Assembly (NCBI RefSeq): GCF_002005405.1
Contig: NZ_CP019728.1
Span: forward strand, 1,612,001-1,676,000
DNA: 64,000 bases
Direction of reading: 5' to 3'
From: Jeotgalibaca dankookensis
Lineage (GTDB): Bacteria; Bacillota; Bacilli; Lactobacillales; Aerococcaceae
The notes below the pieces were generated by a model. That model saw nothing but the letters and a program-made list of their open reading frames with translations. It had not been told where the DNA came from and did no database searches. Of this stretch, positions 1-64,000 are shown piece after piece. The stretch's first letter is position 1. Every line of letters starts with the position of its first letter. The position numbers were made by a program, and so were the translations under genes.

Positions 1-308
1 GCCCATGTATAAAGGGGCGTTAAGGGTTCGCCTTCTGTAGAGACAATCATCAAGCTGTGCATGGCGCTAGAAAAGGATAAGGTGGTTATTTTTTTTGATT
101 GCGGATAAGTTTGTTCAATCAATCGCTTTATAACGGATTGAACTGCTGCAAGAATGAGATCTGGATTTTGTTCAGCCATACCCATTTTTTCCCGAATTGT
201 AAGGTATTCTTTTGAAGCTGCATCCACTACTTCGAAATGCTCGTCATAAAGAATAGCTTTCGTACTAGTTGTTCCAATATCGATTCCGATTTTAAACTTT
301 TGAGTCAT
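1..308 (-). CDS. FGGY-family sugar-acid kinase, probably gluconokinase (5' part)
   Basis: Only the first ~102 residues lie in the window; the gene runs off the left edge. The N-terminus has the FGGY phosphate-binding signature IGIDIGTTSTKAILYD, and near residue 85 the stretch SSAMHSLM followed by GEPLTPLYTW, which is typical of gluconokinases (compare xylulokinases, which differ here). The family phosphorylates a sugar or sugar acid with ATP in the cytoplasm. The ATG at 308 is preceded by an AGAGGTGTG ribosome site. It is read from a strong promoter at 536-564 with a cre-like box just upstream, so catabolite control is likely. Gluconate is the most probable substrate from the motif; other FGGY substrates cannot be excluded on a fragment. 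Confidence 0.75.
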   Translation of the reverse strand, partial: MTQKFKIGIDIGTTSTKAILYDEHFEVVDAASKEYLTIREKMGMAEQNPDLILAAVQSVIKRLIEQTYPQSKKITTLSFSSAMHSLMIVSTEGEPLTPLYTW

Positions 309-535
309 ACATCACACCTCTTTATAACTATTGTTCACTCAAACAAAGAGAGGACCGGAACTTCTTCCGATCCAGTGTTTTAACAACTTTACACGGCTTT
401 ATTTAATTGAATCTTTTATCTAATACTTGAGGTATTCTAATCCCACAGCCTCATAAGATAGCGCTTTCATTTTTAAATAAGCTTAGTCACTTCACTACTT
501 GTAAAGAGTTGTACTATTTCTTACTGCTTACTATC

Positions 536-564
536 AGTATAATTAGCCCGTCACTTAATGTCAA
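536..564 (-). promoter_or_regulatory. Strong sigma-A promoter for the FGGY kinase
   Basis: On the minus strand a perfect TTGACA (-35, 559-564), a 17-base spacer and TATACT (-10, 536-541) face the kinase gene. The transcript would have a leader of about 220 bases, with a short hairpin near 351-375. Confidence 0.7.
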
Positions 565-573
565 CGTCTGCTG

Positions 574-587
574 TGAAAGCGATTTTA
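574..587. promoter_or_regulatory. cre-like box upstream of the kinase promoter
   Basis: TGAAAGCGATTTTA matches the palindromic CcpA box TGAAAGCGCTTTCA at 12 of 14 positions and lies just upstream of the -35 of the kinase promoter. Two mismatches make this a weak call. Confidence 0.35.
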
Positions 588-609
588 CATATTATAATTT
601 TTGAATAAC

Positions 610-638
610 TTGACCGCTTTACTCCCATATATTATGGT
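610..638 (+). promoter_or_regulatory. Candidate promoter for the MATE gene
   Basis: TTGACC (610-615), 17-base spacer, TATGGT (633-638). It is the best -35/-10 pair upstream of the MATE gene and leaves a leader of about 125 bases. The -10 is imperfect. Confidence 0.4.
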
Positions 639-667
639 TAATACTATTAAAGATATTACTGTCCGTT

Positions 668-750
668 AATTTTACGGCCGAGTAAAATTTAATTATGCTC
701 AACTCACTCCCATTAGGCATTTGAAGGAAGTGTGTATGGGCATTTTTTTA
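668..750 (+). promoter_or_regulatory. Structured leader of the MATE gene (possible attenuator)
   Basis: An 8-bp perfect stem (668-675 with 682-689, loop GGCCGA) is followed by CCCAT (709-713) that can pair with ATGGG (736-740), which runs straight into CA and seven Ts before the ribosome site. The second hairpin has terminator shape although its loop is long. I do not recognise a known riboswitch class. The rest of 309-771 holds only the promoters and cre-like box listed here. Confidence 0.35.
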
Positions 751-1215
751 TATAGGAAGGAAGAGGTTTAATTGCAAAAGGCAGTTATAAAAGACTTTTC
801 AAGATATATTAGTTTAAATATTTTAGGGATGCTAGGACTTTCTTTTTATATTCTAGCCGATACTTACTTTATATCAAAAGCACTGGGCGCTGTCGGTATC
901 GCATCACTCAATCTCTCTATTCCTATTTATAGTTTTATTCATGGGGTTGGACTGATGGTTGGAATGGGAGCGGCCACAAGGTTCAGTATCTTAAAATCAC
1001 AGCACAAAAAAGATTCTATTAACAAAATAAACATTGTTTTTTCGAATGCAATGAAAATAGGTTTATTAATGGGGATACTTTTTCTCTTGATAGGGCTTTT
1101 TGGTGCCAAACATTTGGCAAACGTACTAGGCGCTGATTCATTAACTTTAGCGTTTACACAAGCCTATTTAAGAATCATTCTATCTTTTTCACCTTTTTTT
1201 ATCATTTTTGATTTG

Positions 1216-2175
1216 TCAATTTAAGCTAGACAAAGTAGATTCATTTATGTAACTCAAAAATACTTCCAGCGGCGTCTGGTATGCCAAGGATTTTCGTGGG
1301 ATATTATTTCGCTTGTTCGCAACCGATGAGACAAATGTTTGGTCCACTTGATTGAAGTCCATTTCTTTTGGCAACCCATCTTTTCGCAGCAATCCGTTGG
1401 AGTTTTCATTTAATGCGCGCTGTGATGGCGTTCCAGGATCGGCAAAATAGATGGCGATATCATGTTGGTTGCTTAGGTTTTTCCAATTGGAGAATTCTTT
1501 TCCACAATCAAAGGTGATGGACTTAAATAGATGTCTAGGAATCGATTCAAACCACTGGTTCAGTGTATTCTCGATATCGTTTGCCTTTCGCCCATGGGGC
1601 TTCAAGGTGATAATGACTTTGGAAAGTCGTTCTACCAAGGTGATGACGGCACTTTTGTGATGGACACCAACAATAGTATCACCTTCGATATGACCAAATT
1701 CTTCCTTGAATACCGGATAATCCTTTTCCCTTTCAACGATATTCCTCTTGAAAGCCTGTTTTCCCCGACGTTCTTGATGGCCGTTTGGTTTCCGCTTTCC
1801 CTTCATGGGTAAAGTTGTTTCATCGAATATCTTTTCTTTGAAGCGACGATAGAGCGTCCGCATGGAACATGCGATTGGCATTTCTTGGCGACCAATGATG
1901 ACATCTGGCGTCCATCCCTGTGCAATTTTTTTATTGATGTACACTTGTTGTTCCTCGGGCAGGATTATCTTGTGCCGTCCACAACGCGCCTTGTTTTTCT
2001 TATATTGTCGGTAATAATCCAAGGCCGTATGGCCTTTCTTCAGGAAGTTGATGACGTTGTAGATGGTCATTCTAGAACGTTTTAACTGAGCCGATATTTT
2101 TGTTACAGCGATATTTTGGTGGTAGTAAGCCTCTATCATCACTAGTTCATCCATGGTAAGATGGGTGTAGGTCAT
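1216..2175 (-). CDS. IS30-family transposase
   Basis: 319 residues. An N-terminal helix-turn-helix (YTHLTMDELVMIEAYYHQN, about residues 3-45) is followed by the integrase-like core with the DDE residues in EGDTIVG (~165), TFDCGKEFSNW (~222) and the Glu in the NENSNGLLRKDG motif (~258), as is standard for IS30. It cuts and joins the ends of the element. The ATG at 2175 has AAAGGAGTGATCACGA in front. The reading frame runs through the terminal inverted repeat; its stop (TGA, 1216-1218) lies outside the element in MATE sequence, so the last residues depend on the insertion site. Confidence 0.92.
   Translation of the reverse strand: MTYTHLTMDELVMIEAYYHQNIAVTKISAQLKRSRMTIYNVINFLKKGHTALDYYRQYKKNKARCGRHKIILPEEQQVYINKKIAQGWTPDVIIGRQEMPIACSMRTLYRRFKEKIFDETTLPMKGKRKPNGHQERRGKQAFKRNIVEREKDYPVFKEEFGHIEGDTIVGVHHKSAVITLVERLSKVIITLKPHGRKANDIENTLNQWFESIPRHLFKSITFDCGKEFSNWKNLSNQHDIAIYFADPGTPSQRALNENSNGLLRKDGLPKEMDFNQVDQTFVSSVANKRNNIPRKSLAYQTPLEVFLSYINESTLSSLN
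1219..1221 (+). repeat. Target-site duplication (left copy, ATT)
   Basis: ATT at 1219-1221 is repeated at 2256-2258 on the other side of the IS. Excision of one copy restores the MATE reading frame exactly. Confidence 0.8.
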
Positions 2176-2255
2176 TCGTGATCACTCCTTTGTATTCTTT
2201 GGTAGGAATTACAATTTGAGTGTACCACGAATGGCTTATTTATTTGTCTAGCTTA
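1222..2255 (-). mobile_element. IS30-family insertion sequence, 1034 bp
   Basis: The ends carry a perfect 13-base inverted repeat TAAGCTAGACAAA (1222-1234 and, inverted, 2243-2255) and the element is flanked by a 3-bp direct repeat ATT. Length, 2-3 bp duplication and a single DDE transposase fit IS30. The element lies in opposite orientation to the MATE gene. Confidence 0.9.
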
Positions 2256-3160
2256 ATTTTACAATCGGCGATTAATAACATTCTTCTAGCCTATGTCCGC
2301 AATGATAATCATCCAAAACTGGCTATGAGGGCTATGTTGATTGGAAGCTTTTCAAATATCATTTTAGATTATATTTTTATCTTTCCTTTTAATATGGGAA
2401 TGTTAGGAGCAGCCCTAGCTACTGCCCTAGCTACTGCCCTTGCTCCGATCATCAGTGTCTTGGTCTTGTTGAGTCATTTTATTTATCGTAAAAACACCTT
2501 TAAGTATATCAGTAGTAAGTTAAGCATTAACATTGTTCGCGATATTTTCAGCCTGGGTCTTTCTTCTTTTATTATTGAAATTTCATCTGCAGTGGTTTTA
2601 ATCACTCTTAATATTGTTATTTTAAGGATTGAGGGCAATATCGGCTTAGCAGCCTATGGTATTGTTGCTAACTTAGCTCTTGTAGTGATTGCCATTTTTA
2701 CGGGGTTAGCTCAAGGTACACAACCTTTAATCAGTAAATACTTCGGACAAGGGAACCGACAAATGGTTAGGGCTGTTCGTACATATGCACTCGTGACCGC
2801 GCTGTTCATTGCTGCTACTATTTATTTTTTCACATATATGTATTCCAATACGATCATCCAAATCTTTAATAGCGAGAATAACCTTGCTGTTAGCGCTATT
2901 GCATCTATCGGACTTGAAATTTATTTTCTAGGCTTCTTTTTTTCAGGCCTTAATATTATCGCTACAATGGTTTTAAGTGCAACAGCAAGTATTAAACACG
3001 CATTGTTACTTTCTATTTCACGAGGATTTCTAATTACGATTCCTACGATTTTTATTTTCAGTTATTTTTGGGATATGAAGGGTGTCTGGTGGGCATTTGT
3101 TATAACGGAACTTCTCACAACACTATTAGCCATCCAATTAGAAAAGACCAAAATTATAAA

Positions 3161-3198
3161 AGAGCAGTAATCGCAGGATTTCCTGTAATTACTGCTCT
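3161..3198. terminator. Bidirectional terminator between MATE and the cyclodeaminase-like gene
   Basis: Perfect 11-bp stem AGAGCAGTAAT / ATTACTGCTCT followed by TTTATTTTAT, overlapping the MATE stop codon. Confidence 0.75.
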
Positions 3199-3203
3199 TT
3201 ATT

Positions 3204-4196
3204 TTATAACTTAATTTCTGTACCTACCCCAAGTGCTTTTGCTTTAGAGAGGATTTTTTCAGCTGTTACGACATCTAAAACAGCTGTTCCAACCGTTTTA
3301 AAAACAGTAATTTCTTCTTCAGTTTCCCGACCTTTAACTTTACCTAAAAGAACCTCCCCAAGATCCCCTTGATAATGACTTCTTTCAACTAAGCCTTCTT
3401 CTAGTGGGGTGATAATATCCCCCGCTTCGGCAAGAACCCCTTCAGTTGTGTCAAAAATAACTTTACTTGCTCGAATAATAACTTCGCTAGGAAGTTCATG
3501 CATTTCAGGTGTATAGGCACCCACACCATTAATATGTGCACCTGCCTTAACAGATTCTCCGGGGAAAGTTGGACGTTTAGACGTCGTAACAGAAGTAATG
3601 ATATCAGCGTCTTTAATAGCCTCTTCTGCCGTTTCGACTGCAATTAATTTTGTATCAAACTGTTTAAACTTTTCAGTCATTTCTGCTACAAATTGTTCAC
3701 AACGTGTTTTATCAATATCCATGACTCTCACTTCGTCTAACGAACGGACAGTAAGCATAGCCTCTAACTGGGAAACTGCTTGTCCACCGGTTCCGAATAG
3801 TGCTGCAATTTTAGCGTCTTGACGCGCTAAGACATCTGTCCCCGCTCCTTGAACTGCACCGGTACGAAGTTGTGTTAAATAAGTACCATCTAAAATTGCC
3901 TCTACAATACCCGTTTCAGCATTCAACATAACCATGGTTGCCGGAATACTTGGTAGTCCCTTTTCAATATTTCCCGGATAACTCGATACAATTTTAACAC
4001 CTAAAGCGGATGTTTCCCCTGCAACATAAGCTGGCATATACAAACTCTGCCCATTGTATTCTGGAACGGGAATATTTGTGCGTAGTGGTACAGTTGATTT
4101 TCCCTGTGAAAACAAACGTAGCGCTTCTTTATCTGCTTCAATTGCTTCTTTCATTGAAAAAACAGCTTCCATATCTTCTTTTGTTAATACAATCAT
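3204..4196 (-). CDS. Ornithine cyclodeaminase / mu-crystallin family protein
   Basis: About 330 residues from the ATG at 4196 (an upstream frame to 4214 adds six residues lying on the ribosome site GAGGAG). The N-terminal IVLTKEDMEAVFSM, VPLRTNIPVPEYNG and the Rossmann motif FGTGGQAVSQLEAM are typical of the ornithine cyclodeaminase / alanine dehydrogenase / ketimine reductase family, which uses NAD(P) on small amino or imino acids. Members cannot be assigned to one substrate by sequence alone. It is the last gene of an operon with a TSUP permease and a TrmB-type regulator, and its 3' end meets the terminator at 3161-3198. A link to amino acid or imine catabolism is inference. Confidence 0.85.
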   Translation of the reverse strand: MIVLTKEDMEAVFSMKEAIEADKEALRLFSQGKSTVPLRTNIPVPEYNGQSLYMPAYVAGETSALGVKIVSSYPGNIEKGLPSIPATMVMLNAETGIVEAILDGTYLTQLRTGAVQGAGTDVLARQDAKIAALFGTGGQAVSQLEAMLTVRSLDEVRVMDIDKTRCEQFVAEMTEKFKQFDTKLIAVETAEEAIKDADIITSVTTSKRPTFPGESVKAGAHINGVGAYTPEMHELPSEVIIRASKVIFDTTEGVLAEAGDIITPLEEGLVERSHYQGDLGEVLLGKVKGRETEEEITVFKTVGTAVLDVVTAEKILSKAKALGVGTEIKL

Positions 4197-4229
4197 CTCT
4201 TTATCTCTCCTCAACTTAATTAGTAGCTC

Positions 4230-5111
4230 CTAGACATTTTCGACTGCTTGTTTTGATTTACGTAACTCCATAAACATACTAATTGCGGTATAGAATAGTA
4301 CAACAATAACAAGCCATTGTAGCATTCCTGTATTTAATGATTTAACGAAGTAGACAGCGGTCAATACTCCTAAAACACCAAATGTAGCAGCAGATAAAGT
4401 TATTTTACGGCTGTATTCACCGAATTTAACAAATTGCATACTTCCAATAGGAACAGAGAATGTACAAGCTCCCATCATAATTGGAAAAGCTGCTGCCGGG
4501 TTCATACCGAGTGCATAAACTGTTGCCATCGTTAATGCGTATGATCCAATACCAATGTTGTTTAAAGCACCATAAGCAAAGAGTAAAACAGCGGCTGTTA
4601 CTAATTTAATACCATAAAGTTCTGTTGCAGTTCCATTTGAGGGAATCAAGTCAAATTTACCTGCTAAGATTAATAGTGCCGCGATTGTTAAACCAATCGA
4701 AACAAATTGTTTAATTGTTTTTTCTGGTAATTTAACAACAAAGCGTGGCCCTATGTAAGCTCCGATAACTTGACTGACAATACATACTGCTAACGTCTTT
4801 ACACCTACTTCTATAGAAGTGATATAAGAAAGTGCCATAACGGCTACAGGAATAACACATTGGGCATTCAAGGTTCCTGGTAATTTCTTTAAGGATACCC
4901 AATTTAGTTTGCGGTATAAAACAGTTCCAATAGCAAAATCAGAAATACCGAAAGTTGATAGTAAAAATGTAAAGAATGAAGCAAAGGGTAAGGCTATGTT
5001 ATTGGCGGGTTCATTCATTACTTCACCTTTATGGTTAATTAAATCTTTCACAAACGCAAATACAAAAAATAGGTTTACAATTACAATTAGTACTAATAAT
5101 ATCGATGTCAT
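4230..5111 (-). CDS. TSUP (TauE/SafE) family membrane permease
   Basis: About 293 residues from ATG 5111; the frame is open to 5126 but those codons form the GTGGAGGAAA ribosome site. Roughly eight to nine hydrophobic segments in two related halves, as in the TauE/SafE family of sulfite, sulfonate or carboxylate exporters. Acts in the cytoplasmic membrane. It lies 34 bases before the cyclodeaminase-like gene and 23 after the regulator gene, so the three are almost surely cotranscribed. The pairing suggests the permease moves the substrate or product of the enzyme, possibly an organic anion; the actual ligand is unknown. Confidence 0.8.
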   Translation of the reverse strand: MTSILLVLIVIVNLFFVFAFVKDLINHKGEVMNEPANNIALPFASFFTFLLSTFGISDFAIGTVLYRKLNWVSLKKLPGTLNAQCVIPVAVMALSYITSIEVGVKTLAVCIVSQVIGAYIGPRFVVKLPEKTIKQFVSIGLTIAALLILAGKFDLIPSNGTATELYGIKLVTAAVLLFAYGALNNIGIGSYALTMATVYALGMNPAAAFPIMMGACTFSVPIGSMQFVKFGEYSRKITLSAATFGVLGVLTAVYFVKSLNTGMLQWLVIVVLFYTAISMFMELRKSKQAVENV

Positions 5112-5134
5112 TCTTTTTTCCTCCACTAAATCTT

Positions 5135-5935
5135 TTAGTTTTTATAAATATTTCGTACATCCATTAAATCTTTACCAAAAATCTTTTTAGCTGGGTCTTC
5201 CAATTGTTTAATCATTCTTAAGTTATAAGCATCATGGATAATATATTCCTTGGCTAACTTAACCATAGAATGATTTCGTGTCCAAATAACATCCACTTCC
5301 TGACTTGGTAAAGTTCCATATACCATCTCTTGTGAGTCAACGACTAAATTAATCCAGCGACTTCCATAATCTTCTAGTTTATTTTCTTCAAATCCATGCT
5401 TGTAAAAGCGATCAAATGGTAGCTCATAGCGGTGCTTATTACTAAAGAGAATAACAATAAATTTTTCTAAGCGTTTTTCCGCTTTTGTTAACAAGTGAAT
5501 GAGCTCTTCTGTTAAATCGTCTTCCCATATTTGTAAGTAAAGGTCTTCTTGACATGATGCAATGAGTGCTTGGACTTTATCAGTTACAAGCGTATACTCC
5601 GAAAAACGCCACAAGGTTTCTGTTTCTTCTGATGTTTCAACGCTGCTTAAACTTGTTTCAATTTCGTTAAAATCAACTTCTGTTTTTTCTTTTAATAGCT
5701 CCAGTAATTTTTCTACTGGTTGAGCCATATATAAAACAGGATCTGTACTACTAGAAATTATTAATTCCTTTTTTAATAACGTATTTAACGTCGTGTACAC
5801 TTTTGATCGTGGCACACCTGAATTTTTACTCACCTCATAACCTGTCTGGTTAGCTTTCTTTAGTAATTCTATATAAACCAGTGTCTCATATTCTGAAAAT
5901 TGATAATCCTTCATAATCGAAATGACTTGGTTCAC
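5135..5935 (-). CDS. TrmB-family transcriptional regulator
   Basis: 266 residues, GTG start at 5935 after AGGAGGGG. The N-terminal winged helix (YEVSKNSGVPRSKVYTTLNT, about residues 32-52) is the TrmB signature, followed by a coiled region (~80-110) and a C-terminal effector domain of the TrmB type. Family members sense sugars or related small molecules. It heads the operon with the TSUP permease and cyclodeaminase-like enzyme and is divergent from the dehydrogenase at 6193, so the 257-base gap between them is the obvious place for its operator. Confidence 0.82.
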   Translation of the reverse strand: MNQVISIMKDYQFSEYETLVYIELLKKANQTGYEVSKNSGVPRSKVYTTLNTLLKKELIISSSTDPVLYMAQPVEKLLELLKEKTEVDFNEIETSLSSVETSEETETLWRFSEYTLVTDKVQALIASCQEDLYLQIWEDDLTEELIHLLTKAEKRLEKFIVILFSNKHRYELPFDRFYKHGFEENKLEDYGSRWINLVVDSQEMVYGTLPSQEVDVIWTRNHSMVKLAKEYIIHDAYNLRMIKQLEDPAKKIFGKDLMDVRNIYKN

Positions 5936-6080
5936 TAAACCCCTCCTGTTTCGTGATTAGAATCGCTAGGTAATTCGTAGTAGCTACCTTCAGTAACTAC
6001 TATAAACACCTCACAAATAAATGTCAACACTTTTGTGAAAAAATTATCATATTTTTTTATTGCTTATAAAACAAATAATT

Positions 6081-6095
6081 ACGTAAACGTTACCA
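6081..6095. promoter_or_regulatory. cre-like box upstream of the short-chain dehydrogenase
   Basis: ACGTAAACGTTACCA fits the cre consensus WTGNAANCGNWNNCW with one mismatch. It sits immediately upstream of an extended -10 (TGCTATAGT, 6101-6109), covering the place where a -35 would be, as expected for repression by CcpA. Confidence 0.45.
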
Positions 6096-6192
6096 TCATA
6101 TGCTATAGTTAATTCAGGTTGCTTTTTGCTTATTAGCAAAAAAATAACTATCCTGTTTTAAAAGGATAAAATCTATTTCGGGAGGTTTTTTT

Positions 6193-6927
6193 ATGAATCG
6201 TTTATCAGAAAAAGTTGCCATTATTACAGGTGCTGCTCAAGGGATGGGTGAAACGCATGCACGTCTATTTCTTGAAGAAGGTGCAAAGGTTGTCTTGACA
6301 GACTTAAATGAAGAAAAAGGCCAAGCACTTGTAGATGAACTAGGTGAAAATGCTATCTTCGTCAAACAAAATGTTGCTTCTGAAGAAGATTGGTCTAATG
6401 TTATTGAAAAAGCTGAAGAAGCCTTTGGCCCAGTTAATGTATTAGTTAATAATGCCGGTATCACTATGGCTAAAAATATGATGGATATCACACTTGAAGA
6501 CTACCGTCGTATCGTTGATATCAATCAAGTCTCTGTGTTTCTAGGTATGAAAGCAGTTGTTCCTTCTATGAAGAAAGCAGGCGGCGGTTCTATCGTCAAC
6601 ATTTCATCAATGAATGGTTTAGTCGCTGGTGCTGTTGCTTATACCGACACTAAGTTTGCTGTTCGAGGGATGACGAAAGCAGCTGCTATTAACTTAGCGC
6701 CAATGGGCATTCGTGTGAATTCTGTTCATCCAGGGGTAATTGCAACCCCAATGGTCGTCCAAGAAGATACTAAAGCAGCAGTAGAAGCATTTTCGAAGCA
6801 AATTCCTTTAAAACGTGTTGCAGAACCAAAAGAAGTATCCAATATGGTGCTATTTTTAGCTTCTGACGAATCTAGTTATTCAACTGGTTCAGAATTTGTT
6901 ATTGATGGTGGTATAACAGCGCAATAG
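6193..6927 (+). CDS. Short-chain dehydrogenase/reductase (classical SDR)
   Basis: 244 residues. The nucleotide-binding TGAAQGMG (residues 12-19), NNAG (86-89), catalytic Asn111, Ser138/139 in NISSMN and the Tyr150-x3-Lys154 pair are all present, and Asp36-Leu-Asn after the second strand favours NAD(H). Closest types are cyclohexanol / glucose 1-dehydrogenase or FabG-like proteins; the substrate cannot be told. ATG 6193 follows GGGAGG. It is monocistronic, ended by the hairpin at 6937, and divergent from the TrmB gene. A cre-like box covers its promoter, so it is probably a catabolic dehydrogenase rather than the housekeeping FabG. Confidence 0.9.
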   Translation: MNRLSEKVAIITGAAQGMGETHARLFLEEGAKVVLTDLNEEKGQALVDELGENAIFVKQNVASEEDWSNVIEKAEEAFGPVNVLVNNAGITMAKNMMDITLEDYRRIVDINQVSVFLGMKAVVPSMKKAGGGSIVNISSMNGLVAGAVAYTDTKFAVRGMTKAAAINLAPMGIRVNSVHPGVIATPMVVQEDTKAAVEAFSKQIPLKRVAEPKEVSNMVLFLASDESSYSTGSEFVIDGGITAQ

Positions 6928-6936
6928 TATAAACTC

Positions 6937-6974
6937 AAAAAAGATAAGCCGGAAAAATCTGGCTTCTCTTTTTT
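6937..6974. terminator. Terminator between SDR and aldehyde dehydrogenase
   Basis: A-rich and T-rich arms around AAGCC / GGCTT, with T-runs on both strands; serves both convergent genes. Confidence 0.6.
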
Positions 6975-6985
6975 AGGCGCAATTA

Positions 6986-8356
6986 TTATCGCATTACTTT
7001 TTTTATCCATTTAAGCTTATTTTTGAATGGTGGGTACCTTAAATTAATATCCACTAGATTTGATTTGTGAACAACACTTTTTTTATGTGAAAAAGTATCA
7101 AAGCTTGCTTTCCCATGGTAACTTCCCATACCACTTTCACCGACCCCACCAAAAGGCATGTAGGAGCTTCCAACTTGCATAATGGTATCGTTGACACAAC
7201 CACCCCCGAAAGAAATTTCTTCAATAATTTTATTTTGGCGTTTTTTATTGGTTGAAAAATAATACAGTGCTAAGGGTTTTGGGCGATTATTGACGCTCCT
7301 GATAACCTCATCGATTGTATCAAACGTTATAATTGGTAAAATGGGTCCAAATATCTCTTCTTGCATAACGGGACTATCCCAACTGACAGCTCCCAATAGA
7401 GTTGGCTCTATTTGCTGGGAATTTAGGTCATAATTTCCACCAGCTATAATTTTTTGATCCTTTAGCAAATTTAACAACCTCTGAAAATGATTCATGCTTA
7501 TAATTTTAGGGTAATCGTCATTTCGATGTGGTTCTTTGCCGTAAAACTGTTCAATGTAGGTTTCAATTTTACTAACAAGCGCTTTTTCTATAGTCGACTG
7601 TACTAACAAGTAGTCAGGGGCAATGCAGGTTTGCCCAGCATTTAAAAATTTCCCCCAAACAATCCTCTTGGCCGCTAAATCCAAATCTGCCGTTTCATCT
7701 ATAATACAAGGGCTTTTACCACCTAGTTCCAACGTTACGGGTGTCAAGTGCTTAGAAGCAGCTTTCATGATTATCTTTCCAACCTCTACGCTACCAGTAA
7801 AAAAGATGTAATCAAATTTTTCTTCTAAGAGTTGCTGGCTCACATCCTTATCACCTTTTACCACTGAAATAAAGCCAGGTTCAAAATAGCGTGCTATTAA
7901 ATCTTCTAAAAGCTCACTCGTATATACGGAATACTCAGAGGGCTTAATAAGCGTACAGTTACCTGCGGCTATAGAACCAATTAAAGGTGAGATTGTTAAT
8001 TGAAAAGGATAATTCCAAGGCGATATAACAAGGGCAACACCATAGGGTTCTGAATAGACATGACTACTTGACAAAAAATTTATCAAAGGTGTGCAAACTT
8101 TTTTTCTTTTATCCCATCTTGGAAGGTTTTTTATGACGTAGTTAATTTCCTCGAGTAAAATACCGATTTCTGTTTCATAGGATTCAAAAGGAGCTTTATT
8201 TAAATCTTTTTTTAGAGCTGCCATGATAGCTTCATCATTTTCGGCAATCATCTTCTTAAGTACCGTTAATTTATTTAAACGAAACGTTAAGTCTTTGGTT
8301 TGCCCTTTTTCAAAATAATTATTTTGGTTATTTATTATTTCTTTAATATTAAACAA
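6986..8356 (-). CDS. Aldehyde dehydrogenase
   Basis: 456 residues, TTG start at 8356 with GGAGGTAGG in front. The motif PWNYP (Asn114), LELGGKSPC with the general base Glu210, and GQTC with the nucleophile Cys244 are all present, and the C-terminus has the FGGVGESGMGSYHGK motif. The compact length and the run of basic and hydrophobic residues at the C-terminal end (KNKLKWIKKVMR) match the class-3 / YwdH-AlkH type that oxidises fatty or aromatic aldehydes with NAD(P). Acts in the cytoplasm, possibly attached to the membrane by its tail. It is a single gene, convergent with the SDR and divergent from the symporter pseudogene. Confidence 0.92.
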   Translation of the reverse strand: MFNIKEIINNQNNYFEKGQTKDLTFRLNKLTVLKKMIAENDEAIMAALKKDLNKAPFESYETEIGILLEEINYVIKNLPRWDKRKKVCTPLINFLSSSHVYSEPYGVALVISPWNYPFQLTISPLIGSIAAGNCTLIKPSEYSVYTSELLEDLIARYFEPGFISVVKGDKDVSQQLLEEKFDYIFFTGSVEVGKIIMKAASKHLTPVTLELGGKSPCIIDETADLDLAAKRIVWGKFLNAGQTCIAPDYLLVQSTIEKALVSKIETYIEQFYGKEPHRNDDYPKIISMNHFQRLLNLLKDQKIIAGGNYDLNSQQIEPTLLGAVSWDSPVMQEEIFGPILPIITFDTIDEVIRSVNNRPKPLALYYFSTNKKRQNKIIEEISFGGGCVNDTIMQVGSSYMPFGGVGESGMGSYHGKASFDTFSHKKSVVHKSNLVDINLRYPPFKNKLKWIKKVMR

Positions 8357-8441
8357 TATCCTACCTCCATTCTAATGCTCTTTTATCCATACCGTCTAAA
8401 TGTTTCTTGTTCTTTTATCCACTATTGACATATCAAAACAA

Positions 8442-8456
8442 TTGAAAACGCTTTAT
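8442..8456. promoter_or_regulatory. cre-like box upstream of the DAACS symporter
   Basis: TTGAAAACGCTTTAT matches the cre consensus with one mismatch, about 80 bases upstream of the start at 8534 and near possible -35 elements (TTGACA at 8425, TTGAAA at 8442). Confidence 0.4.
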
Positions 8457-8533
8457 ACTTTATAAGTATAACAATATATGAAAGGAGTTAAGTTTTATTA
8501 TACAGCTATTATATTTGTTTAAGGAGTGTCATT

Positions 8534-9762
8534 ATGAAAAGTTTAAAGAAAATAAGTATGACCAATCAAATTATGATTGCGATGGTTTTAGGGATTGTAG
8601 CCGGATTGGTTTTTGGTCCTGCCATTGCACCTATTAATGTTATTGGACAAATTTTCCTGCGATTAATTCAGATGTCTGTTGTCGTTATGATTATGGGAGC
8701 AGTTATTGAGGCAGTTGGAACTTTAGATCCACAAATGCTCGGTAAATTAGGTGGGAAAATGGCTGCTTGGTTCCTAGGCGGGACTGCTTTGGCTGCTACA
8801 TTAGGTCTGATTTTAGGTTACCTTATTCAACTAGGTGCGGGTGTAGATATGCAAATCGACACAACTACCCCAGTTGCTACTGCTACCGGTAGTGTAACAG
8901 ATGTCCTTTTAGAATTCTTCCCGTCAAATGTTATCCAGTCGATGAGTACAGGAAATATGATTCAAGTTATCATTTTCTCTTTATTATTTGGTTTATCCAT
9001 TAGTTTATTAAGCTCACGACGGGATTTAGGCGCTCTCAAGGCAGGTCTTGAACAATTCAACGCCGTTATCTTACAACTTGTAACGACCGTTATGAAGCTT
9101 GCACCCTTGGGTATTTTGCACTACTAGCAAATGTTACAGGCGTCATAGGCCTAGCAGTTATCCTCCCTCTTGCAAAGTTCTTACTAGCAATGGCAATTGG
9201 GACAGTTATTTTCCTAGTATTATGGATTATTCTAACCGGTGCCATTGTTAAAGTAAACCCGATGCACATTGTTAAAGGTTTATCACGTATGACCGTTATG
9301 GCTCTAACAACAACTTCATCGGCAATTACCCTTCCTGTTAAAATGGAAGACCAAGAAGATAAATTGGGAGTGAGTCGTCGCATCTCACAACTAGTTGGTC
9401 CACTCGGTATGGCTATGAACAGTAACGGATTATCACTCTTTCTAGCGATCGCAGCGATTACGCTTGCACAATTTTATGGGTTAGAGTTCACCCTAACAAA
9501 TGCCATTCAGACGGTTACCTTATCGACACTTGCTACCCTTGATACCGTAGCGGTTCCAGGTGGCGGGTTAGTTGCATTAACGATTGTAATTCCAGCACTT
9601 GGACTTCCACCTGAAAGTATTGCACTTTTAACTGGTATTGATTGGTTCTCAGGTATGTTCCGTACAGTCCAAAACGTTGATGCAGATGCAACTATTGCCA
9701 TGATCTTAGCATATGGTGAAGGCGAATTAAACCATGAACGTATTAAAGAATTAAATGCTTAA
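8534..9762 (+). pseudogene. DAACS (dicarboxylate/amino acid:cation) symporter, frameshifted
   Basis: The two halves (8534-9117 and 9118-9762) are in different frames. The junction reads GGTATTTTGCACTA; one more T in the four-T run (9114-9117) gives LGIFALLANVTGV and one continuous protein of about 409 residues, the normal length. The family hallmarks are present: the serine-rich ALTTTSSAITLPV, the NSNGLSLFLAI region and VPGGGLV. The family imports glutamate, aspartate, serine or threonine or C4-acids with Na+ or H+. ATG 8534 follows AAGGAGTG. If the frameshift is real the protein stops after 197 residues and cannot work; a homopolymer assembly error would give the same picture. Confidence 0.85.
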
Positions 9763-9764
9763 TT

Positions 9765-9801
9765 AAAAGGAAGGTCCTGAAAAAATCAGGACCTTCCTTT
9801 T
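9765..9801. terminator. Terminator after the DAACS gene
   Basis: Perfect 16-bp stem AAAAGGAAGGTCCTGA / TCAGGACCTTCCTTTT with a five-A loop. Confidence 0.9.
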
Positions 9802-9890
9802 ATTAGTCACTAAAACGCTAGCCGCTACGTGCATAATAAATAAATAAGAAAATGCTTTTAAACCAATCTTTTGAGCGTTACAACTGCGTT

Positions 9891-10577
9891 TTAAGGTCCA
9901 GTTATCTGCCACAAGTTCCATGGGTAACTTTGAGGTGGAAGCGAATATACTTCGACGGGTTCTTTTTTAACAGGATGCTCAAATGATAAGGGATAAGCCC
10001 ATAAGGCGATTTGCTGACCCACTTTTGAGGTTTTTTGCGCATACTTCTGGTCACCAAATAGTGGATGACCTATTTCAGCTAGTTGTACACGAATTTGGTG
10101 CGGTCTTCCAGTTTGTAATGTAACAGATAAAAGACTAAGATCATTGCTTGTTGCAACGACTTCATAATTTAAGATTGCTTTTTTCGCTTCTGGGTGCTTG
10201 GCATCTACTACAAAAACTTGATTTTCAGCTCTATCCTTATATTGATAATGCTCTAATTTCCCTCTATTTTTAAAAGGCTTACCTTGAACAACAGCTAAGT
10301 AGTTCCTGTCAATGACTTGCCGGCGCATCATATCAGATAAACGTGAAGCAGACTTAGAAGTTTTAGCAAAAACCATAGCGCCACCAACTGGTCTATCTAA
10401 ACGATGAACTAAACCTAGATAGACGTTACCTGGTTTTTGATAACGAATTTTTAAGTCTTCTTTTAACAAATTAAGTAGGTCTGGATCTTTACTGTTATCT
10501 TCTTGAACGGGTATATTAACTGGCTTTTCTACTAATAAAAGATGATTATCCTCATAAAGGATAGTAATTTTTACCAA
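9891..10577 (-). CDS. RluA-family pseudouridine synthase
   Basis: 228 residues, TTG start at 10577 after AAGGAGAATATCA. The catalytic signature HRLDRPVGGAMVFAKTSKSA (about residues 59-78) contains the active Asp, and TGRPHQIRVQLAEIGHPLFGD is the second family motif. It isomerises uridine in rRNA or tRNA. There is no S4 domain, as in the short RluA/RluC-like forms found in LAB; the exact modified position is not predictable. Single gene, not linked functionally to its neighbours. Confidence 0.9.
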   Translation of the reverse strand: MVKITILYEDNHLLLVEKPVNIPVQEDNSKDPDLLNLLKEDLKIRYQKPGNVYLGLVHRLDRPVGGAMVFAKTSKSASRLSDMMRRQVIDRNYLAVVQGKPFKNRGKLEHYQYKDRAENQVFVVDAKHPEAKKAILNYEVVATSNDLSLLSVTLQTGRPHQIRVQLAEIGHPLFGDQKYAQKTSKVGQQIALWAYPLSFEHPVKKEPVEVYSLPPQSYPWNLWQITGP

Positions 10578-10655
10578 TGATATTCTCCTTTAATTATCTT
10601 TGTAATCTTTAGCAAAGTATTCCATCTACTATACCATAATAAACTTATTATAAAT

Positions 10656-10705
10656 AAAAAAGCGGTAAATTGAGAGAAAAGCTCAATTTACTCGCTTTAT
10701 TTTTA
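10656..10705 (-). terminator. Terminator of the flavin-reductase operon
   Basis: Stem AAAGCGgGTAAATTGAG-type arms (10659-10674 / 10682-10698) directly downstream of the stop at 10703, followed by A/T-rich sequence on the minus strand. Confidence 0.65.
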
Positions 10706-11896
10706 CCCTTTTGCTGATGCGCCGGAAACGGCATGAACTTCTTCGCCTTTATCTTTGACAGAAGCACTTGATACCGCGTTAACATCACCTTCTAATTTCA
10801 TTCCGGTTTGGGCTAAGTACCAATCAATAATTGGTTTAAAGTCTAAAATATATTCATTGATACCTGCATAATTACCTTCTGAATCATGGATTGCTTGATA
10901 GTTATGGACAACGAATTTATCTGGACCATGGGTTGGCACATTCACACGTACGGCATCAGTAGCGCCAGAACGTAATTCTTGAATGACCCATTCGACTCCC
11001 TTCAATGCTTTTTCAGGGTGACAAGCTGCTAATGGGTTACCCACTTGTTCTGGTTGACGTCCTGCCAACATTTCTTCCATTGGTTTCGTGTGGTTGTAGT
11101 ACAGGAACTGATTATTAGCATCTGCGTAAGTCAATTCCATTGGCATGGATGCAAAGAAATAGTTCAATTGGTCAACGGTCAAAAGACCGCGATCTAGCTT
11201 AACGTACGTATTACCTTCAACTGCTCCAACAGCTTCAGCTGCTTGTTCCAACCAATCATCGGCTAACATATCAATACCTTCTACGGTCGTTGAAACTGTG
11301 CCGGTTGCGTGCAAGTCCTCTGGTTGTGGTGCTGGTTTTTCTGTTTCTTCTAAAGCAGCAACCATCTTAACAAACTTCGTAAATTTCTCTAGACATGTTG
11401 CTAGGAACGCAATAGTCGTTTTATCTTTTAAATTATGATTTTCATCAAACGCTTTTTTTACTTCGCCTAATAAAAATTCATTACCAGGCATGACCACCGC
11501 GTTTACACCTGGGGCATTTAGAATTTGGCGCAAATGAATTTGTGCACGAGAAGAACCTTGGTCATAATAAGAAGCTCCTACAATCATAACGGGTTTTCCT
11601 TCGAGTGGATGAATTTTAAATGATAACCATTCCAAAGCACTCTTTAATCCAGCTGGGACCGAGTGGTTGTGTTCTGGTGTAGCAATTATAACGCCATCTG
11701 CTGCAATAATTTTTTGATTGATACTTTGAATTGCTTCACTGTCTGTTTGGTCTTTGCTTTGATTAAATAGAGGCAAATCTTTAATTTCAATCAATTCTAA
11801 ATCAAAGAGTGATCCAAATTGTTTTTTTATGTACTCTAGCAACAAACGGTTATATGACAAGTCAGCATTAGATCCTACAATTCCTACTATTTTCAT
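10703..11896 (-). CDS. FMN-reductase domain fused to PAS-like domain with flavinylation-type C-terminal tail
   Basis: 397 residues. Residues 1-180 are an NADPH-dependent FMN reductase fold (GIVGSNADLSYNRLL, the conserved ATPEHNHSVPAGLKSALEW loop near 95-113). Residues ~235-365 resemble the PAS domain that follows hemerythrin in DUF438 proteins (LTYADANNQFLYYN, IDWYLAQTGMKL). The tail 369-397 holds two copies of a short motif: VNAVSSAS (Ser376-Ser379) and VHAVSGAS (Ser391-Ser394). The second matches the Dxx(x)SGA(S/T) site at which ApbE attaches FMN to Ser/Thr; the first lacks the Gly. An ApbE gene lies two genes upstream in the same operon. A covalent FMN on Ser394 is therefore likely (inference). 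No signal peptide: cytoplasmic. Confidence 0.85.
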   Translation of the reverse strand: MKIVGIVGSNADLSYNRLLLEYIKKQFGSLFDLELIEIKDLPLFNQSKDQTDSEAIQSINQKIIAADGVIIATPEHNHSVPAGLKSALEWLSFKIHPLEGKPVMIVGASYYDQGSSRAQIHLRQILNAPGVNAVVMPGNEFLLGEVKKAFDENHNLKDKTTIAFLATCLEKFTKFVKMVAALEETEKPAPQPEDLHATGTVSTTVEGIDMLADDWLEQAAEAVGAVEGNTYVKLDRGLLTVDQLNYFFASMPMELTYADANNQFLYYNHTKPMEEMLAGRQPEQVGNPLAACHPEKALKGVEWVIQELRSGATDAVRVNVPTHGPDKFVVHNYQAIHDSEGNYAGINEYILDFKPIIDWYLAQTGMKLEGDVNAVSSASVKDKGEEVHAVSGASAKG

Positions 11897-11913
11897 TATA
11901 TACAGCTCCTATT

Positions 11914-12522
11914 CTATATTTCTTCCCAAGAGAAATTCTCAGCTTCTCTTTTATTAAGGTTATGCGAATGGTTGAGTTGCTTGCTAATATCAATAAAGGT
12001 TAAGAAATCTTCAAGTAATTCTTCAAGTCTTTCGACTTGCTCTGGATCCTTTAAATTCAGATCTTCATCAAAGGCTTGAAGGGAATGGCTTAATAAAAAT
12101 TCAGAACTTGGCATAATACGTGCTTGTAATTCTGGTGCATCTAGGACTTGACGTAAATGCATTTGAGCGCGTGAAGATCCCAACGTTCCATAAGAAGCGC
12201 CTGTTATCATAACTGGTTTATCCACAAATGGATAAATACCATACGACAACCAACTTAAAGCGCTGCTTAATGCAGCTGTAATAGATTGATCATACTCAGG
12301 TGTACTAATAATCACACCATCTGCGTCTACGATTTTATCAGCAATTTCTTGTGCTTCTTCAGGGATTTTTCTGTCTGCTGGTTTATTAAAGAGTGGTAAA
12401 TTATTAATTTCAACTAGTTCCATATCTATTTTATCTTGGAAATGTTTCTCCATAAATTGTAATAGTTGACGATTGGTAGAAAAATCAGAGTTTGTTCCTA
12501 CGAGACCAATAATTTTTTTCAT
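11914..12522 (-). CDS. NADPH-dependent FMN reductase family protein
   Basis: 202 residues. Flavodoxin-like fold with GLVGTNSDFSTNRQLLQF at the start, PLFNKPADRKIPEEA and the STPEYDQSITAALSSALSW loop (about residues 90-108). It is clearly homologous to the N-terminal half of the next gene, 17 bases downstream, from which it could have arisen by duplication, but lacks the PAS-like domain and tail. Likely transfers electrons from NAD(P)H to flavin, quinone or an azo-type acceptor. ATG 12522 follows AAAGGAAGTAACAACG. Middle gene of the regulator-apbE-reductase-reductase operon. Confidence 0.85.
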   Translation of the reverse strand: MKKIIGLVGTNSDFSTNRQLLQFMEKHFQDKIDMELVEINNLPLFNKPADRKIPEEAQEIADKIVDADGVIISTPEYDQSITAALSSALSWLSYGIYPFVDKPVMITGASYGTLGSSRAQMHLRQVLDAPELQARIMPSSEFLLSHSLQAFDEDLNLKDPEQVERLEELLEDFLTFIDISKQLNHSHNLNKREAENFSWEEI

Positions 12523-12546
12523 CGTTGTTACTTCCTTTCAATTCTT

Positions 12547-13470
12547 TCATTTATCTTTTTTTAATCCATGAGAATATGTAATATGACCATCTTTTGTAAT
12601 AACGAGACCTTCTATACCAGCTTCTTGGTCTATACATGACACTATATCATCTGATTGCTTACCATACAGACGTGTCGTCCATATTTCACCATCGACCGAA
12701 TTGTTTGACTGAATGGTTAAACTCGCCACATCCGTGGTAATTGGATAGCCAGTTTCTGGGTCAAGAATATGGTGATAGCTTTTCCCATCTTTTTCTAGGT
12801 GACGTTCATAGATTCCTGATGTAACAACCGATTGGTTGCTTATTTTTAAAACCGTCACATAATGGTCACGGGGAAGGACCGGATTTTGGATTCCAATTTT
12901 CCAGTAATCTTCTTTAAAATGAGCGGTATTTAGACCGATAATATTCCCACCCAGATTAACCAAAGCACGCTTAACGCCTTTACTTTTTAAATACTTAATG
13001 ATTAAATCTGCTATATATCCTTTAGCAAGTGATCCTAAATCGATTAACATTCCTTTTTGTTTTAAAAAGACAGTTTGGTTTTCTTCATCCAAAATAATGT
13101 CTTGCGGATCTGTTAAACGAAGCAACTGTTTAATTTCATCGTCCGAAGGTACCCTCGCATCACTGAAGCCAATACGCCAGGTTTGAACGAGTGGTCCGAT
13201 AGCGATATTTAAATGACTACCAGAAGCGCAGCTGTGTGCTTTGCCCATACGAATGAGTTCAAATAATTCAGGGTGAACACGAACAGCCTTTATACCAGCT
13301 TGTTTATTGATTGCCATCAGCTCGGAATTAGCACTATTAGCACTGAAACGATGCTCATAAATTTTTAGCTGCTTGACTACTTCGTCCATCCGCTCTTCCG
13401 CACCGTCATCTTCAATTAGTAAATCAATAACAGTTCCCATTAAACGGACTGTTATTTTCTCTTGCTTCAC
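12547..13470 (-). CDS. apbE: FAD:protein FMN transferase (ApbE family)
   Basis: 307 residues, GTG start. Family motifs are present: EHRFSANSANSELMAIN (~39-55), IDLGSLAKGYIAD (~148-160), ALVNLGGNI (~176-184) and YHHILDPETGYP (~237-248). The C-terminal metal/FAD site DGEIWTTRLYG (~264) differs from the common DALST form but keeps the acidic and Thr residues. ApbE attaches FMN from FAD to a Ser/Thr in SGAT-like motifs. There is no signal peptide or lipobox, so it acts in the cytoplasm, unlike the exported ApbE of electron-export systems. Its start overlaps the upstream regulator stop by GTGA, and the likely target is the motif-bearing reductase two genes downstream. Confidence 0.9.
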   Translation of the reverse strand: MKQEKITVRLMGTVIDLLIEDDGAEERMDEVVKQLKIYEHRFSANSANSELMAINKQAGIKAVRVHPELFELIRMGKAHSCASGSHLNIAIGPLVQTWRIGFSDARVPSDDEIKQLLRLTDPQDIILDEENQTVFLKQKGMLIDLGSLAKGYIADLIIKYLKSKGVKRALVNLGGNIIGLNTAHFKEDYWKIGIQNPVLPRDHYVTVLKISNQSVVTSGIYERHLEKDGKSYHHILDPETGYPITTDVASLTIQSNNSVDGEIWTTRLYGKQSDDIVSCIDQEAGIEGLVITKDGHITYSHGLKKDK

Positions 13471-14348
13471 TTATTCATCACTTCTTTTTCTAAAATAGCT
13501 AATTCTTTGAGTGCGATTTGATTTCGATTCAATTTTGAATAGGCTCTAGCGTCGTAAATTAGTTCTAAAACAACATTTTTAGGTTGTTTTTGTAATATTG
13601 CATTCTTCGCTAATTGGATAGCAGCACGAGCTACATAGTAGGTAACGTGATTGTCTGAGCATATAGAGATAGCATAACGAGCCAAAGCATTGCTTATTTC
13701 TATCTCATGAATGTTGGAATAAAAAACACTGGATTGAAAAACAATATTTAAAACACGCCACGTATCTTCCATCACTTTCGTTGGGTAATTATAAATTTTT
13801 TCTAGTACTTTATGAAAGTAAAATTCGGCTTTTTCTTGATCGTCTTCACGCGAGTAAATCATCCCGATACCTGTATACGCCAGCAAATAAAAAATTTCTG
13901 ATTCACTCGTTTGATCTGCTAATAAAATTTGGTCAAACATAAACAAAGTATCAATGACAGAAGCCCGTTGAAAAATCATAATGTAACCTTTCAAGTAGTG
14001 GTAACGCATCGCTAAAAGTGGACTCTCAATATCATTCATAGTGATAGCTTCCAACAATTCGGCTGCTTGTTCATATTCACTTGTGATTAAGAAAAATTCA
14101 GCTCGATTCATTTTTTCGATGGTATCGGTATGTCGAACACCAACTTTTGGAAAAAGTTCCCCCAACGGAAGGTTTAAACGATTGCATAACTTAATAAGGA
14201 GCTTTAGATTGGGTACTTGTCCATTATTCTCAAACCGACTTAGAGTCGCTTGCGTACAAATACCTTCAGCTAGTTCAATTTGGGAAAACCCCATTGCTTT
14301 ACGCTCTTGAATAAATCGTTCAATATTAATGACTACTCCCCCTAACAA
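13467..14348 (-). CDS. XRE/Rgg-like helix-turn-helix regulator with TPR-type C-terminus
   Basis: Up to 293 residues. The HTH is at about residues 8-60 (SQIELAEGICTQATLSRFENNG), followed by helical repeats as in Rgg/MutR/PlcR-type regulators. It is cotranscribed with apbE (stop and start overlap as GTGA), so it probably controls the flavin operon. The start is uncertain: the frame opens with TTG at 14348, but the ribosome site AGGGGGAG lies after it and points to an ATT codon at 14328-14330; either an ATT start or a lost ATG is possible. No short hydrophobic pheromone gene was seen in 14349-14556, so peptide sensing is not supported. Confidence 0.8.
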   Translation of the reverse strand: MLGGVVINIERFIQERKAMGFSQIELAEGICTQATLSRFENNGQVPNLKLLIKLCNRLNLPLGELFPKVGVRHTDTIEKMNRAEFFLITSEYEQAAELLEAITMNDIESPLLAMRYHYLKGYIMIFQRASVIDTLFMFDQILLADQTSESEIFYLLAYTGIGMIYSREDDQEKAEFYFHKVLEKIYNYPTKVMEDTWRVLNIVFQSSVFYSNIHEIEISNALARYAISICSDNHVTYYVARAAIQLAKNAILQKQPKNVVLELIYDARAYSKLNRNQIALKELAILEKEVMNK

Positions 14349-14556
14349 ACACGTTTCCTAATCTTTGTGTATCCATTCACATTGTTAAGACGCTTATGAG
14401 TATACTCTTTAGGAATATATCCGTCAACACATTATATAGTTTTTTATATAAAAAATATTTATTATTAATATAAAAAATCACTTATATTAATTAACCAAAA
14501 TAGCTACTGACATTAAAATAATTAGAGTATTATCTACATCACTTCTTAAGAGCAAA

Positions 14557-14588
14557 AAAGCCCACCAGCTTAGACGCTAGTGGACTTT
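14557..14588 (-). terminator. Terminator of the YheO-type regulator gene
   Basis: Imperfect stem CCACCAGC / GCTAGTGG flanked by AAAG/CTTT, with a six-T run on the minus strand just past the stop at 14605. Confidence 0.65.
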
Positions 14589-14604
14589 AATGATTTTACT
14601 TTCA

Positions 14605-15306
14605 TTAACGTTTAGAAATAATTTTTAAGTAACGGTAGACACTTGATTCTGATACGTTCAAGACAGAAGCTACTTGGGAAATCGAGCCTTTAATCTGGAA
14701 AACGCCTTTCTTATCTAACAACTCTACCAGTTCAATCTTTCGTTCTTGGCTAATAGTATATCCTTCGTCAAATAAGGTTGGATCAACCACTTCCTCGATG
14801 ATATCAGAAACATTATCGGATAAAACTTCTACTACTTCTTCTGGAACATAGTTATCTAATGCAACTACCTTATTAGAAGTTACATGGGCAGGACTTACAT
14901 TCCTATTATCAAGCGAATCCGAATTGATGTTAGCTAATTCTAAAATACTATGAGCAAGCTCGATGTGTTTAGAGAAGTCCGTATTAATACAGAGCATGCC
15001 TTCTAAATTCCCAAGCGAATCTTTTAAAAAGAAGGTTGATCCTTGAACAGTGGCACCAGTTTTAATTTTTGCTTTGTAATTAGAAACAAAATCTCGTTTT
15101 TTATACTCTTCACTCTTTATTAAACCTAAGGCAAAACTAGTTAACGGTGAATCTGTCGTCCGTCCACTCACTTGGTTATTTACAATAGAAGCAATATAAG
15201 AATTTTTATCTTCTAATATGTGTAGAACAATTTCATAACGCGGGCCCAAAGCCGCTCCTAAAAAATGCGTCATAGATATATAAAAATCTAATTTCCCAGC
15301 TTCCAT
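14605..15306 (-). CDS. YheO/DauR-type PAS-HTH regulator
   Basis: 233 residues from ATG 15306 (AGGATGG ribosome site overlaps an ATG nine bases earlier). The N-terminal YheO-like PAS domain (about 5-105; ALGPRYEIVLHILED, GTTxGS-like GATVQGSTFFLKD) is followed by a variable linker and a C-terminal HTH (SISQVASVLNVSESSVYRYL, about 207-227). DauR, a known member, controls D-arginine catabolism together with a RidA gene. Here it is divergent from a RidA-permease-SerRS-DsdA operon, so regulation of D-serine use is a reasonable inference. The effector is unknown. Confidence 0.82.
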   Translation of the reverse strand: MEAGKLDFYISMTHFLGAALGPRYEIVLHILEDKNSYIASIVNNQVSGRTTDSPLTSFALGLIKSEEYKKRDFVSNYKAKIKTGATVQGSTFFLKDSLGNLEGMLCINTDFSKHIELAHSILELANINSDSLDNRNVSPAHVTSNKVVALDNYVPEEVVEVLSDNVSDIIEEVVDPTLFDEGYTISQERKIELVELLDKKGVFQIKGSISQVASVLNVSESSVYRYLKIISKR

Positions 15307-15605
15307 ACACACCATCCTATTACTATTTCTTTATATTTTTCCAATTATAGCAAGTTCGCGATAATTTATCAATTATAAATAGTAAATTTTTACTACGATA
15401 AAACGAAATCATTAGATTTCAGTTGCATTTAGATATGAATTCACTCATTTAAAATTCTCATTATTATTTCAGATTTCTTTTTTAACTATGTTAGGTTACA
15501 CGCAATATATAGTATAATAAACTATTTACAGATGAGAAATAAGAGAAAAAAACTTTTCTTTAAGGCTCTTATGTAATAATTAATTATTATGATAATAAAT
15601 TCTTA

Positions 15606-15634
15606 TTGACATTGTAAACGTTTTATTTTAAAGT
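15606..15634 (+). promoter_or_regulatory. Promoter of the D-serine operon
   Basis: TTGACA (15606-15611), 17-base spacer, TAAAGT (15629-15634). The rest of the 359-base gap 15307-15665 is A/T-rich with no gene or strong hairpin that I can support; operator sites of the divergent YheO-type regulator are expected here. Confidence 0.65.
15612..15626. promoter_or_regulatory. cre-like box inside the D-serine operon promoter
   Basis: TTGTAAACGTTTTAT matches cre with one mismatch and fills the spacer between -35 and -10, the classic place for CcpA repression. Confidence 0.55.
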
Positions 15635-15665
15635 TACCTTAGCTAAAGAAAGAGGAGGAAATAAT

Positions 15666-16025
15666 TTGAAAAATGAAATGAAGAGTGTGGGTCCCTATTC
15701 TATATCACGTTGGGCTGGTGATTTATTATTTATCTCTGGTCAATTACCTATAAATCAAGAAACAGGTGAGCTAGAAAAAGATTTTGTTGCACAATGCGAA
15801 CGTTCACTTGCTAATATTGAATTGGTTTTAGAAAATGAAGGCTTAACATTAGATGATGTGGTTAAATTAACTGTTTTAATGAATGACTTAGAAGATTTCG
15901 ATGAAATAAACAAATTATTTGAAAAACGTTTTAACCAACCATACCCAAGTCGTTCTACATTTGAAGTTTCCAGACTACCTAAAGACGCGCTAGTAGAAAT
16001 AGAAGCTATTGCTTTTAAAAAATAA
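15666..16025 (+). CDS. RidA-family imine/enamine deaminase
   Basis: 119 residues, TTG start after AGAGGAGG. The RidA (YjgF/YER057c) fold motifs GPYSISRWAGDLLFISGQ and YPSRSTFEVSRLPKDALVEIEAIA with the catalytic Arg near residue 101 are present. RidA hydrolyses reactive 2-aminoacrylate and similar imines released by PLP dehydratases to the keto acid and ammonia. As first gene of an operon ending with D-serine ammonia-lyase, which makes exactly such an intermediate, its role is protective. It precedes the permease gene by 21 bases. Confidence 0.93.
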   Translation: MKNEMKSVGPYSISRWAGDLLFISGQLPINQETGELEKDFVAQCERSLANIELVLENEGLTLDDVVKLTVLMNDLEDFDEINKLFEKRFNQPYPSRSTFEVSRLPKDALVEIEAIAFKK

Positions 16026-16046
16026 AAACAAACGAGGAGAAATTAT

Positions 16047-17108
16047 ATGGACATTATACTCGGAACGATCTTATTAATTTTGGTCTTATCACTTTTTACT
16101 TTGTTTAACTACAAAGCACCTCATGGCGCAAAAGCCATGGGAGCTTTAGCTGGAGCTGCGTGTGCTAGTTTTCTAGTTGAAGCATTCCACTTAGCCTTTT
16201 TTGGAAACGTTTTAGGTTTAGAATTCCTTGCTGGTGTCGGTGGTGCAAATGGGAGTCTCGGTGGTGTAGCTGCTGCTATCCTCGTTCCACTAGCGCTCGG
16301 AGTTTCACCCGTATATGCTGTTTTAGTTGGTCTTTCTGTTTCCGGTATGGGAATTTTACCTGGATTTATTGCTGGCTATCTCATTTCATTTGTTGTTAAA
16401 TGGTTAGAAGAAAAAGTTCCCGGTGGTCTTGACCTAATCGTTATTATTATCGTTGCTGCACCACTATCTCGCTTAATCGCTGTTGCTAGTTCACCCCTAG
16501 TGGATGCAACACTCCTTCAAATTGGTGAAATCCTTATCTCCACTGCTGATTCTAGTCCAATTATTATGGGAATTGTTTTAGGTGGTATTCTAACTGTTGT
16601 TGCGACTGCACCACTAAGTTCAATGGCGCTAACCGCTATGTTAGGTTTAACTGGTATTCCCATGGCAATTGGCGCGCTAGCCGTTTTCGGTTCTTCCTTT
16701 ATGAACTACGTATTATTTAGTAAAATGAAGTTTGGAGATAAAAAAGATACCATTGCAGTTGCGATTGAACCTTTAACACAAGCAGACATTATTTCTGCCA
16801 ACCCAATCCCTGTCTATGCAACGAATTTTATTGGTGGCGCAGCAAGTGGTGTGATTGTCTCCTTAATGGGACTTATTAATAATACTCCTGGTACAGCTAC
16901 ACCAATTGCAGGTTTTGCGGTTATGTTCGCTTATAATCCTGCAAATAAAGTTCTCATTGCAGCAGCTGGATGCATTATCGTCAGTGTTCTAGCTGGATTC
17001 TTAGGCGCTCACCTTTTCAAAAATTTCAAAATTATTACCGCTGCCGAACTACGTCAAGATACCTTAGGAACAACCAGCCCAGTAATAGCTGAACCATTGG
17101 AGGGATAA
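16047..17108 (+). CDS. EIIC-like membrane permease (PTS_EIIC_2 type), first copy
   Basis: 353 residues, about ten membrane segments, glycine- and alanine-rich, with the pattern of the PTS_EIIC_2 family. No EIIA or EIIB partner is present nearby and there is no cytoplasmic phosphoryl-transfer domain, so it probably works as a non-PTS permease. It lies between ridA and the SerRS gene (3 bases to the latter) in the DsdA operon, which makes D-serine or a related amino acid the best guess for the substrate. A homologue in the same arrangement type lies at 21053. Substrate assignment is inference from context. Confidence 0.75.
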   Translation: MDIILGTILLILVLSLFTLFNYKAPHGAKAMGALAGAACASFLVEAFHLAFFGNVLGLEFLAGVGGANGSLGGVAAAILVPLALGVSPVYAVLVGLSVSGMGILPGFIAGYLISFVVKWLEEKVPGGLDLIVIIIVAAPLSRLIAVASSPLVDATLLQIGEILISTADSSPIIMGIVLGGILTVVATAPLSSMALTAMLGLTGIPMAIGALAVFGSSFMNYVLFSKMKFGDKKDTIAVAIEPLTQADIISANPIPVYATNFIGGAASGVIVSLMGLINNTPGTATPIAGFAVMFAYNPANKVLIAAAGCIIVSVLAGFLGAHLFKNFKIITAAELRQDTLGTTSPVIAEPLEG

Positions 17109-17111
17109 CAC

Positions 17112-18389
17112 TTGTTAGATATTAAAAAAATTAGAAATAATGAGGAACACTATATTGAACGCTTAAAAGCGCGCGGTGTAGAAAAAGAAACACTCAACAA
17201 GCTAATTGAATATGATCAAATAAGAAGAACCTCTTTAAAAGAATTAGAAGATTTAAGAAATAAAAGAAATTCACAGAGTGCTTCGGTTCAAGATTTAAAA
17301 AAACAAGCGGCACATGAAGAAGCAGAGAAAATGATTGCAGAAACAAAAAAAAGTAAAGATCGGATTTCACAATTAGAAAAAGAAATTCGCGAAGTTGAAG
17401 CAGATTTTTTCAACATCGCTGCTAATATTCCAAACGTTGCTCATGAGAGTGTTCCTATTGGGGAAAGTGAAGAAGATAATACTGTTTTACATCAAAAAGG
17501 GACACCAACTGAATTTAAATTTACGCCTCTCCCCCATTATGAAGTGGGTATTAATCTTGATATTTTAGATTTTGAAAGAGGAACAAAAGTCTCTGGTCCA
17601 CGTTTCGTTTATAGTAAAGGACTTGGTGCTCGTTTAGAACGAGCTGTCTATAATTTTATGTTAGATATTAATACGAAGGAACATGGCTATACAGAAATCA
17701 TACCGCCTTTTTTAGTTAATAAAAAAAGTATGTTTGGTACCGGACAGTTTCCGAAATTTAAAGAAGATGTCTTCGCAATTGAAGATGAAGACCTGGTGTT
17801 AATCCCGACTTCGGAAGTACCCTTGACTAATTATTATGCTGATGAGATTATTCCTTTAGAAAAAATCCCTACCTACTTCACCGCTCTCAGCCCTTGTTTC
17901 AGATCTGAAGCTGGGAGTGCAGGAAGAGATACACGAGGACTCATCCGGATGCATCAGTTCCATAAAGTAGAAATGGTAAAATATGCCTTACCAGAAAATT
18001 CTTTTGATGAATTAGAAAAAATGCGAGAAAATGCCGAGCATCTGCTAGAATTACTAGAACTTCCTTTCCAAACTATCACCTTGAGTACTGGAGACATGGG
18101 GTTTTCAGCTAGCAAAACCTATGATTTAGAAGTATGGTTCCCTTCACAAAATACTTATCGCGAAATTTCATCTTGTTCAAACTGTTTAGACTTTCAAGCA
18201 AGAAGAGCAAATATCCGTTACCGTAACGACGCTGGCGAAGTTAATTACATCCACACCTTAAATGGTTCTGGACTAGCAATTGGTCGTACTGTAGCTGCAA
18301 TTTTAGAAAACTACCAACAAGAAGACGGTAGCGTCAAAGTTCCAACCGTTTTAGTACCTTATATGGACAACTTAGAATTTATTAACTAA
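17112..18389 (+). CDS. serS: Seryl-tRNA synthetase embedded in the D-serine operon
   Basis: 425 residues, TTG start, complete. The N-terminal tRNA-binding coiled coil spans about 25-105; class II motif 2 ([17 protein letters not shown], ~258-274) and motif 3 ([19 protein letters not shown], ~383-401) are intact, as are the serine-site residues around TSEVPLTN. It charges tRNA-Ser with serine in the cytoplasm. It is coupled to the permease gene (3-base gap) and lies 20 bases before dsdA. Being inside a cre-controlled catabolic operon it is probably not the only serS of the genome but a second copy, perhaps one that discriminates against D-serine. That role is inference. Confidence 0.93.
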
Positions 18390-18409
18390 CATTCAGGAGG
18401 AGATTTAAT

Positions 18410-19765
18410 ATGGCAATGACGATTACACAAACAAAACTTGAGGAAATTAAAGCTAAAAACCCAGTTATAAAAGATATTATGAATTTCAAAAATGTATTTT
18501 GGATAAATAAATCAAAACCTAAATTTGAAGATGCTAAAATAGATGCAAAATTCTCATACGCTGACATCAAAGATGCAGAAGATCGATTAGAACGATTCGC
18601 ACCATTCATTGAAAAGAAATTCCCAGAAACAGCTAACACAAGAGGAATCATCGAATCAGGGATTTCGGAAATTTCAAAATTCAAAAAAGAACTAGAAGCA
18701 ACCTATGATGTAACCATCGACGGTTCTCTCATGTTGAAACGTGATGATACACTCCCAATTGCTGGAACTATTAAGGCGAGAGGCGCAATTTATGAAGTGC
18801 TTAAGCATGCCGAAACATTGGCCCTAGAAGAAGGTTTACTAGAAAGCAAAGACGTCAACTACGAAATCTTTGCAAGTGAAGCATTCACTAAATTTTTCTC
18901 AGACTATAACATTACCGTTGGAACAACTGGAAACTTAGGAATTAGTGTAGGAATTATGGGAGCTGCTCTTGGCTTTGAAGTCATTGTACACATGTCTATT
19001 GAAGCAAAACAATGGAAAAAAGACCTATTAAGATCTCACGGTGTAAACGTCATTGAGCACAACACGAACTTTACAAAAGCAGTTGAAAATGGACGTAAGC
19101 AATCCAACGAAAACCCTAAATCCTATTTTGTTGATGACGAACATTCCGTTGATTTATTCCTAGGCTACACAGTTGCTGGAAATCGTCTAAAACAACAACT
19201 AGATGAAAAAGGTATTCTTGTAGATGCTGATCACCCTCTATTCGTCTACTTACCATGTGGAATTGGTGGTAGTCCAGGTGGTATTACATTTGGATTGAAA
19301 CATGTTTATGGCGACAATGTTCACTGCTTCTTTGCTGAACCAGCCCATATGCCATCTATGCTATTAGGTCTTGAAACCAATGAGTTTGACCAAGTTTCTA
19401 TTTACGACTTTGATATTGATGGTAAAACAGGCATGGACGGTTTAGCTGTTCCGCGTACATCTGGATTTGTTTCTCAATTGATGAGTCATTTCTTTGATGG
19501 TGGTTATACTCTTCAAGAAAAAGAAGCAAAAAGTCTTTTAACAAAATTAATCGATATTGAAAACATTCCACTAGAACCTGCTGCGCTTGCAGGTGTACCG
19601 GGAGCTGCACATTTATTTGGTACAACAGAAGGAAAATCTTATTTAGAAGAAAATGATTTAACAGATAAAATGAAAAATGCTACTCATATTGCCTGGGCAA
19701 CTGGTGGTAGTATGGTTCCTAAAGATGATATGGAAGAATTTTATAATCAAGGGAAAAACCTTTAA
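18410..19765 (+). CDS. dsdA: D-serine ammonia-lyase
   Basis: 451 residues, ATG after CAGGAGGAG. Fold-type II PLP enzyme of the DsdA family: the PLP lysine is Lys122 in PIAGTIKARGA, the phosphate-binding loop is CGIGGSPGGITFG (~283-295), and ASEAFTKFF and SIEAKQWKKDL are typical for D-serine dehydratases rather than L-serine ones. It converts D-serine to pyruvate and ammonia. Full length and last gene of the operon, followed by a strong terminator. The partners RidA, permease and SerRS support D-serine as the substrate. Confidence 0.95.
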   Translation: MAMTITQTKLEEIKAKNPVIKDIMNFKNVFWINKSKPKFEDAKIDAKFSYADIKDAEDRLERFAPFIEKKFPETANTRGIIESGISEISKFKKELEATYDVTIDGSLMLKRDDTLPIAGTIKARGAIYEVLKHAETLALEEGLLESKDVNYEIFASEAFTKFFSDYNITVGTTGNLGISVGIMGAALGFEVIVHMSIEAKQWKKDLLRSHGVNVIEHNTNFTKAVENGRKQSNENPKSYFVDDEHSVDLFLGYTVAGNRLKQQLDEKGILVDADHPLFVYLPCGIGGSPGGITFGLKHVYGDNVHCFFAEPAHMPSMLLGLETNEFDQVSIYDFDIDGKTGMDGLAVPRTSGFVSQLMSHFFDGGYTLQEKEAKSLLTKLIDIENIPLEPAALAGVPGAAHLFGTTEGKSYLEENDLTDKMKNATHIAWATGGSMVPKDDMEEFYNQGKNL

Positions 19766-19768
19766 AAC

Positions 19769-19802
19769 AAAAAAAGAAGCAGCTGTGGCTGCTTCTTTTT
19801 TT
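19769..19802. terminator. Terminator shared by dsdA and the YeiH-type gene
   Basis: Stem of about 14 bp built on GAAGCAGC / GCTGCTTC with A7 and T8 arms; works in both directions. Confidence 0.9.
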
Positions 19803-19805
19803 GCT

Positions 19806-20825
19806 TTAGACAAGTCCCATAAAGTAAATAACGATAAATGCCACTATTACCACTAAACTTGAGATAATGAACCCATGTATCATAGGGTTAAAACCAGATT
19901 GCTTCATTTCACTAAAGTTAGTTTTCATCCCTATCGCTGCTAATGCAGCTACCATTAAAAACTTACTGATGTCCTTCAAGGTACTTGAAAGAGCTGCTGG
20001 GAAAAATCCAAAACTATTTAATAAGGACATCCCTACGAAAGCTAAAATAAACCAAGGAAAAAGTGTCGTAATTTTAACTTTTTTGCTTGCTTGTTCATTT
20101 AAGTTTTGTGAATTTACTTTAATCCGGGCGTTAATAAGTGAAAAAACTAAAACAGTTGGGATAATAACTAATGTCCGTGTTAACTTTACCATTGTTGCAA
20201 AGTCTCCTGCTGCTTCACTGAAAGCATAACCAGCAGCAACGACACTGGAAGTATCATTAATAGCTGTTCCTGCCCATAGTCCAAAAGCCATATCATTTAA
20301 TCCGATCGCCCGTCCCATAATCGGGAACAATAAAATCATAACCATATCGAAAATAAAGGTTGCAGACATCGCATACGCAATATCTTTATCTTCCGCATCA
20401 ATTACCGGTGCCACCGCTGCAATTGCTGATCCACCGCAAATACCAGTCCCAGCTGAAATTAAGTTTGATAATTTCCAGTTTAACCCTAGCCATTTTCCAA
20501 CGAAATAGCCCCCTCCAAAACAAGTAAGCAATGTGAAAAACATAACTGCTAGAGAAATGCGTCCAACTTGGAGAATCGTTGTAATACTGAGTGAAGCTCC
20601 TAATAAAATAATCGAAAAGCGCAAGATTTTTTTAGACGTAAAATTTATTCCTTTGCCTATCAGCTTATTTTTCTTAATCAAGGGATTGAGTAGCATCCCG
20701 ATAAACAATGCGATAACAGATGCACCAATAAGATGAATGGGCAGTAGCATTTCAATCCAAGTAGCTACCACTGCAATCATGAGGGCTAATATAAAGCCAG
20801 GTATATACGAGATTATTTTTTTCAT
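19806..20825 (-). CDS. YeiH-family putative sulfate/anion exporter
   Basis: 339 residues, about ten membrane segments. Family motifs GASVIALFIGMLLNP, the FTSKKILRFSIILLGASLS stretch, GTGICGGSAIAAVAPVI and GTAINDTSSVVAAGYAFS are all recognisable. YeiH proteins are thought to export sulfate or related anions; one relative takes part in taurine/sulfonate use. ATG 20825 follows AAAGGGTG. Monocistronic, convergent with dsdA. The biological role here is not clear from the neighbours. Confidence 0.85.
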   Translation of the reverse strand: MKKIISYIPGFILALMIAVVATWIEMLLPIHLIGASVIALFIGMLLNPLIKKNKLIGKGINFTSKKILRFSIILLGASLSITTILQVGRISLAVMFFTLLTCFGGGYFVGKWLGLNWKLSNLISAGTGICGGSAIAAVAPVIDAEDKDIAYAMSATFIFDMVMILLFPIMGRAIGLNDMAFGLWAGTAINDTSSVVAAGYAFSEAAGDFATMVKLTRTLVIIPTVLVFSLINARIKVNSQNLNEQASKKVKITTLFPWFILAFVGMSLLNSFGFFPAALSSTLKDISKFLMVAALAAIGMKTNFSEMKQSGFNPMIHGFIISSLVVIVAFIVIYFMGLV

Positions 20826-20889
20826 AGAAACACCCTTTCATTTTTAAAAATTATACATGAGAATATTAGTTTATGATAGTCACTCATTC

Positions 20890-20904
20890 ATTAAAGCGTT
20901 TCCT
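20890..20904. promoter_or_regulatory. cre-like box between YeiH and the second EIIC-like gene
   Basis: ATTAAAGCGTTTCCT matches the cre consensus at all but one defined position (T for the G). It lies about 100 bases upstream of a TAAAAT -10-like element for the gene at 21053. Confidence 0.35.
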
Positions 20905-21052
20905 TGCTAATAAAGGGTTTACATGAGATTTTTATTAATGAATTCTTACTGTTATCACTCATACTTATCCTTTCTTTGTGATAAAATAGTCAAGTAAACA
21001 AAACTATTGAGAAACATGTCACTAGACGATATATAGAAAAGGAGATTTTTTT

Positions 21053-22099
21053 ATGGCAGAAGTAGAACATTACACGTTTAAGGACTATTTGAACAAAGTC
21101 CTAGCTGGTACGGCTAGCGGAATTGTTATTGGTTTAATCGCTAATGCGATTTTAGGAGGCATTTTTAAAGCGCTCATCCCCTATGGCACAATTTTTGCAA
21201 CGCTCGCAATGGTCGTTTCAACTATGCAATTTTTAACACCCGCATTAGTCGGCGTTTTAGTAGGGATGCAGTTTAAGTTAAAACCAATGGAAAGTGTTAT
21301 TATTGGTGCGGCAACCTTTTTAGGCTCTGGTGCTTACGTTGCAACAGATGCTGGCATTATGTTAGTTGGAATTGGGGATTTAGTCAATGTCATGCTGATG
21401 GCGGGACTAGCTGTTTTTGTTACCCGTCTTTTAGATGGAAAACTTGGTTCCTTGACACTTATTCTCCTTCCTATATTAGTAGGAGCAGGAGTTGGTACTA
21501 TTGGATTACTAACCTTACCTTATGTTAGTCTTGTAACATCAACAATCGGAAATATTATTAATAGCTTTACACAATTACAACCACTTGTAATGGCAGTACT
21601 TATTTCCGTTGCTTTTTCTATTTTAATTATTTCACCAATTTCTACAGTCGCAATTGGGATTGCAATTGGGATTTCAGGACTTGGAGCCGGTGCTGCTGCT
21701 ATTGGCGTTACTGCTTGTACTGCTGTTTTAGTCATCGGATCTAGAAAAGTAAATCAAAGTGGGACAACATTAGCAATTTTACTAGGCGCCATGAAAATGA
21801 TGATGCCAAACTTAGTTAAATACCCACGTATTCTTGTCCCAATTATTACGAATGCTATTCTTTCAGGTATTGGCGCTTATTTAATTAATATTCAAGGTCT
21901 GCCGCAAACAGCAGGATTTGGGATTGTAGGTCTTGTTGGACCAATCCAAGCCGTTGAAATGGGAACAAGTGTCTTAATGGTAATTGTTGCTTACTTTGTG
22001 ATACCATTTGTGGGAGCCCTATTAATAGATTTACTATTTAATAAAGTATTAAAAATTTACGAGCACGAAATCTTCAAATTTGTACCCGTAAAAAATTAA
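21053..22099 (+). CDS. EIIC-like membrane permease (PTS_EIIC_2 type), second copy
   Basis: 348 residues with about nine to ten membrane segments; ITVPLT-free but with the glycine-rich PTS_EIIC_2 pattern (GISGLGAGAAAIGVTAC, GLVGPIQAVEMG). Like the copy at 16047 it has no EIIA/EIIB partners. ATG 21053 has AAAAGGAGA. It is followed after 23 bases by a ketopantoate-reductase-family gene, with which it should be cotranscribed, suggesting uptake of a keto- or hydroxy-acid or of a pantothenate precursor. The substrate is unknown; the family assignment rests on overall pattern. Confidence 0.72.
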   Translation: MAEVEHYTFKDYLNKVLAGTASGIVIGLIANAILGGIFKALIPYGTIFATLAMVVSTMQFLTPALVGVLVGMQFKLKPMESVIIGAATFLGSGAYVATDAGIMLVGIGDLVNVMLMAGLAVFVTRLLDGKLGSLTLILLPILVGAGVGTIGLLTLPYVSLVTSTIGNIINSFTQLQPLVMAVLISVAFSILIISPISTVAIGIAIGISGLGAGAAAIGVTACTAVLVIGSRKVNQSGTTLAILLGAMKMMMPNLVKYPRILVPIITNAILSGIGAYLINIQGLPQTAGFGIVGLVGPIQAVEMGTSVLMVIVAYFVIPFVGALLIDLLFNKVLKIYEHEIFKFVPVKN

Positions 22100-22122
22100 T
22101 TTATATGAAGGAGATTAGATTC

Positions 22123-23055
22123 ATGAAAATAGCAATTGCAGGATCAGGCGCACTCGGATGCGGGTTTGGTTACCTCTTACAAAAAAAAGGTGGACAAGAT
22201 GTCACTTTATTAGACAACTGGGATGCACATATTCAAGCTGTCAACGAAAATGGTTTGAAAATTACTGTTAACGGTGTTGAAGATATCGAAGAAATGAAAA
22301 TGTGTAAACCGCATGAACTAAACGAAATAATGGATGCCATTTTTGTATTTACAAAATCTATGGGTCTAAAAGCAATGATGAAGAGTATTGACCATATTAT
22401 TGGTGAAGATACTAAAGTTATTTGTCTATTAAATGGTTTAGGCCACTTACAAACACTTCAACAATTCGTCGATAAAAAGAACATCATTATGGGAACAACT
22501 GTCTGGACTGCTGGTATTGATGCGCCAGGCGTCACTCACTTTAATGGTCAAGGGCCTGTCGAATTACAAAATAGTGATCCAGAAGAAAAAGAAGGCGCAC
22601 TTGAAATTGTGGACATTCTTACAAAAAGTGGTTTAAATGGTGTTTACAGCGACAATGTTAACTTTACAACTTGGCGTAAAGCATGTGTAAACGGGACAAT
22701 GAATGCGTTATGTGCACTTCTTGATTCAAATATCGAAGAAGTTTTTGCTTCATCAACCATAGACTCCATGCTATCAGGTATCATTACAGAATTTGCAGCA
22801 GTTGCTAAATTACAAGATGGTATTGAACTTGATGTTGATGAGACAATTACCTATCTTAAAGGTTTAGCTGACAGCGTAGGTGCCCACTATCCATCTATGC
22901 ATCAAGATTTAGCTAACAAACGTCCTACTGAAATTGATTTTTTAAATGGTGCGGTTGTGGAAATTTCAAAACAATTTAACTTAGAAGCATCTTATTGTAA
23001 AGCTATTACTGACTTGATTCATGCGAAAGAAGATACATTAGGAATTAAAAAATAA
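22123..23055 (+). CDS. Ketopantoate reductase family (PanE/ApbA) protein
   Basis: 310 residues from ATG 22123; an in-frame ATG at 22105 precedes the AAGGAGA ribosome site and is unlikely to be used. The Rossmann motif AIAGSGALGCGFG at the N-terminus, the NG(L/V)GHLQTL region and the WRKACVNGTMNALCALLDS motif with the catalytic Lys (~188) are those of 2-dehydropantoate 2-reductase. The enzyme makes D-pantoate with NADPH; paralogues reduce other 2-keto acids. As it is paired with a permease and not with panB/panC, a D-2-hydroxyacid role is possible. Confidence 0.85.
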   Translation: MKIAIAGSGALGCGFGYLLQKKGGQDVTLLDNWDAHIQAVNENGLKITVNGVEDIEEMKMCKPHELNEIMDAIFVFTKSMGLKAMMKSIDHIIGEDTKVICLLNGLGHLQTLQQFVDKKNIIMGTTVWTAGIDAPGVTHFNGQGPVELQNSDPEEKEGALEIVDILTKSGLNGVYSDNVNFTTWRKACVNGTMNALCALLDSNIEEVFASSTIDSMLSGIITEFAAVAKLQDGIELDVDETITYLKGLADSVGAHYPSMHQDLANKRPTEIDFLNGAVVEISKQFNLEASYCKAITDLIHAKEDTLGIKK

Positions 23056-23058
23056 AAG

Positions 23059-23099
23059 ATAAACACGTTTCTGTCAGTAAGTGATAGAAACGTGTTTAT
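23059..23099 (+). terminator. Terminator after the PanE-like gene
   Basis: 18-base arms around GTAAG (ATAAACACGTTTCTgTCA-type), followed by a T-run. Confidence 0.85.
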
Positions 23100-23124
23100 T
23101 TTTATAAAGGAAGGAGCAACTATC

Positions 23125-24289
23125 ATTACAGTTGAGAAGTTATTTGAAACTATTAGTTTGAAATTAGGCGTTAAAATAAAAAAAATCATGTGACACCACA
23201 ACTTATTACCTTATACAAAAGATGGGCACAAGGTGGAATTGGATTATCCCTAACTGGAAACGTTATGGTTGATAGTAGATATTTGGGCGAACCTGGCAAT
23301 ATCGTTGTCGAAAACGAAGATGATTTAAATGCCCTAAGTCAATGGGCCTCAGCAGGAAGTTTGAATGGCAGCCATATTTGGATGCAAATTAATCACCCGG
23401 GTAAACAAAGCCCACGTACTATTTCTAAGCATCCCATTGCGCCGAGCGCGGTTCCTTTGAGTGGATCCATGAGTAAGGCATTCAATTCACCAAGAGAAAT
23501 GACCCTTTCAGAAGTTCAAGATACCATTCAACGCTTTATTAATACTGCACTCATAGCCAAAAAAGCTGGTTTTACCGGAGTACAAATACATGGCGCACAT
23601 GGTTATTTAGTAAACCAGTTTTTATCTACCCATGACAACCGTCGTTCAGACCAATACGGTGGTTCATTAGAAAATCGGATGCGATTTTTAGTCGAAATAT
23701 ACCAAGGGATGCGCCAAAATTTGGGGCAAGACTACCCGATTGGTTTAAAAATCAATTCCACCGATTTTAAAACAGACGGCTTTAGTGAAGCAGATTCACT
23801 TGCGGTTATTAAGAAAATGGATTCTTTGGGAATTGACTTAGTTGAAATCTCTGGTGGTAACTATGAAAATCCAAAAATGATGGGAGACGGTGATGTTTAT
23901 TTTCTTGATTATGCAAGTAAAATAAGTCAGCTTGTATCTGTTCCGATTGCGGTTATTGGCGGATTCTGTAAAGTAGAGAGTATGATTGAAGCAGTTAGTA
24001 CTGCCGATGTTTCAATGATTGGCGTTGCTCGTCCACTGGTTATTGAACCAGATTTACCCAATCAGATTCATACAGGAACCTATCAAGCAGCAAGCCTGCC
24101 CGATTAACAACAGGTGTTGGTTTCTTAGACAAAAAGGTCGGCTCCTTGGCTGCCATGAGTTATTATAGTCAACAGATGAAACGAATGGGAGAAGGATTGG
24201 CGCCACGCGTGCACCGGAATGCTTGGTCTCCTCTTCTTCAATCTGCTTTTTCCCATGGCCCAGCAGCTTTATCACCTAAGAGAAGCTAA
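23125..24289 (+). pseudogene. Old-Yellow-type NADH:flavin oxidoreductase, multiply broken
   Basis: Three lesions are visible. After AAGGAAGGAGC the expected start is ATT (23125-23127). The N-terminal codons (VEKLFETISLKLGVKIKK) are then cut from the rest by a deletion of roughly 20-25 codons with a frame change, losing the usual NRIVxAPM segment. The main part (23190-24100) is well kept: LYKRWAQGGIGLSLTGNVMV, HGAHGYLVNQFLS, NRRSDQYGGSLENRMRF. Finally a run of CCC at 24099-24101 is one base short; restoring it gives PRLTTGVGFLDKKVGS and a normal C-terminus to 24289. The family reduces enoate or nitro compounds with FMN. Confidence 0.88.
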
Positions 24290-24290
24290 T

Positions 24291-24334
24291 TAAAAAGATT
24301 GCTCTTTCTCTTTTGAGAAAAAAGCAATCTTTTA
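24291..24334. terminator. Terminator between the oxidoreductase remnant and the symporter remnant
   Basis: Arms TAAAAAGATTGCT / AGCAATCTTTTA enclosing TTTCTC / GAGAAA; symmetric, serves both strands. Confidence 0.8.
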
Positions 24335-24340
24335 ATATTT

Positions 24341-25734
24341 TTAGCGCTTAAACTGTTCCTGATCAAAGGTTCCTTCCCAACGGTCAACAATAATAGCACT
24401 AACCATTGAACCGGTCACATTAATCATCGTCCGTCCCATATCAATGATTGGGTCAATCCCAAAAATAGCACCAATACGTGACATATAGGCTCCTAAGCCT
24501 AAACTATTAAGCGTTACTGTCGCTGCTACTGTAGCAGTACCGGGCACGCCCGCAATTCCAATTGAACCAACTGTTACGACAATAATCAGTAGCACATAAA
24601 AAGCAATATTCATCTCAACACCAGTCGCTTGTGCCAATAAGATTCCCAACATGGCTGGGAAAATCCCTGCACAGCCATTCATTCCAATAGATGTCCCAAG
24701 TGTTGCTACAAAGTTTCCACTTTGTTGAGACACTCCTAAATCTTCCAACGTATTTAATGTATAAGGAAGTGTTCCGACACTAGATCGGCTCGAAAATGCA
24801 AATAACATCGTTGTCAGAGATTTTTTATAAAACTGGACAGGGTGTTTACTCCTACCAGTAATAGAAGTCCCATATAAACAATTAGCATTGCTAAGACACC
24901 TAAATAAAGCACTAAAATAAAGCCAATGACACTCATAATAACGGTAATACCATTGGATATGATTGTTGTTGCCACCAAAGCAGTAACACCATATGGCATC
25001 ACTTTAATAACGTTGGTTAAAACACTATTAACAACTACCTTACTGGAACTTAATAATTCCAAAAACGGTGCAACTTTCTCAGGTTTTTTCCCCTTCAAGA
25101 AGCGAATAGCACCCCCAAACAAGCCCGCTGTTATCACCACAGAAACGATGGCACTGTTATTAGAAAAAACTGAAAATATATTACTTGGTACTAAGTTTAA
25201 GAAAAACTCGGGAAAACTTTGTGTTGAAATCGTCCCAATCTGTTCCATTTTGCCTGCTTCAATATCACCGGTAAAACTCGTAGCATCCAGTGGAAATAGT
25301 TTCAACAAAAAGATCATGACTAAAACTGATATAGCTGTTGTACCTAGTAAAATAACGAAGGTTTTTCCGGTTAAGGCCTTTATATCGGTTCCTTCAACTT
25401 TCGTAATAACTTCAATAATAGACAAAAAGACAATAGGAACGGCGAGTAGTTGAACCAAACGAATGAAACCTGATCCAAATATACTAAACCACGTCGTAAT
25501 TTCCATTTGGGCGTATTCCGTATACAAAAGACCGATGTTTGAACCAAATAAATCAATTGCAATCCCTATTCCTAATCCTAAAGCAAGAGCTGTCATCATA
25601 CGTACTTGGAAGGATGCTTTACGCTTTTTTAAACTATTTAACAAAATATAAGCACCTATCAGCGCTAGAAAAGCAATAAAGGTAATATAATTACTCATCT
25701 TTAGAAACCCTGTGAATAACGGAATATCAATCAT
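24341..25734 (-). pseudogene. TcyP-like L-cystine/dicarboxylate symporter, frameshifted
   Basis: The N-terminal 306 codons (25734-24843 region) and the C-terminal part (to 24341) are in different frames. At 24840-24842 the minus strand reads AAACACCCTGTCC; one more C restores GVNTPVQFYKKSLTTM and a single protein of about 464 residues, the length of TcyP/YdjN cystine importers. The serine-rich FSSRSSVGTLPYTL hairpin, the GTSIGMNGCAGIFPAMLG and GVPGTATVAATVTLN motifs are present. The gene ends an operon with a flavoprotein disulfide reductase and a PatB-type lyase, which supports cystine as the substrate. The lesion is a one-base change in a C-run, so an assembly error is possible. Confidence 0.85.
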
Positions 25735-25745
25735 TTTTTCCCTCC

Positions 25746-27081
25746 TTATTTTGCTGTGTTAGCGGCAATATTGATAGCCTCCCATGTTGTTGAAAAAGGT
25801 GGTGCGTAGGCATAATCGATAAAACCTATTTCATCCGTTGTTAAGCCAGCATGAATAGCGGTTGTCAATGCCGTCATTCGCAATACTGCATCTTTTTTCC
25901 CGAATACTTGTGCTCCGAGTAACCGTTTGCTCCCTACTTCATAAATAAGTTTTATATCAATGTCAGAGTAGTCTGGCCAATATTCTGTATGGTTCAGCGT
26001 TGAAATAAGGGTGGTTTTATAAGCGAGACCTAATTCTTGAGCCTGTACTTCGTTAAGCCCTGTTCGACCCGCTTCGTATCGTCCTACTTTAACAGCACCA
26101 GTACCCAAGCTCCCCACATATTCGAGCGATTTTTTATTATCAGAAACGACATTTACGCCGATAATCCGCCCCATTTTACTTGCTACTGTAGCTAATGGAA
26201 GGTAAATATCTCCTAGTTGTCGGTGCAAAGAAGAAGCACAGTCGCCAGCAGCAAATACGTCGCTAATAGATGTTTCTCCAGATGGATCAATCACTATTGC
26301 GCCATTTCCTAACATTTCTAACTGTTCATTTTTGGCAAAGGCAGTATGAGGACGATAACCAATCGCTAGAATGACTAGATCCGTATCAATCGTATGATCA
26401 GCTGTTTTCACTTGGGTTACTTTCCCATCTTCGACAACTAATTCTTTAACAAATTGGTTGACTAATACCTCTACACCCTCTTCTAGAACGGCTCCTTTAA
26501 TTTTTTCTGAAAACTCCGGATCAAATTGTCCAGCCATTAAGCGATCTAAACCCTCTACTAAAGTAACTTTTTTCCCTAACAAAGCAAGTTGATCCGACAC
26601 TTCAACACCGATAAAACCGCCACCTATAATCGTAACAGTCTGATAATCATCAAGTTGGTTTTTTATTTCTTGCACAGCTTTTAAACGGGTAAACGGGTAA
26701 ACATTTGATGCTTCTACACCTGGAATATTAGGAACAACCGCATTTGCACCTGAAGCAATGACTAAACGATCATAAGAGGTTAAATCCTCCTTTTTTGTTT
26801 TTAGATTACGGTAATAAACAGTTTTTTGGTCGTAATCAATCTGTTGCTTCGTGGCCAATCTTAATGTCAATGCCTGTTTTTTCCATTTGCGCAACTGTCC
26901 GTGCAAACATGACTGCTTCGTCATCAAATTGATTCCCTAGATAATAAGAAAGTCCACACGCCCCAAAAGAAATATAATCTTCTTTTTCAATAACGGTAAT
27001 TTTTGCTTGTGGATTTTCTCGTGCAGCTTTAGCAGCAACACCCATTCCTGCAGCAATTCCTCCAATAATAACAACTTCCAT
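25746..27081 (-). pseudogene. CoA-disulfide reductase / NADH oxidase-like flavoprotein, frameshifted
   Basis: Codons 1-~80 (from ATG 27081) and the remaining 365 are in different frames; the switch must be near 26836-26855, around GAAGCAACAGATTGAT, and needs one base fewer or two more. Rejoined length is about 444 residues. Visible: FAD motif IIGGIAAGMGVAAKAAR, redox Cys42 in SFGACGLSYYLG, NAD motif TIIGGGFIGVEVSDQLA, and the C-terminal dimer domain (YAPPFSTTWEAINIAAN). These proteins reduce CoA disulfide, polysulfide or oxygen with NAD(P)H. It sits between a cystine-type lyase and symporter. Unlike its neighbours the lesion is not a simple short run. Confidence 0.85.
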
Positions 27082-27094
27082 AATAAAGCTCCTT

Positions 27095-28309
27095 TTAAAT
27101 ATTTATTTCGTCCGTAACGGTCTCATTTAAGCATTCCGCTATGCGCTTAAAAGCTTGTTGAACTAACTCCAACGATGTTCCTAAATTGATACGAATATAA
27201 TCTTCGCCTCCGGGACCAAACGATAGCCCTTCTTGCACTAAAACGCCTTTTGTCTGTGCTAGTTTAGTAGTAAAGATTTCACCACTCATCCCAGTATCAG
27301 AGACATCTATCCATAAAACATAAGAGGCATCCATGGGCATTAATTCCAACTGTGGTATCTCTTTTTCTACAAATTTGACTACCCATTGGTAATTATTAAC
27401 AATGTAGCTAAAACATTCTTGTACCCATTCTAAGCCTTCTGGTGTATAACTTGCGACAAGCGCTGCCGCACCAAGGGTATTGGGTTGTTCAATGTGGCAT
27501 TTTACGAGTGTTTCTCGATATTGTTCACATAATTTATTATTAGGAATAATGACATAACTTGTCTTTAAACCAGCAATATTAAAGGCTTTGTTAGGGGAGT
27601 TAACATATATTAAATTTTGGCGATACTTTTCTTCCAAATCAAGTGCACTTGTAAAAGTACCATTTTGGATGTGGTCAGAATGAGCTTCATCTGAAACTAA
27701 AATGACATTATACTTTAGGCACAATTCAGCAAGTCGCGTTAAATCTTGTCGTGACCAAACGGTGCCACCTGGATTATGGGGGTTACATAAAATGAATAAT
27801 TTTGGTTTTGACTCTTGCATTTGGTTTTCTAACTCTTCAAAATCAATCATAAACCGTTTTTCTTCATTTACCAGGAGTTTGTTTTCTATTAGGATTCCTT
27901 GGTTGTTTTCAGTTGCTTCTCGAAAAGGATTGTACACGGGTGTATGCATTAACACGCGGTCTCCTGGTTGGATAAAGGTTTGGACCACGTGATATAAGGA
28001 ACTGACAATACCATAATCTAGGCAAATTTCTTCTAGAGGAACTTGATTATCTGTTTTTAGAGTCATCCAATATTGAATGGCTCTAAAAAAGTTTTCATAG
28101 GGATAAATATAGGCGAAAGTCTTTTTCTCCATAAGATTTTCTAGATGATTACAAACGGGCGGTGCGAGTTCAAAGTCCATATCAGCAATCCACATCGAAA
28201 TGTAGTCATCGGGTATAGGACCAAAGCGATCCTCATTGATACTTTTTGTCCATTTAATTGAATCATCTTTATCGCGATCTGCTAGCCGATCAAAATTATA
28301 TTTTAACAT
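27095..28309 (-). CDS. PatB/MalY-type cystathionine beta-lyase / aminotransferase
   Basis: 404 residues, intact. Fold-type I PLP enzyme: the lysine is in NSPNKAFNIAGLK (~residue 243), with WIADMDFELAPPV near the N-terminus and NPHNPGGTVWSRQDL (~191-205) as in MalY/PatB. It cleaves C-S bonds of cystathionine, cystine or cysteine to pyruvate, ammonia and a thiol. First gene of the three-gene cassette with the disulfide reductase (14 bases downstream) and the cystine-type symporter, both of which are now broken, so it is the only gene of the cassette still able to work. Confidence 0.9.
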   Translation of the reverse strand: MLKYNFDRLADRDKDDSIKWTKSINEDRFGPIPDDYISMWIADMDFELAPPVCNHLENLMEKKTFAYIYPYENFFRAIQYWMTLKTDNQVPLEEICLDYGIVSSLYHVVQTFIQPGDRVLMHTPVYNPFREATENNQGILIENKLLVNEEKRFMIDFEELENQMQESKPKLFILCNPHNPGGTVWSRQDLTRLAELCLKYNVILVSDEAHSDHIQNGTFTSALDLEEKYRQNLIYVNSPNKAFNIAGLKTSYVIIPNNKLCEQYRETLVKCHIEQPNTLGAAALVASYTPEGLEWVQECFSYIVNNYQWVVKFVEKEIPQLELMPMDASYVLWIDVSDTGMSGEIFTTKLAQTKGVLVQEGLSFGPGGEDYIRINLGTSLELVQQAFKRIAECLNETVTDEINI

Positions 28310-28361
28310 GCTATCCCACCTTTTTTGATGTCTTATTGTTAGTTTAACATAAGGTTATAAG

Positions 28362-28387
28362 AAAAGACTCCTAACTAGGAGTCTTTT
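28362..28387 (-). terminator. Terminator overlapping the ROK kinase stop codon
   Basis: Perfect 11-bp stem AAAAGACTCCT / AGGAGTCTTTT; the gene's last codons and TAG stop lie in the first arm. Confidence 0.8.
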
Positions 28388-29267
28388 TAGAACCAATTTG
28401 TTTATAATAGGATGCAACAGCACCAATTAAGTTTGCTTGATTTTGAAACTGGCAGGGAACGATAATGGCATCTACCTCTTGTGCACGAGTACAAACCAAT
28501 AATTCTTTAACTCGCTTTTCAACCGATTGAATAAATGCTGTTTGTGCTGACATTCCGCCACCTATAACAACCATATCTGGATTGTAAGCGACTAAAAGGT
28601 TTTGGATACCTCTAGCAAGATTATTACGCAAGTCATTCACGTACCGACTTGCTACTGCATCCCCTTCAAGCGCTAATTGAAATATTTTTTCTCCGCTTAT
28701 TTGCTCCAATAATTTATTTTCTTCTTGATATTTTTTTGCCATTGCAACCGGACTGGCTAAGTCACTAAAATTTTGCGTATCCGTAAGTAGCATATACCCA
28801 AATTCACCGCCGAATAAGTTCCGTCCCTTAATAAGCTCTCCGTTTAAAATAATTGCACCTCCAATACCGGTTCCAATTACAATAAAAACAACGTTGTCCA
28901 CACCTTTAGCTACTCCTTGCCATGTTTCTGCAAGGGCAGCACAATTGGCATCATTTTCAAGGGTGACTGGTACACCTAATAAAGTTTCTAATTCATCACG
29001 GATTGGAAAATGATGTAAATAAGAAACAGCGCTGAATCCTCGAACAACACCTTCTTCGGAATAAACAGATCCTGGGCTACTAAAAGCGGCCCCTTCAAGC
29101 TTTCCACCGGTAACTTTTTCAATTTGATCAAAAGTATTTTTTAATTGCATTTTTAATTCTGCCCAACTGAGCGGTGTTTGAAAACTATTAACTGGATAGA
29201 GTTGATTATTTTCCCACCTACCACATTTAACAGAAGTTCCACCAATATCAAATACAGCTAACGCCAT
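28371..29267 (-). CDS. ROK-family sugar kinase (no zinc motif)
   Basis: 298 residues from ATG 29267 (AGGAGGTGATGATT ribosome site). ATP motif FDIGGTSVKCG, substrate site LENDANCAALAE (~119-130) and GTGIGGAIILNGELIKG are typical of ROK kinases. The CxCGxxGCxE zinc site after the EFG motif is absent, as in beta-glucoside kinases and some hexose kinases. It likely phosphorylates a sugar set free by the GH1 enzyme, whose gene lies 30 bases upstream. Last gene of the importer-GH1 group. Sugar specificity is open. Confidence 0.88.
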   Translation of the reverse strand: MALAVFDIGGTSVKCGRWENNQLYPVNSFQTPLSWAELKMQLKNTFDQIEKVTGGKLEGAAFSSPGSVYSEEGVVRGFSAVSYLHHFPIRDELETLLGVPVTLENDANCAALAETWQGVAKGVDNVVFIVIGTGIGGAIILNGELIKGRNLFGGEFGYMLLTDTQNFSDLASPVAMAKKYQEENKLLEQISGEKIFQLALEGDAVASRYVNDLRNNLARGIQNLLVAYNPDMVVIGGGMSAQTAFIQSVEKRVKELLVCTRAQEVDAIIVPCQFQNQANLIGAVASYYKQIGSKKTPS

Positions 29268-29297
29268 AATCATCACCTCCTCTTAACTCGCTATAAA

Positions 29298-30695
29298 TTA
29301 AAGATCGAGTTTACTTTCCTCGATAATTCCATGCAACCAAAACGAACTTTTTTTAGGAATTCGATTGCCCGTTTCTAAGTCCAATCTGTAAAAGCCATAA
29401 CGGTTTTTATAGGCATTTAGCCAAGACCAACAATCCACAAAGGTCCACAGATGGTAGCCATAACAACTTGACTCAGCTTCTATGGCTTTGAGAATCTGTT
29501 CTAAATGGTCACGAATAAATTCAATTCGGTAATCATCCTGGATAATCCCTTCAGCATCCATGAAACGCTCTTCATCAGCTACTCCCATTCCATTTTCTGA
29601 TATATACCAAGGAATATTATGATAGTCATTTTTAATCATCATGGCAATATCATATATCCCTTCAGGGTATATCTCCCAACCACGGTAGGGATTCATTTTT
29701 TTGTCTGGCCAATCGTAGGCTTTTGAAAAATCTGCCGGGCTCTTAGCAGGAATATTCACTTTCTCTTTATCAACTGCCTGCACACGCAATGGTTGATAAT
29801 AATTGACACCTAAGAAATCTACTTTCCCTTGTAATAATAAAGCAGCATCTTCTGGTTCAATTTTTGGTAACAAGTTATTTTCTTTGAGTGTTTCAATTAA
29901 AAACGGTGAATAGTGACCATTTACTGCTGGCTCCAAAAAGCTCTTAATATGCCACTCTTCTGCATAACGTTTCGCTTTTTGATCATCAGATTGATCAGAC
30001 TTTGCATAGACGGGTGATAGGTTCAAGATAATACCTATTTCTTTGCCGGAATCCTCCATAACAGAACGAAACTCTCGAACAGCAGCTGCATGTGCCAACA
30101 TGGTGTGATAACCTACTGTAATAGCACGTTTAAAGTCATATACTTGAGGCCAGTGATCATTTCCTAAATACCCACATTGGACGTGTACAATGGGCTCGTT
30201 AAACGTGGTCCAAGTATCAACCAAGTCACCAAACTGCTCAAAAGCAGTTCGAGCATAAAAAGCAAATGCTTCAATAGATGTACGATTCTCCCAACCACCT
30301 TTTTCCATCAACCACCAAGGCATATCGAAATGAAAGAGATTGATAATGGGTTGAACGCCATTCTTTTTAATTTGGATAAAATAGTCACGATAAAAAGCAA
30401 CCGCTTCTTGATTGAGTGTCTGTCCGTCTGGCAGCAATCGATTCCAAGATATAGACGTCCGGAAAGAGTTCAACCCCATATCGGCCATTAACTGTGCATC
30501 TTCTGGGTAACGCTCGTATACATAGGAAGTGTGTTGTGGTCCAACCTGGTTATAAAACCGTTCTGGTTCTTTTTCATACCAGACATCCCACGTACTAGCA
30601 GTTCTTCCATCTGCATACTGCGCGCCTTCTGATTGCGGGGCAGAAGTCGCCGCTCCCCATAAAAAACCTTCTGGGAATATATTTGTATTTGTCAT
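29298..30695 (-). CDS. Family 1 glycoside hydrolase (beta-glucosidase/galactosidase type)
   Basis: 465 residues from ATG 30695 (AAAGGAGC). The acid/base Glu is in TWTTFNEP (~residue 167) and the nucleophile in YISENGMG (~370), so catalysis is intact. The loop before RYGF reads DCWSWLNAYKNRYG and does not show the clear Ser-Lys-Tyr arrangement of 6-phospho-specific members; together with an ABC rather than PTS importer this favours unphosphorylated substrates. No signal peptide: cytoplasmic. It follows the binding-protein gene after a large hairpin and precedes a ROK kinase. Confidence 0.92.
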   Translation of the reverse strand: MTNTNIFPEGFLWGAATSAPQSEGAQYADGRTASTWDVWYEKEPERFYNQVGPQHTSYVYERYPEDAQLMADMGLNSFRTSISWNRLLPDGQTLNQEAVAFYRDYFIQIKKNGVQPIINLFHFDMPWWLMEKGGWENRTSIEAFAFYARTAFEQFGDLVDTWTTFNEPIVHVQCGYLGNDHWPQVYDFKRAITVGYHTMLAHAAAVREFRSVMEDSGKEIGIILNLSPVYAKSDQSDDQKAKRYAEEWHIKSFLEPAVNGHYSPFLIETLKENNLLPKIEPEDAALLLQGKVDFLGVNYYQPLRVQAVDKEKVNIPAKSPADFSKAYDWPDKKMNPYRGWEIYPEGIYDIAMMIKNDYHNIPWYISENGMGVADEERFMDAEGIIQDDYRIEFIRDHLEQILKAIEAESSCYGYHLWTFVDCWSWLNAYKNRYGFYRLDLETGNRIPKKSSFWLHGIIEESKLDL

Positions 30696-30728
30696 AATAG
30701 CTCCTTTCAACTTCCTGATTTATTTAGA

Positions 30729-30770
30729 ATAGCTCGTACTGTTTTCACTAAGAAAACGCGTACGAGCTAT
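30729..30770 (-). terminator. Large hairpin between binding protein and GH1 genes
   Basis: ATAGCTCGTAC / GTACGAGCTAT enclosing GTTTTC / GAAAAC. There is no clear T-run on the minus strand, so it may serve to stabilise the upstream importer mRNA or to attenuate read-through rather than to stop it fully. Confidence 0.6.
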
Positions 30771-30804
30771 CATAATATTTTATAACCCTTCTACAATTAG
30801 GTTA

Positions 30805-32454
30805 TTATTCAGCTGATTCTAACCATCTGTCATAAGCACTTTGGTATACTTCTACATAATCTTCCACACCGATTTTTTCGATAGTAGAAACATATTCTTC
30901 CCAGTTTTCATCATTGAGCTCTAGTTGTCCAGTAATAAATTGGGCTTCTGAGTTACGGACATACGTTTGAAGGTCAACTTCTACACCACTAACAACTTCT
31001 TGTTCTTCAGGTGTTAAATAAACAAGTGGGTAAGCAACTTCACCGTATTTATTAACTTTTGCATCAGACTCTTCTTGTAGGAAGATTTCAAAATCAGAGA
31101 TACCTTCATCCCCGATTGGATCGAGTTCGTGATCAGTATTAACTGGGGTTACAATACCATAGTCAGGAGTAATTTGACCACGATACTCTTCTCGGTTTGT
31201 AGCTTCCAAATCTTCTCTAAATTGACGTTCTCCGCCTTCTTCATCGACCCATTCCCATAGATAACCAGCAGGTCCTCTGTTTAGGTAGTCATGTCCTTCT
31301 TTAGAGTAGAAATAGTCGACCCACCTCATTGCAGCAGCAGGGTTCGGATTTTCTTTCGTAATCGCAAAAGCTCCTCTTTGAATACCAGTACTCATTGGGA
31401 AGATTGCTTCTTCTGAATATTCACTGGTCATAGGTCCCATCATTGGATTGATAATCGCTTCCTCTTCCGTTTGTCCGGTAGTGAAGAAAGAGAACCAGTC
31501 TGGGAACATACCAAGTTTGTCGTTTTCACCTTTTGCTTTTTTCTGTTCATCTGCTTGTGAGAATACCTCTTTGTCTAGAAGGCCTTCTTCATATAATTTA
31601 TGCATAAATTCTAGATAACCACGGTAGTTTTCGGTCATTGGTGCATAACGTACTTCACCATCGTGTTCTTCAATACCCCACTCTTTTATTCCAAAAGCAG
31701 ATAGTAACCATGGACGTGTACTATCCATTTTAACGTCTGTTAAAGGAATCTCATCTGCTTGGCCGTTCCCATTTGGATCTTCATTTTTGAAGCGTACAAG
31801 CATATCGTAAAGTTCATCGGTTGTTTTTGGAACGTCTTCAATTCCAAGTGCTTCCATCCATTCACCATTTATCCAAACTGGTCCACGAATCCATGTTGAT
31901 GTCGCACCCCCATTAATTCTTGGTAAAGTATAGATATTACCATCTGTAGAAGTAATAGATTGTCTAATTTCTGGTTTTTCTTCTAATACTTTGCTGATAT
32001 TTGGTCCGTATTCTTCAATCAAGTCATTCAATGGTACCAATAGTCCTTGACTACCATAATCAACTTCTAGAGCAGGTGTTAACACATCTGATCCTGGTGC
32101 ATAGATGACATCTGGTAGCTCCCCACTAGCAAACGTTAAGTTGAAGCGTGTACTAAAGTCACTTAGCGGCGGTGTTGTATATTCAAAATTAATATTTGTT
32201 TTCTTTGCATATTCAGTTAAAGTTGGCATATCTTCCCATTCAGCCATTCCAGTACCAGGCGCAATCATAGTCATTTCAATTGGCTCATCTACAATAGGGA
32301 ACCCTTCTTTATTTACTTCAGCATTTCCAGCTGCTGTATTACCACCAGAAGTTGCAACGCTAGATGTTTCAGCGCCATCTCCCCCACAAGCTGCTAATAA
32401 AAAGGCACTAGAAAAAATCATCCCTGCCATTACATAACCTTTTCGATTTTTCAT
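30805..32454 (-). CDS. ABC importer substrate-binding lipoprotein (LplA/NgtS-type)
   Basis: 549 residues. Lipoprotein signal with lipobox LLAAC (Cys23), then a low-complexity Ser/Gly/Ala linker and a large family-1 extracellular binding domain. The size above 500 residues and DWFSFFTTGQTEEEAI-like acidic surface are typical of the LplA-like group that binds complex oligosaccharides. It captures glycan fragments outside the cell for the two permeases encoded just upstream. ATG 32454 follows AGGAGTGGAAG. No ATPase gene lies in the operon; LplBC systems usually share a general MsmK-type ATPase. Confidence 0.93.
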   Translation of the reverse strand: MKNRKGYVMAGMIFSSAFLLAACGGDGAETSSVATSGGNTAAGNAEVNKEGFPIVDEPIEMTMIAPGTGMAEWEDMPTLTEYAKKTNINFEYTTPPLSDFSTRFNLTFASGELPDVIYAPGSDVLTPALEVDYGSQGLLVPLNDLIEEYGPNISKVLEEKPEIRQSITSTDGNIYTLPRINGGATSTWIRGPVWINGEWMEALGIEDVPKTTDELYDMLVRFKNEDPNGNGQADEIPLTDVKMDSTRPWLLSAFGIKEWGIEEHDGEVRYAPMTENYRGYLEFMHKLYEEGLLDKEVFSQADEQKKAKGENDKLGMFPDWFSFFTTGQTEEEAIINPMMGPMTSEYSEEAIFPMSTGIQRGAFAITKENPNPAAAMRWVDYFYSKEGHDYLNRGPAGYLWEWVDEEGGERQFREDLEATNREEYRGQITPDYGIVTPVNTDHELDPIGDEGISDFEIFLQEESDAKVNKYGEVAYPLVYLTPEEQEVVSGVEVDLQTYVRNSEAQFITGQLELNDENWEEYVSTIEKIGVEDYVEVYQSAYDRWLESAE

Positions 32455-32485
32455 TACTCTTCCACTCCTTATTTTTTATATTTTA

Positions 32486-33415
32486 TTACCCTTTAATTGA
32501 CCCTACCATAACGCCTTTTACAAAATATTTTTGTAAGAAAGGATAAACCAAAATGATAGGTAGCGTTGCAACAATCATAACGCCATATTTGATAATGGCA
32601 CTTAAGTTTTGTTGCTGATTTAAAAACAGTGCTGTTTCTTCAGACATCATGGTTGTAGGGTTTGAAGATAAATCTTGCAAGACAAGAATTTCCCGTAAAA
32701 CCATTTGCAGGGGATACTTAGAACGGTCATCAATATAAAGTAAGGCTTGGAAATATTGATTCCAATGACCGACCCCATAAAACAGTGTCATAACAGCAAT
32801 GATCGGTTTAGCTAAAGGAAGGACAATTAAGAAAAAGATATTAAAGTCCGTAGCGCCATCCACAACGGCTGCTTCCGTTAATTCATCGGGAATTGATGTT
32901 TGGAAAAAAGTCCGTGTAACGACGATATTGTAAACAGACGCCGCTCCTGGTAGTATCAAGGCCCACATTGTATTAGTTAGTCCCATACTATTTACGAGGA
33001 TATAAGATGGGATTAGCCCACCCGATACAAACATCGTAATAACCATCATCTTAGTGAAAAAGTTTTTAAAAGGAAAGTCTTTTCGCGATAGGACGTAACC
33101 AGCAGGAATCGTCACTAGTAAGTTAACCGTCGTACCGACAACGGTGTAAATAATTGTATTGGTATAACCACGCCAAATGGTTTGGTTACTCAAAATTTTT
33201 CTATATCCTTCAAAGGTTACTTCCTTTGGAAAGAGCCACATCTCACCCGAATTGACGACACTTGGATCACTCAAGGAAGCGCTTAAAATATAGATTAAAG
33301 GATAAGCTACGATTAGAAAAATCACAATCAACATCACGTAGATAATCGCTAAGAATACACGATCTGATGGTGATTCTTTTATAGCAGATTTTTTTATAAC
33401 GGCTGAGTTTCTCAT
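32486..33415 (-). CDS. ABC sugar permease, LplC/YtcP type
   Basis: 309 residues from ATG 33415 (GGGAG seven bases before; the frame is open to 33460, overlapping the other permease). Six membrane segments and the ATPase-contact EAA loop EAAVVDGATDFNIFFLIVLPLAKP (broken here: EAAVVDGATDF then FFLIVLPLAKP, about 203-226). Second permease of the importer. The gene overlaps or nearly abuts the first permease gene and lies 31 bases before the binding-protein gene. Membrane protein for oligosaccharide uptake. Confidence 0.93.
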   Translation of the reverse strand: MRNSAVIKKSAIKESPSDRVFLAIIYVMLIVIFLIVAYPLIYILSASLSDPSVVNSGEMWLFPKEVTFEGYRKILSNQTIWRGYTNTIIYTVVGTTVNLLVTIPAGYVLSRKDFPFKNFFTKMMVITMFVSGGLIPSYILVNSMGLTNTMWALILPGAASVYNIVVTRTFFQTSIPDELTEAAVVDGATDFNIFFLIVLPLAKPIIAVMTLFYGVGHWNQYFQALLYIDDRSKYPLQMVLREILVLQDLSSNPTTMMSEETALFLNQQQNLSAIIKYGVMIVATLPIILVYPFLQKYFVKGVMVGSIKG

Positions 33416-33440
33416 AGTAACTCCCATTCTCCTTTCTTTC

Positions 33441-34385
33441 TTACCATAGTGACACATCATTCAATTTAGATGATATTTTGTTTACGGTAATTAATAAGAT
33501 TGAATTAATAACTGAGTTAAATAAACCAATTGCTGCAGCATAACTATATTGAGCATCGAGCAAACCTTGTTGATAAGTAAAGGTCGAAATAACGTTAGAA
33601 GTCGGCATGTTTAAAGGATTTTGCATTAAAAGAATTTTTTCGTGTCCTAACGACATAATGCCACCAAAGTTCATGATTAACAAAATGACCATGGTTGGTA
33701 CTAATACGGGTAAATTAATATACCAAAGTCTCTGTATCCTAGATGCGCCATCAATTGTAGCCGCTTCATGTAGTTGGGAATCTACTCCGGATAGAGCTGC
33801 CATATAGATAACTGAGTTCCAACCTGTACTTTGCCAAACACCTGACAATACATAAATTGTTCTAAACCATCGTGGATCCTCCATAAAAGCTTTCCCTTCG
33901 AAGCCCAGTGCTTCTAGACCATGGTTGATAATCCCTGAAGTAGGAGAAAGAAAAGCAATAATCATCCCAACAATAACAACTGTTGATATAAAGTGCGGTG
34001 CATACGTAACCGTTTGGATTGTCTTTTTAAAACTCCCGTCTTTTATTTCGTTCAAGGCAAGAGCTAAAAGAATAGGAATTGGAAAACCGAATACCAATGA
34101 ATAAATACTAATCCCTAGAGTATTTTTTAGTAGATCCCAGAAATAATAAGATTCAAAGAACTTTGTAAAGTGCTTAAACCCTACCCAAGGACTCCCCCAA
34201 ATTCCTAATGAAGGCATATAATTTTTAAAAGCTATTTGTACGCCATACATCGGCCCATAATGAAAGACGAGAAAAAAAGCAAAAGCTGGTAAAATTAAAA
34301 GATAAAGCTGCCAACTATTTAAAATATTTTTTCTTCTACTTTTCTTCTTTTTTGTCGCAGTTAGTGTAGTTGTTTGTTTTTCCAT
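33441..34385 (-). CDS. ABC sugar permease, LplB/YteP type
   Basis: 314 residues from ATG 34385. A basic N-terminus (KKKKSRRKN) leads into six membrane segments; EAA loop EAATIDGASRIQRLW is at about 220-234. It pairs with the LplC-type permease encoded next. First gene of the importer operon, behind a good promoter (34474-34502) with a cre-like box. Systems of this permease type import rhamnogalacturonan pieces, alginate or N-glycans. Confidence 0.93.
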   Translation of the reverse strand: MEKQTTTLTATKKKKSRRKNILNSWQLYLLILPAFAFFLVFHYGPMYGVQIAFKNYMPSLGIWGSPWVGFKHFTKFFESYYFWDLLKNTLGISIYSLVFGFPIPILLALALNEIKDGSFKKTIQTVTYAPHFISTVVIVGMIIAFLSPTSGIINHGLEALGFEGKAFMEDPRWFRTIYVLSGVWQSTGWNSVIYMAALSGVDSQLHEAATIDGASRIQRLWYINLPVLVPTMVILLIMNFGGIMSLGHEKILLMQNPLNMPTSNVISTFTYQQGLLDAQYSYAAAIGLFNSVINSILLITVNKISSKLNDVSLW

Positions 34386-34460
34386 CACCGTGTCCCTTCC
34401 TTTCTTTTCTTTCTTAATAAATCATCCTATATGTACAGATGTTTATTTAAATGCGGTTCT

Positions 34461-34475
34461 TGTAAGCACTTCCAT
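34461..34475. promoter_or_regulatory. cre-like box of the importer operon
   Basis: Minus strand ATGGAAGTGCTTACA fits the cre consensus with one mismatch and lies just downstream of the -10 of the importer promoter, where CcpA would block elongation. Confidence 0.45.
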
Positions 34476-34502
34476 TGTATCTTGTAACCCCTTTCTTTTC
34501 AA
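34474..34502 (-). promoter_or_regulatory. Promoter of the oligosaccharide importer operon
   Basis: On the minus strand TTGAAA (34497-34502), 17-base spacer, TACAAT (34474-34479); about 90 bases upstream of the LplB start. Confidence 0.65.
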
Positions 34503-34527
34503 TGTGTGAGTTTTGTCACACACAAAA

Positions 34528-34555
34528 AATAACCCTTGCTATTACAAGGGTTATT
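34528..34555 (-). terminator. Terminator of the AraC-type regulator gene
   Basis: AATAACCCTTG / CAAGGGTTATT, followed on the minus strand by TTTTTTG. Confidence 0.75.
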
Positions 34556-34603
34556 AGCGTTTTCCGATATAAGATACGGACACACATAGTCCAAACAGTC
34601 GCT

Positions 34604-36886
34604 TTATTTATCACTGTCTTGATATTTAAAACGATACTGACTAGGCGTTAGACCATTTTCTAAGCGGAATTTTCTAGTGAAATTCGATGCATCATAGTAA
34701 CCAACTTCAGTAATCAATTCTTTAATTGGCCTTTTCGTTTCTACTAATAATGTTTTAAATTGTTCCATTCGCAATGACTGAATGAGATGAGAAAAAGATT
34801 CTCCCGTTTCTTCCTTCACGAGTCGACTTGCATAAGAAACTGAAATATTTTGTTCAGCTGCAATCTCTCCTAGAGATATAGCCGGCGAATCATAATGAGA
34901 GTAAATGTAGTCAACGACTGTTCTTTTCATCTCTGTATTTTGTGTATCTTTTTCATGATCCAAGTTGTCGCAGATAGACGAAATAATATCTTCTAAAACC
35001 GGTTGTGCTAGATTGATGTCCTTAAAATCAGTTAATTGATAAATTTTTTCATATTGATAATACATATTAAATTCATTTGCTATTTTTAAGACACGATTAA
35101 ACATATCTGCAATCACTGCTTGTTTAGCGATAGAATGATGAATATCGTTTTTAATTTTTTGTTTGAGCTGTAAGACAATCTCAAAGGCAGCTTCTTTATT
35201 GCCTTGTTTCACACTTTGAACGAGTAGCATAATTTCTTCACGTGGATATTGGAAGGGAGCATCCTCTTGAACAATTTCAGCACGTTGCGTTAATTCTGTA
35301 AAAAATAAAACTGGACTTGATGTGTAGGTGTCCGACTTCATTTTTTCTAGAGCAGAACTTGCTTCAATATAAGAGTTTTTAATTTTATCGATCTTATCAT
35401 AAGCCGTTCCAATAGCGATTTTCCAAGCTAATGCTTGGTCGAAATCTTCCCTTTTAATAATCGTTTGAATATACTTTAAAGTTTTTTGCCAATTACACTT
35501 CGATTCTTTATCCATATTAATAACGACAATGATTTGATTATTAACTAGATAAGGAACCGTTGCTTCTATCCAAATTCCTTTTAGTTCAGGATGACTTTTG
35601 GTAATTTCTTGAACGATTGCTTCTACTTTGATAATTTTTTCAGGAACGTTGGTTTCTTTTTCAAATTCTACTATCATAACAGCATAGATAGCGTACGGAA
35701 AATTCAAGCCGACGTCTTCTAAATGTTGGAAGAACTCGGCATTATTTAAATACTTTCCTTCAACTAAATTTAAGAGCGCAGAATTTCGTACAATAGGTGC
35801 GTGCTCATTCATTAGCTGATTTAACTTAATATATTCTGCTTTTGTTTTATTAATATTTGTTTTTAGAAAAGCGAGTTCATCACCAATTTTATCGCCTTCT
35901 AATCGAAAAACACTTGCCAAGTTTTTTATAGGCCGATAATGTTTGTTAGCAAAATAAACGGAGACACCAATTCCGATACTTCCCAAAATAATAACCCATA
36001 AAAGAAAGGTCGCTAATAATCTTAATAAAGGAAAATAAAAACGAGTGGTTTCAATTAAAGACACAAAGGTCCACCCCGTTAGCGGGTTAACTTTACTACT
36101 CGCTACATAGGCTTGGTTATTTATTTTTGCTTTCCCATTTTTTATCATACTCTCTTGAATCTTTTCCAAATCAGACTCTGAAAAATCTTGGGATAATCCT
36201 TTTGATGCAACCAATCTGCCTTTCTCATCCACTAAAAAAGACAATTCTTTTTCTGTTTCTCTCATCGTTTCTAAGTTAGTTTGAATTTGATTGGTATTTA
36301 AAACAAAAACAAGCATCCCATTGTTAACATTGGACTGTCGCAGTGGAATCATATAATAAATATTTTTTTTCCTCACTTGATTTTCTTTATAGAAACGATC
36401 TAGCGTATGGATAGCCAGTTTCTCCTCAGAACTACTCAATGCATCAATTAATTGTTCTTTTTCTTCAACATTGAAATCTGTTGATTTATTTAATAACGCT
36501 TCGGTGGACATTATGCCATCTGAAGATAAAACGGTATTGCGATCTGTCAATAAAATGTACAGACTTTTTGTTGAACGCATGGAGTATTCATAACTTTTTA
36601 GGACTTCTGTTAGCTTATCTGAATTTGCTTCGACATTTAATAAATACCTCGATAGTTCATCTGAATATTTAATCTGATTCGCAACCGTATTCATTTCTAA
36701 AATTTGTTCATCCAATTGGAAACTTGCTTGTTCTAAAAAATTAGCATTTGTCGTTTGGAGCTCTTCTTCTAAACTACGGACGTAAAAGCTATTCACCAAT
36801 AATAAAAAAATAAACAAGGGAATAGAAAAAACAATTAAGTATGAAAAAACATATTTTTTATAGAGACTAGATTTCAGAATCTTCAT
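34604..36886 (-). CDS. YesS-like membrane sensor-regulator (Cache domain + AraC HTH)
   Basis: 760 residues. Membrane segments at about 10-32 and 285-310 enclose an extracellular Cache-like sensor; a HAMP-like linker and a ~300-residue middle domain lead to a C-terminal AraC double HTH (~665-755; SLGEIAAEQNISVSYASRLVKEETGESF and the GYYDASNFTRKFRLENGLTPSQYR signature in two pieces). Such one-protein sensors replace a two-component pair and switch on neighbouring oligosaccharide importers. It is encoded right upstream of the importer operon in the same direction. Ligand presumably extracellular glycan or its binding protein complex. Confidence 0.9.
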   Translation of the reverse strand: MKILKSSLYKKYVFSYLIVFSIPLFIFLLLVNSFYVRSLEEELQTTNANFLEQASFQLDEQILEMNTVANQIKYSDELSRYLLNVEANSDKLTEVLKSYEYSMRSTKSLYILLTDRNTVLSSDGIMSTEALLNKSTDFNVEEKEQLIDALSSSEEKLAIHTLDRFYKENQVRKKNIYYMIPLRQSNVNNGMLVFVLNTNQIQTNLETMRETEKELSFLVDEKGRLVASKGLSQDFSESDLEKIQESMIKNGKAKINNQAYVASSKVNPLTGWTFVSLIETTRFYFPLLRLLATFLLWVIILGSIGIGVSVYFANKHYRPIKNLASVFRLEGDKIGDELAFLKTNINKTKAEYIKLNQLMNEHAPIVRNSALLNLVEGKYLNNAEFFQHLEDVGLNFPYAIYAVMIVEFEKETNVPEKIIKVEAIVQEITKSHPELKGIWIEATVPYLVNNQIIVVINMDKESKCNWQKTLKYIQTIIKREDFDQALAWKIAIGTAYDKIDKIKNSYIEASSALEKMKSDTYTSSPVLFFTELTQRAEIVQEDAPFQYPREEIMLLVQSVKQGNKEAAFEIVLQLKQKIKNDIHHSIAKQAVIADMFNRVLKIANEFNMYYQYEKIYQLTDFKDINLAQPVLEDIISSICDNLDHEKDTQNTEMKRTVVDYIYSHYDSPAISLGEIAAEQNISVSYASRLVKEETGESFSHLIQSLRMEQFKTLLVETKRPIKELITEVGYYDASNFTRKFRLENGLTPSQYRFKYQDSDK

Positions 36887-36928
36887 AACGCTCTACAGAC
36901 TCCTTACTATTTAAAACAAAGGCGACTT

Positions 36929-37567
36929 TCAAATCTCTTCATCCCTTTTCTCTTCTGCTTTTAATACGCCTGTATAGGTAAACCAAACAACTGGTAAAAG
37001 CAATAAAGATATTCCAAAAAAGAAAGCTAGAAAAATATAGTTTCTCATAAGAGAAACGACTAATAGTAAACCTACGCTGGTTGCAATTGAATAGATGGGA
37101 ACTGACAGAGTAACAAAAAAAGCTTGTTTAAAAATATTTTTTAATGAAAAATCATAGCGCACCATCACTGTAAAGAGGAACAAACTAAAGGATAGAACAA
37201 AAAAGGTAATAAAAAGTAGGAGGGTATGGAAGAAAATAGATTGTATGAAAACATTTGAAACCCTTAAATCTACATACAACATACCAAATATAATGAAGAC
37301 AATATAGCCAATTTGATTCGCTTGCTTAAAATGTTCCTTATAAGCCGTGTTAAATTCTTCTCTTATTTTGAAATTGTCGTCCTTATTATTAAACCATTTA
37401 TACATTACGTGAGTAACTGCTGCGGTACTGGGTAAGAGACCTGCAATAATCAATCCGCGTAACGAGTATAGAATCCATAGTAGATGTAAGAAGAAAAAAT
37501 TAGCAATCCAGTTTCCAATCGTCGTTACCGCTGATATAAATTTATTTTCTTTATTTTTCTCTTTCAT
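36929..37567 (-). CDS. YesL-like DUF624 membrane protein
   Basis: 212 residues from ATG 37567 (GGAGGTCAAG). Five or so membrane segments, with the DUF624 start WILYSLRGLIIAGLLPSTAAVTHVMYKW (read in parts: LLPSTAAV and MYKWF). DUF624 genes are regularly found with LplABC-type importers and YesS-like regulators; the molecular function is unknown. It lies 42 bases before the AraC-type regulator gene and is probably in its operon. Confidence 0.85.
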   Translation of the reverse strand: MKEKNKENKFISAVTTIGNWIANFFFLHLLWILYSLRGLIIAGLLPSTAAVTHVMYKWFNNKDDNFKIREEFNTAYKEHFKQANQIGYIVFIIFGMLYVDLRVSNVFIQSIFFHTLLLFITFFVLSFSLFLFTVMVRYDFSLKNIFKQAFFVTLSVPIYSIATSVGLLLVVSLMRNYIFLAFFFGISLLLLPVVWFTYTGVLKAEEKRDEEI

Positions 37568-37694
37568 CTTGACCTCCATATAATTCCGTTCACAATATAC
37601 ATAAACCTTACTAGAAAACAACATATAAACCCTATTCTAACGCAAAAAGCCTAAATTTTCAAACGCTATCATTTTGACTTATACCAAATAAATA

Positions 37695-37721
37695 AGAGTA
37701 ACAAGCGCTGCTTGTTACTCT
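37695..37721 (-). terminator. Terminator after the alpha-fucosidase gene
   Basis: 12-bp perfect stem AGAGTAACAAGC / GCTTGTTACTCT followed by TTATTTATTT on the minus strand, right behind the stop at 37728. Confidence 0.75.
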
Positions 37722-37727
37722 ACTGCT

Positions 37728-39023
37728 TTACTTTAAGAAAATTTCAACTACCGGAACGAGGACGTCAGGTTTTTCTACTGGAAGCTCTAGGAGTACATTT
37801 TCAATGTCAATAATGGTTTCGGTACTTGTGATGACTTCTTCGGGATCAAATTCTCTAAAATATATTTCAGAATGATCATGTAAAAACTGAACATAGTCAA
37901 CTTTCCCTGCTAATCCTTTTAGATGAATATGTCGTAAGGGCCAAGAATAGATATGTAAATAAATTCTGTTTTGACCTACTTGTGTATACCGACAATCTTT
38001 AGGAGCAAGATAAGAACTTTGCCCAGCCCCATAAATTGATTTTCCATTTAATCGCATCCACTCGCCGATATCTGCCAATCGATCACTTTCTCTTCTATCC
38101 AATTCACCTTTTCCATTGGGTCCGACGTTCAATAAGAAGTTTCCATTATTTGATACGGTATCAATCAGCATTTTCAATAAAACGTCACTGCTTCGCCATT
38201 CATTGCTATCGCGATCGTAACCCCATGTTGGCTTCATCGCATGACAGGCTTCCCAAATAACTGGTAAGCCCTCTTTTTCTAGAGGTGCATCTGGTTGGTA
38301 CTGTTCAGGTGTAATAACCCCCTTGTTTAAATCCAAGCGATCATTGATAAGGATTTCTGGCTGTAGTTCGACTGCTAAATCAAACAATGCTTCCGAATCC
38401 CAATCTTGATGTCCTTTCCCTTTGGACCAGCCCCAGTCGCGATGAGGATAAGAAAAATCAAACCATAAATAGTCTATTTTCCCATATTCCGTCAATAACT
38501 CGGTCACTTGTTTTTTCAAGTAATCCGTGTAGCGACTCATATCGCGTTGGGCATTTTTACTTCTTGCCTCTTTATCGTCTCTTTGAGGATGGAGTCCATC
38601 GATGACAAAATCCGGATGATGCCAGTCAATAACTGAGTGATAAAAACCAATTTTGATTCCTTCATTACGAAATGCTTGGACATATTCTTTTACTAAGTCT
38701 CTTTTAAAAGGTGTATTTGTAATCTTATAATCCGATTGTTTCGTATCCCATAAAGCAAATCCTTCATGATGCTTCGTTGTTAAAACTGCATATTTGGTTC
38801 CTGCATCCTTTGCGGTACGCGCCATTTTTTTCATATCCATTAATTCTGGATTAAAATGCTCAAAATACCGCTTGTAGTCTTCTGGAGAAATTTGTTCAGT
38901 TGTCATCAACCATTCGTGACGCGCTGCTAAACTGTATAACCCAAAGTGCATAAATAGTCCAAAACGGTCATGAAGGAACCACGCTGGATTTCCTAAATTC
39001 TCTTGCCAATTTGCATATGCCAC
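37728..39023 (-). CDS. Family 29 alpha-L-fucosidase
   Basis: 431 residues, GTG start after AGGAGG. GH29 hallmarks: WFLHDRFGLFMHFGLYSL, the TTKHHEGFALWDT motif (~80-93), and the nucleophile Asp in DYLWFDFSYPHRDW (~185). It removes L-fucose from glycans. No signal peptide, so it works on imported material. Last gene of the GH20-lipoprotein-GH29 operon. S. pneumoniae has a GH29 gene in its equivalent locus. Confidence 0.93.
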   Translation of the reverse strand: MAYANWQENLGNPAWFLHDRFGLFMHFGLYSLAARHEWLMTTEQISPEDYKRYFEHFNPELMDMKKMARTAKDAGTKYAVLTTKHHEGFALWDTKQSDYKITNTPFKRDLVKEYVQAFRNEGIKIGFYHSVIDWHHPDFVIDGLHPQRDDKEARSKNAQRDMSRYTDYLKKQVTELLTEYGKIDYLWFDFSYPHRDWGWSKGKGHQDWDSEALFDLAVELQPEILINDRLDLNKGVITPEQYQPDAPLEKEGLPVIWEACHAMKPTWGYDRDSNEWRSSDVLLKMLIDTVSNNGNFLLNVGPNGKGELDRRESDRLADIGEWMRLNGKSIYGAGQSSYLAPKDCRYTQVGQNRIYLHIYSWPLRHIHLKGLAGKVDYVQFLHDHSEIYFREFDPEEVITSTETIIDIENVLLELPVEKPDVLVPVVEIFLK

Positions 39024-39033
39024 ACTATACCTC

Positions 39034-39513
39034 CTAGTTTATAAACGTTGTATCTGTCATAATTGTTTCTTTTATTTTCCAATCGCCATTTTCTTTAACG
39101 AGCTCATGATTCGCTTCGGCAATATGACTGCGATAAGGCTCTGCTCCTTCAACAGCATCCAACATAACCGTTTGTTGTTCAGTACGGATTAAGAGCCGAT
39201 TCTCTTCTTGTTCAAGAACCTCAGCGCTCAAAACAGTATGTTCTAAATCATACGTTTCAAATATGGGAGCTAATTCATTTTGCGTTTCTTCGCGTCCACT
39301 TGCTACAATTGTTGACAAATATCCTTCCATATCTTCTTTCGTTGCATAGTTTAAATTATCTTCAATAACGTGTATGGCTGCTTCTACTTCTGATTGATTC
39401 TCAATTTCTCCTTCAATCGAATAAGCTACCTCGGCAGGATTCTGATAAGTAGGAATACTATTACAAGCGGTTAGAAAGAGTACCAATATGCTTAGCAAAT
39501 AAATCTTTTTCAT
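39034..39513 (-). CDS. Small lipoprotein, NTF2/SnoaL-like
   Basis: 159 residues from ATG 39513 (GGAGGAGAAAG). Signal peptide with lipobox FLTAC (Cys ~17), so it is anchored on the outer face of the membrane. The remainder alternates helix and strands like small NTF2-type folds (ATKEDMEGYLSTI, ENGDWKIKETIM at the end). I do not recognise a specific family. It lies 10 bases before the fucosidase gene and 42 after the GH20 gene, so it belongs to the glycan operon, and is the only exported product of that operon. Function unknown. Confidence 0.75.
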   Translation of the reverse strand: MKKIYLLSILVLFLTACNSIPTYQNPAEVAYSIEGEIENQSEVEAAIHVIEDNLNYATKEDMEGYLSTIVASGREETQNELAPIFETYDLEHTVLSAEVLEQEENRLLIRTEQQTVMLDAVEGAEPYRSHIAEANHELVKENGDWKIKETIMTDTTFIN

Positions 39514-39555
39514 GATTACTTTCTCCTCCTGCAATCTTGTGTAACACTCATACGT

Positions 39556-41445
39556 TTATACCCCTGAGAGCTTTCCTGCTGTTACCATATCTTGATAGAG
39601 TCCTCGCCCATGTGTGCCTTCGCCAAGGTGATAAGGGTTCGAAAATGGTAATTTAGTTTCTTCTAATTCTGCTAGTTTCGTTAATTCACCATCTAAATAG
39701 GCTTCTACTCGGTAAACAGTAGTGTCCATGCGTGCTATTGCGCCACCATAACGGATTTCGACGACTTCCCAACCGAATGGCTTATTATATGCCATCCAGA
39801 CAGCACGGTGAGCTTTCCTTAACTCATTTAATAATGTTTTTAATTTTTTGGCATCTGCTAGTTTGTCTCTTAGTAAGTTTTGATCATTTTTATCATAAGC
39901 TTCTTTTAGCTGGATTCCAATTTCTGCCTTTAAACTGAGAACTTCTGCTACTTGTTGATAAAAATCAAATATCAGAGTTAAGTCTGAATTACTTCCTGTT
40001 ATTACTTTCAACTTTTTAGCCAGCTTTTGATAATGATTTTCCACACCGTGTCCAGCAATGGTTTGGTCAAAGAGCCCTAATAAAGGGTCTTGCCAAAGAA
40101 GTATTTTAGAAGTTGCTGACACATTAATATTGTTTGCCATAACACCTGGTGTTTCATCTAGATCATTCAAAAGTAAAAATTCTTTAAAAGGATAACCGGT
40201 ATTATGCTCAAATTCCTGAGCCATAACCGCTTCATCGACTTCTTTTCGGTAAGATAAATCCGCAAATAATTGCAATCCTGGTAGCGCGGATAAAACCGGT
40301 GTTTCTCCCCCGTCATCTCCCCATAGAGTTGCAAAAACTTCCTTCACCCCATTACGTTTGCAGCTAGCGAGTCCTGCTTTTGTTGTCTCAAAAGATTTAC
40401 CATAGTTTGGAGCAATACCATTCCAAGTCCAAACACCTCCAGCAAAGATGACTTTTTTATTCATCGCTTGATGTTTAGCTAGATAAATATCATACATCGC
40501 TTCATCTTCATGATAATAATCCCAAAACACCATATCGACTTCAGGGATATTATCAATAACTTCTTGAGGCACCTTACTTTCTAAATCATAATAGTCGCCT
40601 GTTTTTGAACCGAAGCGGTAATACATATCGCTCCACATCATCGGTTCGAGGCCGTATTTATCTGTTATTTTAACGATTTCTGCTAAATGCTCATTCATAA
40701 TCTCAAAACGATTACGAATGCCATTTTTTATCTGATACATACCTGTTCCCAAACCAAATGCTTCATCCATTCCGATATGAATACGGTTGGAACGAAAAGG
40801 TTGAGATGCTGAGCGAATGAGATTATCTAAAAATTCATAAGTTTCTGCTTGTCCCACTAGAACGATATCAGACGTATCTTTAATGTGACTTGCATATTGG
40901 TATTTCAAAGCAAGCTGTAAGTGCCCAAGTGTTTGGATGCAAGGAACCATCTCAATTCCCAAGGCAAAGGCATAGTCATCCATTTCTCTTAATTCTTCTT
41001 CTGTATAACGACCTCGTAAGTAACCAAAATAAGGATATTCTTTTACTTCATAAGTATCTTCTGTATAAAGCATCACTTGGTTTAGGCCGAGCTTCGCCAT
41101 ATAATTTATGAGTGTTTTCATTCCATCAGTATTTAAGACAGCATTTCTTGAAGAATCAACCATAACACCTGTCTTTTCGAATTGTTCTTCTTCCTCTAAT
41201 GAAAAAGAGCCAGATTGCTGATACTGGTAAATCCATAAATTTAACAGACGGAAAAAAGAGCTTTTTGAATGGAATTCAATCAGCCCTTTTTCTCCATCAA
41301 ATTGGTAACGTAACGTATGACCATCTACCCGATTCACTTCTAATGGTATCCCATTAGGATCTTGTTTGACACCTAGAAAGGCTGCTATGGTGTTTAAACC
41401 GTCTTTAACTTCTGACACATCATTTGTCAAATTAAGTGCTAACAT
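39556..41445 (-). CDS. Family 20 beta-N-acetylhexosaminidase (large form)
   Basis: 629 residues. The catalytic Asp-Glu pair is in RIHIGMDEAFGLGTG (~residue 228); the barrel starts with KTGVMVDSSRNAVLN and EMVPCIQTLGHL, as in GH20C-type exo-hexosaminidases. It frees GlcNAc or GalNAc from non-reducing ends. There is no signal peptide, so it acts on imported fragments. First gene of its operon, behind a promoter with a cre-like box. Distinct from the shorter GH20 at 41581. Confidence 0.9.
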   Translation of the reverse strand: MLALNLTNDVSEVKDGLNTIAAFLGVKQDPNGIPLEVNRVDGHTLRYQFDGEKGLIEFHSKSSFFRLLNLWIYQYQQSGSFSLEEEEQFEKTGVMVDSSRNAVLNTDGMKTLINYMAKLGLNQVMLYTEDTYEVKEYPYFGYLRGRYTEEELREMDDYAFALGIEMVPCIQTLGHLQLALKYQYASHIKDTSDIVLVGQAETYEFLDNLIRSASQPFRSNRIHIGMDEAFGLGTGMYQIKNGIRNRFEIMNEHLAEIVKITDKYGLEPMMWSDMYYRFGSKTGDYYDLESKVPQEVIDNIPEVDMVFWDYYHEDEAMYDIYLAKHQAMNKKVIFAGGVWTWNGIAPNYGKSFETTKAGLASCKRNGVKEVFATLWGDDGGETPVLSALPGLQLFADLSYRKEVDEAVMAQEFEHNTGYPFKEFLLLNDLDETPGVMANNINVSATSKILLWQDPLLGLFDQTIAGHGVENHYQKLAKKLKVITGSNSDLTLIFDFYQQVAEVLSLKAEIGIQLKEAYDKNDQNLLRDKLADAKKLKTLLNELRKAHRAVWMAYNKPFGWEVVEIRYGGAIARMDTTVYRVEAYLDGELTKLAELEETKLPFSNPYHLGEGTHGRGLYQDMVTAGKLSGV

Positions 41446-41491
41446 TTTGGTTGTCCCCCTACACTATTATATTGATTCATCAATTAATTCT

Positions 41492-41520
41492 ATCTTAGGG
41501 GATTTTGTAAGCCTTTACAA
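41492..41520 (-). promoter_or_regulatory. Promoter with cre-like box for the GH20-GH29 operon
   Basis: Minus strand TTGTAA (41515-41520), 17 bases, TAAGAT (41492-41497). The cre-like TTGTAAAGGCTTACA (41506-41520, one mismatch) overlaps the -35. Confidence 0.5.
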
Positions 41521-41580
41521 CAACTAAGTCATAAATACATAGCTTGCATTTTTTACACATTTAGTTTTATAACGGCAACT

Positions 41581-42600
41581 TTATTCGATTGTTTCAATGA
41601 CTTCATACAAACGTCCTAATTCGCTATTCTTATCAATAGAAGACATTTCTTTCATGTGAATAAACTCTTGAAAAACCTCATGGTTCCAGCCATTCCATGA
41701 GGTAATCAACTTACCAAAAAAGAGCTCGGGTTGATTTAACTCTTCAGCAGCAGCTTTTGCTTCAGCGAATAGTTGTTTGGCTACATTCAGTTTAAACCAG
41801 CATGCTGGCATAACTGAAAATCCCGCTTCCATAAAGAAATAAGGAGTCGGATAACCGTTCTCACGTTCATCATAATGCCAGTCCAACAAGACGATGTCTC
41901 TTGGTATCTTGTCGAGTGCTTCATAGGTACCAAAGGTGTCGCCTTCCCAATTATCATAGCCGAATTTCTTAGCATCAATTAACCGGTCAGCCCACATCAT
42001 CATAGTTAAGCCACGTTGTTCCGTTATATGGGCATACATATCATTCACCGCTTTGGCAAATAGTTCAGCACGGTTACCGCCTCGACAACGCTCACATTGA
42101 TCGCTAGCAATTTCATACACTTCATCCATACCGATATGGAAGTAGGTAGGTGAAAAAGCAGCGATTAACTCATCAAGCAGTTCATAGACAATCTTATTAA
42201 CATCAGGATGTTGTGGACACCAACTCCGACAAAAAATTTCTGGCCATTCTGCATTTAAGGGTGTCTCTGGTGTTTCGTCAAATTCCGGGTAAGCTGTTAA
42301 TAGAGCACTTCTACTCCCACCCCAACCTTGGTGTCCCAAACATTGAAAGAGCGGAACAATCTCCATTCCTTTTTCTTTAGTAAATTGTGATAGGTCTTTG
42401 GCGTCATCAGCTGTCAAAGCGTGGGGACCACCATCAATCTCAGGATGTTTCTCAAAAACGAAGGCTTTATCAATCTCCAAAATAATCATATTAATGCCAT
42501 TAGGTAAAAGAACCTTTGTGATTAATTCTTTTAAATCTGGGATTAATCGTCTGTCTCCAAAACGTAAATGAAACGCCTTTTTATAATCACAGTTTTCCAT
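41581..42600 (-). CDS. Short family 20-like hexosaminidase
   Basis: 339 residues from ATG 42600 (AGGATG); a longer frame to 42681 runs through a hairpin and is unlikely. The GH20 catalytic pair is in YFHIGMDEVYEIAS (~160), and PLFQCLGHQGWG precedes it as usual. It is a bare catalytic barrel, without the N-terminal beta domain of classical GH20, and differs strongly from the 629-residue enzyme next door. A CERCRGG pair of cysteines (~174-178) could bind metal. Probably trims a different hexosamine linkage. No signal peptide. Confidence 0.82.
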   Translation of the reverse strand: MENCDYKKAFHLRFGDRRLIPDLKELITKVLLPNGINMIILEIDKAFVFEKHPEIDGGPHALTADDAKDLSQFTKEKGMEIVPLFQCLGHQGWGGSRSALLTAYPEFDETPETPLNAEWPEIFCRSWCPQHPDVNKIVYELLDELIAAFSPTYFHIGMDEVYEIASDQCERCRGGNRAELFAKAVNDMYAHITEQRGLTMMMWADRLIDAKKFGYDNWEGDTFGTYEALDKIPRDIVLLDWHYDERENGYPTPYFFMEAGFSVMPACWFKLNVAKQLFAEAKAAAEELNQPELFFGKLITSWNGWNHEVFQEFIHMKEMSSIDKNSELGRLYEVIETIE

Positions 42601-42646
42601 ATAAACACATCCTATTCTATTTTTCCTAAAGCAATACTGTTTCCAT

Positions 42647-42691
42647 AATTCGGTTAATGGACGCAACAGGTTTGCATCCATTAACCGAATT
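42647..42691 (-). repeat. Long perfect inverted repeat in the leader of the short GH20 gene
   Basis: 15-bp perfect arms (AATTCGGTTAATGGA, 42647-42661, and its complement 42677-42691) with an inner GCAA/TTGC. It has no T-run on either side, so it looks more like an operator or an mRNA-stabilising element than a terminator. Confidence 0.6.
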
Positions 42692-42709
42692 TATGATAAC
42701 TTTTTGAAT

Positions 42710-42845
42710 CTATTTATAATGATAAGTCGCATAGGTTTCACGTCCCGGTTGAAAATAAAATGCTTTCCCATTTCCTCTTTTATAAGTCACCCCACTCCTT
42801 TATTTGTTTTTCATGTCTAAAGGCTTCCCATGTAATTACTTTCAT
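42710..42845 (-). pseudogene. ThuA-like protein remnant (both ends kept, middle lost)
   Basis: After a start ATG at 42843-42845 the codons read MKVITWEAFRHEKQ, the usual ThuA N-terminus, and soon after, in another frame, VTYKRGNGKAFYFQPGRETY and a stop at 42710, the usual ThuA C-terminus. About 180 residues between them are gone. ThuA-like proteins act in disaccharide use (trehalose utilisation family). The remnant lies between the ROK kinase and GH20 genes in the same direction and so was once part of the glycan operon. Confidence 0.7.
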
Positions 42846-42901
42846 ATATAAACCCCCTTGAAAAACTAAGTTATTTTATCTTAACGTGAGATGTACTTAG
42901 C

Positions 42902-42957
42902 TAATAAACCCCAGTCACTTGTCAGCTCGAAGAGTTGTAAGAGACTGGAGTTTATTA
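42902..42957 (-). terminator. Terminator-like hairpin after the fructokinase-type ROK gene
   Basis: 15-base arms TAATAAACCCCAGTC / GACTGGAGTTTATTA with one mismatch, 44 bases past the ROK stop. Confidence 0.55.
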
Positions 42958-43000
42958 ATCAAAATGGAGAAGCAGTTCTTTTTTTATACTTAATTACTTA

Positions 43001-43858
43001 CTAACTAATTGTTTGAGCTAATAGTAGGCTGCCTATTATCCCACTCTTATTTGGTAGTCCCCAACGGACGATATATTCCTCAACGTCAGGTGTCTCTACA
43101 TAGCCAGCCATTTGCGTAGTAAACTCTTGGCGAATCTTGCGAAGTAAATGATCCTGGTTCATAACGCCTCCACCTAACACAATCACTTCCGGAGACAAGG
43201 TTAACGTATAAGTCATCAGAGCTTGAGCAATGTAATAGGCTTGTATGTCCCAAACTGGATGGTCTATTGGAAGATCTTGCCCTTTTATTCCAGCTCGTGC
43301 TTCTAATGAGGGTCCAGCAGCTAACCCTTCTAAACAATCATGATGATAAGGGCAAATACCTTCATACTCATCTTGAGGATGGCGTTTTACATAAATATGT
43401 CCCATTTCTGGACTAGCGATTCCTTGAAAGATTTGCCCATCCATAATGACGCCTCCACCAATGCCTGTCCCAACTGTTAAGTAAAGACAACTCGTTTTTC
43501 CCTGAGCTGCTCCCATTAACAATTCACCGTAGGCGGCTGCATTAACATCGGTTGTCCAAACGACAGGAATATCGTACCTTTTTTTCAAGGTACCTAAAAA
43601 ATCAAAGTTGGTCCACCCTTTTTTAGGCGTTGCCAAAATATATCCGTAATTATCTTGATTTGGGTTGGTTCCAATGGGTCCAAATGAACCAATCCCTATT
43701 GCTTTTAAGTCATACGCGTTAAAAAAAGAGAAAATTTGCTTAAACGTTTCTTGGGGACTGGTAGTAGGAATTTGAACCTTTTTAATGATTTTTAAATTTT
43801 CATCTGCTACCGCGCATACAAACTTTGTTCCACCGGCTTCAATGGCACCATAACACAT
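43001..43858 (-). CDS. ROK-family fructokinase/mannokinase (zinc type)
   Basis: 285 residues from ATG 43858 (GAGGAGG two codons before). ATP motif GAIEAGGTKFVCAV, substrate motif TTDVNAAAYGELL, and the zinc-binding His/Cys set in EMGHIYVKRH and CPYHHDCLEG (~165-195) mark the fructokinase branch of ROK. It phosphorylates fructose or mannose with ATP. The start codon overlaps the end of the GH38 alpha-mannosidase gene, so the two are coupled; mannose released by the three mannosidases is the likely substrate here, giving mannose-6-phosphate. Confidence 0.92.
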   Translation of the reverse strand: MCYGAIEAGGTKFVCAVADENLKIIKKVQIPTTSPQETFKQIFSFFNAYDLKAIGIGSFGPIGTNPNQDNYGYILATPKKGWTNFDFLGTLKKRYDIPVVWTTDVNAAAYGELLMGAAQGKTSCLYLTVGTGIGGGVIMDGQIFQGIASPEMGHIYVKRHPQDEYEGICPYHHDCLEGLAAGPSLEARAGIKGQDLPIDHPVWDIQAYYIAQALMTYTLTLSPEVIVLGGGVMNQDHLLRKIRQEFTTQMAGYVETPDVEEYIVRWGLPNKSGIIGSLLLAQTIS

Positions 43859-43859
43859 A

Positions 43860-46547
43860 TTACTCCTCCTCACTAATTCCAACTGTCCGAATTTCATATG
43901 GTTTTAATGTATCTTCTACTTGACCTACTTCTTCTTCAAGTAGATTTAGAAGTGATAATTTTTCTTGATTATTTTTCTTAATGACAAGATCTGTTTCTTG
44001 ATCTGCTAAATTATAACCCCTCAAGACGAGTTTATTATCATGACGACGTCGTTTTAATGCCGTTACAGCAAAATGTTTGCCATCTATAGTTATATACTGT
44101 TTATTAGCGGGTAATGTTCCAGTATGTAGAGCAGTCTGCTGAGCGACGAAAGGCACTTGCCAAGCATGGGCATTTTGGTAAGTTTTGTAGCGGGTAGCGG
44201 GTTGTCCATGAATTTCTAGAGCATAATGAAAAATCTGATGCCCTTTACATTGCGCTTCTGGTGTTGCGAAATATCCCCAATCTCCTAACTCTCCTACTGA
44301 CCGTAACAGCGTTATAGCGATGGTTTGGTTAAATATTTCATATTCATTTAATCCAAAATTAGCGAGCGTTAGCCCATACTCTTGCGAATGCAAGTTGACA
44401 AAGGCATGTTGGTGTTGAGGATTGGCTGGATTGAGCCAGTGTCTTGAAACCTTATTGCGGCGTTTTACCACTTCGTATATACTATCTGCTTCATGTTCTT
44501 CGGCATCAATGTCAGTAGGAAATAATACTCGTAACCGATGATCTTCAGCTTGATTATCTATATGCGTTTCAAATTCAACATGTCCACTAACCGCATCCAG
44601 ACTAATAATCGTTTTTATTGTAAATGGAATCAGTTCTTCAGCTCGTTGTGCTTCTCGATAACGAAAATCAACGACTGCTTGTTGCTCCTTAGCCAAACGA
44701 TTATCGGCTGATTTTGGAACTTTCATGAAATGGGTTAACTGGACTTTTCCTAATAGTTCAGAATTCTCAATTACTTCTACTTTAAATGGAAAATGTGTTG
44801 AAAGAAGTGCTTGGTCCCCTTTAGGCTGTTTAAAAATATACTCATTTCCTATATCGCCTACATCTTCAAAAACGAGAAGATTCGCTACTTTTTTATTACT
44901 TGCTTTAGAAGTAACTGTAAGTGTCCCATTTTCAGCAATTTCTAACTTGACATGCTTATTTTCCAATAGATTTCCTTGGTTACTCACAATCGGAGCTTCT
45001 TTACGCCCAACTTTTGCTTTACCCTTGATAAGTGCGTAGGTTTCCCAAGAAAAGGCGGCCATATTTTCAACCTCTAGCGTAACACTGACATAGCGTTGCA
45101 TATAAGGAATTCGAAACCGTTCTTTAGGAAGGTCATAACCAAACCGTACATTTTCTTCAGTTACAGTTGCTGGATGCTCTTTTCCATTAGCATCTATCAC
45201 TTTATAATCAAATGCGGGTTTTTCTTCTAGTTCTTGGTAAAGTTTAGCTGGGTAGCCTTCTGCAAAGGTTTTCCTTTCTAACTCGATATCCAATGTGATT
45301 GTTCCTGACTTATGCGTTCCTGTTGTATTGAAAACGACAAATGGTTTAGCCTGTTCTGGAAACTCACTCGTATCAATGTTGTCAGTAATAGTCATAAGTG
45401 CGTCGTCTGCTAAATACTTGCCAACCTCGTGAGCTTTTTCGAAACGCGGAATCATTTCTCGGTGGACTTCATCAATAGAACACCCACAAATACTGTCATG
45501 AGGATGGTTCTGCATCAAGGTTTTCCATGCATAGTCTAATTGGTCGTGTGGATATTCTCCCGTCAGCTCTTGGGCTATAGCCGCAAGTGGTTCTGTTATA
45601 TTTTCCAGTTGACGAGAAACACGGGTATTCCATTGTTTTAAGTAAACGCGCGTTGAAGCGGTATTTGCTAGAGTAAACCAACCATCTGTTTCTTGACTTT
45701 TTAGTTCCCCGTAAACCGTCCCTAAACTTTCCGGTAATTCCTTCTGAACGGAATCTAAATAATCTGTAAAGTTCGAATGGATAAATTCGTATTCTGGAAA
45801 AAGTTCATTCGCTAAACGAATCCCTTTACTGATATCTTTTTGAACGGGTTGGTGATCAACTCCATTCATCATTAAATAATGATCCGTAGCGGCAAACTTT
45901 TCTACATCCAAAAGTTTCTGTGTCCAAAATTCTTTAGCCGCTTCTACTTGAGTTGGAATCTCATTCCCATTGCTATACCAATTAGCAAAAAGCAATCCAA
46001 AAATTTTACTCTTATCAGGACCTTCCCAAAACATTTCTGAATAATGGGAACTATAATGGTTATCTTCAAGAACTTCGTTGTCAAATCCTACTGGTTTAAC
46101 TCCTCGACCAAAAGCTGCAGTGTCAAGGTTTGATTGTAGCATCATTTGCGGAGTCTGTCCCATATTGCCAAATGTATCCGGGAAGTAGCCCAGCATAACG
46201 GGATCTCCCCACTTCTTGCTTTCTGCCATTCCAATTAGAATATTACGCGTATTGGACTCAGAACTAACTAAAAAGGCATCTTGGAGGATGTAGAAAGGAC
46301 CAATTCTTAATTTTCCATTTGCAATCGCCTCTTTAACAGCTTCTCTTCGCTCTGGTCGCACTTCTAGATAGTCATCTAAAATAATCGTTTGCCCATCTAA
46401 ATGGAAACTATTAAATTCTGGATCTTTCTCTATTAATTCTAAGAGATCATCCATTAATAAGATCAAACGCATATGATGCTGTTCGTATGCCATGTACCAT
46501 TCCCTGTCCCAGTGACTATGGGAAATGATGTGTACTTTTTTCTTCAA
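43860..46547 (-). CDS. Family 38 alpha-mannosidase
   Basis: 895 residues, TTG start after GAGGGGG. Zinc-site HSHWDREW at the N-terminus, nucleophile Asp in GYFPDTFGNMGQTPQM (~120), and the second zinc/His site NHPHDSICGCSIDEVH (~350) are all present, followed by the long beta-rich GH38 C-terminal domains. It removes alpha-mannose (in streptococci chiefly alpha-1,3) from N-glycan cores in the cytoplasm. Second gene of the GH125-GH38-ROK operon; no signal peptide. Confidence 0.95.
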   Translation of the reverse strand: MKKKVHIISHSHWDREWYMAYEQHHMRLILLMDDLLELIEKDPEFNSFHLDGQTIILDDYLEVRPERREAVKEAIANGKLRIGPFYILQDAFLVSSESNTRNILIGMAESKKWGDPVMLGYFPDTFGNMGQTPQMMLQSNLDTAAFGRGVKPVGFDNEVLEDNHYSSHYSEMFWEGPDKSKIFGLLFANWYSNGNEIPTQVEAAKEFWTQKLLDVEKFAATDHYLMMNGVDHQPVQKDISKGIRLANELFPEYEFIHSNFTDYLDSVQKELPESLGTVYGELKSQETDGWFTLANTASTRVYLKQWNTRVSRQLENITEPLAAIAQELTGEYPHDQLDYAWKTLMQNHPHDSICGCSIDEVHREMIPRFEKAHEVGKYLADDALMTITDNIDTSEFPEQAKPFVVFNTTGTHKSGTITLDIELERKTFAEGYPAKLYQELEEKPAFDYKVIDANGKEHPATVTEENVRFGYDLPKERFRIPYMQRYVSVTLEVENMAAFSWETYALIKGKAKVGRKEAPIVSNQGNLLENKHVKLEIAENGTLTVTSKASNKKVANLLVFEDVGDIGNEYIFKQPKGDQALLSTHFPFKVEVIENSELLGKVQLTHFMKVPKSADNRLAKEQQAVVDFRYREAQRAEELIPFTIKTIISLDAVSGHVEFETHIDNQAEDHRLRVLFPTDIDAEEHEADSIYEVVKRRNKVSRHWLNPANPQHQHAFVNLHSQEYGLTLANFGLNEYEIFNQTIAITLLRSVGELGDWGYFATPEAQCKGHQIFHYALEIHGQPATRYKTYQNAHAWQVPFVAQQTALHTGTLPANKQYITIDGKHFAVTALKRRRHDNKLVLRGYNLADQETDLVIKKNNQEKLSLLNLLEEEVGQVEDTLKPYEIRTVGISEEE

Positions 46548-46563
46548 ACTGTTTTCCCCCTCT

Positions 46564-47853
46564 TTATTTTTCTACACGAACATCGAAATAGTCCATAACT
46601 AATTCACAAAACATCATATTTGCCCAAGAAAACCATTCGCGTGTATAGTTGTTGGGATTATCCACATCAAAACCTTCATGCATCAAGTGTGTTCCCGCAT
46701 CATTTTCAACTAGCAAGTTAAGAATGCGCTCTTTTTCAGATTTTTTATCCGTTGTCATTCCTTCCATTGCAAGTGCAATAGGCCACACATAATTCTCTGG
46801 TGTATGTGAAGAACCAATTCCTTTAGCGTATTTGCCTTCGTAATAGTAAGGATTTTCTTTGCTTAATAAGGTGTTTCTAGTTCTTAAATAGCGTTCATCA
46901 TGAATGGTTCCATAACCTAAATACGGCGCAGAAATTAAATTAGGAACATTGCTGTCATCCATTAAAGAAGCATTACCTCTTCCATCTACTTCATAAGCAT
47001 AAACATCTTCGCCAGCTTCGTTTGTCGTACGTCCATATTTTTCAATTCCCGCTTCGATCTCATTTTTTAGTTTTCTGGCATCTGCTACAATTATTTGCTC
47101 ATCAAACACCTTACTAAAAATTTCTTCTATATAACCAAGTATAACTACTGCAAACATATTAGATGGAACAAGGTAGCCATACTTACAGGCATCATCGCTG
47201 GGACGAAAACCTGACCAAGTCATACCAGTAGGAACTACTTCTGCTCCTCTTCCTTCATTAATCAATGTATCTTCAGGTCGATTAGTATCTCTCATAAAGG
47301 TATAAGGCGATTGGTTATGATCTTGTTCAACTTGGAATACGTCCAGTATTTTTTTTACGCCCGCGATAAAATCTTGGTTGAAGTGATCACGCCGTCCCGT
47401 ATTCTTGTATAAGAGGTAAGCGAGTTGGACAGGGTAGCATAAGGAGTCAATTTCATATTTACGTTCCCAAATCCAATCATTCATTTTTGTATCATCAGTT
47501 TGGTGGCCTGCTCCATTCGGCGTTTCGTTAAAAGCGTTGGCATACGGATCAATATTGATATAAAAGAACTGTTTCTTTACCAGTCCCGCAATCATATCTG
47601 CTAAATCTTCGTCTTCTTTCGCAATAACTAAGTAAGGCCGCACTTGCGCAGTGGAATCTCGTAACCACATAGCTGGGATATCTCCTGTCAACATAAATGT
47701 TGTCCCATCTTCTCGCCGTTTGACAGTCGTTAAAAGTGTATTCGCAAAAGCGGCATTAAAATTCTCTGCCCATCCTTTATGCGTTTCGCCACATTTTTGC
47801 GTTATTTTTTCCATAAACTTGCTTACTGAATTTGGTATGTTTTTATAAGCCAT
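46564..47853 (-). CDS. Family 125 exo-alpha-1,6-mannosidase
   Basis: 429 residues from ATG 47853 (GAGGTGA). GH125 motifs: PAMWLRDSTAQVRPYL (~64-79), NAFNETPNGAGHQTDD (~105-120) and the KYEIDSLCYPVQLAYLL region, and the C-terminal HEGFDVDNPNNYTREWFSWANMMF (in parts). The family cleaves alpha-1,6-mannose linkages of N-glycans with inversion. First gene of its operon, behind a consensus promoter overlapped by a cre-like box, and divergent from the GntR-GH92 pair. Confidence 0.95.
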   Translation of the reverse strand: MAYKNIPNSVSKFMEKITQKCGETHKGWAENFNAAFANTLLTTVKRREDGTTFMLTGDIPAMWLRDSTAQVRPYLVIAKEDEDLADMIAGLVKKQFFYINIDPYANAFNETPNGAGHQTDDTKMNDWIWERKYEIDSLCYPVQLAYLLYKNTGRRDHFNQDFIAGVKKILDVFQVEQDHNQSPYTFMRDTNRPEDTLINEGRGAEVVPTGMTWSGFRPSDDACKYGYLVPSNMFAVVILGYIEEIFSKVFDEQIIVADARKLKNEIEAGIEKYGRTTNEAGEDVYAYEVDGRGNASLMDDSNVPNLISAPYLGYGTIHDERYLRTRNTLLSKENPYYYEGKYAKGIGSSHTPENYVWPIALAMEGMTTDKKSEKERILNLLVENDAGTHLMHEGFDVDNPNNYTREWFSWANMMFCELVMDYFDVRVEK

Positions 47854-47891
47854 TTCGGTCACCTCATAATATTTAATATATCCTATGGGTT

Positions 47892-47929
47892 ATTATAGCG
47901 ATTATGAGTCTGTTTGTCCACGCTTACAT
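47892..47929 (-). promoter_or_regulatory. Promoter of the mannosidase operon with overlapping cre-like box
   Basis: Minus strand TGGACA (47915-47920), 17-base spacer, TATAAT (47892-47897). ATGTAAGCGTGGACA (47915-47929) matches cre with one mismatch and covers the -35 exactly. The S. pneumoniae equivalent is reported to be under CcpA. Confidence 0.65.
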
Positions 47930-47961
47930 TTATAAAAAAGATATTTATTTTAAGGTAATTA

Positions 47962-47988
47962 TGGTAAAATGGCTCTAATGATATACCA
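47962..47988 (+). promoter_or_regulatory. Extended -10 and candidate GntR operator
   Basis: TGGTAAAAT (47962-47970) is an extended -10 for the GntR-GH92 genes. TGGTA (47962-47966) and TACCA (47984-47988) form an interrupted palindrome over it, a possible autorepression site. Confidence 0.35.
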
Positions 47989-48004
47989 ACAAGGAGGTGT
48001 TAAA

Positions 48005-49042
48005 ATGACTCTACCACTTTATCGTAAAATTTATCAAGATCTAGAGCGCGCTATTCAATCGGGTTCCTTTTCTTCCGGCAGCCAACTCCCCACAGAAAAG
48101 GAATTAGCCGATACTTATCAAGTCAGTCGTATTACATCAAAACGAGCTTTAAATGAACTGGAAACTTCTGGTTATATTTATCGTGTTCGCGGAAAAGGAA
48201 GTTTTGTGAAAGATGATTTACCAAGTCCAATGCATCAAACAAATCGTATCTTATTCCTGCTGCCATTTATGAAGGACTTATCCCTGGGTAATTTTACGGA
48301 AGGGTTGTCCCCTATCATGCAAGCGAATAACTTAGACGTCTTAATGACTACAATGGCATACTTAAACCATAAAAATGCCGAAGAAATTATTCAAGAATTT
48401 GACGGGCTTATTTATTACGTTCAATATCCCGAAAGTCATTTGGATCTTTTCGCAGCGTTAGCTTTTAAAAAATTTCCCGTTATTTTATTAGATAAAAAAA
48501 TTTATGATCTACCCTTCCCGACTATTATGTCTGAAAACACGGGTGGCGGTTTTTCAGCTACCAACTATCTAATCCAAGACGGTCATCATCGTATTGCTTA
48601 TTTGTTTGGACAGGAATCACTTCCACAATCCGTAAGGCAACGTTACCTAGGCTACATTCAAGCGATTAAAGAGGCGGGGCTGGATTTTCTGACAACTATT
48701 GAGGATAAAAAAAATATCCAAACGCACCTGATTGATTATGTAAAGGAAAATAGTATTACGGCACTTGTTTGTGAAAATGATTTAACAGCAATTCATGCCA
48801 TGAAACTCTTAAAAGAAGCGGGCTTTCTCATTCCAGAAGATATTTCAATTGTTGGTTTTGATAACATTCAAGCTGCTAGTCTTGTTGAACCACCTTTAAC
48901 AACAGTGGCACAAAACTTTAAACGTTTAGGTCAAATAGCTGGTCAGTATTTGGTTGACTCGATGAGGGATAACCAACTGTTAGACGATAAAAAAATTCCA
49001 GTAGCACTTATTAAGCGACAATCAACGAAGGAGTTAAAGTAA
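48005..49042 (+). CDS. GntR-type regulator with LacI-like sugar-binding domain
   Basis: 345 residues from ATG 48005 (AAGGAGGTG; the frame upstream to 47969 is not coding). The winged HTH (LPLYRKIYQDLERAIQSG, LPTEKELADTYQVSRITSKRAL, about 3-65) is fused to a LacI/PurR-type periplasmic-binding fold (~80-345; IVGFDNIQAASLVEPPLTTV), as in AraR. It should bind a sugar released by the locus and control the divergent mannosidase genes and GH92. Stop and the GH92 start overlap (TAATG). Confidence 0.92.
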   Translation: MTLPLYRKIYQDLERAIQSGSFSSGSQLPTEKELADTYQVSRITSKRALNELETSGYIYRVRGKGSFVKDDLPSPMHQTNRILFLLPFMKDLSLGNFTEGLSPIMQANNLDVLMTTMAYLNHKNAEEIIQEFDGLIYYVQYPESHLDLFAALAFKKFPVILLDKKIYDLPFPTIMSENTGGGFSATNYLIQDGHHRIAYLFGQESLPQSVRQRYLGYIQAIKEAGLDFLTTIEDKKNIQTHLIDYVKENSITALVCENDLTAIHAMKLLKEAGFLIPEDISIVGFDNIQAASLVEPPLTTVAQNFKRLGQIAGQYLVDSMRDNQLLDDKKIPVALIKRQSTKELK

Positions 49043-51201
49043 TGGAAATTCAAGAAATAGATACTAGGCATGCAACGGCTAACCAATATAGTTTTTCAAA
49101 TGGAAATTGTCTCCCTTATACAGGTGTCCCTTTTGGGATGAATTACTTTGCCGTGCAAACGACTAATCAAAAAGGAAATTGGTGGTTCCACCCTGAAGAT
49201 CATACTTTTCAGGGATACCGACTCACCCATCAACCAAGTCCCTGGATGGGTGATTTTAGCCATTTGCTCCTAACACCGGTCAGCGGCGACCTAGAGAATC
49301 TGAGCCTTTTCCATATTCAGAGTTTTTATCAACCGGAAGCAAGTATATTTTCACCTATTCGAATGAAAATTGAACAATTACGCTATCAAATCGTTTCCAC
49401 ACTTATTCCTAGTATGTATGGGGGCATTTTAACGATTAACTATCAACAAGAAAAAAATGGATTCGTTCTAACGTTACCGGGTTCTTATTCAATTAAACAA
49501 ATCGACCGTCATTCACTCGCTTGCCAAGTCGTTAACTTCTCAGGGTGCGAAGACGATAATTTTACTTTTTATTTTGTTATGCACTTTGAAGAAGAAATGT
49601 TATCCACTATTGAACCCCATAGTGGTAGAGATGGTACCTTGTTTTTATCTTTTGGCAAAATAAAAAAACAAACCATTCGCTTTGGAACTTCTTTTATTAG
49701 CGAAGAACAAGCCTTTTTAAATTTAAATCGCGAAATAGAATTGAGTGCTCATATGTATTTAGAAAAAAGTAGACAAGAATGGCAGGAATACTTTGACCTT
49801 ATACAAGTCACACACTCTGATTTCAAGCATACGCAAACCTTTTATCACAATTTGTACCGGCTCTTCCTTTTTCCACAAACTTTTTATGAAATAAATAGAG
49901 AAGGTCAAAAAATTCATTACGATACTTCCAGTAAAAAAGTTAAATTGGGCAGTCTTTATACAAACAATGGCTTTTGGGATACTTACAAGACCGTTTACCC
50001 CCTCTTTTCATTGATTGCGCAGGAAAAATATGTTGACATGCTCGAAGGCTTTTTGAATAGTTATGAAAATTCAGGTTTTTTACCGAAATGGCTATCACCT
50101 GATGAACGCGGGTTAATGCCAGGCACACTGATTGATGCAGTGATTGCTGATGCAGCAGTAAAAGGAATTGGCAGTGACTTGATGGAACGTTTCCTCATAG
50201 CAATGAAAAAAGCCGCTACTGTTCAGAGCGACAAATCTCACTATGGCCGACAAGGAACCCTCGATTACTTAGAGCATGGCTATGTGCCTTCCGAGCGCCA
50301 TGAATCGGTTAATCATACTCTAGACTATGCTTACAGTGATTTTTGTATTAGTCGCGTTGCAGAAACACTAAATAAAGAAGCGGATAAGCTTTTTTACCAA
50401 AAGCAAGCACTCAATTATAAAAATATTTTTGATTCGGAAACTGGTTTTATGCGGGCTAAAGATAAAGATGGCAACTTTCGCGGTAACTTCTTAAATACCC
50501 GCTGGGGGCAGGACTATGCAGAAGGCAGCTCTTGGCAAAGTAGCTTTGCTGTTTACCAAGATTTTGCTGGTCTCATTAACGAATATGATTCTCAAGATTG
50601 CTTTCAAGAGAAGCTGATTGAATTATGTAACCAAAAACCTGCCTTTAATGTAGATGGTTATGGATTTGAGATACATGAAATGAGCGAAATGGCCGCCATT
50701 GAGTTTGGTCAGCTCGCTATATCGAATCAACCAAGTTTTCACTACCCATTCTTATTTAGCTATATCGGAAAGCCTGAAATGGGGCAGCCTCTATTAAAAC
50801 AGCTAATGACTCAAACCTTTGATGCTTCTTCAAAAGGTTATCCTGGTGACGAGGATAACGGTAGTATGGCTGGCTGGTATATTTTTAATAGTTTAGGCTT
50901 TTATCCGGTTACACCAGGCTCAGGAGAATATGTCATTGGTATGCCTTTAGTTAGAAGTGCAGTACTCAAGTTATCTAGCAGGAAAGAATTACGGATATCC
51001 ACAACTCCTAATCTTCCTCAGCAACAATTTATTCACCACATACAATATAATGCAAAGCCGCATGAAGCACTTTATTTTAAACACGAGGATTTAATGCAAG
51101 GTGGTGAAATTTTTTATCATTTAGGAGTTGTCTCTAACCCCAAAAAAATAAAGCCAGAACATCTTCCTTTTTCTTTATCAAACAGCTTTAACGCTTCTTA
51201 A
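49042..51201 (+). CDS. Family 92 alpha-1,2-mannosidase
   Basis: 719 residues. GH92 hallmarks: PSPWMGDFSHL (~66-76), NNGFWDTYKTVYPLF (~308-322), NQPSFHYPFLFSYIGKP (~560) and GYPGDEDNGSMAGWYIFNSL with the catalytic acidic residues (~597-616). Calcium-dependent exo-alpha-mannosidase that trims alpha-1,2-mannose from high-mannose glycans. No signal peptide; translationally coupled to the GntR-type regulator. With GH38 and GH125 it completes a set able to remove all mannose linkages of N-glycan antennae. Confidence 0.95.
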   Translation: MEIQEIDTRHATANQYSFSNGNCLPYTGVPFGMNYFAVQTTNQKGNWWFHPEDHTFQGYRLTHQPSPWMGDFSHLLLTPVSGDLENLSLFHIQSFYQPEASIFSPIRMKIEQLRYQIVSTLIPSMYGGILTINYQQEKNGFVLTLPGSYSIKQIDRHSLACQVVNFSGCEDDNFTFYFVMHFEEEMLSTIEPHSGRDGTLFLSFGKIKKQTIRFGTSFISEEQAFLNLNREIELSAHMYLEKSRQEWQEYFDLIQVTHSDFKHTQTFYHNLYRLFLFPQTFYEINREGQKIHYDTSSKKVKLGSLYTNNGFWDTYKTVYPLFSLIAQEKYVDMLEGFLNSYENSGFLPKWLSPDERGLMPGTLIDAVIADAAVKGIGSDLMERFLIAMKKAATVQSDKSHYGRQGTLDYLEHGYVPSERHESVNHTLDYAYSDFCISRVAETLNKEADKLFYQKQALNYKNIFDSETGFMRAKDKDGNFRGNFLNTRWGQDYAEGSSWQSSFAVYQDFAGLINEYDSQDCFQEKLIELCNQKPAFNVDGYGFEIHEMSEMAAIEFGQLAISNQPSFHYPFLFSYIGKPEMGQPLLKQLMTQTFDASSKGYPGDEDNGSMAGWYIFNSLGFYPVTPGSGEYVIGMPLVRSAVLKLSSRKELRISTTPNLPQQQFIHHIQYNAKPHEALYFKHEDLMQGGEIFYHLGVVSNPKKIKPEHLPFSLSNSFNAS

Positions 51202-51209
51202 GACTATCA

Positions 51210-51253
51210 AATAAAAGCTATCCTGATTAAAATAATCAGGATAGCTTTTTATT
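51210..51253. terminator. Bidirectional terminator between GH92 and PAP2 genes
   Basis: About 18-bp stem AATAAAAgCTATCCTGATT-type with T-runs both ways. Confidence 0.9.
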
Positions 51254-51778
51254 TTGCGAATATTGATAAGCCCAGGAAACAAAAAAACCACATGAAAGAC
51301 CTAATAAGATCCCCCCCAAAATATCTGTTGGATAGTGCATAAATAAATAAAGTCGTGAAAAGGTTACTAAGATAGCTAACGGCCATATAAAGACTCGTAG
51401 TCGTGGTAAAAAACGGGAAACAACATAGGCAACGGCAAAAGAGCTACTCGTATGCCCCGATGGAAAGGAATAAGGCGTTGACTGATCGACTAATAGATGG
51501 ATTGAAGGGAAATGAGCATAAGGTCTAGGTCGTTGAAAAATGTTTTTTAAAATAACTTCTCCTAGTATAGCGGTCAAAATCATCGCTCCAAAAATTAAAA
51601 AGCCAACTTTTCGTGTTTGTGGTCTAATTAAAAAGAGTAAACCGATTATAATCCATATAAAGCCGGCATCTCCTAATTTAGTAAATAAAATCATCAAATC
51701 AGAAAGCCAACGACTCATCCCATGTTCTTGAATAAAAAATAAAACATTTTGATCAAATTGTAAAATTGCCTCAAGCAT
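51236..51778 (-). CDS. PAP2-family membrane phosphatase
   Basis: 180 residues, five to six membrane segments. The acid phosphatase motifs KNIFQRPRP (~80-88), PSGHTSSSF (~106-114) and SRLYLFMHYPTD (~139-150) with catalytic His residues are intact. It removes phosphate from undecaprenyl pyrophosphate or lipid phosphates at the outer face of the membrane. ATG 51778 follows AAAGGATGAGG. Lies 17 bases before the CBS protein stop, perhaps in one operon with it. Confidence 0.9.
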   Translation of the reverse strand: MLEAILQFDQNVLFFIQEHGMSRWLSDLMILFTKLGDAGFIWIIIGLLFLIRPQTRKVGFLIFGAMILTAILGEVILKNIFQRPRPYAHFPSIHLLVDQSTPYSFPSGHTSSSFAVAYVVSRFLPRLRVFIWPLAILVTFSRLYLFMHYPTDILGGILLGLSCGFFVSWAYQYSQNKKLS

Positions 51779-51795
51779 AGCCTCATCCTTTTTTA

Positions 51796-52503
51796 TTATA
51801 ATTTACTTATAATCTCTGGCATATCCCAGGGCGTAATAATGCCGATAATATCTGCCTTTTTTGATATATTCCCCGCTGGTGTTATTAATACCACTACTTT
51901 TGAGTTACCCGTCCGATTAATTTTTGCCATCATTTGCTGTTCTACTTCGTAAAGAGGCATGTTACTTGAAACGATTATATAAGACGCCAACTCTTCATCT
52001 TTTTGAATAATATCTTTCACTCTTACATCTGTCAACTGAATGACTTTATCGCCTAGAACGCGAGCTAACCAGTGAGTGATTCCATTATCTGATAGCATCC
52101 CTTCAAAATGTTTATTATTAAAAACTGGAAACTGGGTGATATTATGTTTTTCCACTAAATCTAATACCTTTGTTAGCGAGTCGGTCACATCTAAGGTAAT
52201 AACTTCTTTTTTGAACATACTCACTTTTTCAGGGTTTTCGAGCTTCATTCGGACTAATTTAAGCTCTTGAATTAGTTCGGGAGAAGGTTGCGCAATTGCG
52301 TATGAATCTGCTTTACTTTCATGGACCAAAAGATTTCGCAATCGCCTTGCTAAATCAATGTGACTTTCATATTTTTTAACAACTGGATGCGTATTTTTTA
52401 GTTCATGCAAAAGAGAGTAGAACTCTCTACCTTTACCGGCCGCTTCTTGCATGGCATCGTGTAAGGAATTGAACTCTTTAATAAACAAATCAGAATTATT
52501 CAT
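51796..52503 (-). CDS. CBS-domain protein
   Basis: 235 residues. An N-terminal helical part (1-85, ARRLRNLLVHE) is followed by two CBS motifs (~100-155 and ~170-232; SLTKVLDLVEKHNITQFPVF and KKADIIGIITPWDM). CBS pairs bind adenine nucleotides and usually sense energy state. No catalytic domain is attached, and the partner cannot be told. It is followed by the PAP2 gene and preceded by a TPR-like pseudogene 17 bases away. Confidence 0.82.
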   Translation of the reverse strand: MNNSDLFIKEFNSLHDAMQEAAGKGREFYSLLHELKNTHPVVKKYESHIDLARRLRNLLVHESKADSYAIAQPSPELIQELKLVRMKLENPEKVSMFKKEVITLDVTDSLTKVLDLVEKHNITQFPVFNNKHFEGMLSDNGITHWLARVLGDKVIQLTDVRVKDIIQKDEELASYIIVSSNMPLYEVEQQMMAKINRTGNSKVVVLITPAGNISKKADIIGIITPWDMPEIISKL

Positions 52504-52519
52504 ATCTCCACTCCCTTCA

Positions 52520-52936
52520 TTACTTATCTCTTAGAATTCTTTTCCTAGCTCTTTCTAATTGGTTTTTTAACTCCATGATAAGAACATCTTGACTTGGATC
52601 GTTTTCCTTTGTTAGCATTTCAATTCCTTTTTTTAAGGTAGCGACTTCACTGAGTGTATCTTTTCGCTTCCGATAAATTATTGCTAAACATTCGATTCCT
52701 TCATATGTATAATAATAGTTTTGCATGGCTCTTAGTAAGTTGACTTCAGCTTCTTCAAAGTCACCTTGTTTGTACTGTAAGATTCCTTCGACTTCATATA
52801 AGTAGCCCAGACGTTGTTACAAAGTCTCATTGGGTTTTATTCGCAATGCTGTATCCTTTTTTTCTTTTGCAAGTGTAGCCGCTTGGTTAGACCCCTTTTT
52901 GTTTATGAGTCTTTTAAAAAAATTTAGTTTTCTCAT
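52520..52936 (-). pseudogene. TPR-like small protein with premature stop
   Basis: From ATG 52936 (AGAGGAGGC) the frame codes 39 residues (MRKLNFFKRLINKKG...), meets TAA at 52817-52819 and continues without change of frame to 52520 for a total of 138 codons. The region after the stop has a TPR-like helical pattern (EGILQYKQGDFEEAEVNLLRA, IECLAIIYRKRKD). A single base change (e.g. CAA or TTA to TAA) explains it. A restart at an ATG at 52726 is possible, giving a 68-residue piece. Confidence 0.7.
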
Positions 52937-53030
52937 AAAAAGAGCCTCCTCTAACTATTTTCTTATATCTATTCTAACCCAATATTGACCATAAACGAAA
53001 TAATAACCTATTTCTTTTATAATACAAAAA

Positions 53031-53060
53031 ACATAGCAAAAGGCTTCCCTTTCGCTATGT
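53031..53060 (-). terminator. Terminator of the zinc-ribbon protein gene
   Basis: ACATAGCAAAAGG / CCTTTCGCTATGT stem, overlapping the gene end, with six Ts on the minus strand. Confidence 0.75.
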
Positions 53061-53308
53061 TAAAAACCCGTAATTTTTAAAATTTTAGGGCTGATATATT
53101 CAATGTGTCCACATACTAAACATGAAAGAATGATAACTGGCGCGACTTTTTGATCTTCAGATATATTTTCTCCTTGGTACTCCCTAATTTCACTTAGAAA
53201 ATCATCCACATGAACCCATGCTTTTCCGCACTTTGGGCAGTTGGTGCTGGACCAGGTAGCGTTTAGTTTTTTGTGAATTTCTTGCTTTTGCTCGCTTGTT
53301 AACTCCAT
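53060..53308 (-). CDS. Small zinc-ribbon protein, function unknown
   Basis: 82 residues. CPKCG (~24-28) and CLVCG (~63-67) form a two-knuckle zinc ribbon separated by about 35 residues; the C-terminus ends IEYISPKILKITGF. ATG 53308 follows GGAAGTGCTGTC. I do not recognise the family, but similar small proteins occur in LAB genomes. Monocistronic with its own terminator. Confidence 0.75.
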   Translation of the reverse strand: MELTSEQKQEIHKKLNATWSSTNCPKCGKAWVHVDDFLSEIREYQGENISEDQKVAPVIILSCLVCGHIEYISPKILKITGF

Positions 53309-53479
53309 GACAGCACTTCCTTCACTCTATTTTTATCATAATATTGTTCATTACATTGGTTACTTTTTGTAATTAACCAATATTATACTCAAAACATCAA
53401 GGAAAAGATAGTTAGAAATTTCACAGAAAGAAGGCTGGATTATGAAGTCATCCTCAATAGGAATCCTATAGGTACAAAA

Positions 53480-53509
53480 AAGCCCAGAAATAAATTTTAT
53501 TCTGGGCTT
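53480..53509 (-). terminator. Terminator of the NADH oxidase gene
   Basis: AAGCCCAGAA / TTCTGGGCTT with six Ts on the minus strand, 13 bases past the stop. Confidence 0.85.
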
Positions 53510-53521
53510 GACTGTTATTTT

Positions 53522-54886
53522 TTAAAATAGCATTTTATCGCTACCGTAAGGGTTGTCCAATGCATCTAGTGCAAGAACATTTAGGTAGTTCCAAGGACGG
53601 TTATATTCAGGTTGGAAGAAGAAGTCTGCACGAGACAGTTTTTCCAGCGTCCATCCTGCTTCTATCACAACGGCCAACGTATTGATGGAAGCTACGATGT
53701 TTTGTTTAGACATCAGTTGTGCACCTTTAATAATATGAGAATCTTTTCCATAGTAAACTTTCATCATGATGGTATTTTCTTGATCATGCATAAAGTCTGG
53801 ACGGATTTTTTCTTCTACATAGTGGCTAAGCAGTTCTTCTTCACATTGGTCCGCATCAATCGCTTTGACGCCCGTTCCGGCAAAGTAATAATCAAAAAGT
53901 GCTAATCCAGATGTTCCTTGAACGCTATTCATTTTCATGCTTGGTTTTTCAGAGGCGATATTCTTCGCTGCCACAATCCCTTGGCGACGAGCATTGGTAG
54001 CTAAAGCAATATGTGCTTTTGCTTGAGTTGGTGTGTATGGAATCTTTGTTGCATCGCCCGCTGCGTAAATATCAGCTTGCGAGGTTTGCATGTACTCATC
54101 AACTTCAATCATCCCTTTTTCGTCTAGGTTAACAATACCTTTTAGCCATTCAGTAGCTGGACGAATACCCGCTGCAACGACAACTGTATCTGCTTCATAT
54201 TCACCTTTATCAGTGATAACTTTGGTTACAGCACCATCTTTACCAACAATCTCTTTAACCATCTCACCGGTACGAACGCCTACTCCACGTTTCTCAAGGT
54301 CTTCTTTTAAAACGTTGGTGAATTCTTCGTCTAAGTAAGTTGGTAAAATACGATCTAACGTATCCACAACCGTTGTTTCAATACCTGCTTTTACAAAAGC
54401 TTCCATTACTTCAATACCAATATAACCTGCACCAACGACAACTGCTTTTTTAGCAGAAGCCATGCGTGTTTTCGCTTGATCCGCCCATTCGCGACCTCTT
54501 AAATAGTACACATGTTCCAAGTCAGTTCCGTCTACCGGTAAGGCGAAGGGTTTAGCACCTGGTGTTAGAACTAAACGGTCATAGCTGGTTTCTGTTTCTC
54601 CATCAGCTGTCTTTACTGTAATTGTTTTTGCTTCTGGATCCACGCTTGTTACTTCACTATTTGTATGAACCTTTACACCTTGCTCTTCATAAGAAGATTC
54701 AGTAGCATAATGTAGTTCGTCTAAACTATTTGAGATATCCTTTAGGTAGGATTGAATTCCGCAAGATAAGAACGAAACAGTGGGACCTTTTTCGTATAAA
54801 TGAATCTCAGCCTCCGGTAAATCCTTCAATAAAGTTTGAACGGCCTCATAGCCGGCATGAGATGAACCCACAACAATGACTTTCAT
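53522..54886 (-). CDS. nox: Water-forming NADH oxidase
   Basis: 454 residues. FAD motif VVGSSHAGYEAVQTLL, redox-active Cys42 in SFLSCGIQSYL, NAD motif AVVVGAGYIGIEVMEAF (~150-166), FAD motif DIYAAGDA (~272-279) and the C-terminal FFQPEYNRPWNYLNVLAL. Cys42 in this setting and the length fit the NADH oxidases of LAB that reduce oxygen to water and regenerate NAD+. Cytoplasmic. ATG after GAGGAATG. Single gene with its own terminator; the gap to the PepSY gene holds only that gene's terminator and likely the nox promoter. Confidence 0.92.
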   Translation of the reverse strand: MKVIVVGSSHAGYEAVQTLLKDLPEAEIHLYEKGPTVSFLSCGIQSYLKDISNSLDELHYATESSYEEQGVKVHTNSEVTSVDPEAKTITVKTADGETETSYDRLVLTPGAKPFALPVDGTDLEHVYYLRGREWADQAKTRMASAKKAVVVGAGYIGIEVMEAFVKAGIETTVVDTLDRILPTYLDEEFTNVLKEDLEKRGVGVRTGEMVKEIVGKDGAVTKVITDKGEYEADTVVVAAGIRPATEWLKGIVNLDEKGMIEVDEYMQTSQADIYAAGDATKIPYTPTQAKAHIALATNARRQGIVAAKNIASEKPSMKMNSVQGTSGLALFDYYFAGTGVKAIDADQCEEELLSHYVEEKIRPDFMHDQENTIMMKVYYGKDSHIIKGAQLMSKQNIVASINTLAVVIEAGWTLEKLSRADFFFQPEYNRPWNYLNVLALDALDNPYGSDKMLF

Positions 54887-55018
54887 TAAAACATTCCTCC
54901 ATCAGATCAATTTTTATAATAAGGCAAAACTAGTTTGTAATAAATATAAACTAGCAAGCATACTACTAGTATAGGGATAATCGGTTTGTTTCACAATAGA
55001 TATGGTCAATTTCTTCAA

Positions 55019-55075
55019 AAAAAAGGCACAGCCTTGTAGTTAAGCAATTCTTAACCTACACAGCCGTCCTTTTTA
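55019..55075 (-). terminator. Terminator of the PepSY lipoprotein gene
   Basis: Long imperfect stem around GGCACAGCCTTGTAG / CTACACAGCCGTCC with eight Ts on the minus strand. Confidence 0.85.
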
Positions 55076-55083
55076 ATTGTTAA

Positions 55084-55710
55084 TTATTGTAATACGTCTC
55101 CAGTCAACGCATCCACTTTTTGGTCACTGCCATCTTCAATGTCGATGTCATAAATTGTTTGATCATTTTCAACTTCTAATTCCCACTCTTTAACGTAACC
55201 TTCACCACTTGCTGTAAGGGCTGCATCCATAGCTTCTTTTGGACTAACAATACCTTCTACAGTCAACATGTCATCCGCATCAATATCTTCTTCTTGTTCT
55301 TGAGCAAGAATATCACCTGTTTCGGCATCAATGTCTAATTCATAATCATTGGCATCGTCCCAACCATCAATGGAGTAGACGTAACGATTATCATCCATCT
55401 CAAACTGAATGGAATCAATATTGATATTATCACCTGTAAAAGTATCTCTAAAGGTCGTAATTGCATCGTCTAGTGATACCATAAATTCCATGTTTTCAAT
55501 ACCTTTACCTGTTGTCATTGAGTCTGATGTCATATCTGGCGTATCGGATGAAATTTCTGTTCCCATGCTTTCGCTAGATTCTAAGATTTCTTCAGCAGTA
55601 TCTGCTATTGTATCATCATCTGTTGTCGTGTTGTCGTTCGTACATGCTGCAAGTACAAAAAATGATGACAGTGATAGAATACCTAGTTTCATACCTTTTA
55701 CTTTACTCAT
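55084..55710 (-). CDS. PepSY-domain lipoprotein
   Basis: 208 residues. Signal peptide with lipobox FVLAAC (Cys ~23), a Thr/Asp/Ser-rich linker and two PepSY repeats (~70-130 and ~140-208; YELDIDAETGDIL and YDIDIEDGSDQKVDALTGDVLQ in parts). Highly acidic. PepSY proteins sit outside the cell and may inhibit proteases or bind metals. ATG 55710 follows CAGGAGGACATGAA. No functional link to the neighbours can be seen. Confidence 0.88.
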   Translation of the reverse strand: MSKVKGMKLGILSLSSFFVLAACTNDNTTTDDDTIADTAEEILESSESMGTEISSDTPDMTSDSMTTGKGIENMEFMVSLDDAITTFRDTFTGDNINIDSIQFEMDDNRYVYSIDGWDDANDYELDIDAETGDILAQEQEEDIDADDMLTVEGIVSPKEAMDAALTASGEGYVKEWELEVENDQTIYDIDIEDGSDQKVDALTGDVLQ

Positions 55711-55784
55711 TTCATGTCCTCCTGTATAAACTATATTTGGTTATCACTAACCTACTATAATGGTAACAGCAATGAGAATAAAAA

Positions 55785-56588
55785 TCATGTCATACGGTTC
55801 CTTACGGCTCGTATACCAATCTGATAAACAGCTATACCACCTAAAACTGACAAATAAACAGTTAAGTTATTCCAGGTCATTTCACCAAATAGCAACAGCA
55901 AGAGAACCGCTAGACTATACATAGTTTGACAGGTTAAAATTCTAGCGGGAGCAACAACGTTTCCTTTGTCATCTGTAACGCGAACTTTGGCTAGAAGCCA
56001 ATATAATAAAAAAGAAAAGATAAGCGCTAACACTATTAATACGTAAATCCAGTTTAATTGATTTGGTAAATGACCAAACAAATACCCCAAGAAGAAACTC
56101 TCAACGAGAAAGAAACCCAAACTAATGATACCTGCTAATATGAGATCGGCCTTTTTTTTTCGATTTTTACGGTTAGCAACCAACGCTAAGAAGTATATAA
56201 TGAAATAGCTACTATTTTGCATACTAATAGAGAGATAAATCGTGAGAGCTAGTAGTCCTAAAATGTCAAAGGTCGTTGGTATTTCTCCTGATAGTCGGTT
56301 TACCAGGCGCATAAAGAGGAGAATCCATGCAATATCCAACAATTGGAAGGATTCGTACTGAAATACATTAGAAAGAGAAAAAACAGCCGCTATCAGAGCA
56401 GAATAGTCATGTTTAGGATCAACTTCCCGTGTTAGAGCCCAAGTAAGGAAAACACTTACGCCTATATAAGCACCCGATAAAAGACTTCCCGTTACGCCCC
56501 AACCAAGCAAAACCGTTAAAGAAGAGAATAGGATAATCAGTTTGTTTGGTTTATAATTAAAATCAATCATTCTTCCTAAGGTAAACAT
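55785..56588 (-). CDS. Integral membrane protein, function unknown
   Basis: 268 residues from ATG 56588 (AAAGGATG). The frame is open to 56726 but that part overlaps the start of the divergent TraX-like gene and has no ribosome site. About eight to nine hydrophobic segments, with a basic cytoplasmic loop NRKNRKKKAD near residue 155. It resembles small LAB membrane proteins that lie next to TraX-type genes, but I do not recognise a named family. The 70-base gap to the TraX gene would hold two divergent promoters. Confidence 0.7.
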   Translation of the reverse strand: MFTLGRMIDFNYKPNKLIILFSSLTVLLGWGVTGSLLSGAYIGVSVFLTWALTREVDPKHDYSALIAAVFSLSNVFQYESFQLLDIAWILLFMRLVNRLSGEIPTTFDILGLLALTIYLSISMQNSSYFIIYFLALVANRKNRKKKADLILAGIISLGFFLVESFFLGYLFGHLPNQLNWIYVLIVLALIFSFLLYWLLAKVRVTDDKGNVVAPARILTCQTMYSLAVLLLLLFGEMTWNNLTVYLSVLGGIAVYQIGIRAVRNRMT

Positions 56589-56658
56589 AGACACACATCC
56601 TTTTTCCAAAATAGTTACGTTTATGGTAACATTCTTTTCACATAAAGGAGAATTATAA

Positions 56659-57351
56659 ATGACACAAACAGCAAAATTAAAAGGACTATCTGGTAGTAGT
56701 TTAAAGTGGCTAGCGATTGGAACCATGTTAATCGATCATATCGGTGCCTTTATCTTAGAACCATTAATAGGGGCTGATGCTGATACAGCCTTAATTACCT
56801 TGGCACTTATAACCAGACTAATTGGTAGAATTGCCTTTCCCATTTTTACTTTTTTACTTGTGGAAGGATTTATACATACTACCCATTTAAAAAGATATAT
56901 CTTACAACTGGGACTTTTTGCAATCCTATCTGAAATCCCTTTTGACCTCGCTCATTCTGGCGTCATGTTCGATTTCAGTTATCAAAACGTCTTCTTCACG
57001 CTCTTGATAGGTTTAGTGGTTATAACTGCATTTGATCATTTTAAAAATCATGTCTATATAAGGTGGCTAGCCCCTATATTCGGAATGATGCTTGCAACCT
57101 TCCTTCGAACTGACTATGCTGCCATAGGTATCTTGATTATTTTTGTCTTTTACTATTACCGTGATCAAACATTAGAAAGAAACATTCTCAATGGAATTCT
57201 TTTTCTCCTACAAGCCACTGCCGTTCTCGCCTTAATTCCTATTCAACTTTACAACGGTCAAAGAGGTAAACAAAATAAGTACTTTTTCTACTTTTTTTAT
57301 CCCGTCCATCTTTTATTACTCTCCTTTATTCGTTGGTTTTTCTTTCAATAA
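56659..57351 (+). CDS. TraX-family membrane protein
   Basis: 230 residues. TraX pattern: LKWLAIGTMLIDHIGAF at the N-terminus, LITRLIGRIAFPIFTFLLVEGF and YILQLGLFAILSEIPFDLA, then NGQRGKQNKYFFYFFYPVHLLLL at the end. In conjugative plasmids TraX acetylates pilin; chromosomal members in Firmicutes have unknown roles, probably acyl transfer in the membrane. The stop codon (57349-57351) falls at the left edge of the IS1182 element, so the C-terminus may have been set by the insertion or the stop just survived. Confidence 0.85.
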   Translation: MTQTAKLKGLSGSSLKWLAIGTMLIDHIGAFILEPLIGADADTALITLALITRLIGRIAFPIFTFLLVEGFIHTTHLKRYILQLGLFAILSEIPFDLAHSGVMFDFSYQNVFFTLLIGLVVITAFDHFKNHVYIRWLAPIFGMMLATFLRTDYAAIGILIIFVFYYYRDQTLERNILNGILFLLQATAVLALIPIQLYNGQRGKQNKYFFYFFYPVHLLLLSFIRWFFFQ

Positions 57352-57388
57352 AAAGGGGCTGGGAAAAAACTGAGTCTCTGAATAAAGA

Positions 57389-57427
57389 AAATTCCCCACT
57401 CTTTCATTTTGAAAGAGTGGGGAATTT
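57389..57427 (+). terminator. 17-bp hairpin at the left end of the IS1182 element
   Basis: Perfect arms AAATTCCCCACTCTTTC / GAAAGAGTGGGGAATTT with loop ATTTT and T-run after it. It should stop transcripts entering the element from TraX and so keep the transposase silent. Confidence 0.85.
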
Positions 57428-57503
57428 TTATCGTTTTAAAAGACACAGTGAGTCGAATACCTTATAATTTAAGTACGACCAAAAACCAAAGGAGTGACTC
57501 ACC

Positions 57504-59285
57504 GTGTATCAAAATTATAACACAATGGAAACAGCCTTCACACTACAATTGGATTTTACAATCCCGAATGATCATGAAGCCCGCCTCATTAGCCGTTTTG
57601 TCGATTCGATTCCTTCGGAATTTCTTCTGGAAGAAACGTCTCATACAGGTCGTCCTGCTTTTCATCCCGCCATGCTTTTAAAAATGTGTTTGTTTGCCTA
57701 TAGTCGCACAACCTTTTCTGGACGCAAAATAGAACGGATGAATGAAGAATCCATTCCTATGAAGTGGTTAACGGGCGATACTCCTATTAGCTACAAGACT
57801 ATCAATAATTTCCGGTCAAGTGAGCACGCATCAAAACTCATCAAGTATGCCTTTATTCTTTTCACAACACTCTTGAGTGACAACGGCTTGATTCATGAAG
57901 ATGCGCTCTATATCGATGGTACAAAGATACAAGCCGATGCCAATATTTATAGTTTCACTTGGAAGAAAGCAATTGCACACTATGAAGCGAAACTCAATGA
58001 CAACGTTTCACAATTGTATGAGGAGCTCATCCAAGCAAAAGTAAACCTCGCTCTATCGGAAGAGACCTTACAAACATCCGAAGGCATTGAAGAAATAATC
58101 GGTTCCCTAGACAAAGAACTTGTGGCCGTTGAAGCGGCGATTACAGAAGAAAAAGTGATTCCCAAAGGGGGTTCAAAACTGAAGCGACGTCGTCGCATCC
58201 TCAAGAAACATCGGAATAAATGTAAAAAAGATTTCTTGCCGCGTAAGCAACGCTATAAAGAAGCAAACGCCATATTTGATGGCCGCAACAGTTTCTCAAA
58301 AACAGATACAGACGCAACGTTCATGTGCATGAAAGAAGACCCGATGAAGAACCGTGAGTTAAAACCAGGTTATAATCTTCAAGTCGCATCGAGCAATCAG
58401 TTTGTCATTGCGTATGATATTTTTTCAAATCCGACGGATACACGCACGTTTATCCCTTTTTTAGAATCTATTCAAACGTTAGATTTATTTAAATATATCG
58501 CCGCAGACGCTGGCTATGGCAGTGAAGAAAATTACGAGGCGGTTCTGGATACCTTTCAGAAAGTACCGCTCATTCCATACGGCATGTATCATAAAGAGAA
58601 CAGTAAAACCTATCGTTCTAATCCTAAACACCGCGCTAACTGGGACTATGATGAGATTAAAGATGCTTATACAGATTTAGACGGCGTCCATTTTAGTTTC
58701 TCACATTACAGTACGCGAAATGATAAGAACGGTTACCAAAGACAATTTAAAGTATACAAGGCTGATGAGGAACAACCGGACGAAACACGCAAGCAATTAG
58801 CCAAGACACCGAAAGGTGCCCAGCGCCAGACAGCGGTCAACTATAACTGGGAATACTTTAAGCAGCATGCAAAAGAAAATCTTGAAAGCGATCGTGGCAA
58901 AGAAATCTACGCACAACGAAAAATTGACGTAGAAACTGTTTTTGGTCGTTTGAAAGGTGTATTTGGCATGCGCAGAACCCATGTCAGAGGTAAGCAAGCC
59001 GTTCATAATGACATCGGCATCATGCTTATGAGCATGAATCTTACAAAACTAGCCCTTGAGGCTAGAAGGAAAGTGGGTTCTTTTTACAAAAAAGCAGTAA
59101 AAAATAAAAATCGTAATGAAACAATCAGAATTTTGATTCTTTCATTACGATTTTTTTATTGGAGGCTAGTTTTTTCCCAGCCCCTTTTTATTGATTTTTT
59201 TTATACTGCTGTTTTTTGTTTATCTCGGATAGCTGAGAACATAAACAAGAGTGTTCCACTCACCAAGAGGATAACGGCAATGTAG
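57504..59285 (+). CDS. IS1182-family transposase
   Basis: 593 codons, GTG start after AAAGGAGTGACTCACC. N-terminal IS1182 domain (FVDSIPSEFLLEE, HPAMLLKMCLFAYSR) followed by the DDE core: DALYIDGTKIQADAN (~138), AADAGYGSEENYEAV (~333) and VETVFGRLKGVFGMRR (~472-487). There is no stop inside the element: the frame passes a strong hairpin (59106-59155) and the right inverted repeat and ends at 59285 inside the neighbouring MFS pseudogene. The last ~30 residues are therefore host-derived. Confidence 0.9.
   Translation: MYQNYNTMETAFTLQLDFTIPNDHEARLISRFVDSIPSEFLLEETSHTGRPAFHPAMLLKMCLFAYSRTTFSGRKIERMNEESIPMKWLTGDTPISYKTINNFRSSEHASKLIKYAFILFTTLLSDNGLIHEDALYIDGTKIQADANIYSFTWKKAIAHYEAKLNDNVSQLYEELIQAKVNLALSEETLQTSEGIEEIIGSLDKELVAVEAAITEEKVIPKGGSKLKRRRRILKKHRNKCKKDFLPRKQRYKEANAIFDGRNSFSKTDTDATFMCMKEDPMKNRELKPGYNLQVASSNQFVIAYDIFSNPTDTRTFIPFLESIQTLDLFKYIAADAGYGSEENYEAVLDTFQKVPLIPYGMYHKENSKTYRSNPKHRANWDYDEIKDAYTDLDGVHFSFSHYSTRNDKNGYQRQFKVYKADEEQPDETRKQLAKTPKGAQRQTAVNYNWEYFKQHAKENLESDRGKEIYAQRKIDVETVFGRLKGVFGMRRTHVRGKQAVHNDIGIMLMSMNLTKLALEARRKVGSFYKKAVKNKNRNETIRILILSLRFFYWRLVFSQPLFIDFFYTAVFCLSRIAENINKSVPLTKRITAM
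59106..59155 (+). terminator. Hairpin at the right end of the IS1182 element, inside the transposase frame
   Basis: 25-base arms meeting with almost no loop (TCGTAATGAA / TTCATTACGA perfect, one mismatch further in), followed by seven Ts. Terminator-shaped on both strands. Confidence 0.8.
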
Positions 59286-60462
59286 AATCCAAGTACTTTA
59301 GAACCGGTTGCATCTGAAATTCTACCAGTTAGAGCCGGTGCAATAATTGATGACATTATACCGAAGAAGTTGAACACGCCTAGTGTTGTACCAATACCAA
59401 CCTTAGGAGCGTTTTCTCCAAGCCAAGCAATCATAATTGGTTCTACTGCTAGTTTACCTAAGAATCCATAAAGAATTAAGGCTACTAACAACCAGCCAGA
59501 AGTTGTCGCTCTTACAGTAAGTAAAAGCATACCTGCAGCTAATATGTTTAAAACAACGATAAATTTAACTTTTTGGTTAAGGTATTTATCAGCTAACTTA
59601 CTGAAAAATAGTGCCCCTGGAATTGATGCAAATGATACTAAAGAAGAAGATAGTCCAATTGCTGCTCCTTGGAAACCACGTTCTGTTCCTAAAAAGTTTG
59701 GTAACCAAGTAACGGTCATATAGTATGCATAACAAACTGCGAAATAGAGAATATAAGCAAATAGCATTTTAGGTAAAAACAATGTTTTTGCAGAAACTTT
59801 AACTTTTGGTGTTGTATCTGTTTTTGCGTCTGATACTGCTTTAGCATTAAAGAACGCTTTGTCTTCTTTCGAACCTTTAATAACAACCGCAAATGCAATC
59901 GTCACGATAACAATCAAAACAATTGAGATATACATCATAATTTGCCATGGCAAACCTTTTTGTGCAACTAAGTAACTTGATAAAATAAGACCAAAACCAG
60001 CTCCGACTGCGGAACCACTGTTAACGATTGCTGTAGAGAAACTTCTTTTTTCTAATGGAATGTTTTGAGAAGTCAAAGAGTATGCAGAACCATAATAAGA
60101 TCCACAACCAAGATCTGCTAAAACACTACCAAAATAAATCATGTTGATACTTGATGCTTACGATATAATAAGAGCCGCAAGAGCAAACAAAATAAATCCG
60201 GGAATTAAGACTTTCTTTTTCCCAATTTTATCAACTAAATATCCTGCCGGAATTTGCATGGATACATAACCTAAGAAATAAAAACTTGATATAGAACCAA
60301 GAGCTGTGTCTGTAACACCGCCCCTAATGATTCTCTAATTTGCGGGTATACAGGTGACAAAGCAGCACGATAAATTCAAATGGCGATCCAACCTGAACTC
60401 AATAGAATAACTATTTTTTTCCAATATTCCATTGATTGCTTTTGTGGTACATTGCTTTCCAT
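59201..60462 (-). pseudogene. MFS transporter (ACS-like), broken by nonsense codons and a frameshift
   Basis: The frame from ATG 60462 hits TGA after MESNVPQKQSMEYWKKIV... at the codon after GWIAI (~residue 29), shifts frame in the run GGGGCGG near 60325 (one G short), and meets TAA after LAALIIS (about 60165) before the long intact part from 60142 to 59201. Rejoined it would be ~420 residues with 12 membrane segments (GYVSMQIPAGYLVDKIGKKK; SGSAVGAGFGLILSSYL). Three independent lesions make an assembly artefact unlikely. The stop is only seven bases from the IS1182 end. Substrate unknown. Confidence 0.88.
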
Positions 60463-60668
60463 ATTTTTCATCCTCCATCTTTTTTTATATAAAATTATAA
60501 TAATTGCTTCTTAGACTTAGTAATAGGCATCTAGTAATCTATTATGGTGGTTATTTAAATAAGATGCAAGCGTTCTTTCATTTTCATACAAAGTGTCCTA
60601 TCATCAACCACCTCTTTAGTTAATATAGCTATTTCCTTATAGACGGACAATATGTTAATGATTTTTAT

Positions 60669-61733
60669 TTACGATAATGAATTTCTTTCTATTCGATGAA
60701 CCACGTACGTCACAATAATTTTAAGGCATAGGTAAAAAGGTGTAGCAATTTAAACCCCAATTACGCCAAACAAGTTAATCGACACCAAAACAACGACGAT
60801 AACGGTAAAAGGATGAATGGGTAATTTGGACCCCATCACGTAAGGTGTTACAAAGTTTGACTCTATCTGTTGAATCACAATCGCAATGACTAGTGTTTTT
60901 AAAACCATAGGGAAGCTAATTGTTAAAGCTACAATAACCGCAGGAACGGTCCCGATGATTGGTCCAACGAAAGGGGTTAAGTTGGTAACCAGCGCAATGA
61001 TTGTCAGTAAAAAAGCATAAGGAATGCCAATGACTAGATAACCAATAAACATCAGCATACCTAAAATAAGTGCAATGGTAATTTGACCGTTAATATATGT
61101 CGCTAACGTATCATCAATTTGCCTAGCTACCTCTTTTTGTTCAAGTCGTTCTTTTTTATCTTCCTTATCTAAAAAACCATTCAATCCTTTTTTTATTAAG
61201 GCATCGTCTTTCATCAGATAAGCAAAAGAAAGGAAAATTAATAGAATTTGTGAACCGATACTCCCCACGCTGGAAAATAAATCCGGCAGTCTTCTTGAAA
61301 AATTGATTGCTTTTTCTTGAACCCAAGCCACGGCATTATCAAAGATATTTTCCGTTGGTAAATAGCGATCAATTAATTCATAAAGAGCAAAATCTGATTC
61401 CGAAATAGCTGAAAAATCTAAGTTTATCGCAAGTTGGAGTGCTTGTTCATAAACAATTTTTACTACAAAGAAAAGTAAAAAGCCAAAAATGATAAAGAAC
61501 AAGGTAACTGCTAAAAGGGCTGCTAACCCTTCTTTTCCTGTCTTACTAAAAATCCACAGTTTAATGGGACGAAAGGCATAATACAGATAGATCCCAAAAA
61601 TAATTGGCACTAAGAGATAAAAAAAGACACTAGCAATGGGATAAAAAGTGTCGTATAAAAACGTTAATAAAATAAAAGCAAGTAAGACCAGTACAATATT
61701 CACGAGATACCGTGTGATTCGCGATTGGTTCAT
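60669..61733 (-). pseudogene. PerM / AI-2E family membrane protein with premature stop
   Basis: From ATG 61733 (AAAAGGAGCG) 327 codons run to TAA at 60750-60752 after NLFGVIGV. Translation beyond it in the same frame gives IATPFYLCLKIIVTYVVHR and a proper stop at 60669, the expected end of the family. One base change (e.g. TTA to TAA) has removed the last membrane-associated segment, about 27 residues. Otherwise complete: around eight membrane segments, VTNLTPFVGPIIGTVPAVI and QQIESNFVTPYVMGSKLPIHP motifs. It may still be partly active. The family includes putative AI-2 exporters and Na+/H+ antiporters. Confidence 0.8.
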
Positions 61734-61887
61734 AATGGCGCTCCTTTTAAAATTTTGATAAGATAGACCAAAGCTTAGACAGTCATCCTGATATTCTTTT
61801 ACTTTAACAGTTTTTTTATTCTTACCACTAAAACAACCTTTTTCTGGTATTATATTCTTATTAAGATTTAATGGGGGAAAATTAATC

Positions 61888-63084
61888 ATGTTAAAATTCG
61901 AACAGAAATTACGAGGCAATGTCGCTTTAGGTGTTAATCCATTAGGATGTAAACAAGATGTTTTAAATCAAATCAATTATGTGAAAAATAATGGTACTTA
62001 CGAAGGCCCTAAAAAGGTTCTTATTATTGGTGCTTCTTCTAGTTATGGTTTAGCAACACGCATTAGTCTGGCTTTCGGAGCAGGGGCAGACACTATCGGG
62101 GTTTCCTTTGAAAAAGGTCCAAAAAATGAAAGAAATTTAGGCACTGCTGGTTGGTATAATAACATTGCTTTCCGTCAAGCCGCTGAAAAGGAAGGTCTCA
62201 TCGCTAAAAACTTTGTCGCAGATGCTTTTAGCCATGAAACTAAACAAGAAGTTATTGATTACATCAAGCAAGAGTTCGGTGGAAAAGTAGATCTTGTCGT
62301 TTACAGCCTCGCAAGTGGCGTTCGTAAAGATCCTGACACGGGTGAGACGTACCATTCTGCTATTAAAGCGATTGGTGAACCGGTAATTGGCCCGCATATC
62401 AATATGCAAACAGAATCTTTTTATACAGAAAAATTAGAAGCTGCCAGTGACGAAGAGATTGCTAACACAGTTAAAGTAATGGGGGGAGAAGATTGGCAGT
62501 TATGGATGGAAGCTTTAAAAGAAGCAGACGTTCTCGCTGATGGTGTTCTAACGACTAATTACTCTTATCTAGGAACCGAACTGAATCATGTTTATTATGG
62601 TGGAGGAACACTGGGACGTGCCAAGGCGGACTGTGATGAAAAGGCAGCAAATATTGATGCGTTGCTTGCGGATATTAATGGAAAAGCTCAAATGATTGTG
62701 GCGACGGCAGTTACTACCAAGGCGAGTTCTGTTATTCCCTTTTTCCCAGTTTACTGTATTGCTCTTTACAAGGTGATGAGTGAACAAGGCACCCACGAAA
62801 CCCCAATTATGCATCAAGAACGTATTTATCGTGAAATGGTTTACGGTGATAAACCTGAATTCGATAAAGAAGGCCGCCTCAGGCCAGATAATTGGGAAAT
62901 CGATGCTGATACACAAGCTAAAACTAAGGAACTTGTCTTACAGTTAAACGAGACAAACTTCAATTCGGATTTAACCGCGTATGACCTTTTTTACAAAGAA
63001 TTTTCAAATCTAAGTGGCTTCCTAGTTGATAATTACGTTGAAGAAGCGATAACTCTAGATGAGTTAAAAGCATTAGAATATTAA
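61888..63084 (+). CDS. fabV: FabV-type enoyl-ACP (trans-2-enoyl-CoA) reductase
   Basis: 398 residues, ATG 61888. Extended SDR of the FabV/TER family: GVNPLGCKQDVLNQI at the N-terminus, cofactor loop VLIIGASSSYGLATRI (~44-59), and the active-site Tyr-x8-Lys region NYSYLGTELNHVYYGGGTLGRAK (in parts; ~225-250). It reduces the double bond of enoyl-ACP or crotonyl-CoA with NADH. FabV enzymes are insensitive to triclosan. Full length. Monocistronic, ended by the hairpin at 63110. Whether it is the only enoyl reductase cannot be told here. Confidence 0.93.
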   Translation: MLKFEQKLRGNVALGVNPLGCKQDVLNQINYVKNNGTYEGPKKVLIIGASSSYGLATRISLAFGAGADTIGVSFEKGPKNERNLGTAGWYNNIAFRQAAEKEGLIAKNFVADAFSHETKQEVIDYIKQEFGGKVDLVVYSLASGVRKDPDTGETYHSAIKAIGEPVIGPHINMQTESFYTEKLEAASDEEIANTVKVMGGEDWQLWMEALKEADVLADGVLTTNYSYLGTELNHVYYGGGTLGRAKADCDEKAANIDALLADINGKAQMIVATAVTTKASSVIPFFPVYCIALYKVMSEQGTHETPIMHQERIYREMVYGDKPEFDKEGRLRPDNWEIDADTQAKTKELVLQLNETNFNSDLTAYDLFYKEFSNLSGFLVDNYVEEAITLDELKALEY

Positions 63085-63109
63085 TACAGTTCATTTACCA
63101 AAATGATGA

Positions 63110-63157
63110 ATAAAACAGCCTCTTCCTGTAATTAGTCTAGGAAGAGACTGTTTTATT
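63110..63157. terminator. Bidirectional terminator between fabV and the HAAS-type gene
   Basis: AATAAAACAGcCTCTTCCT-type arms (63110-63127 / 63139-63157) with one mismatch, A/T-rich ends both ways. Confidence 0.85.
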
Positions 63158-63161
63158 GTGT

Positions 63162-64000
63162 TTATTTACTTCCATATTTGTAGCCTTTATATAGAGCTGA
63201 AATAGCTCCCAAAATAGTTGTGATAACAATAACTCCTACTATTAACGTAATGAGGCGATCAAAAGAGAGAATAGCATAGGATTCAAATTGACGAATAAAT
63301 CCATTATCCCAGATGTTGGCGCTACTAATAGCAGAAATCAAAAACAGCGAAGAGAGAACATCCAAGACGGTTATGGTAATTGCTAATCTTAATGTCCATC
63401 TTCCTTTAACTAATTTAAGGAGTTCAACTATTATTGTTAAAATAAAAATAATTACAATAACGATTCGAAATAAAGGGATAGTTTCTAGATTAAAAAGTGG
63501 AAAAAATTGTGTCTGATTTTCAATTTTGAAATAAAAACCGATACGGTCAGATGATAAGAAAAAAATAGGTAGAATGATGGTAGTAAAGACAATCGTAAAT
63601 ATTGATTCTCCACGGGAAATCCGTGCTTTTTTTTCTGGTAATTCAGCTAGCTGAGAAGGGTCCCATTTTTGATTCTGGTTAGGTTTTTCAAGCGAAACGC
63701 CGCTATACTCGATAAAAGCAAAGATACCTGTTACCCACATTACCCCTTGAGCAAGGGATGTGATAAGGGTTCCGACATAGCTACTTGTAAATTTTACTAA
63801 ACTGCCAACGGAAAAAACCACTGCAATACCAGAGGCAATTGATATTCCAATAAATATAGACAGGGCAACAATTTTCAATACAGATATATAAGCATCAAAA
63901 TACATAGGACCAATTAAATAGCGTTCTTTTCCGCGATATTTATTGGCTAAGCGCTTTGGATCTCCCAATTCTTTTAGCACCAAATCAATTTTTTCCTCTT
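63162..64000 (-). CDS. HAAS/DUF1700-type membrane protein (5' end outside the window)
   Basis: The frame is open to the right edge; a GTG at 63983 is internal. The N-terminal visible part EEKIDLVLKELGDPKRLANKYRGKERYLIGP is typical of the HAAS helical domain found in proteins controlled by PadR-type repressors. It is followed by about six membrane segments and a basic C-terminus (YKGYKYGSK). Such genes usually follow a PadR regulator gene, which would lie beyond the window. Function not established. Confidence 0.75.
   Translation of the reverse strand, partial: EEKIDLVLKELGDPKRLANKYRGKERYLIGPMYFDAYISVLKIVALSIFIGISIASGIAVVFSVGSLVKFTSSYVGTLITSLAQGVMWVTGIFAFIEYSGVSLEKPNQNQKWDPSQLAELPEKKARISRGESIFTIVFTTIILPIFFLSSDRIGFYFKIENQTQFFPLFNLETIPLFRIVIVIIFILTIIVELLKLVKGRWTLRLAITITVLDVLSSLFLISAISSANIWDNGFIRQFESYAILSFDRLITLIVGVIVITTILGAISALYKGYKYGSK

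Follow-up and report, generated by a model that had tools for sequence, protein, structure and literature searches.

We analyzed a window of 64,000 nucleotides from the genome of Jeotgalibaca dankookensis, and found in it a four-gene operon that may encode an NADH-driven flavin reductase acting in the cytosol, of the same type as FRedA/FRedB and LjPAS from Lactobacillus johnsonii. Here the PAS domain is fused to one of the two reductases, and the C-terminal tail of the fusion protein would be loaded with FMN by ApbE and serve as a tethered substrate or relay. This reading draws on the analogy with L. johnsonii, and we give it a probability of about one half.

The four genes lie on the minus strand, as do all features given below, with gaps of 17 and 24 bp and one overlap of 4 bp. 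The operon starts with an HTH_3 transcriptional regulator (13467..14348; Pfam HTH_3, 1.6e-11), followed by ApbE, an FAD:protein FMN transferase of 307 aa without signal peptide (12547..13470; Pfam ApbE, 7.8e-76), the tail-less partner reductase RED1 (202 aa, 11914..12522; Pfam FMN_red, 5.7e-33), and RED_PAS (397 aa, 10703..11896; Pfam FMN_red, 1.1e-39, and PAS_10, 9.8e-27), which ends in a motif-bearing tail. An earlier sequence-only reading of this DNA had given the same ORFs, gene order, and coordinates. A terminator-like hairpin (10665..10691), which is a consensus match only, lies directly past the stop codon of RED_PAS, and a counterpart can be read on the opposite strand. The scan gave six terminator-like sites, whereas shuffles gave 3.1 (sd 2.1). 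Evidence for a promoter-like site upstream of the regulator (14399..14427) is weak, since the 16 such sites found compare with 14.7 in shuffles and the promoter scan is thus without weight by itself.

RED_PAS starts directly with its FMN_red domain (residues 1-145, 11462..11896; PF03358). This domain matches ChrR and other FMN_red structures in Foldseek, and is 51% identical to RED1 across 181 residues. The top Foldseek match of the PAS_10 domain (residues 244-353, 10838..11167; PF13596) is 2qkp, the C-terminal domain of SMU_1151c of S. mutans. The tail (residues 365-397, 10706..10804, limits set by script) is predicted to be disordered from residue 371, with a pLDDT below 50 for residues 371-397, and the pTM of 0.52 makes the interdomain geometry of the model unreliable. 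Pfam identifies neither FMN_bind (PF04205) nor FAD_binding_2 domains in RED_PAS, and the only FMN_bind match of the genome is a lipoprotein at another locus. Heme was considered as a ligand of the PAS domain because Cys292-His293-Pro294 is invariant in a 60-row alignment; this candidate was rejected, as Val replaces the Cys in L. lactis and other copies. The absence of a signal peptide in ApbE, already proposed from the sequence, agrees with a simple test of hydrophobicity and lipobox, which finds no signal-like N-terminus in the operon protein; the remaining ApbE ORFs of the tested loci (own-genome copies left out) lack one as well, in 61 of 61 cases. The other ApbE of the same genome has a lipobox. 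With a signal-less ApbE and a RED_PAS that opens with its FMN_red domain, enzyme and candidate substrate are predicted to share one compartment, as expected of an ApbE substrate.

To characterize the tail across homologues, we took the best 80 of 82 relatives and removed L080 and L082, which lack the PAS domain or tail, and L083, which has another architecture. This left 77 loci, or 78 tails with the window. All 78, which come from full-length homologues, carry a loose motif two or more times: one pattern gives two, three, and four copies in 43, 23, and 12 tails, and a second gives two, three, four, and five copies in 42, 24, 11, and 1 (205 copies in total, including one poor match in L055). 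Chance is ruled out as an explanation, since the remaining ORFs of the loci, 199,168 aa in all, contain the same motif only 19 times, and the 28,665 aa of RED_PAS proteins outside the tail contain none. In this set drawn from the best 80 of 82 relatives, the first motif position is Asp in 201 of the 205 copies, 77 of the 78 tails have a D-x-x-[S/T/A]-[G/S]-A-[S/T] copy, and 56 have the strict form D-x-x-[S/T]-G-A-[S/T]. None of 80 RED1 proteins carries the motif (own-genome copies left out), and the tail is thus specific to RED_PAS. Among relatives, one tail has seven motifs and two proteins have nine motif-like sites, a number seen together with three PAS domains. A two-PAS protein of G112 has no motif. 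Some motif-bearing PAS proteins stand alone, without FMN_red. From these sequences, the tails of the RED_PAS family are very probably flavinylated, as a conserved ApbE substrate.

The genomic context of the family is in line with this. Among the best 80 of 82 relatives, RED1 adjoins RED_PAS in 77 of 77 loci, ApbE is local in 60 and elsewhere in the genome for the other 17, and a homologue of the regulator is found in 33. Within the order, 122 of 295 genomes are carriers and none of these lacks ApbE, against 31 of the 173 non-carriers (Fisher p 2.2e-8). Since ApbE is widespread here, with 264 of the 295 genomes encoding it, this co-occurrence is supportive only. The carriers comprise 119 genomes plus G057, G310, and G119, where the protein was seen at full length; three genomes with divergent fusions (G085, G163, and G238), which also have ApbE, were left out of this number, as were genomes in which the PAS-tail protein is separate. 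The 31 genomes without ApbE comprise 20 that are named and 11 obtained by elimination from the table. The sequence-only reading had proposed searching homologues for the motif and counting their adjacency to apbE, and had regarded a lack of conservation in homologues that co-occur with ApbE as evidence against flavinylation; the counts above show a conserved motif and ApbE in every carrier.

ORF clustering of the loci, own-genome copies included, placed the reductases in 82 loci (RED1 and RED_PAS, being homologous, form a single cluster), ApbE in 65, and the regulator in 35. A conserved neighbor acting as electron acceptor was sought and discarded, as all other families occur in at most 12 loci. 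The rarer neighbors include a glutathione peroxidase (5 loci), MsrA (4), a hemerythrin-type PAS protein (4), a nitroreductase, and an FAD_binding_2 gene. In plasmid-borne copies the genes travel as a set, which in one E. faecium plasmid lies between IS1216 copies; a L. lactis plasmid encodes a homologue whose motifs are intact (WP_011915228.1). A wide spread in the phylum was not retained: at E 1e-60 only 2 of 398 genomes in a sparse sample had a match, both in the order of the window. Relatives are also listed under Oceanobacillus, Bacillus, Lederbergia, and others, and RED_PAS is thus not confined to this order.

The window protein is a less convincing case than the family at large, because Asp is missing from its two motif copies. 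Copy 1 (NAVSSAS, residues 373-379, 10760..10780) has Ser379 as candidate FMN site and copy 2 (HAVSGAS, residues 388-394, 10715..10735) has Ser394. The sequence-only reading had placed Ser376, Ser377, Ser379, Ser391, and Ser394 correctly. Its description of the Ser391-Ser394 copy as near canonical is too favorable, as the first motif position is occupied by Asn373 in copy 1 and His388 in copy 2; copy 1 also has Ser for Gly. We consider the window RED_PAS itself to be probably flavinylated. That the tail in this genome is no longer flavinylated, leaving RED_PAS a plain FMN reductase, is doubtful, even if this is the only one of the 78 tails (best 80 of 82 relatives) without Asp in any copy and 5 of 5 same-genus relatives (L152 among them being the contig already included in the 78 as L018) keep it in every copy. 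An Asp-to-Ala change on another ApbE target had minor effects only (PMC12052999, accessible portion), and the window retains both the acceptor serines and an intact ApbE operon.

How such a tail could work is suggested by L. johnsonii, where FRedA and FRedB were described in 2015 as an NADH-oxidising FMN reductase heterodimer that forms H2O2, with FMN as acceptor at a Km of about 20 µM (PMC4500961; here and below from the accessible parts of that paper). Like FRedA/FRedB-LjPAS, the window operon has two adjacent FMN_red proteins and a PAS_10 domain, whereas in L. johnsonii the PAS protein is a separate gene (PMC4500961). Its C-terminus, deduced from the primers of that paper, is SGASEY, and six related stand-alone PAS proteins (L127-L132) end in the same way. 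LjPAS has hitherto been regarded as a brake on peroxide formation. In the mechanism that we propose, ApbE would move FMN from FAD onto the tail serines, as it does on Lactococcus FMN_red tails. RED1 and the FMN_red domain of RED_PAS would form an NADH-oxidising heterodimer with two non-covalent FMN sites, as in L. johnsonii, and would reduce the tail-bound FMNs instead of, or alongside, free FMN, the acceptor used in vitro. The reduced tethered flavins would then hand their electrons on, most simply to O2 to give H2O2, the product that the L. johnsonii enzyme forms when supplied with free FMN (PMC4500961), or to another acceptor. The PAS domain may dock, gate, or sense. Overall, the tail FMNs may well be tethered substrate or relay flavins of the NADH-driven heterodimer. 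Speaking against this reading, LjPAS in its unmodified form left the activity of the preformed heterodimer unchanged, and FRedA/B is active with free FMN (PMC4500961).

Another role, put forward for FMN_red tails in PMC11334425 (accessible portion) from AlphaFold models that place the tail near the flavin site, is that the tail FMN fills a loose FMN site of the heterodimer and stops cofactor loss without adding a redox center. The heterodimer does bind FMN as cofactor only moderately, at two sites with a Kd of about 2 µM (PMC4500961). We nevertheless consider anchoring rather unlikely, since many relatives have more motifs than sites: at least three copies occur in 36 of 78 tails (best 80 of 82 relatives), the proteins with seven and nine go further, and motifs also occur on PAS proteins without FMN_red. 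As the heterodimer is cytosolic, loss of flavin from the cell does not account for anchoring.

PAS domains often act as sensors, and PAS domain and tail could mainly sense redox state or oxygen and thereby control how the reductase pair assembles and how active it is, with the tail flavin as the sensing element. Preincubation of LjPAS with FRedB halved the initial rate, and the ljpas transcript changed more than threefold with aeration, in directions that are opposite in the abstract and the results (PMC4500961). Yet LjPAS was produced without co-expressed ApbE, and thus probably without its flavins, and it had no effect in a two-hybrid test (PMC4500961). Several flavins per tail also exceed the needs of a sensor, which makes this role unlikely. 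Finally, it is very improbable that the tail serves as electron donor in trans for an FAD_binding_2 reductase on another chain, the counterpart of what FMN_bind does in HcrB-like enzymes within a single chain. An FAD_binding_2 gene directly precedes RED1 and RED_PAS in one genome (L121), and FMN_red, FMN_bind, and FAD_binding_2 share a chain in the sister architecture L083, but no other examined RED_PAS locus has such a gene immediately next to the pair; the sole further match is a 26% hit about 2 kb off in L009.

Extending the tethered-relay reading beyond the window, we tentatively suggest that lactic acid bacteria could have cytosolic flavin chains, in which an NADH reductase pair that forms peroxide transfers electrons to two to about nine ApbE-attached FMNs on disordered linkers after PAS domains. 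On this view LjPAS would represent the enzyme's own tethered substrate before loading, and the published activity measurements on it would have been made without its flavins. If true, this would join two separate lines of work, on ApbE flavinylation and on the H2O2-making flavin reductase of lactobacilli, and make the latter an ApbE-dependent enzyme, whose kinetics, obtained with free FMN and ApbE-less LjPAS, would have to be measured again on flavinylated protein. Flavinylation at multiple sites would moreover take place within the cytosol, without an FMN_bind domain, where it is not explained by stopping flavin loss to the outside.

Several of these components have precedents. The sequence-only reading is right in placing a signal-less ApbE beside a motif-tailed reductase-PAS protein, but such proteins are not "little described": gel experiments published in 2024 showed that ApbE flavinylates the C-terminal tails of Lactococcus FMN_red proteins, the covalent FMN being gone once the acceptor residue was mutated (PMC11334425), and the L. 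johnsonii heterodimer, as well as PAS-FMN_red fusions in other lactic acid bacteria (Lp2732, EF1227), were pointed out in 2015 (PMC4500961). The accessible text of PMC4500961 refers neither to ApbE nor to flavinylation or covalent flavin, and we found no text, among sources accessible in part, joining ApbE tail flavinylation to the FRedA/B-LjPAS system. Like the class of PMC11334425, RED_PAS combines FMN_red (PF03358), an unstructured C-terminal extension with motifs, and a nearby apbE; the window protein has these features without the motif Asp. That class has one or two motifs, whereas RED_PAS tails have up to five and some relatives more, and the PAS domain, partner reductase, and peroxide formation go unmentioned for Lactococcus FMN_red in the accessible portion of that paper. 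The 2024 Lactococcus protein (WP_021723379.1) was not found on two plasmids of strain A12 with numerically close accessions.

The L083 protein, a single FMN_red-FMN_bind-FAD_binding_2 chain with RED1 and ApbE nearby, appears to correspond to HcrB of the hydroxycinnamate reductase HcrA/HcrB. A cinnamate reductase of Vibrio ruber resembles HcrAB. Like RED1 and RED_PAS, HcrA and HcrB are two reductase-type proteins of which one extends into an output module (PMC10295242, accessible portion); this module includes FAD_binding_2 in HcrB, while in RED_PAS, without FMN_bind or FAD_binding_2, it is the PAS domain and tail. The soluble fumarate reductase of Klebsiella pneumoniae is likewise a cytoplasmic target of a signal-less ApbE, with a fumarate reductase in place of the FMN_red-PAS tail (PMC12052999). 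Several FMNs per chain, as beads on a string, are also known from multi-flavinylated FMN_bind proteins (PMC8238504 and PMC11334425, accessible portions). These have folded FMN_bind domains and are generally predicted to be extracytosolic, whereas in RED_PAS relatives the candidate sites lie in linkers after PAS domains, in a protein encoded beside an ApbE of the cytosolic type.

The operon lies on the minus strand of the window (10703-14348), tightly packed in the order HTH_3 regulator, ApbE, RED1 (an FMN_red reductase of 202 aa) and RED_PAS (an FMN_red-PAS_10 protein of 397 aa with a short C-terminal tail), and a terminator-like hairpin follows the stop codon of RED_PAS, its last gene. The sequence-only reading had placed two SGAS-like flavinylation motifs in this last protein (NAVSSAS, residues 373-379, and HAVSGAS, residues 388-394), and its gene and motif positions were correct on re-checking. 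In the AlphaFold model of RED_PAS, the FMN_red and PAS parts are mostly confident, residues 371 to the end have a pLDDT below 50, and the interdomain arrangement is unreliable (pTM 0.52). The operon adjoins a PAS_6/HTH_22 regulator gene (minus strand) and L-PSP/RidA-type and PTS EIIC_2 genes (plus strand) at 14605-17108. Two successive plus-strand ORFs at 8534-9762 may be fragments of one transporter gene, which they resemble.

A scan of genome contigs found 82 related loci, of which we used the best 80; 77 of these encode RED_PAS at full length, and the window brings the total to 78. All 78 tails carry motif copies, two in 42 tails, three in 24, four in 11 and five in one, for a total of 205. 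A loose motif pattern had no match in the 28,665 aa of RED_PAS proteins outside the tail in these loci, and 19 matches in 199,168 aa of their other ORFs. In the alignment the motifs are kept and the linkers vary, and Ser frequently takes the place of Gly (64 of the 205 copies). Hence, the tail is a real, conserved feature, and the conservation that the sequence-only reading expected in homologues co-occurring with ApbE was borne out.

RED1 adjoins RED_PAS in all 77 loci, and none of the 80 RED1 proteins examined has the motif. ApbE is encoded locally in 60 of the 77, and elsewhere in the genome in all of the other 17. Among 295 genomes of the order, none of the 122 counted RED_PAS carriers lacks ApbE, against 31 of the other 173 (Fisher p 2.2e-8); some of those 173 have a divergent or split version and were left out of the carrier count. 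This co-occurrence is supportive rather than strong evidence of ApbE dependence, because ApbE is common in the order (264/295 genomes). In a larger sample, a Lactococcus RED_PAS matches 173 of 395 genomes at E 1e-100; phylum-wide, 2 of 398 genomes have a RED_PAS match at E 1e-60. The genome of the window has two ApbE genes. The second, with a lipobox, adjoins a lipoprotein-type gene that is the genome's only FMN_bind match (L003:320-1995), and the two likely form an extracytosolic flavinylation pair. The ApbE of the operon has no signal-like N-terminus, and this cytosolic enzyme may have further targets in the genome.

Two loci, L080 and L082, have both FMN_red genes and neither PAS nor tail. 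ApbE is absent from the L082 genome and occurs once, as a 375-aa frame, in the L080 genome; G065 and G177, taken as the corresponding genomes, gave no PAS match. In the genus g26, none of the 13 sampled genomes has a full-length fusion at E 1e-100, and all 13 have PAS-only matches and ApbE. These cases indicate, at the level of sequence, that the tail goes with PAS more than with FMN_red. Of the 12 longer PAS proteins (L127-L138), six terminate in SGASEY and contain three motifs each, four more have a motif-like sequence at or near the end, and the ends of L133 and L135 read out of frame. The shorter second PAS proteins (L143-L150) end in DAESGASEL in seven cases and in DVSSGASHN in the eighth, and a stand-alone PAS protein in L062 has two motifs. 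The exceptions are a two-PAS protein of G112, which lacks the motif, and the L118 fusion, where PAS is reduced yet two motifs are kept. In another G112 protein (L169, 447-codon frame, minus strand), two FMN_bind domains precede PAS_10 and an additional SGAS motif, a composition that would tie the PAS_10 type to covalent flavin independently.

Some relatives are more elaborate. One RED_PAS tail has seven motifs (G116, L112:4247-5851, plus strand). Proteins of 882 and 894 aa in G057 and G310, of the same genus, combine FMN_red with three PAS copies (three PAS_10 stretches by Pfam in G057) and have motif clusters on both sides of every PAS copy; the pattern counts nine motifs per protein, of which one in G310 is a poor match. 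A related protein of G275 has a partial third PAS and no motif at its end. Such proteins, with FMN_red, then three PAS_10-like copies and motif clusters between, are encoded at L109:3497-6145 (minus) and L110:4817-7501 (plus), both with nine motifs by pattern, and at L111:4790-6931 (plus); they could possibly be multi-flavin chains.

The gene set also occurs on plasmids. In Enterococcus faecium (L085:4286-9959) regulator, apbE, RED1 and RED_PAS are flanked by two IS1216 copies, and 95 Enterococcus plasmid records have a RED_PAS match. All eight Lactococcus lactis plasmid records match, the full-length match being the PAS fusion beside apbE (neighbourhood viewed in three). The gene is annotated in seven; the copy on pA12-4 of strain A12 (L158:26143-27353) is unannotated and apparently broken, beside intact RED1 and apbE. 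On L. lactis plasmids (L084:3043-6871) the set comes after a Crp/Fnr-family regulator gene, near class Ib ribonucleotide reductase genes. Elsewhere, a hemerythrin-PAS_10 protein (in L021 also with DUF438) and glutathione peroxidase are encoded within several kb of the operon (L020, L021, L027, L047), and a FAD_binding_2 flavoprotein gene lies directly upstream of RED1 and RED_PAS in L121:1788-5281.

The sections consulted of a review (PMC12052999) give the motif as D-x-x-[S/T]-G-A-[S/T], call the Asp strictly conserved, and report that Asp-to-Ala has only minor effects and that Gly-to-Ala leaves about 50% flavinylation. In the window the Asp is replaced by Asn in the first copy and by His in the second, making this the only one of the 78 tails without Asp; five same-genus relatives, one of them (L018, Jeotgalibaca caeni) already among the 78, have it in every copy. 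The window copy is thus atypical and possibly weakened, and from its sequence we put the chance that this RED_PAS is itself flavinylated at roughly two in three.

LjPAS, the separate PAS protein of the H2O2-forming FMN reductase heterodimer FRedA/FRedB of Lactobacillus johnsonii, was probably unmodified when studied, since it was produced in E. coli without co-expressed ApbE and the ApbE of that host is periplasmic. According to the parts of that study consulted (PMC4500961), the heterodimer has binding sites for two FMN molecules (Kd about 2 uM) and passes electrons from NADH to FMN (Km about 20 uM), yielding 0.56 H2O2 per NADH, and a double mutant in the reductases, constructed by another group, is without H2O2. 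Preincubation of LjPAS with FRedB lowers the rate, an effect not seen on the formed heterodimer. The same parts point out LjPAS-FMN_red fusions in other species and never use the terms ApbE, flavinyl or covalent; translation of their primers gives LjPAS a C-terminal SGASEY. They are inconsistent on expression, with LjPAS repressed anaerobically in the abstract and its transcript down about threefold on aeration in the results. UV gels in the text consulted of PMC11334425 show that Lactococcus FMN_red proteins bearing motifs at the C-terminus become flavinylated, and that this requires the motif residue; its results describe co-expression with the cognate apbE, and its methods an in vitro assay with the ApbE of Listeria.

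Joining this heterodimer biochemistry with this tail flavinylation, we propose that the tail FMNs would serve as a tethered electron-accepting substrate of a RED1/RED_PAS-type heterodimer, which the tail could plausibly reach since its 33 residues span at most roughly 100 angstrom. The main rival is that flavinylation anchors the FMN cofactor; as the whole story, this fits poorly with the 36 of the 78 tails that have at least three motifs and with tails on proteins without FMN_red. The reading that best fits the operon is an ApbE-dependent form of a known peroxide-forming reductase. The sequence-only reading had called such a reductase-PAS fusion with a flavinylated tail little described, which is too strong, as the fusion of FMN_red with PAS (2015, PMC4500961) and the flavinylation of FMN_red tails (2024, PMC11334425) are already known; in the portions of the open-access literature searched, we found no link between flavinylation and the FMN_red-PAS system. 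A further locus (L083), with RED1 and an FMN_red-FMN_bind-FAD_binding_2 protein, resembles the hydroxycinnamate reductase HcrA/HcrB as described in the parts consulted of PMC10295242, and the paired reductases therefore serve as input module for at least two different outputs. The RED_PAS system is not a new class, and joins two literatures, that of flavinylated FMN_red tails and that of the peroxide-forming reductase.
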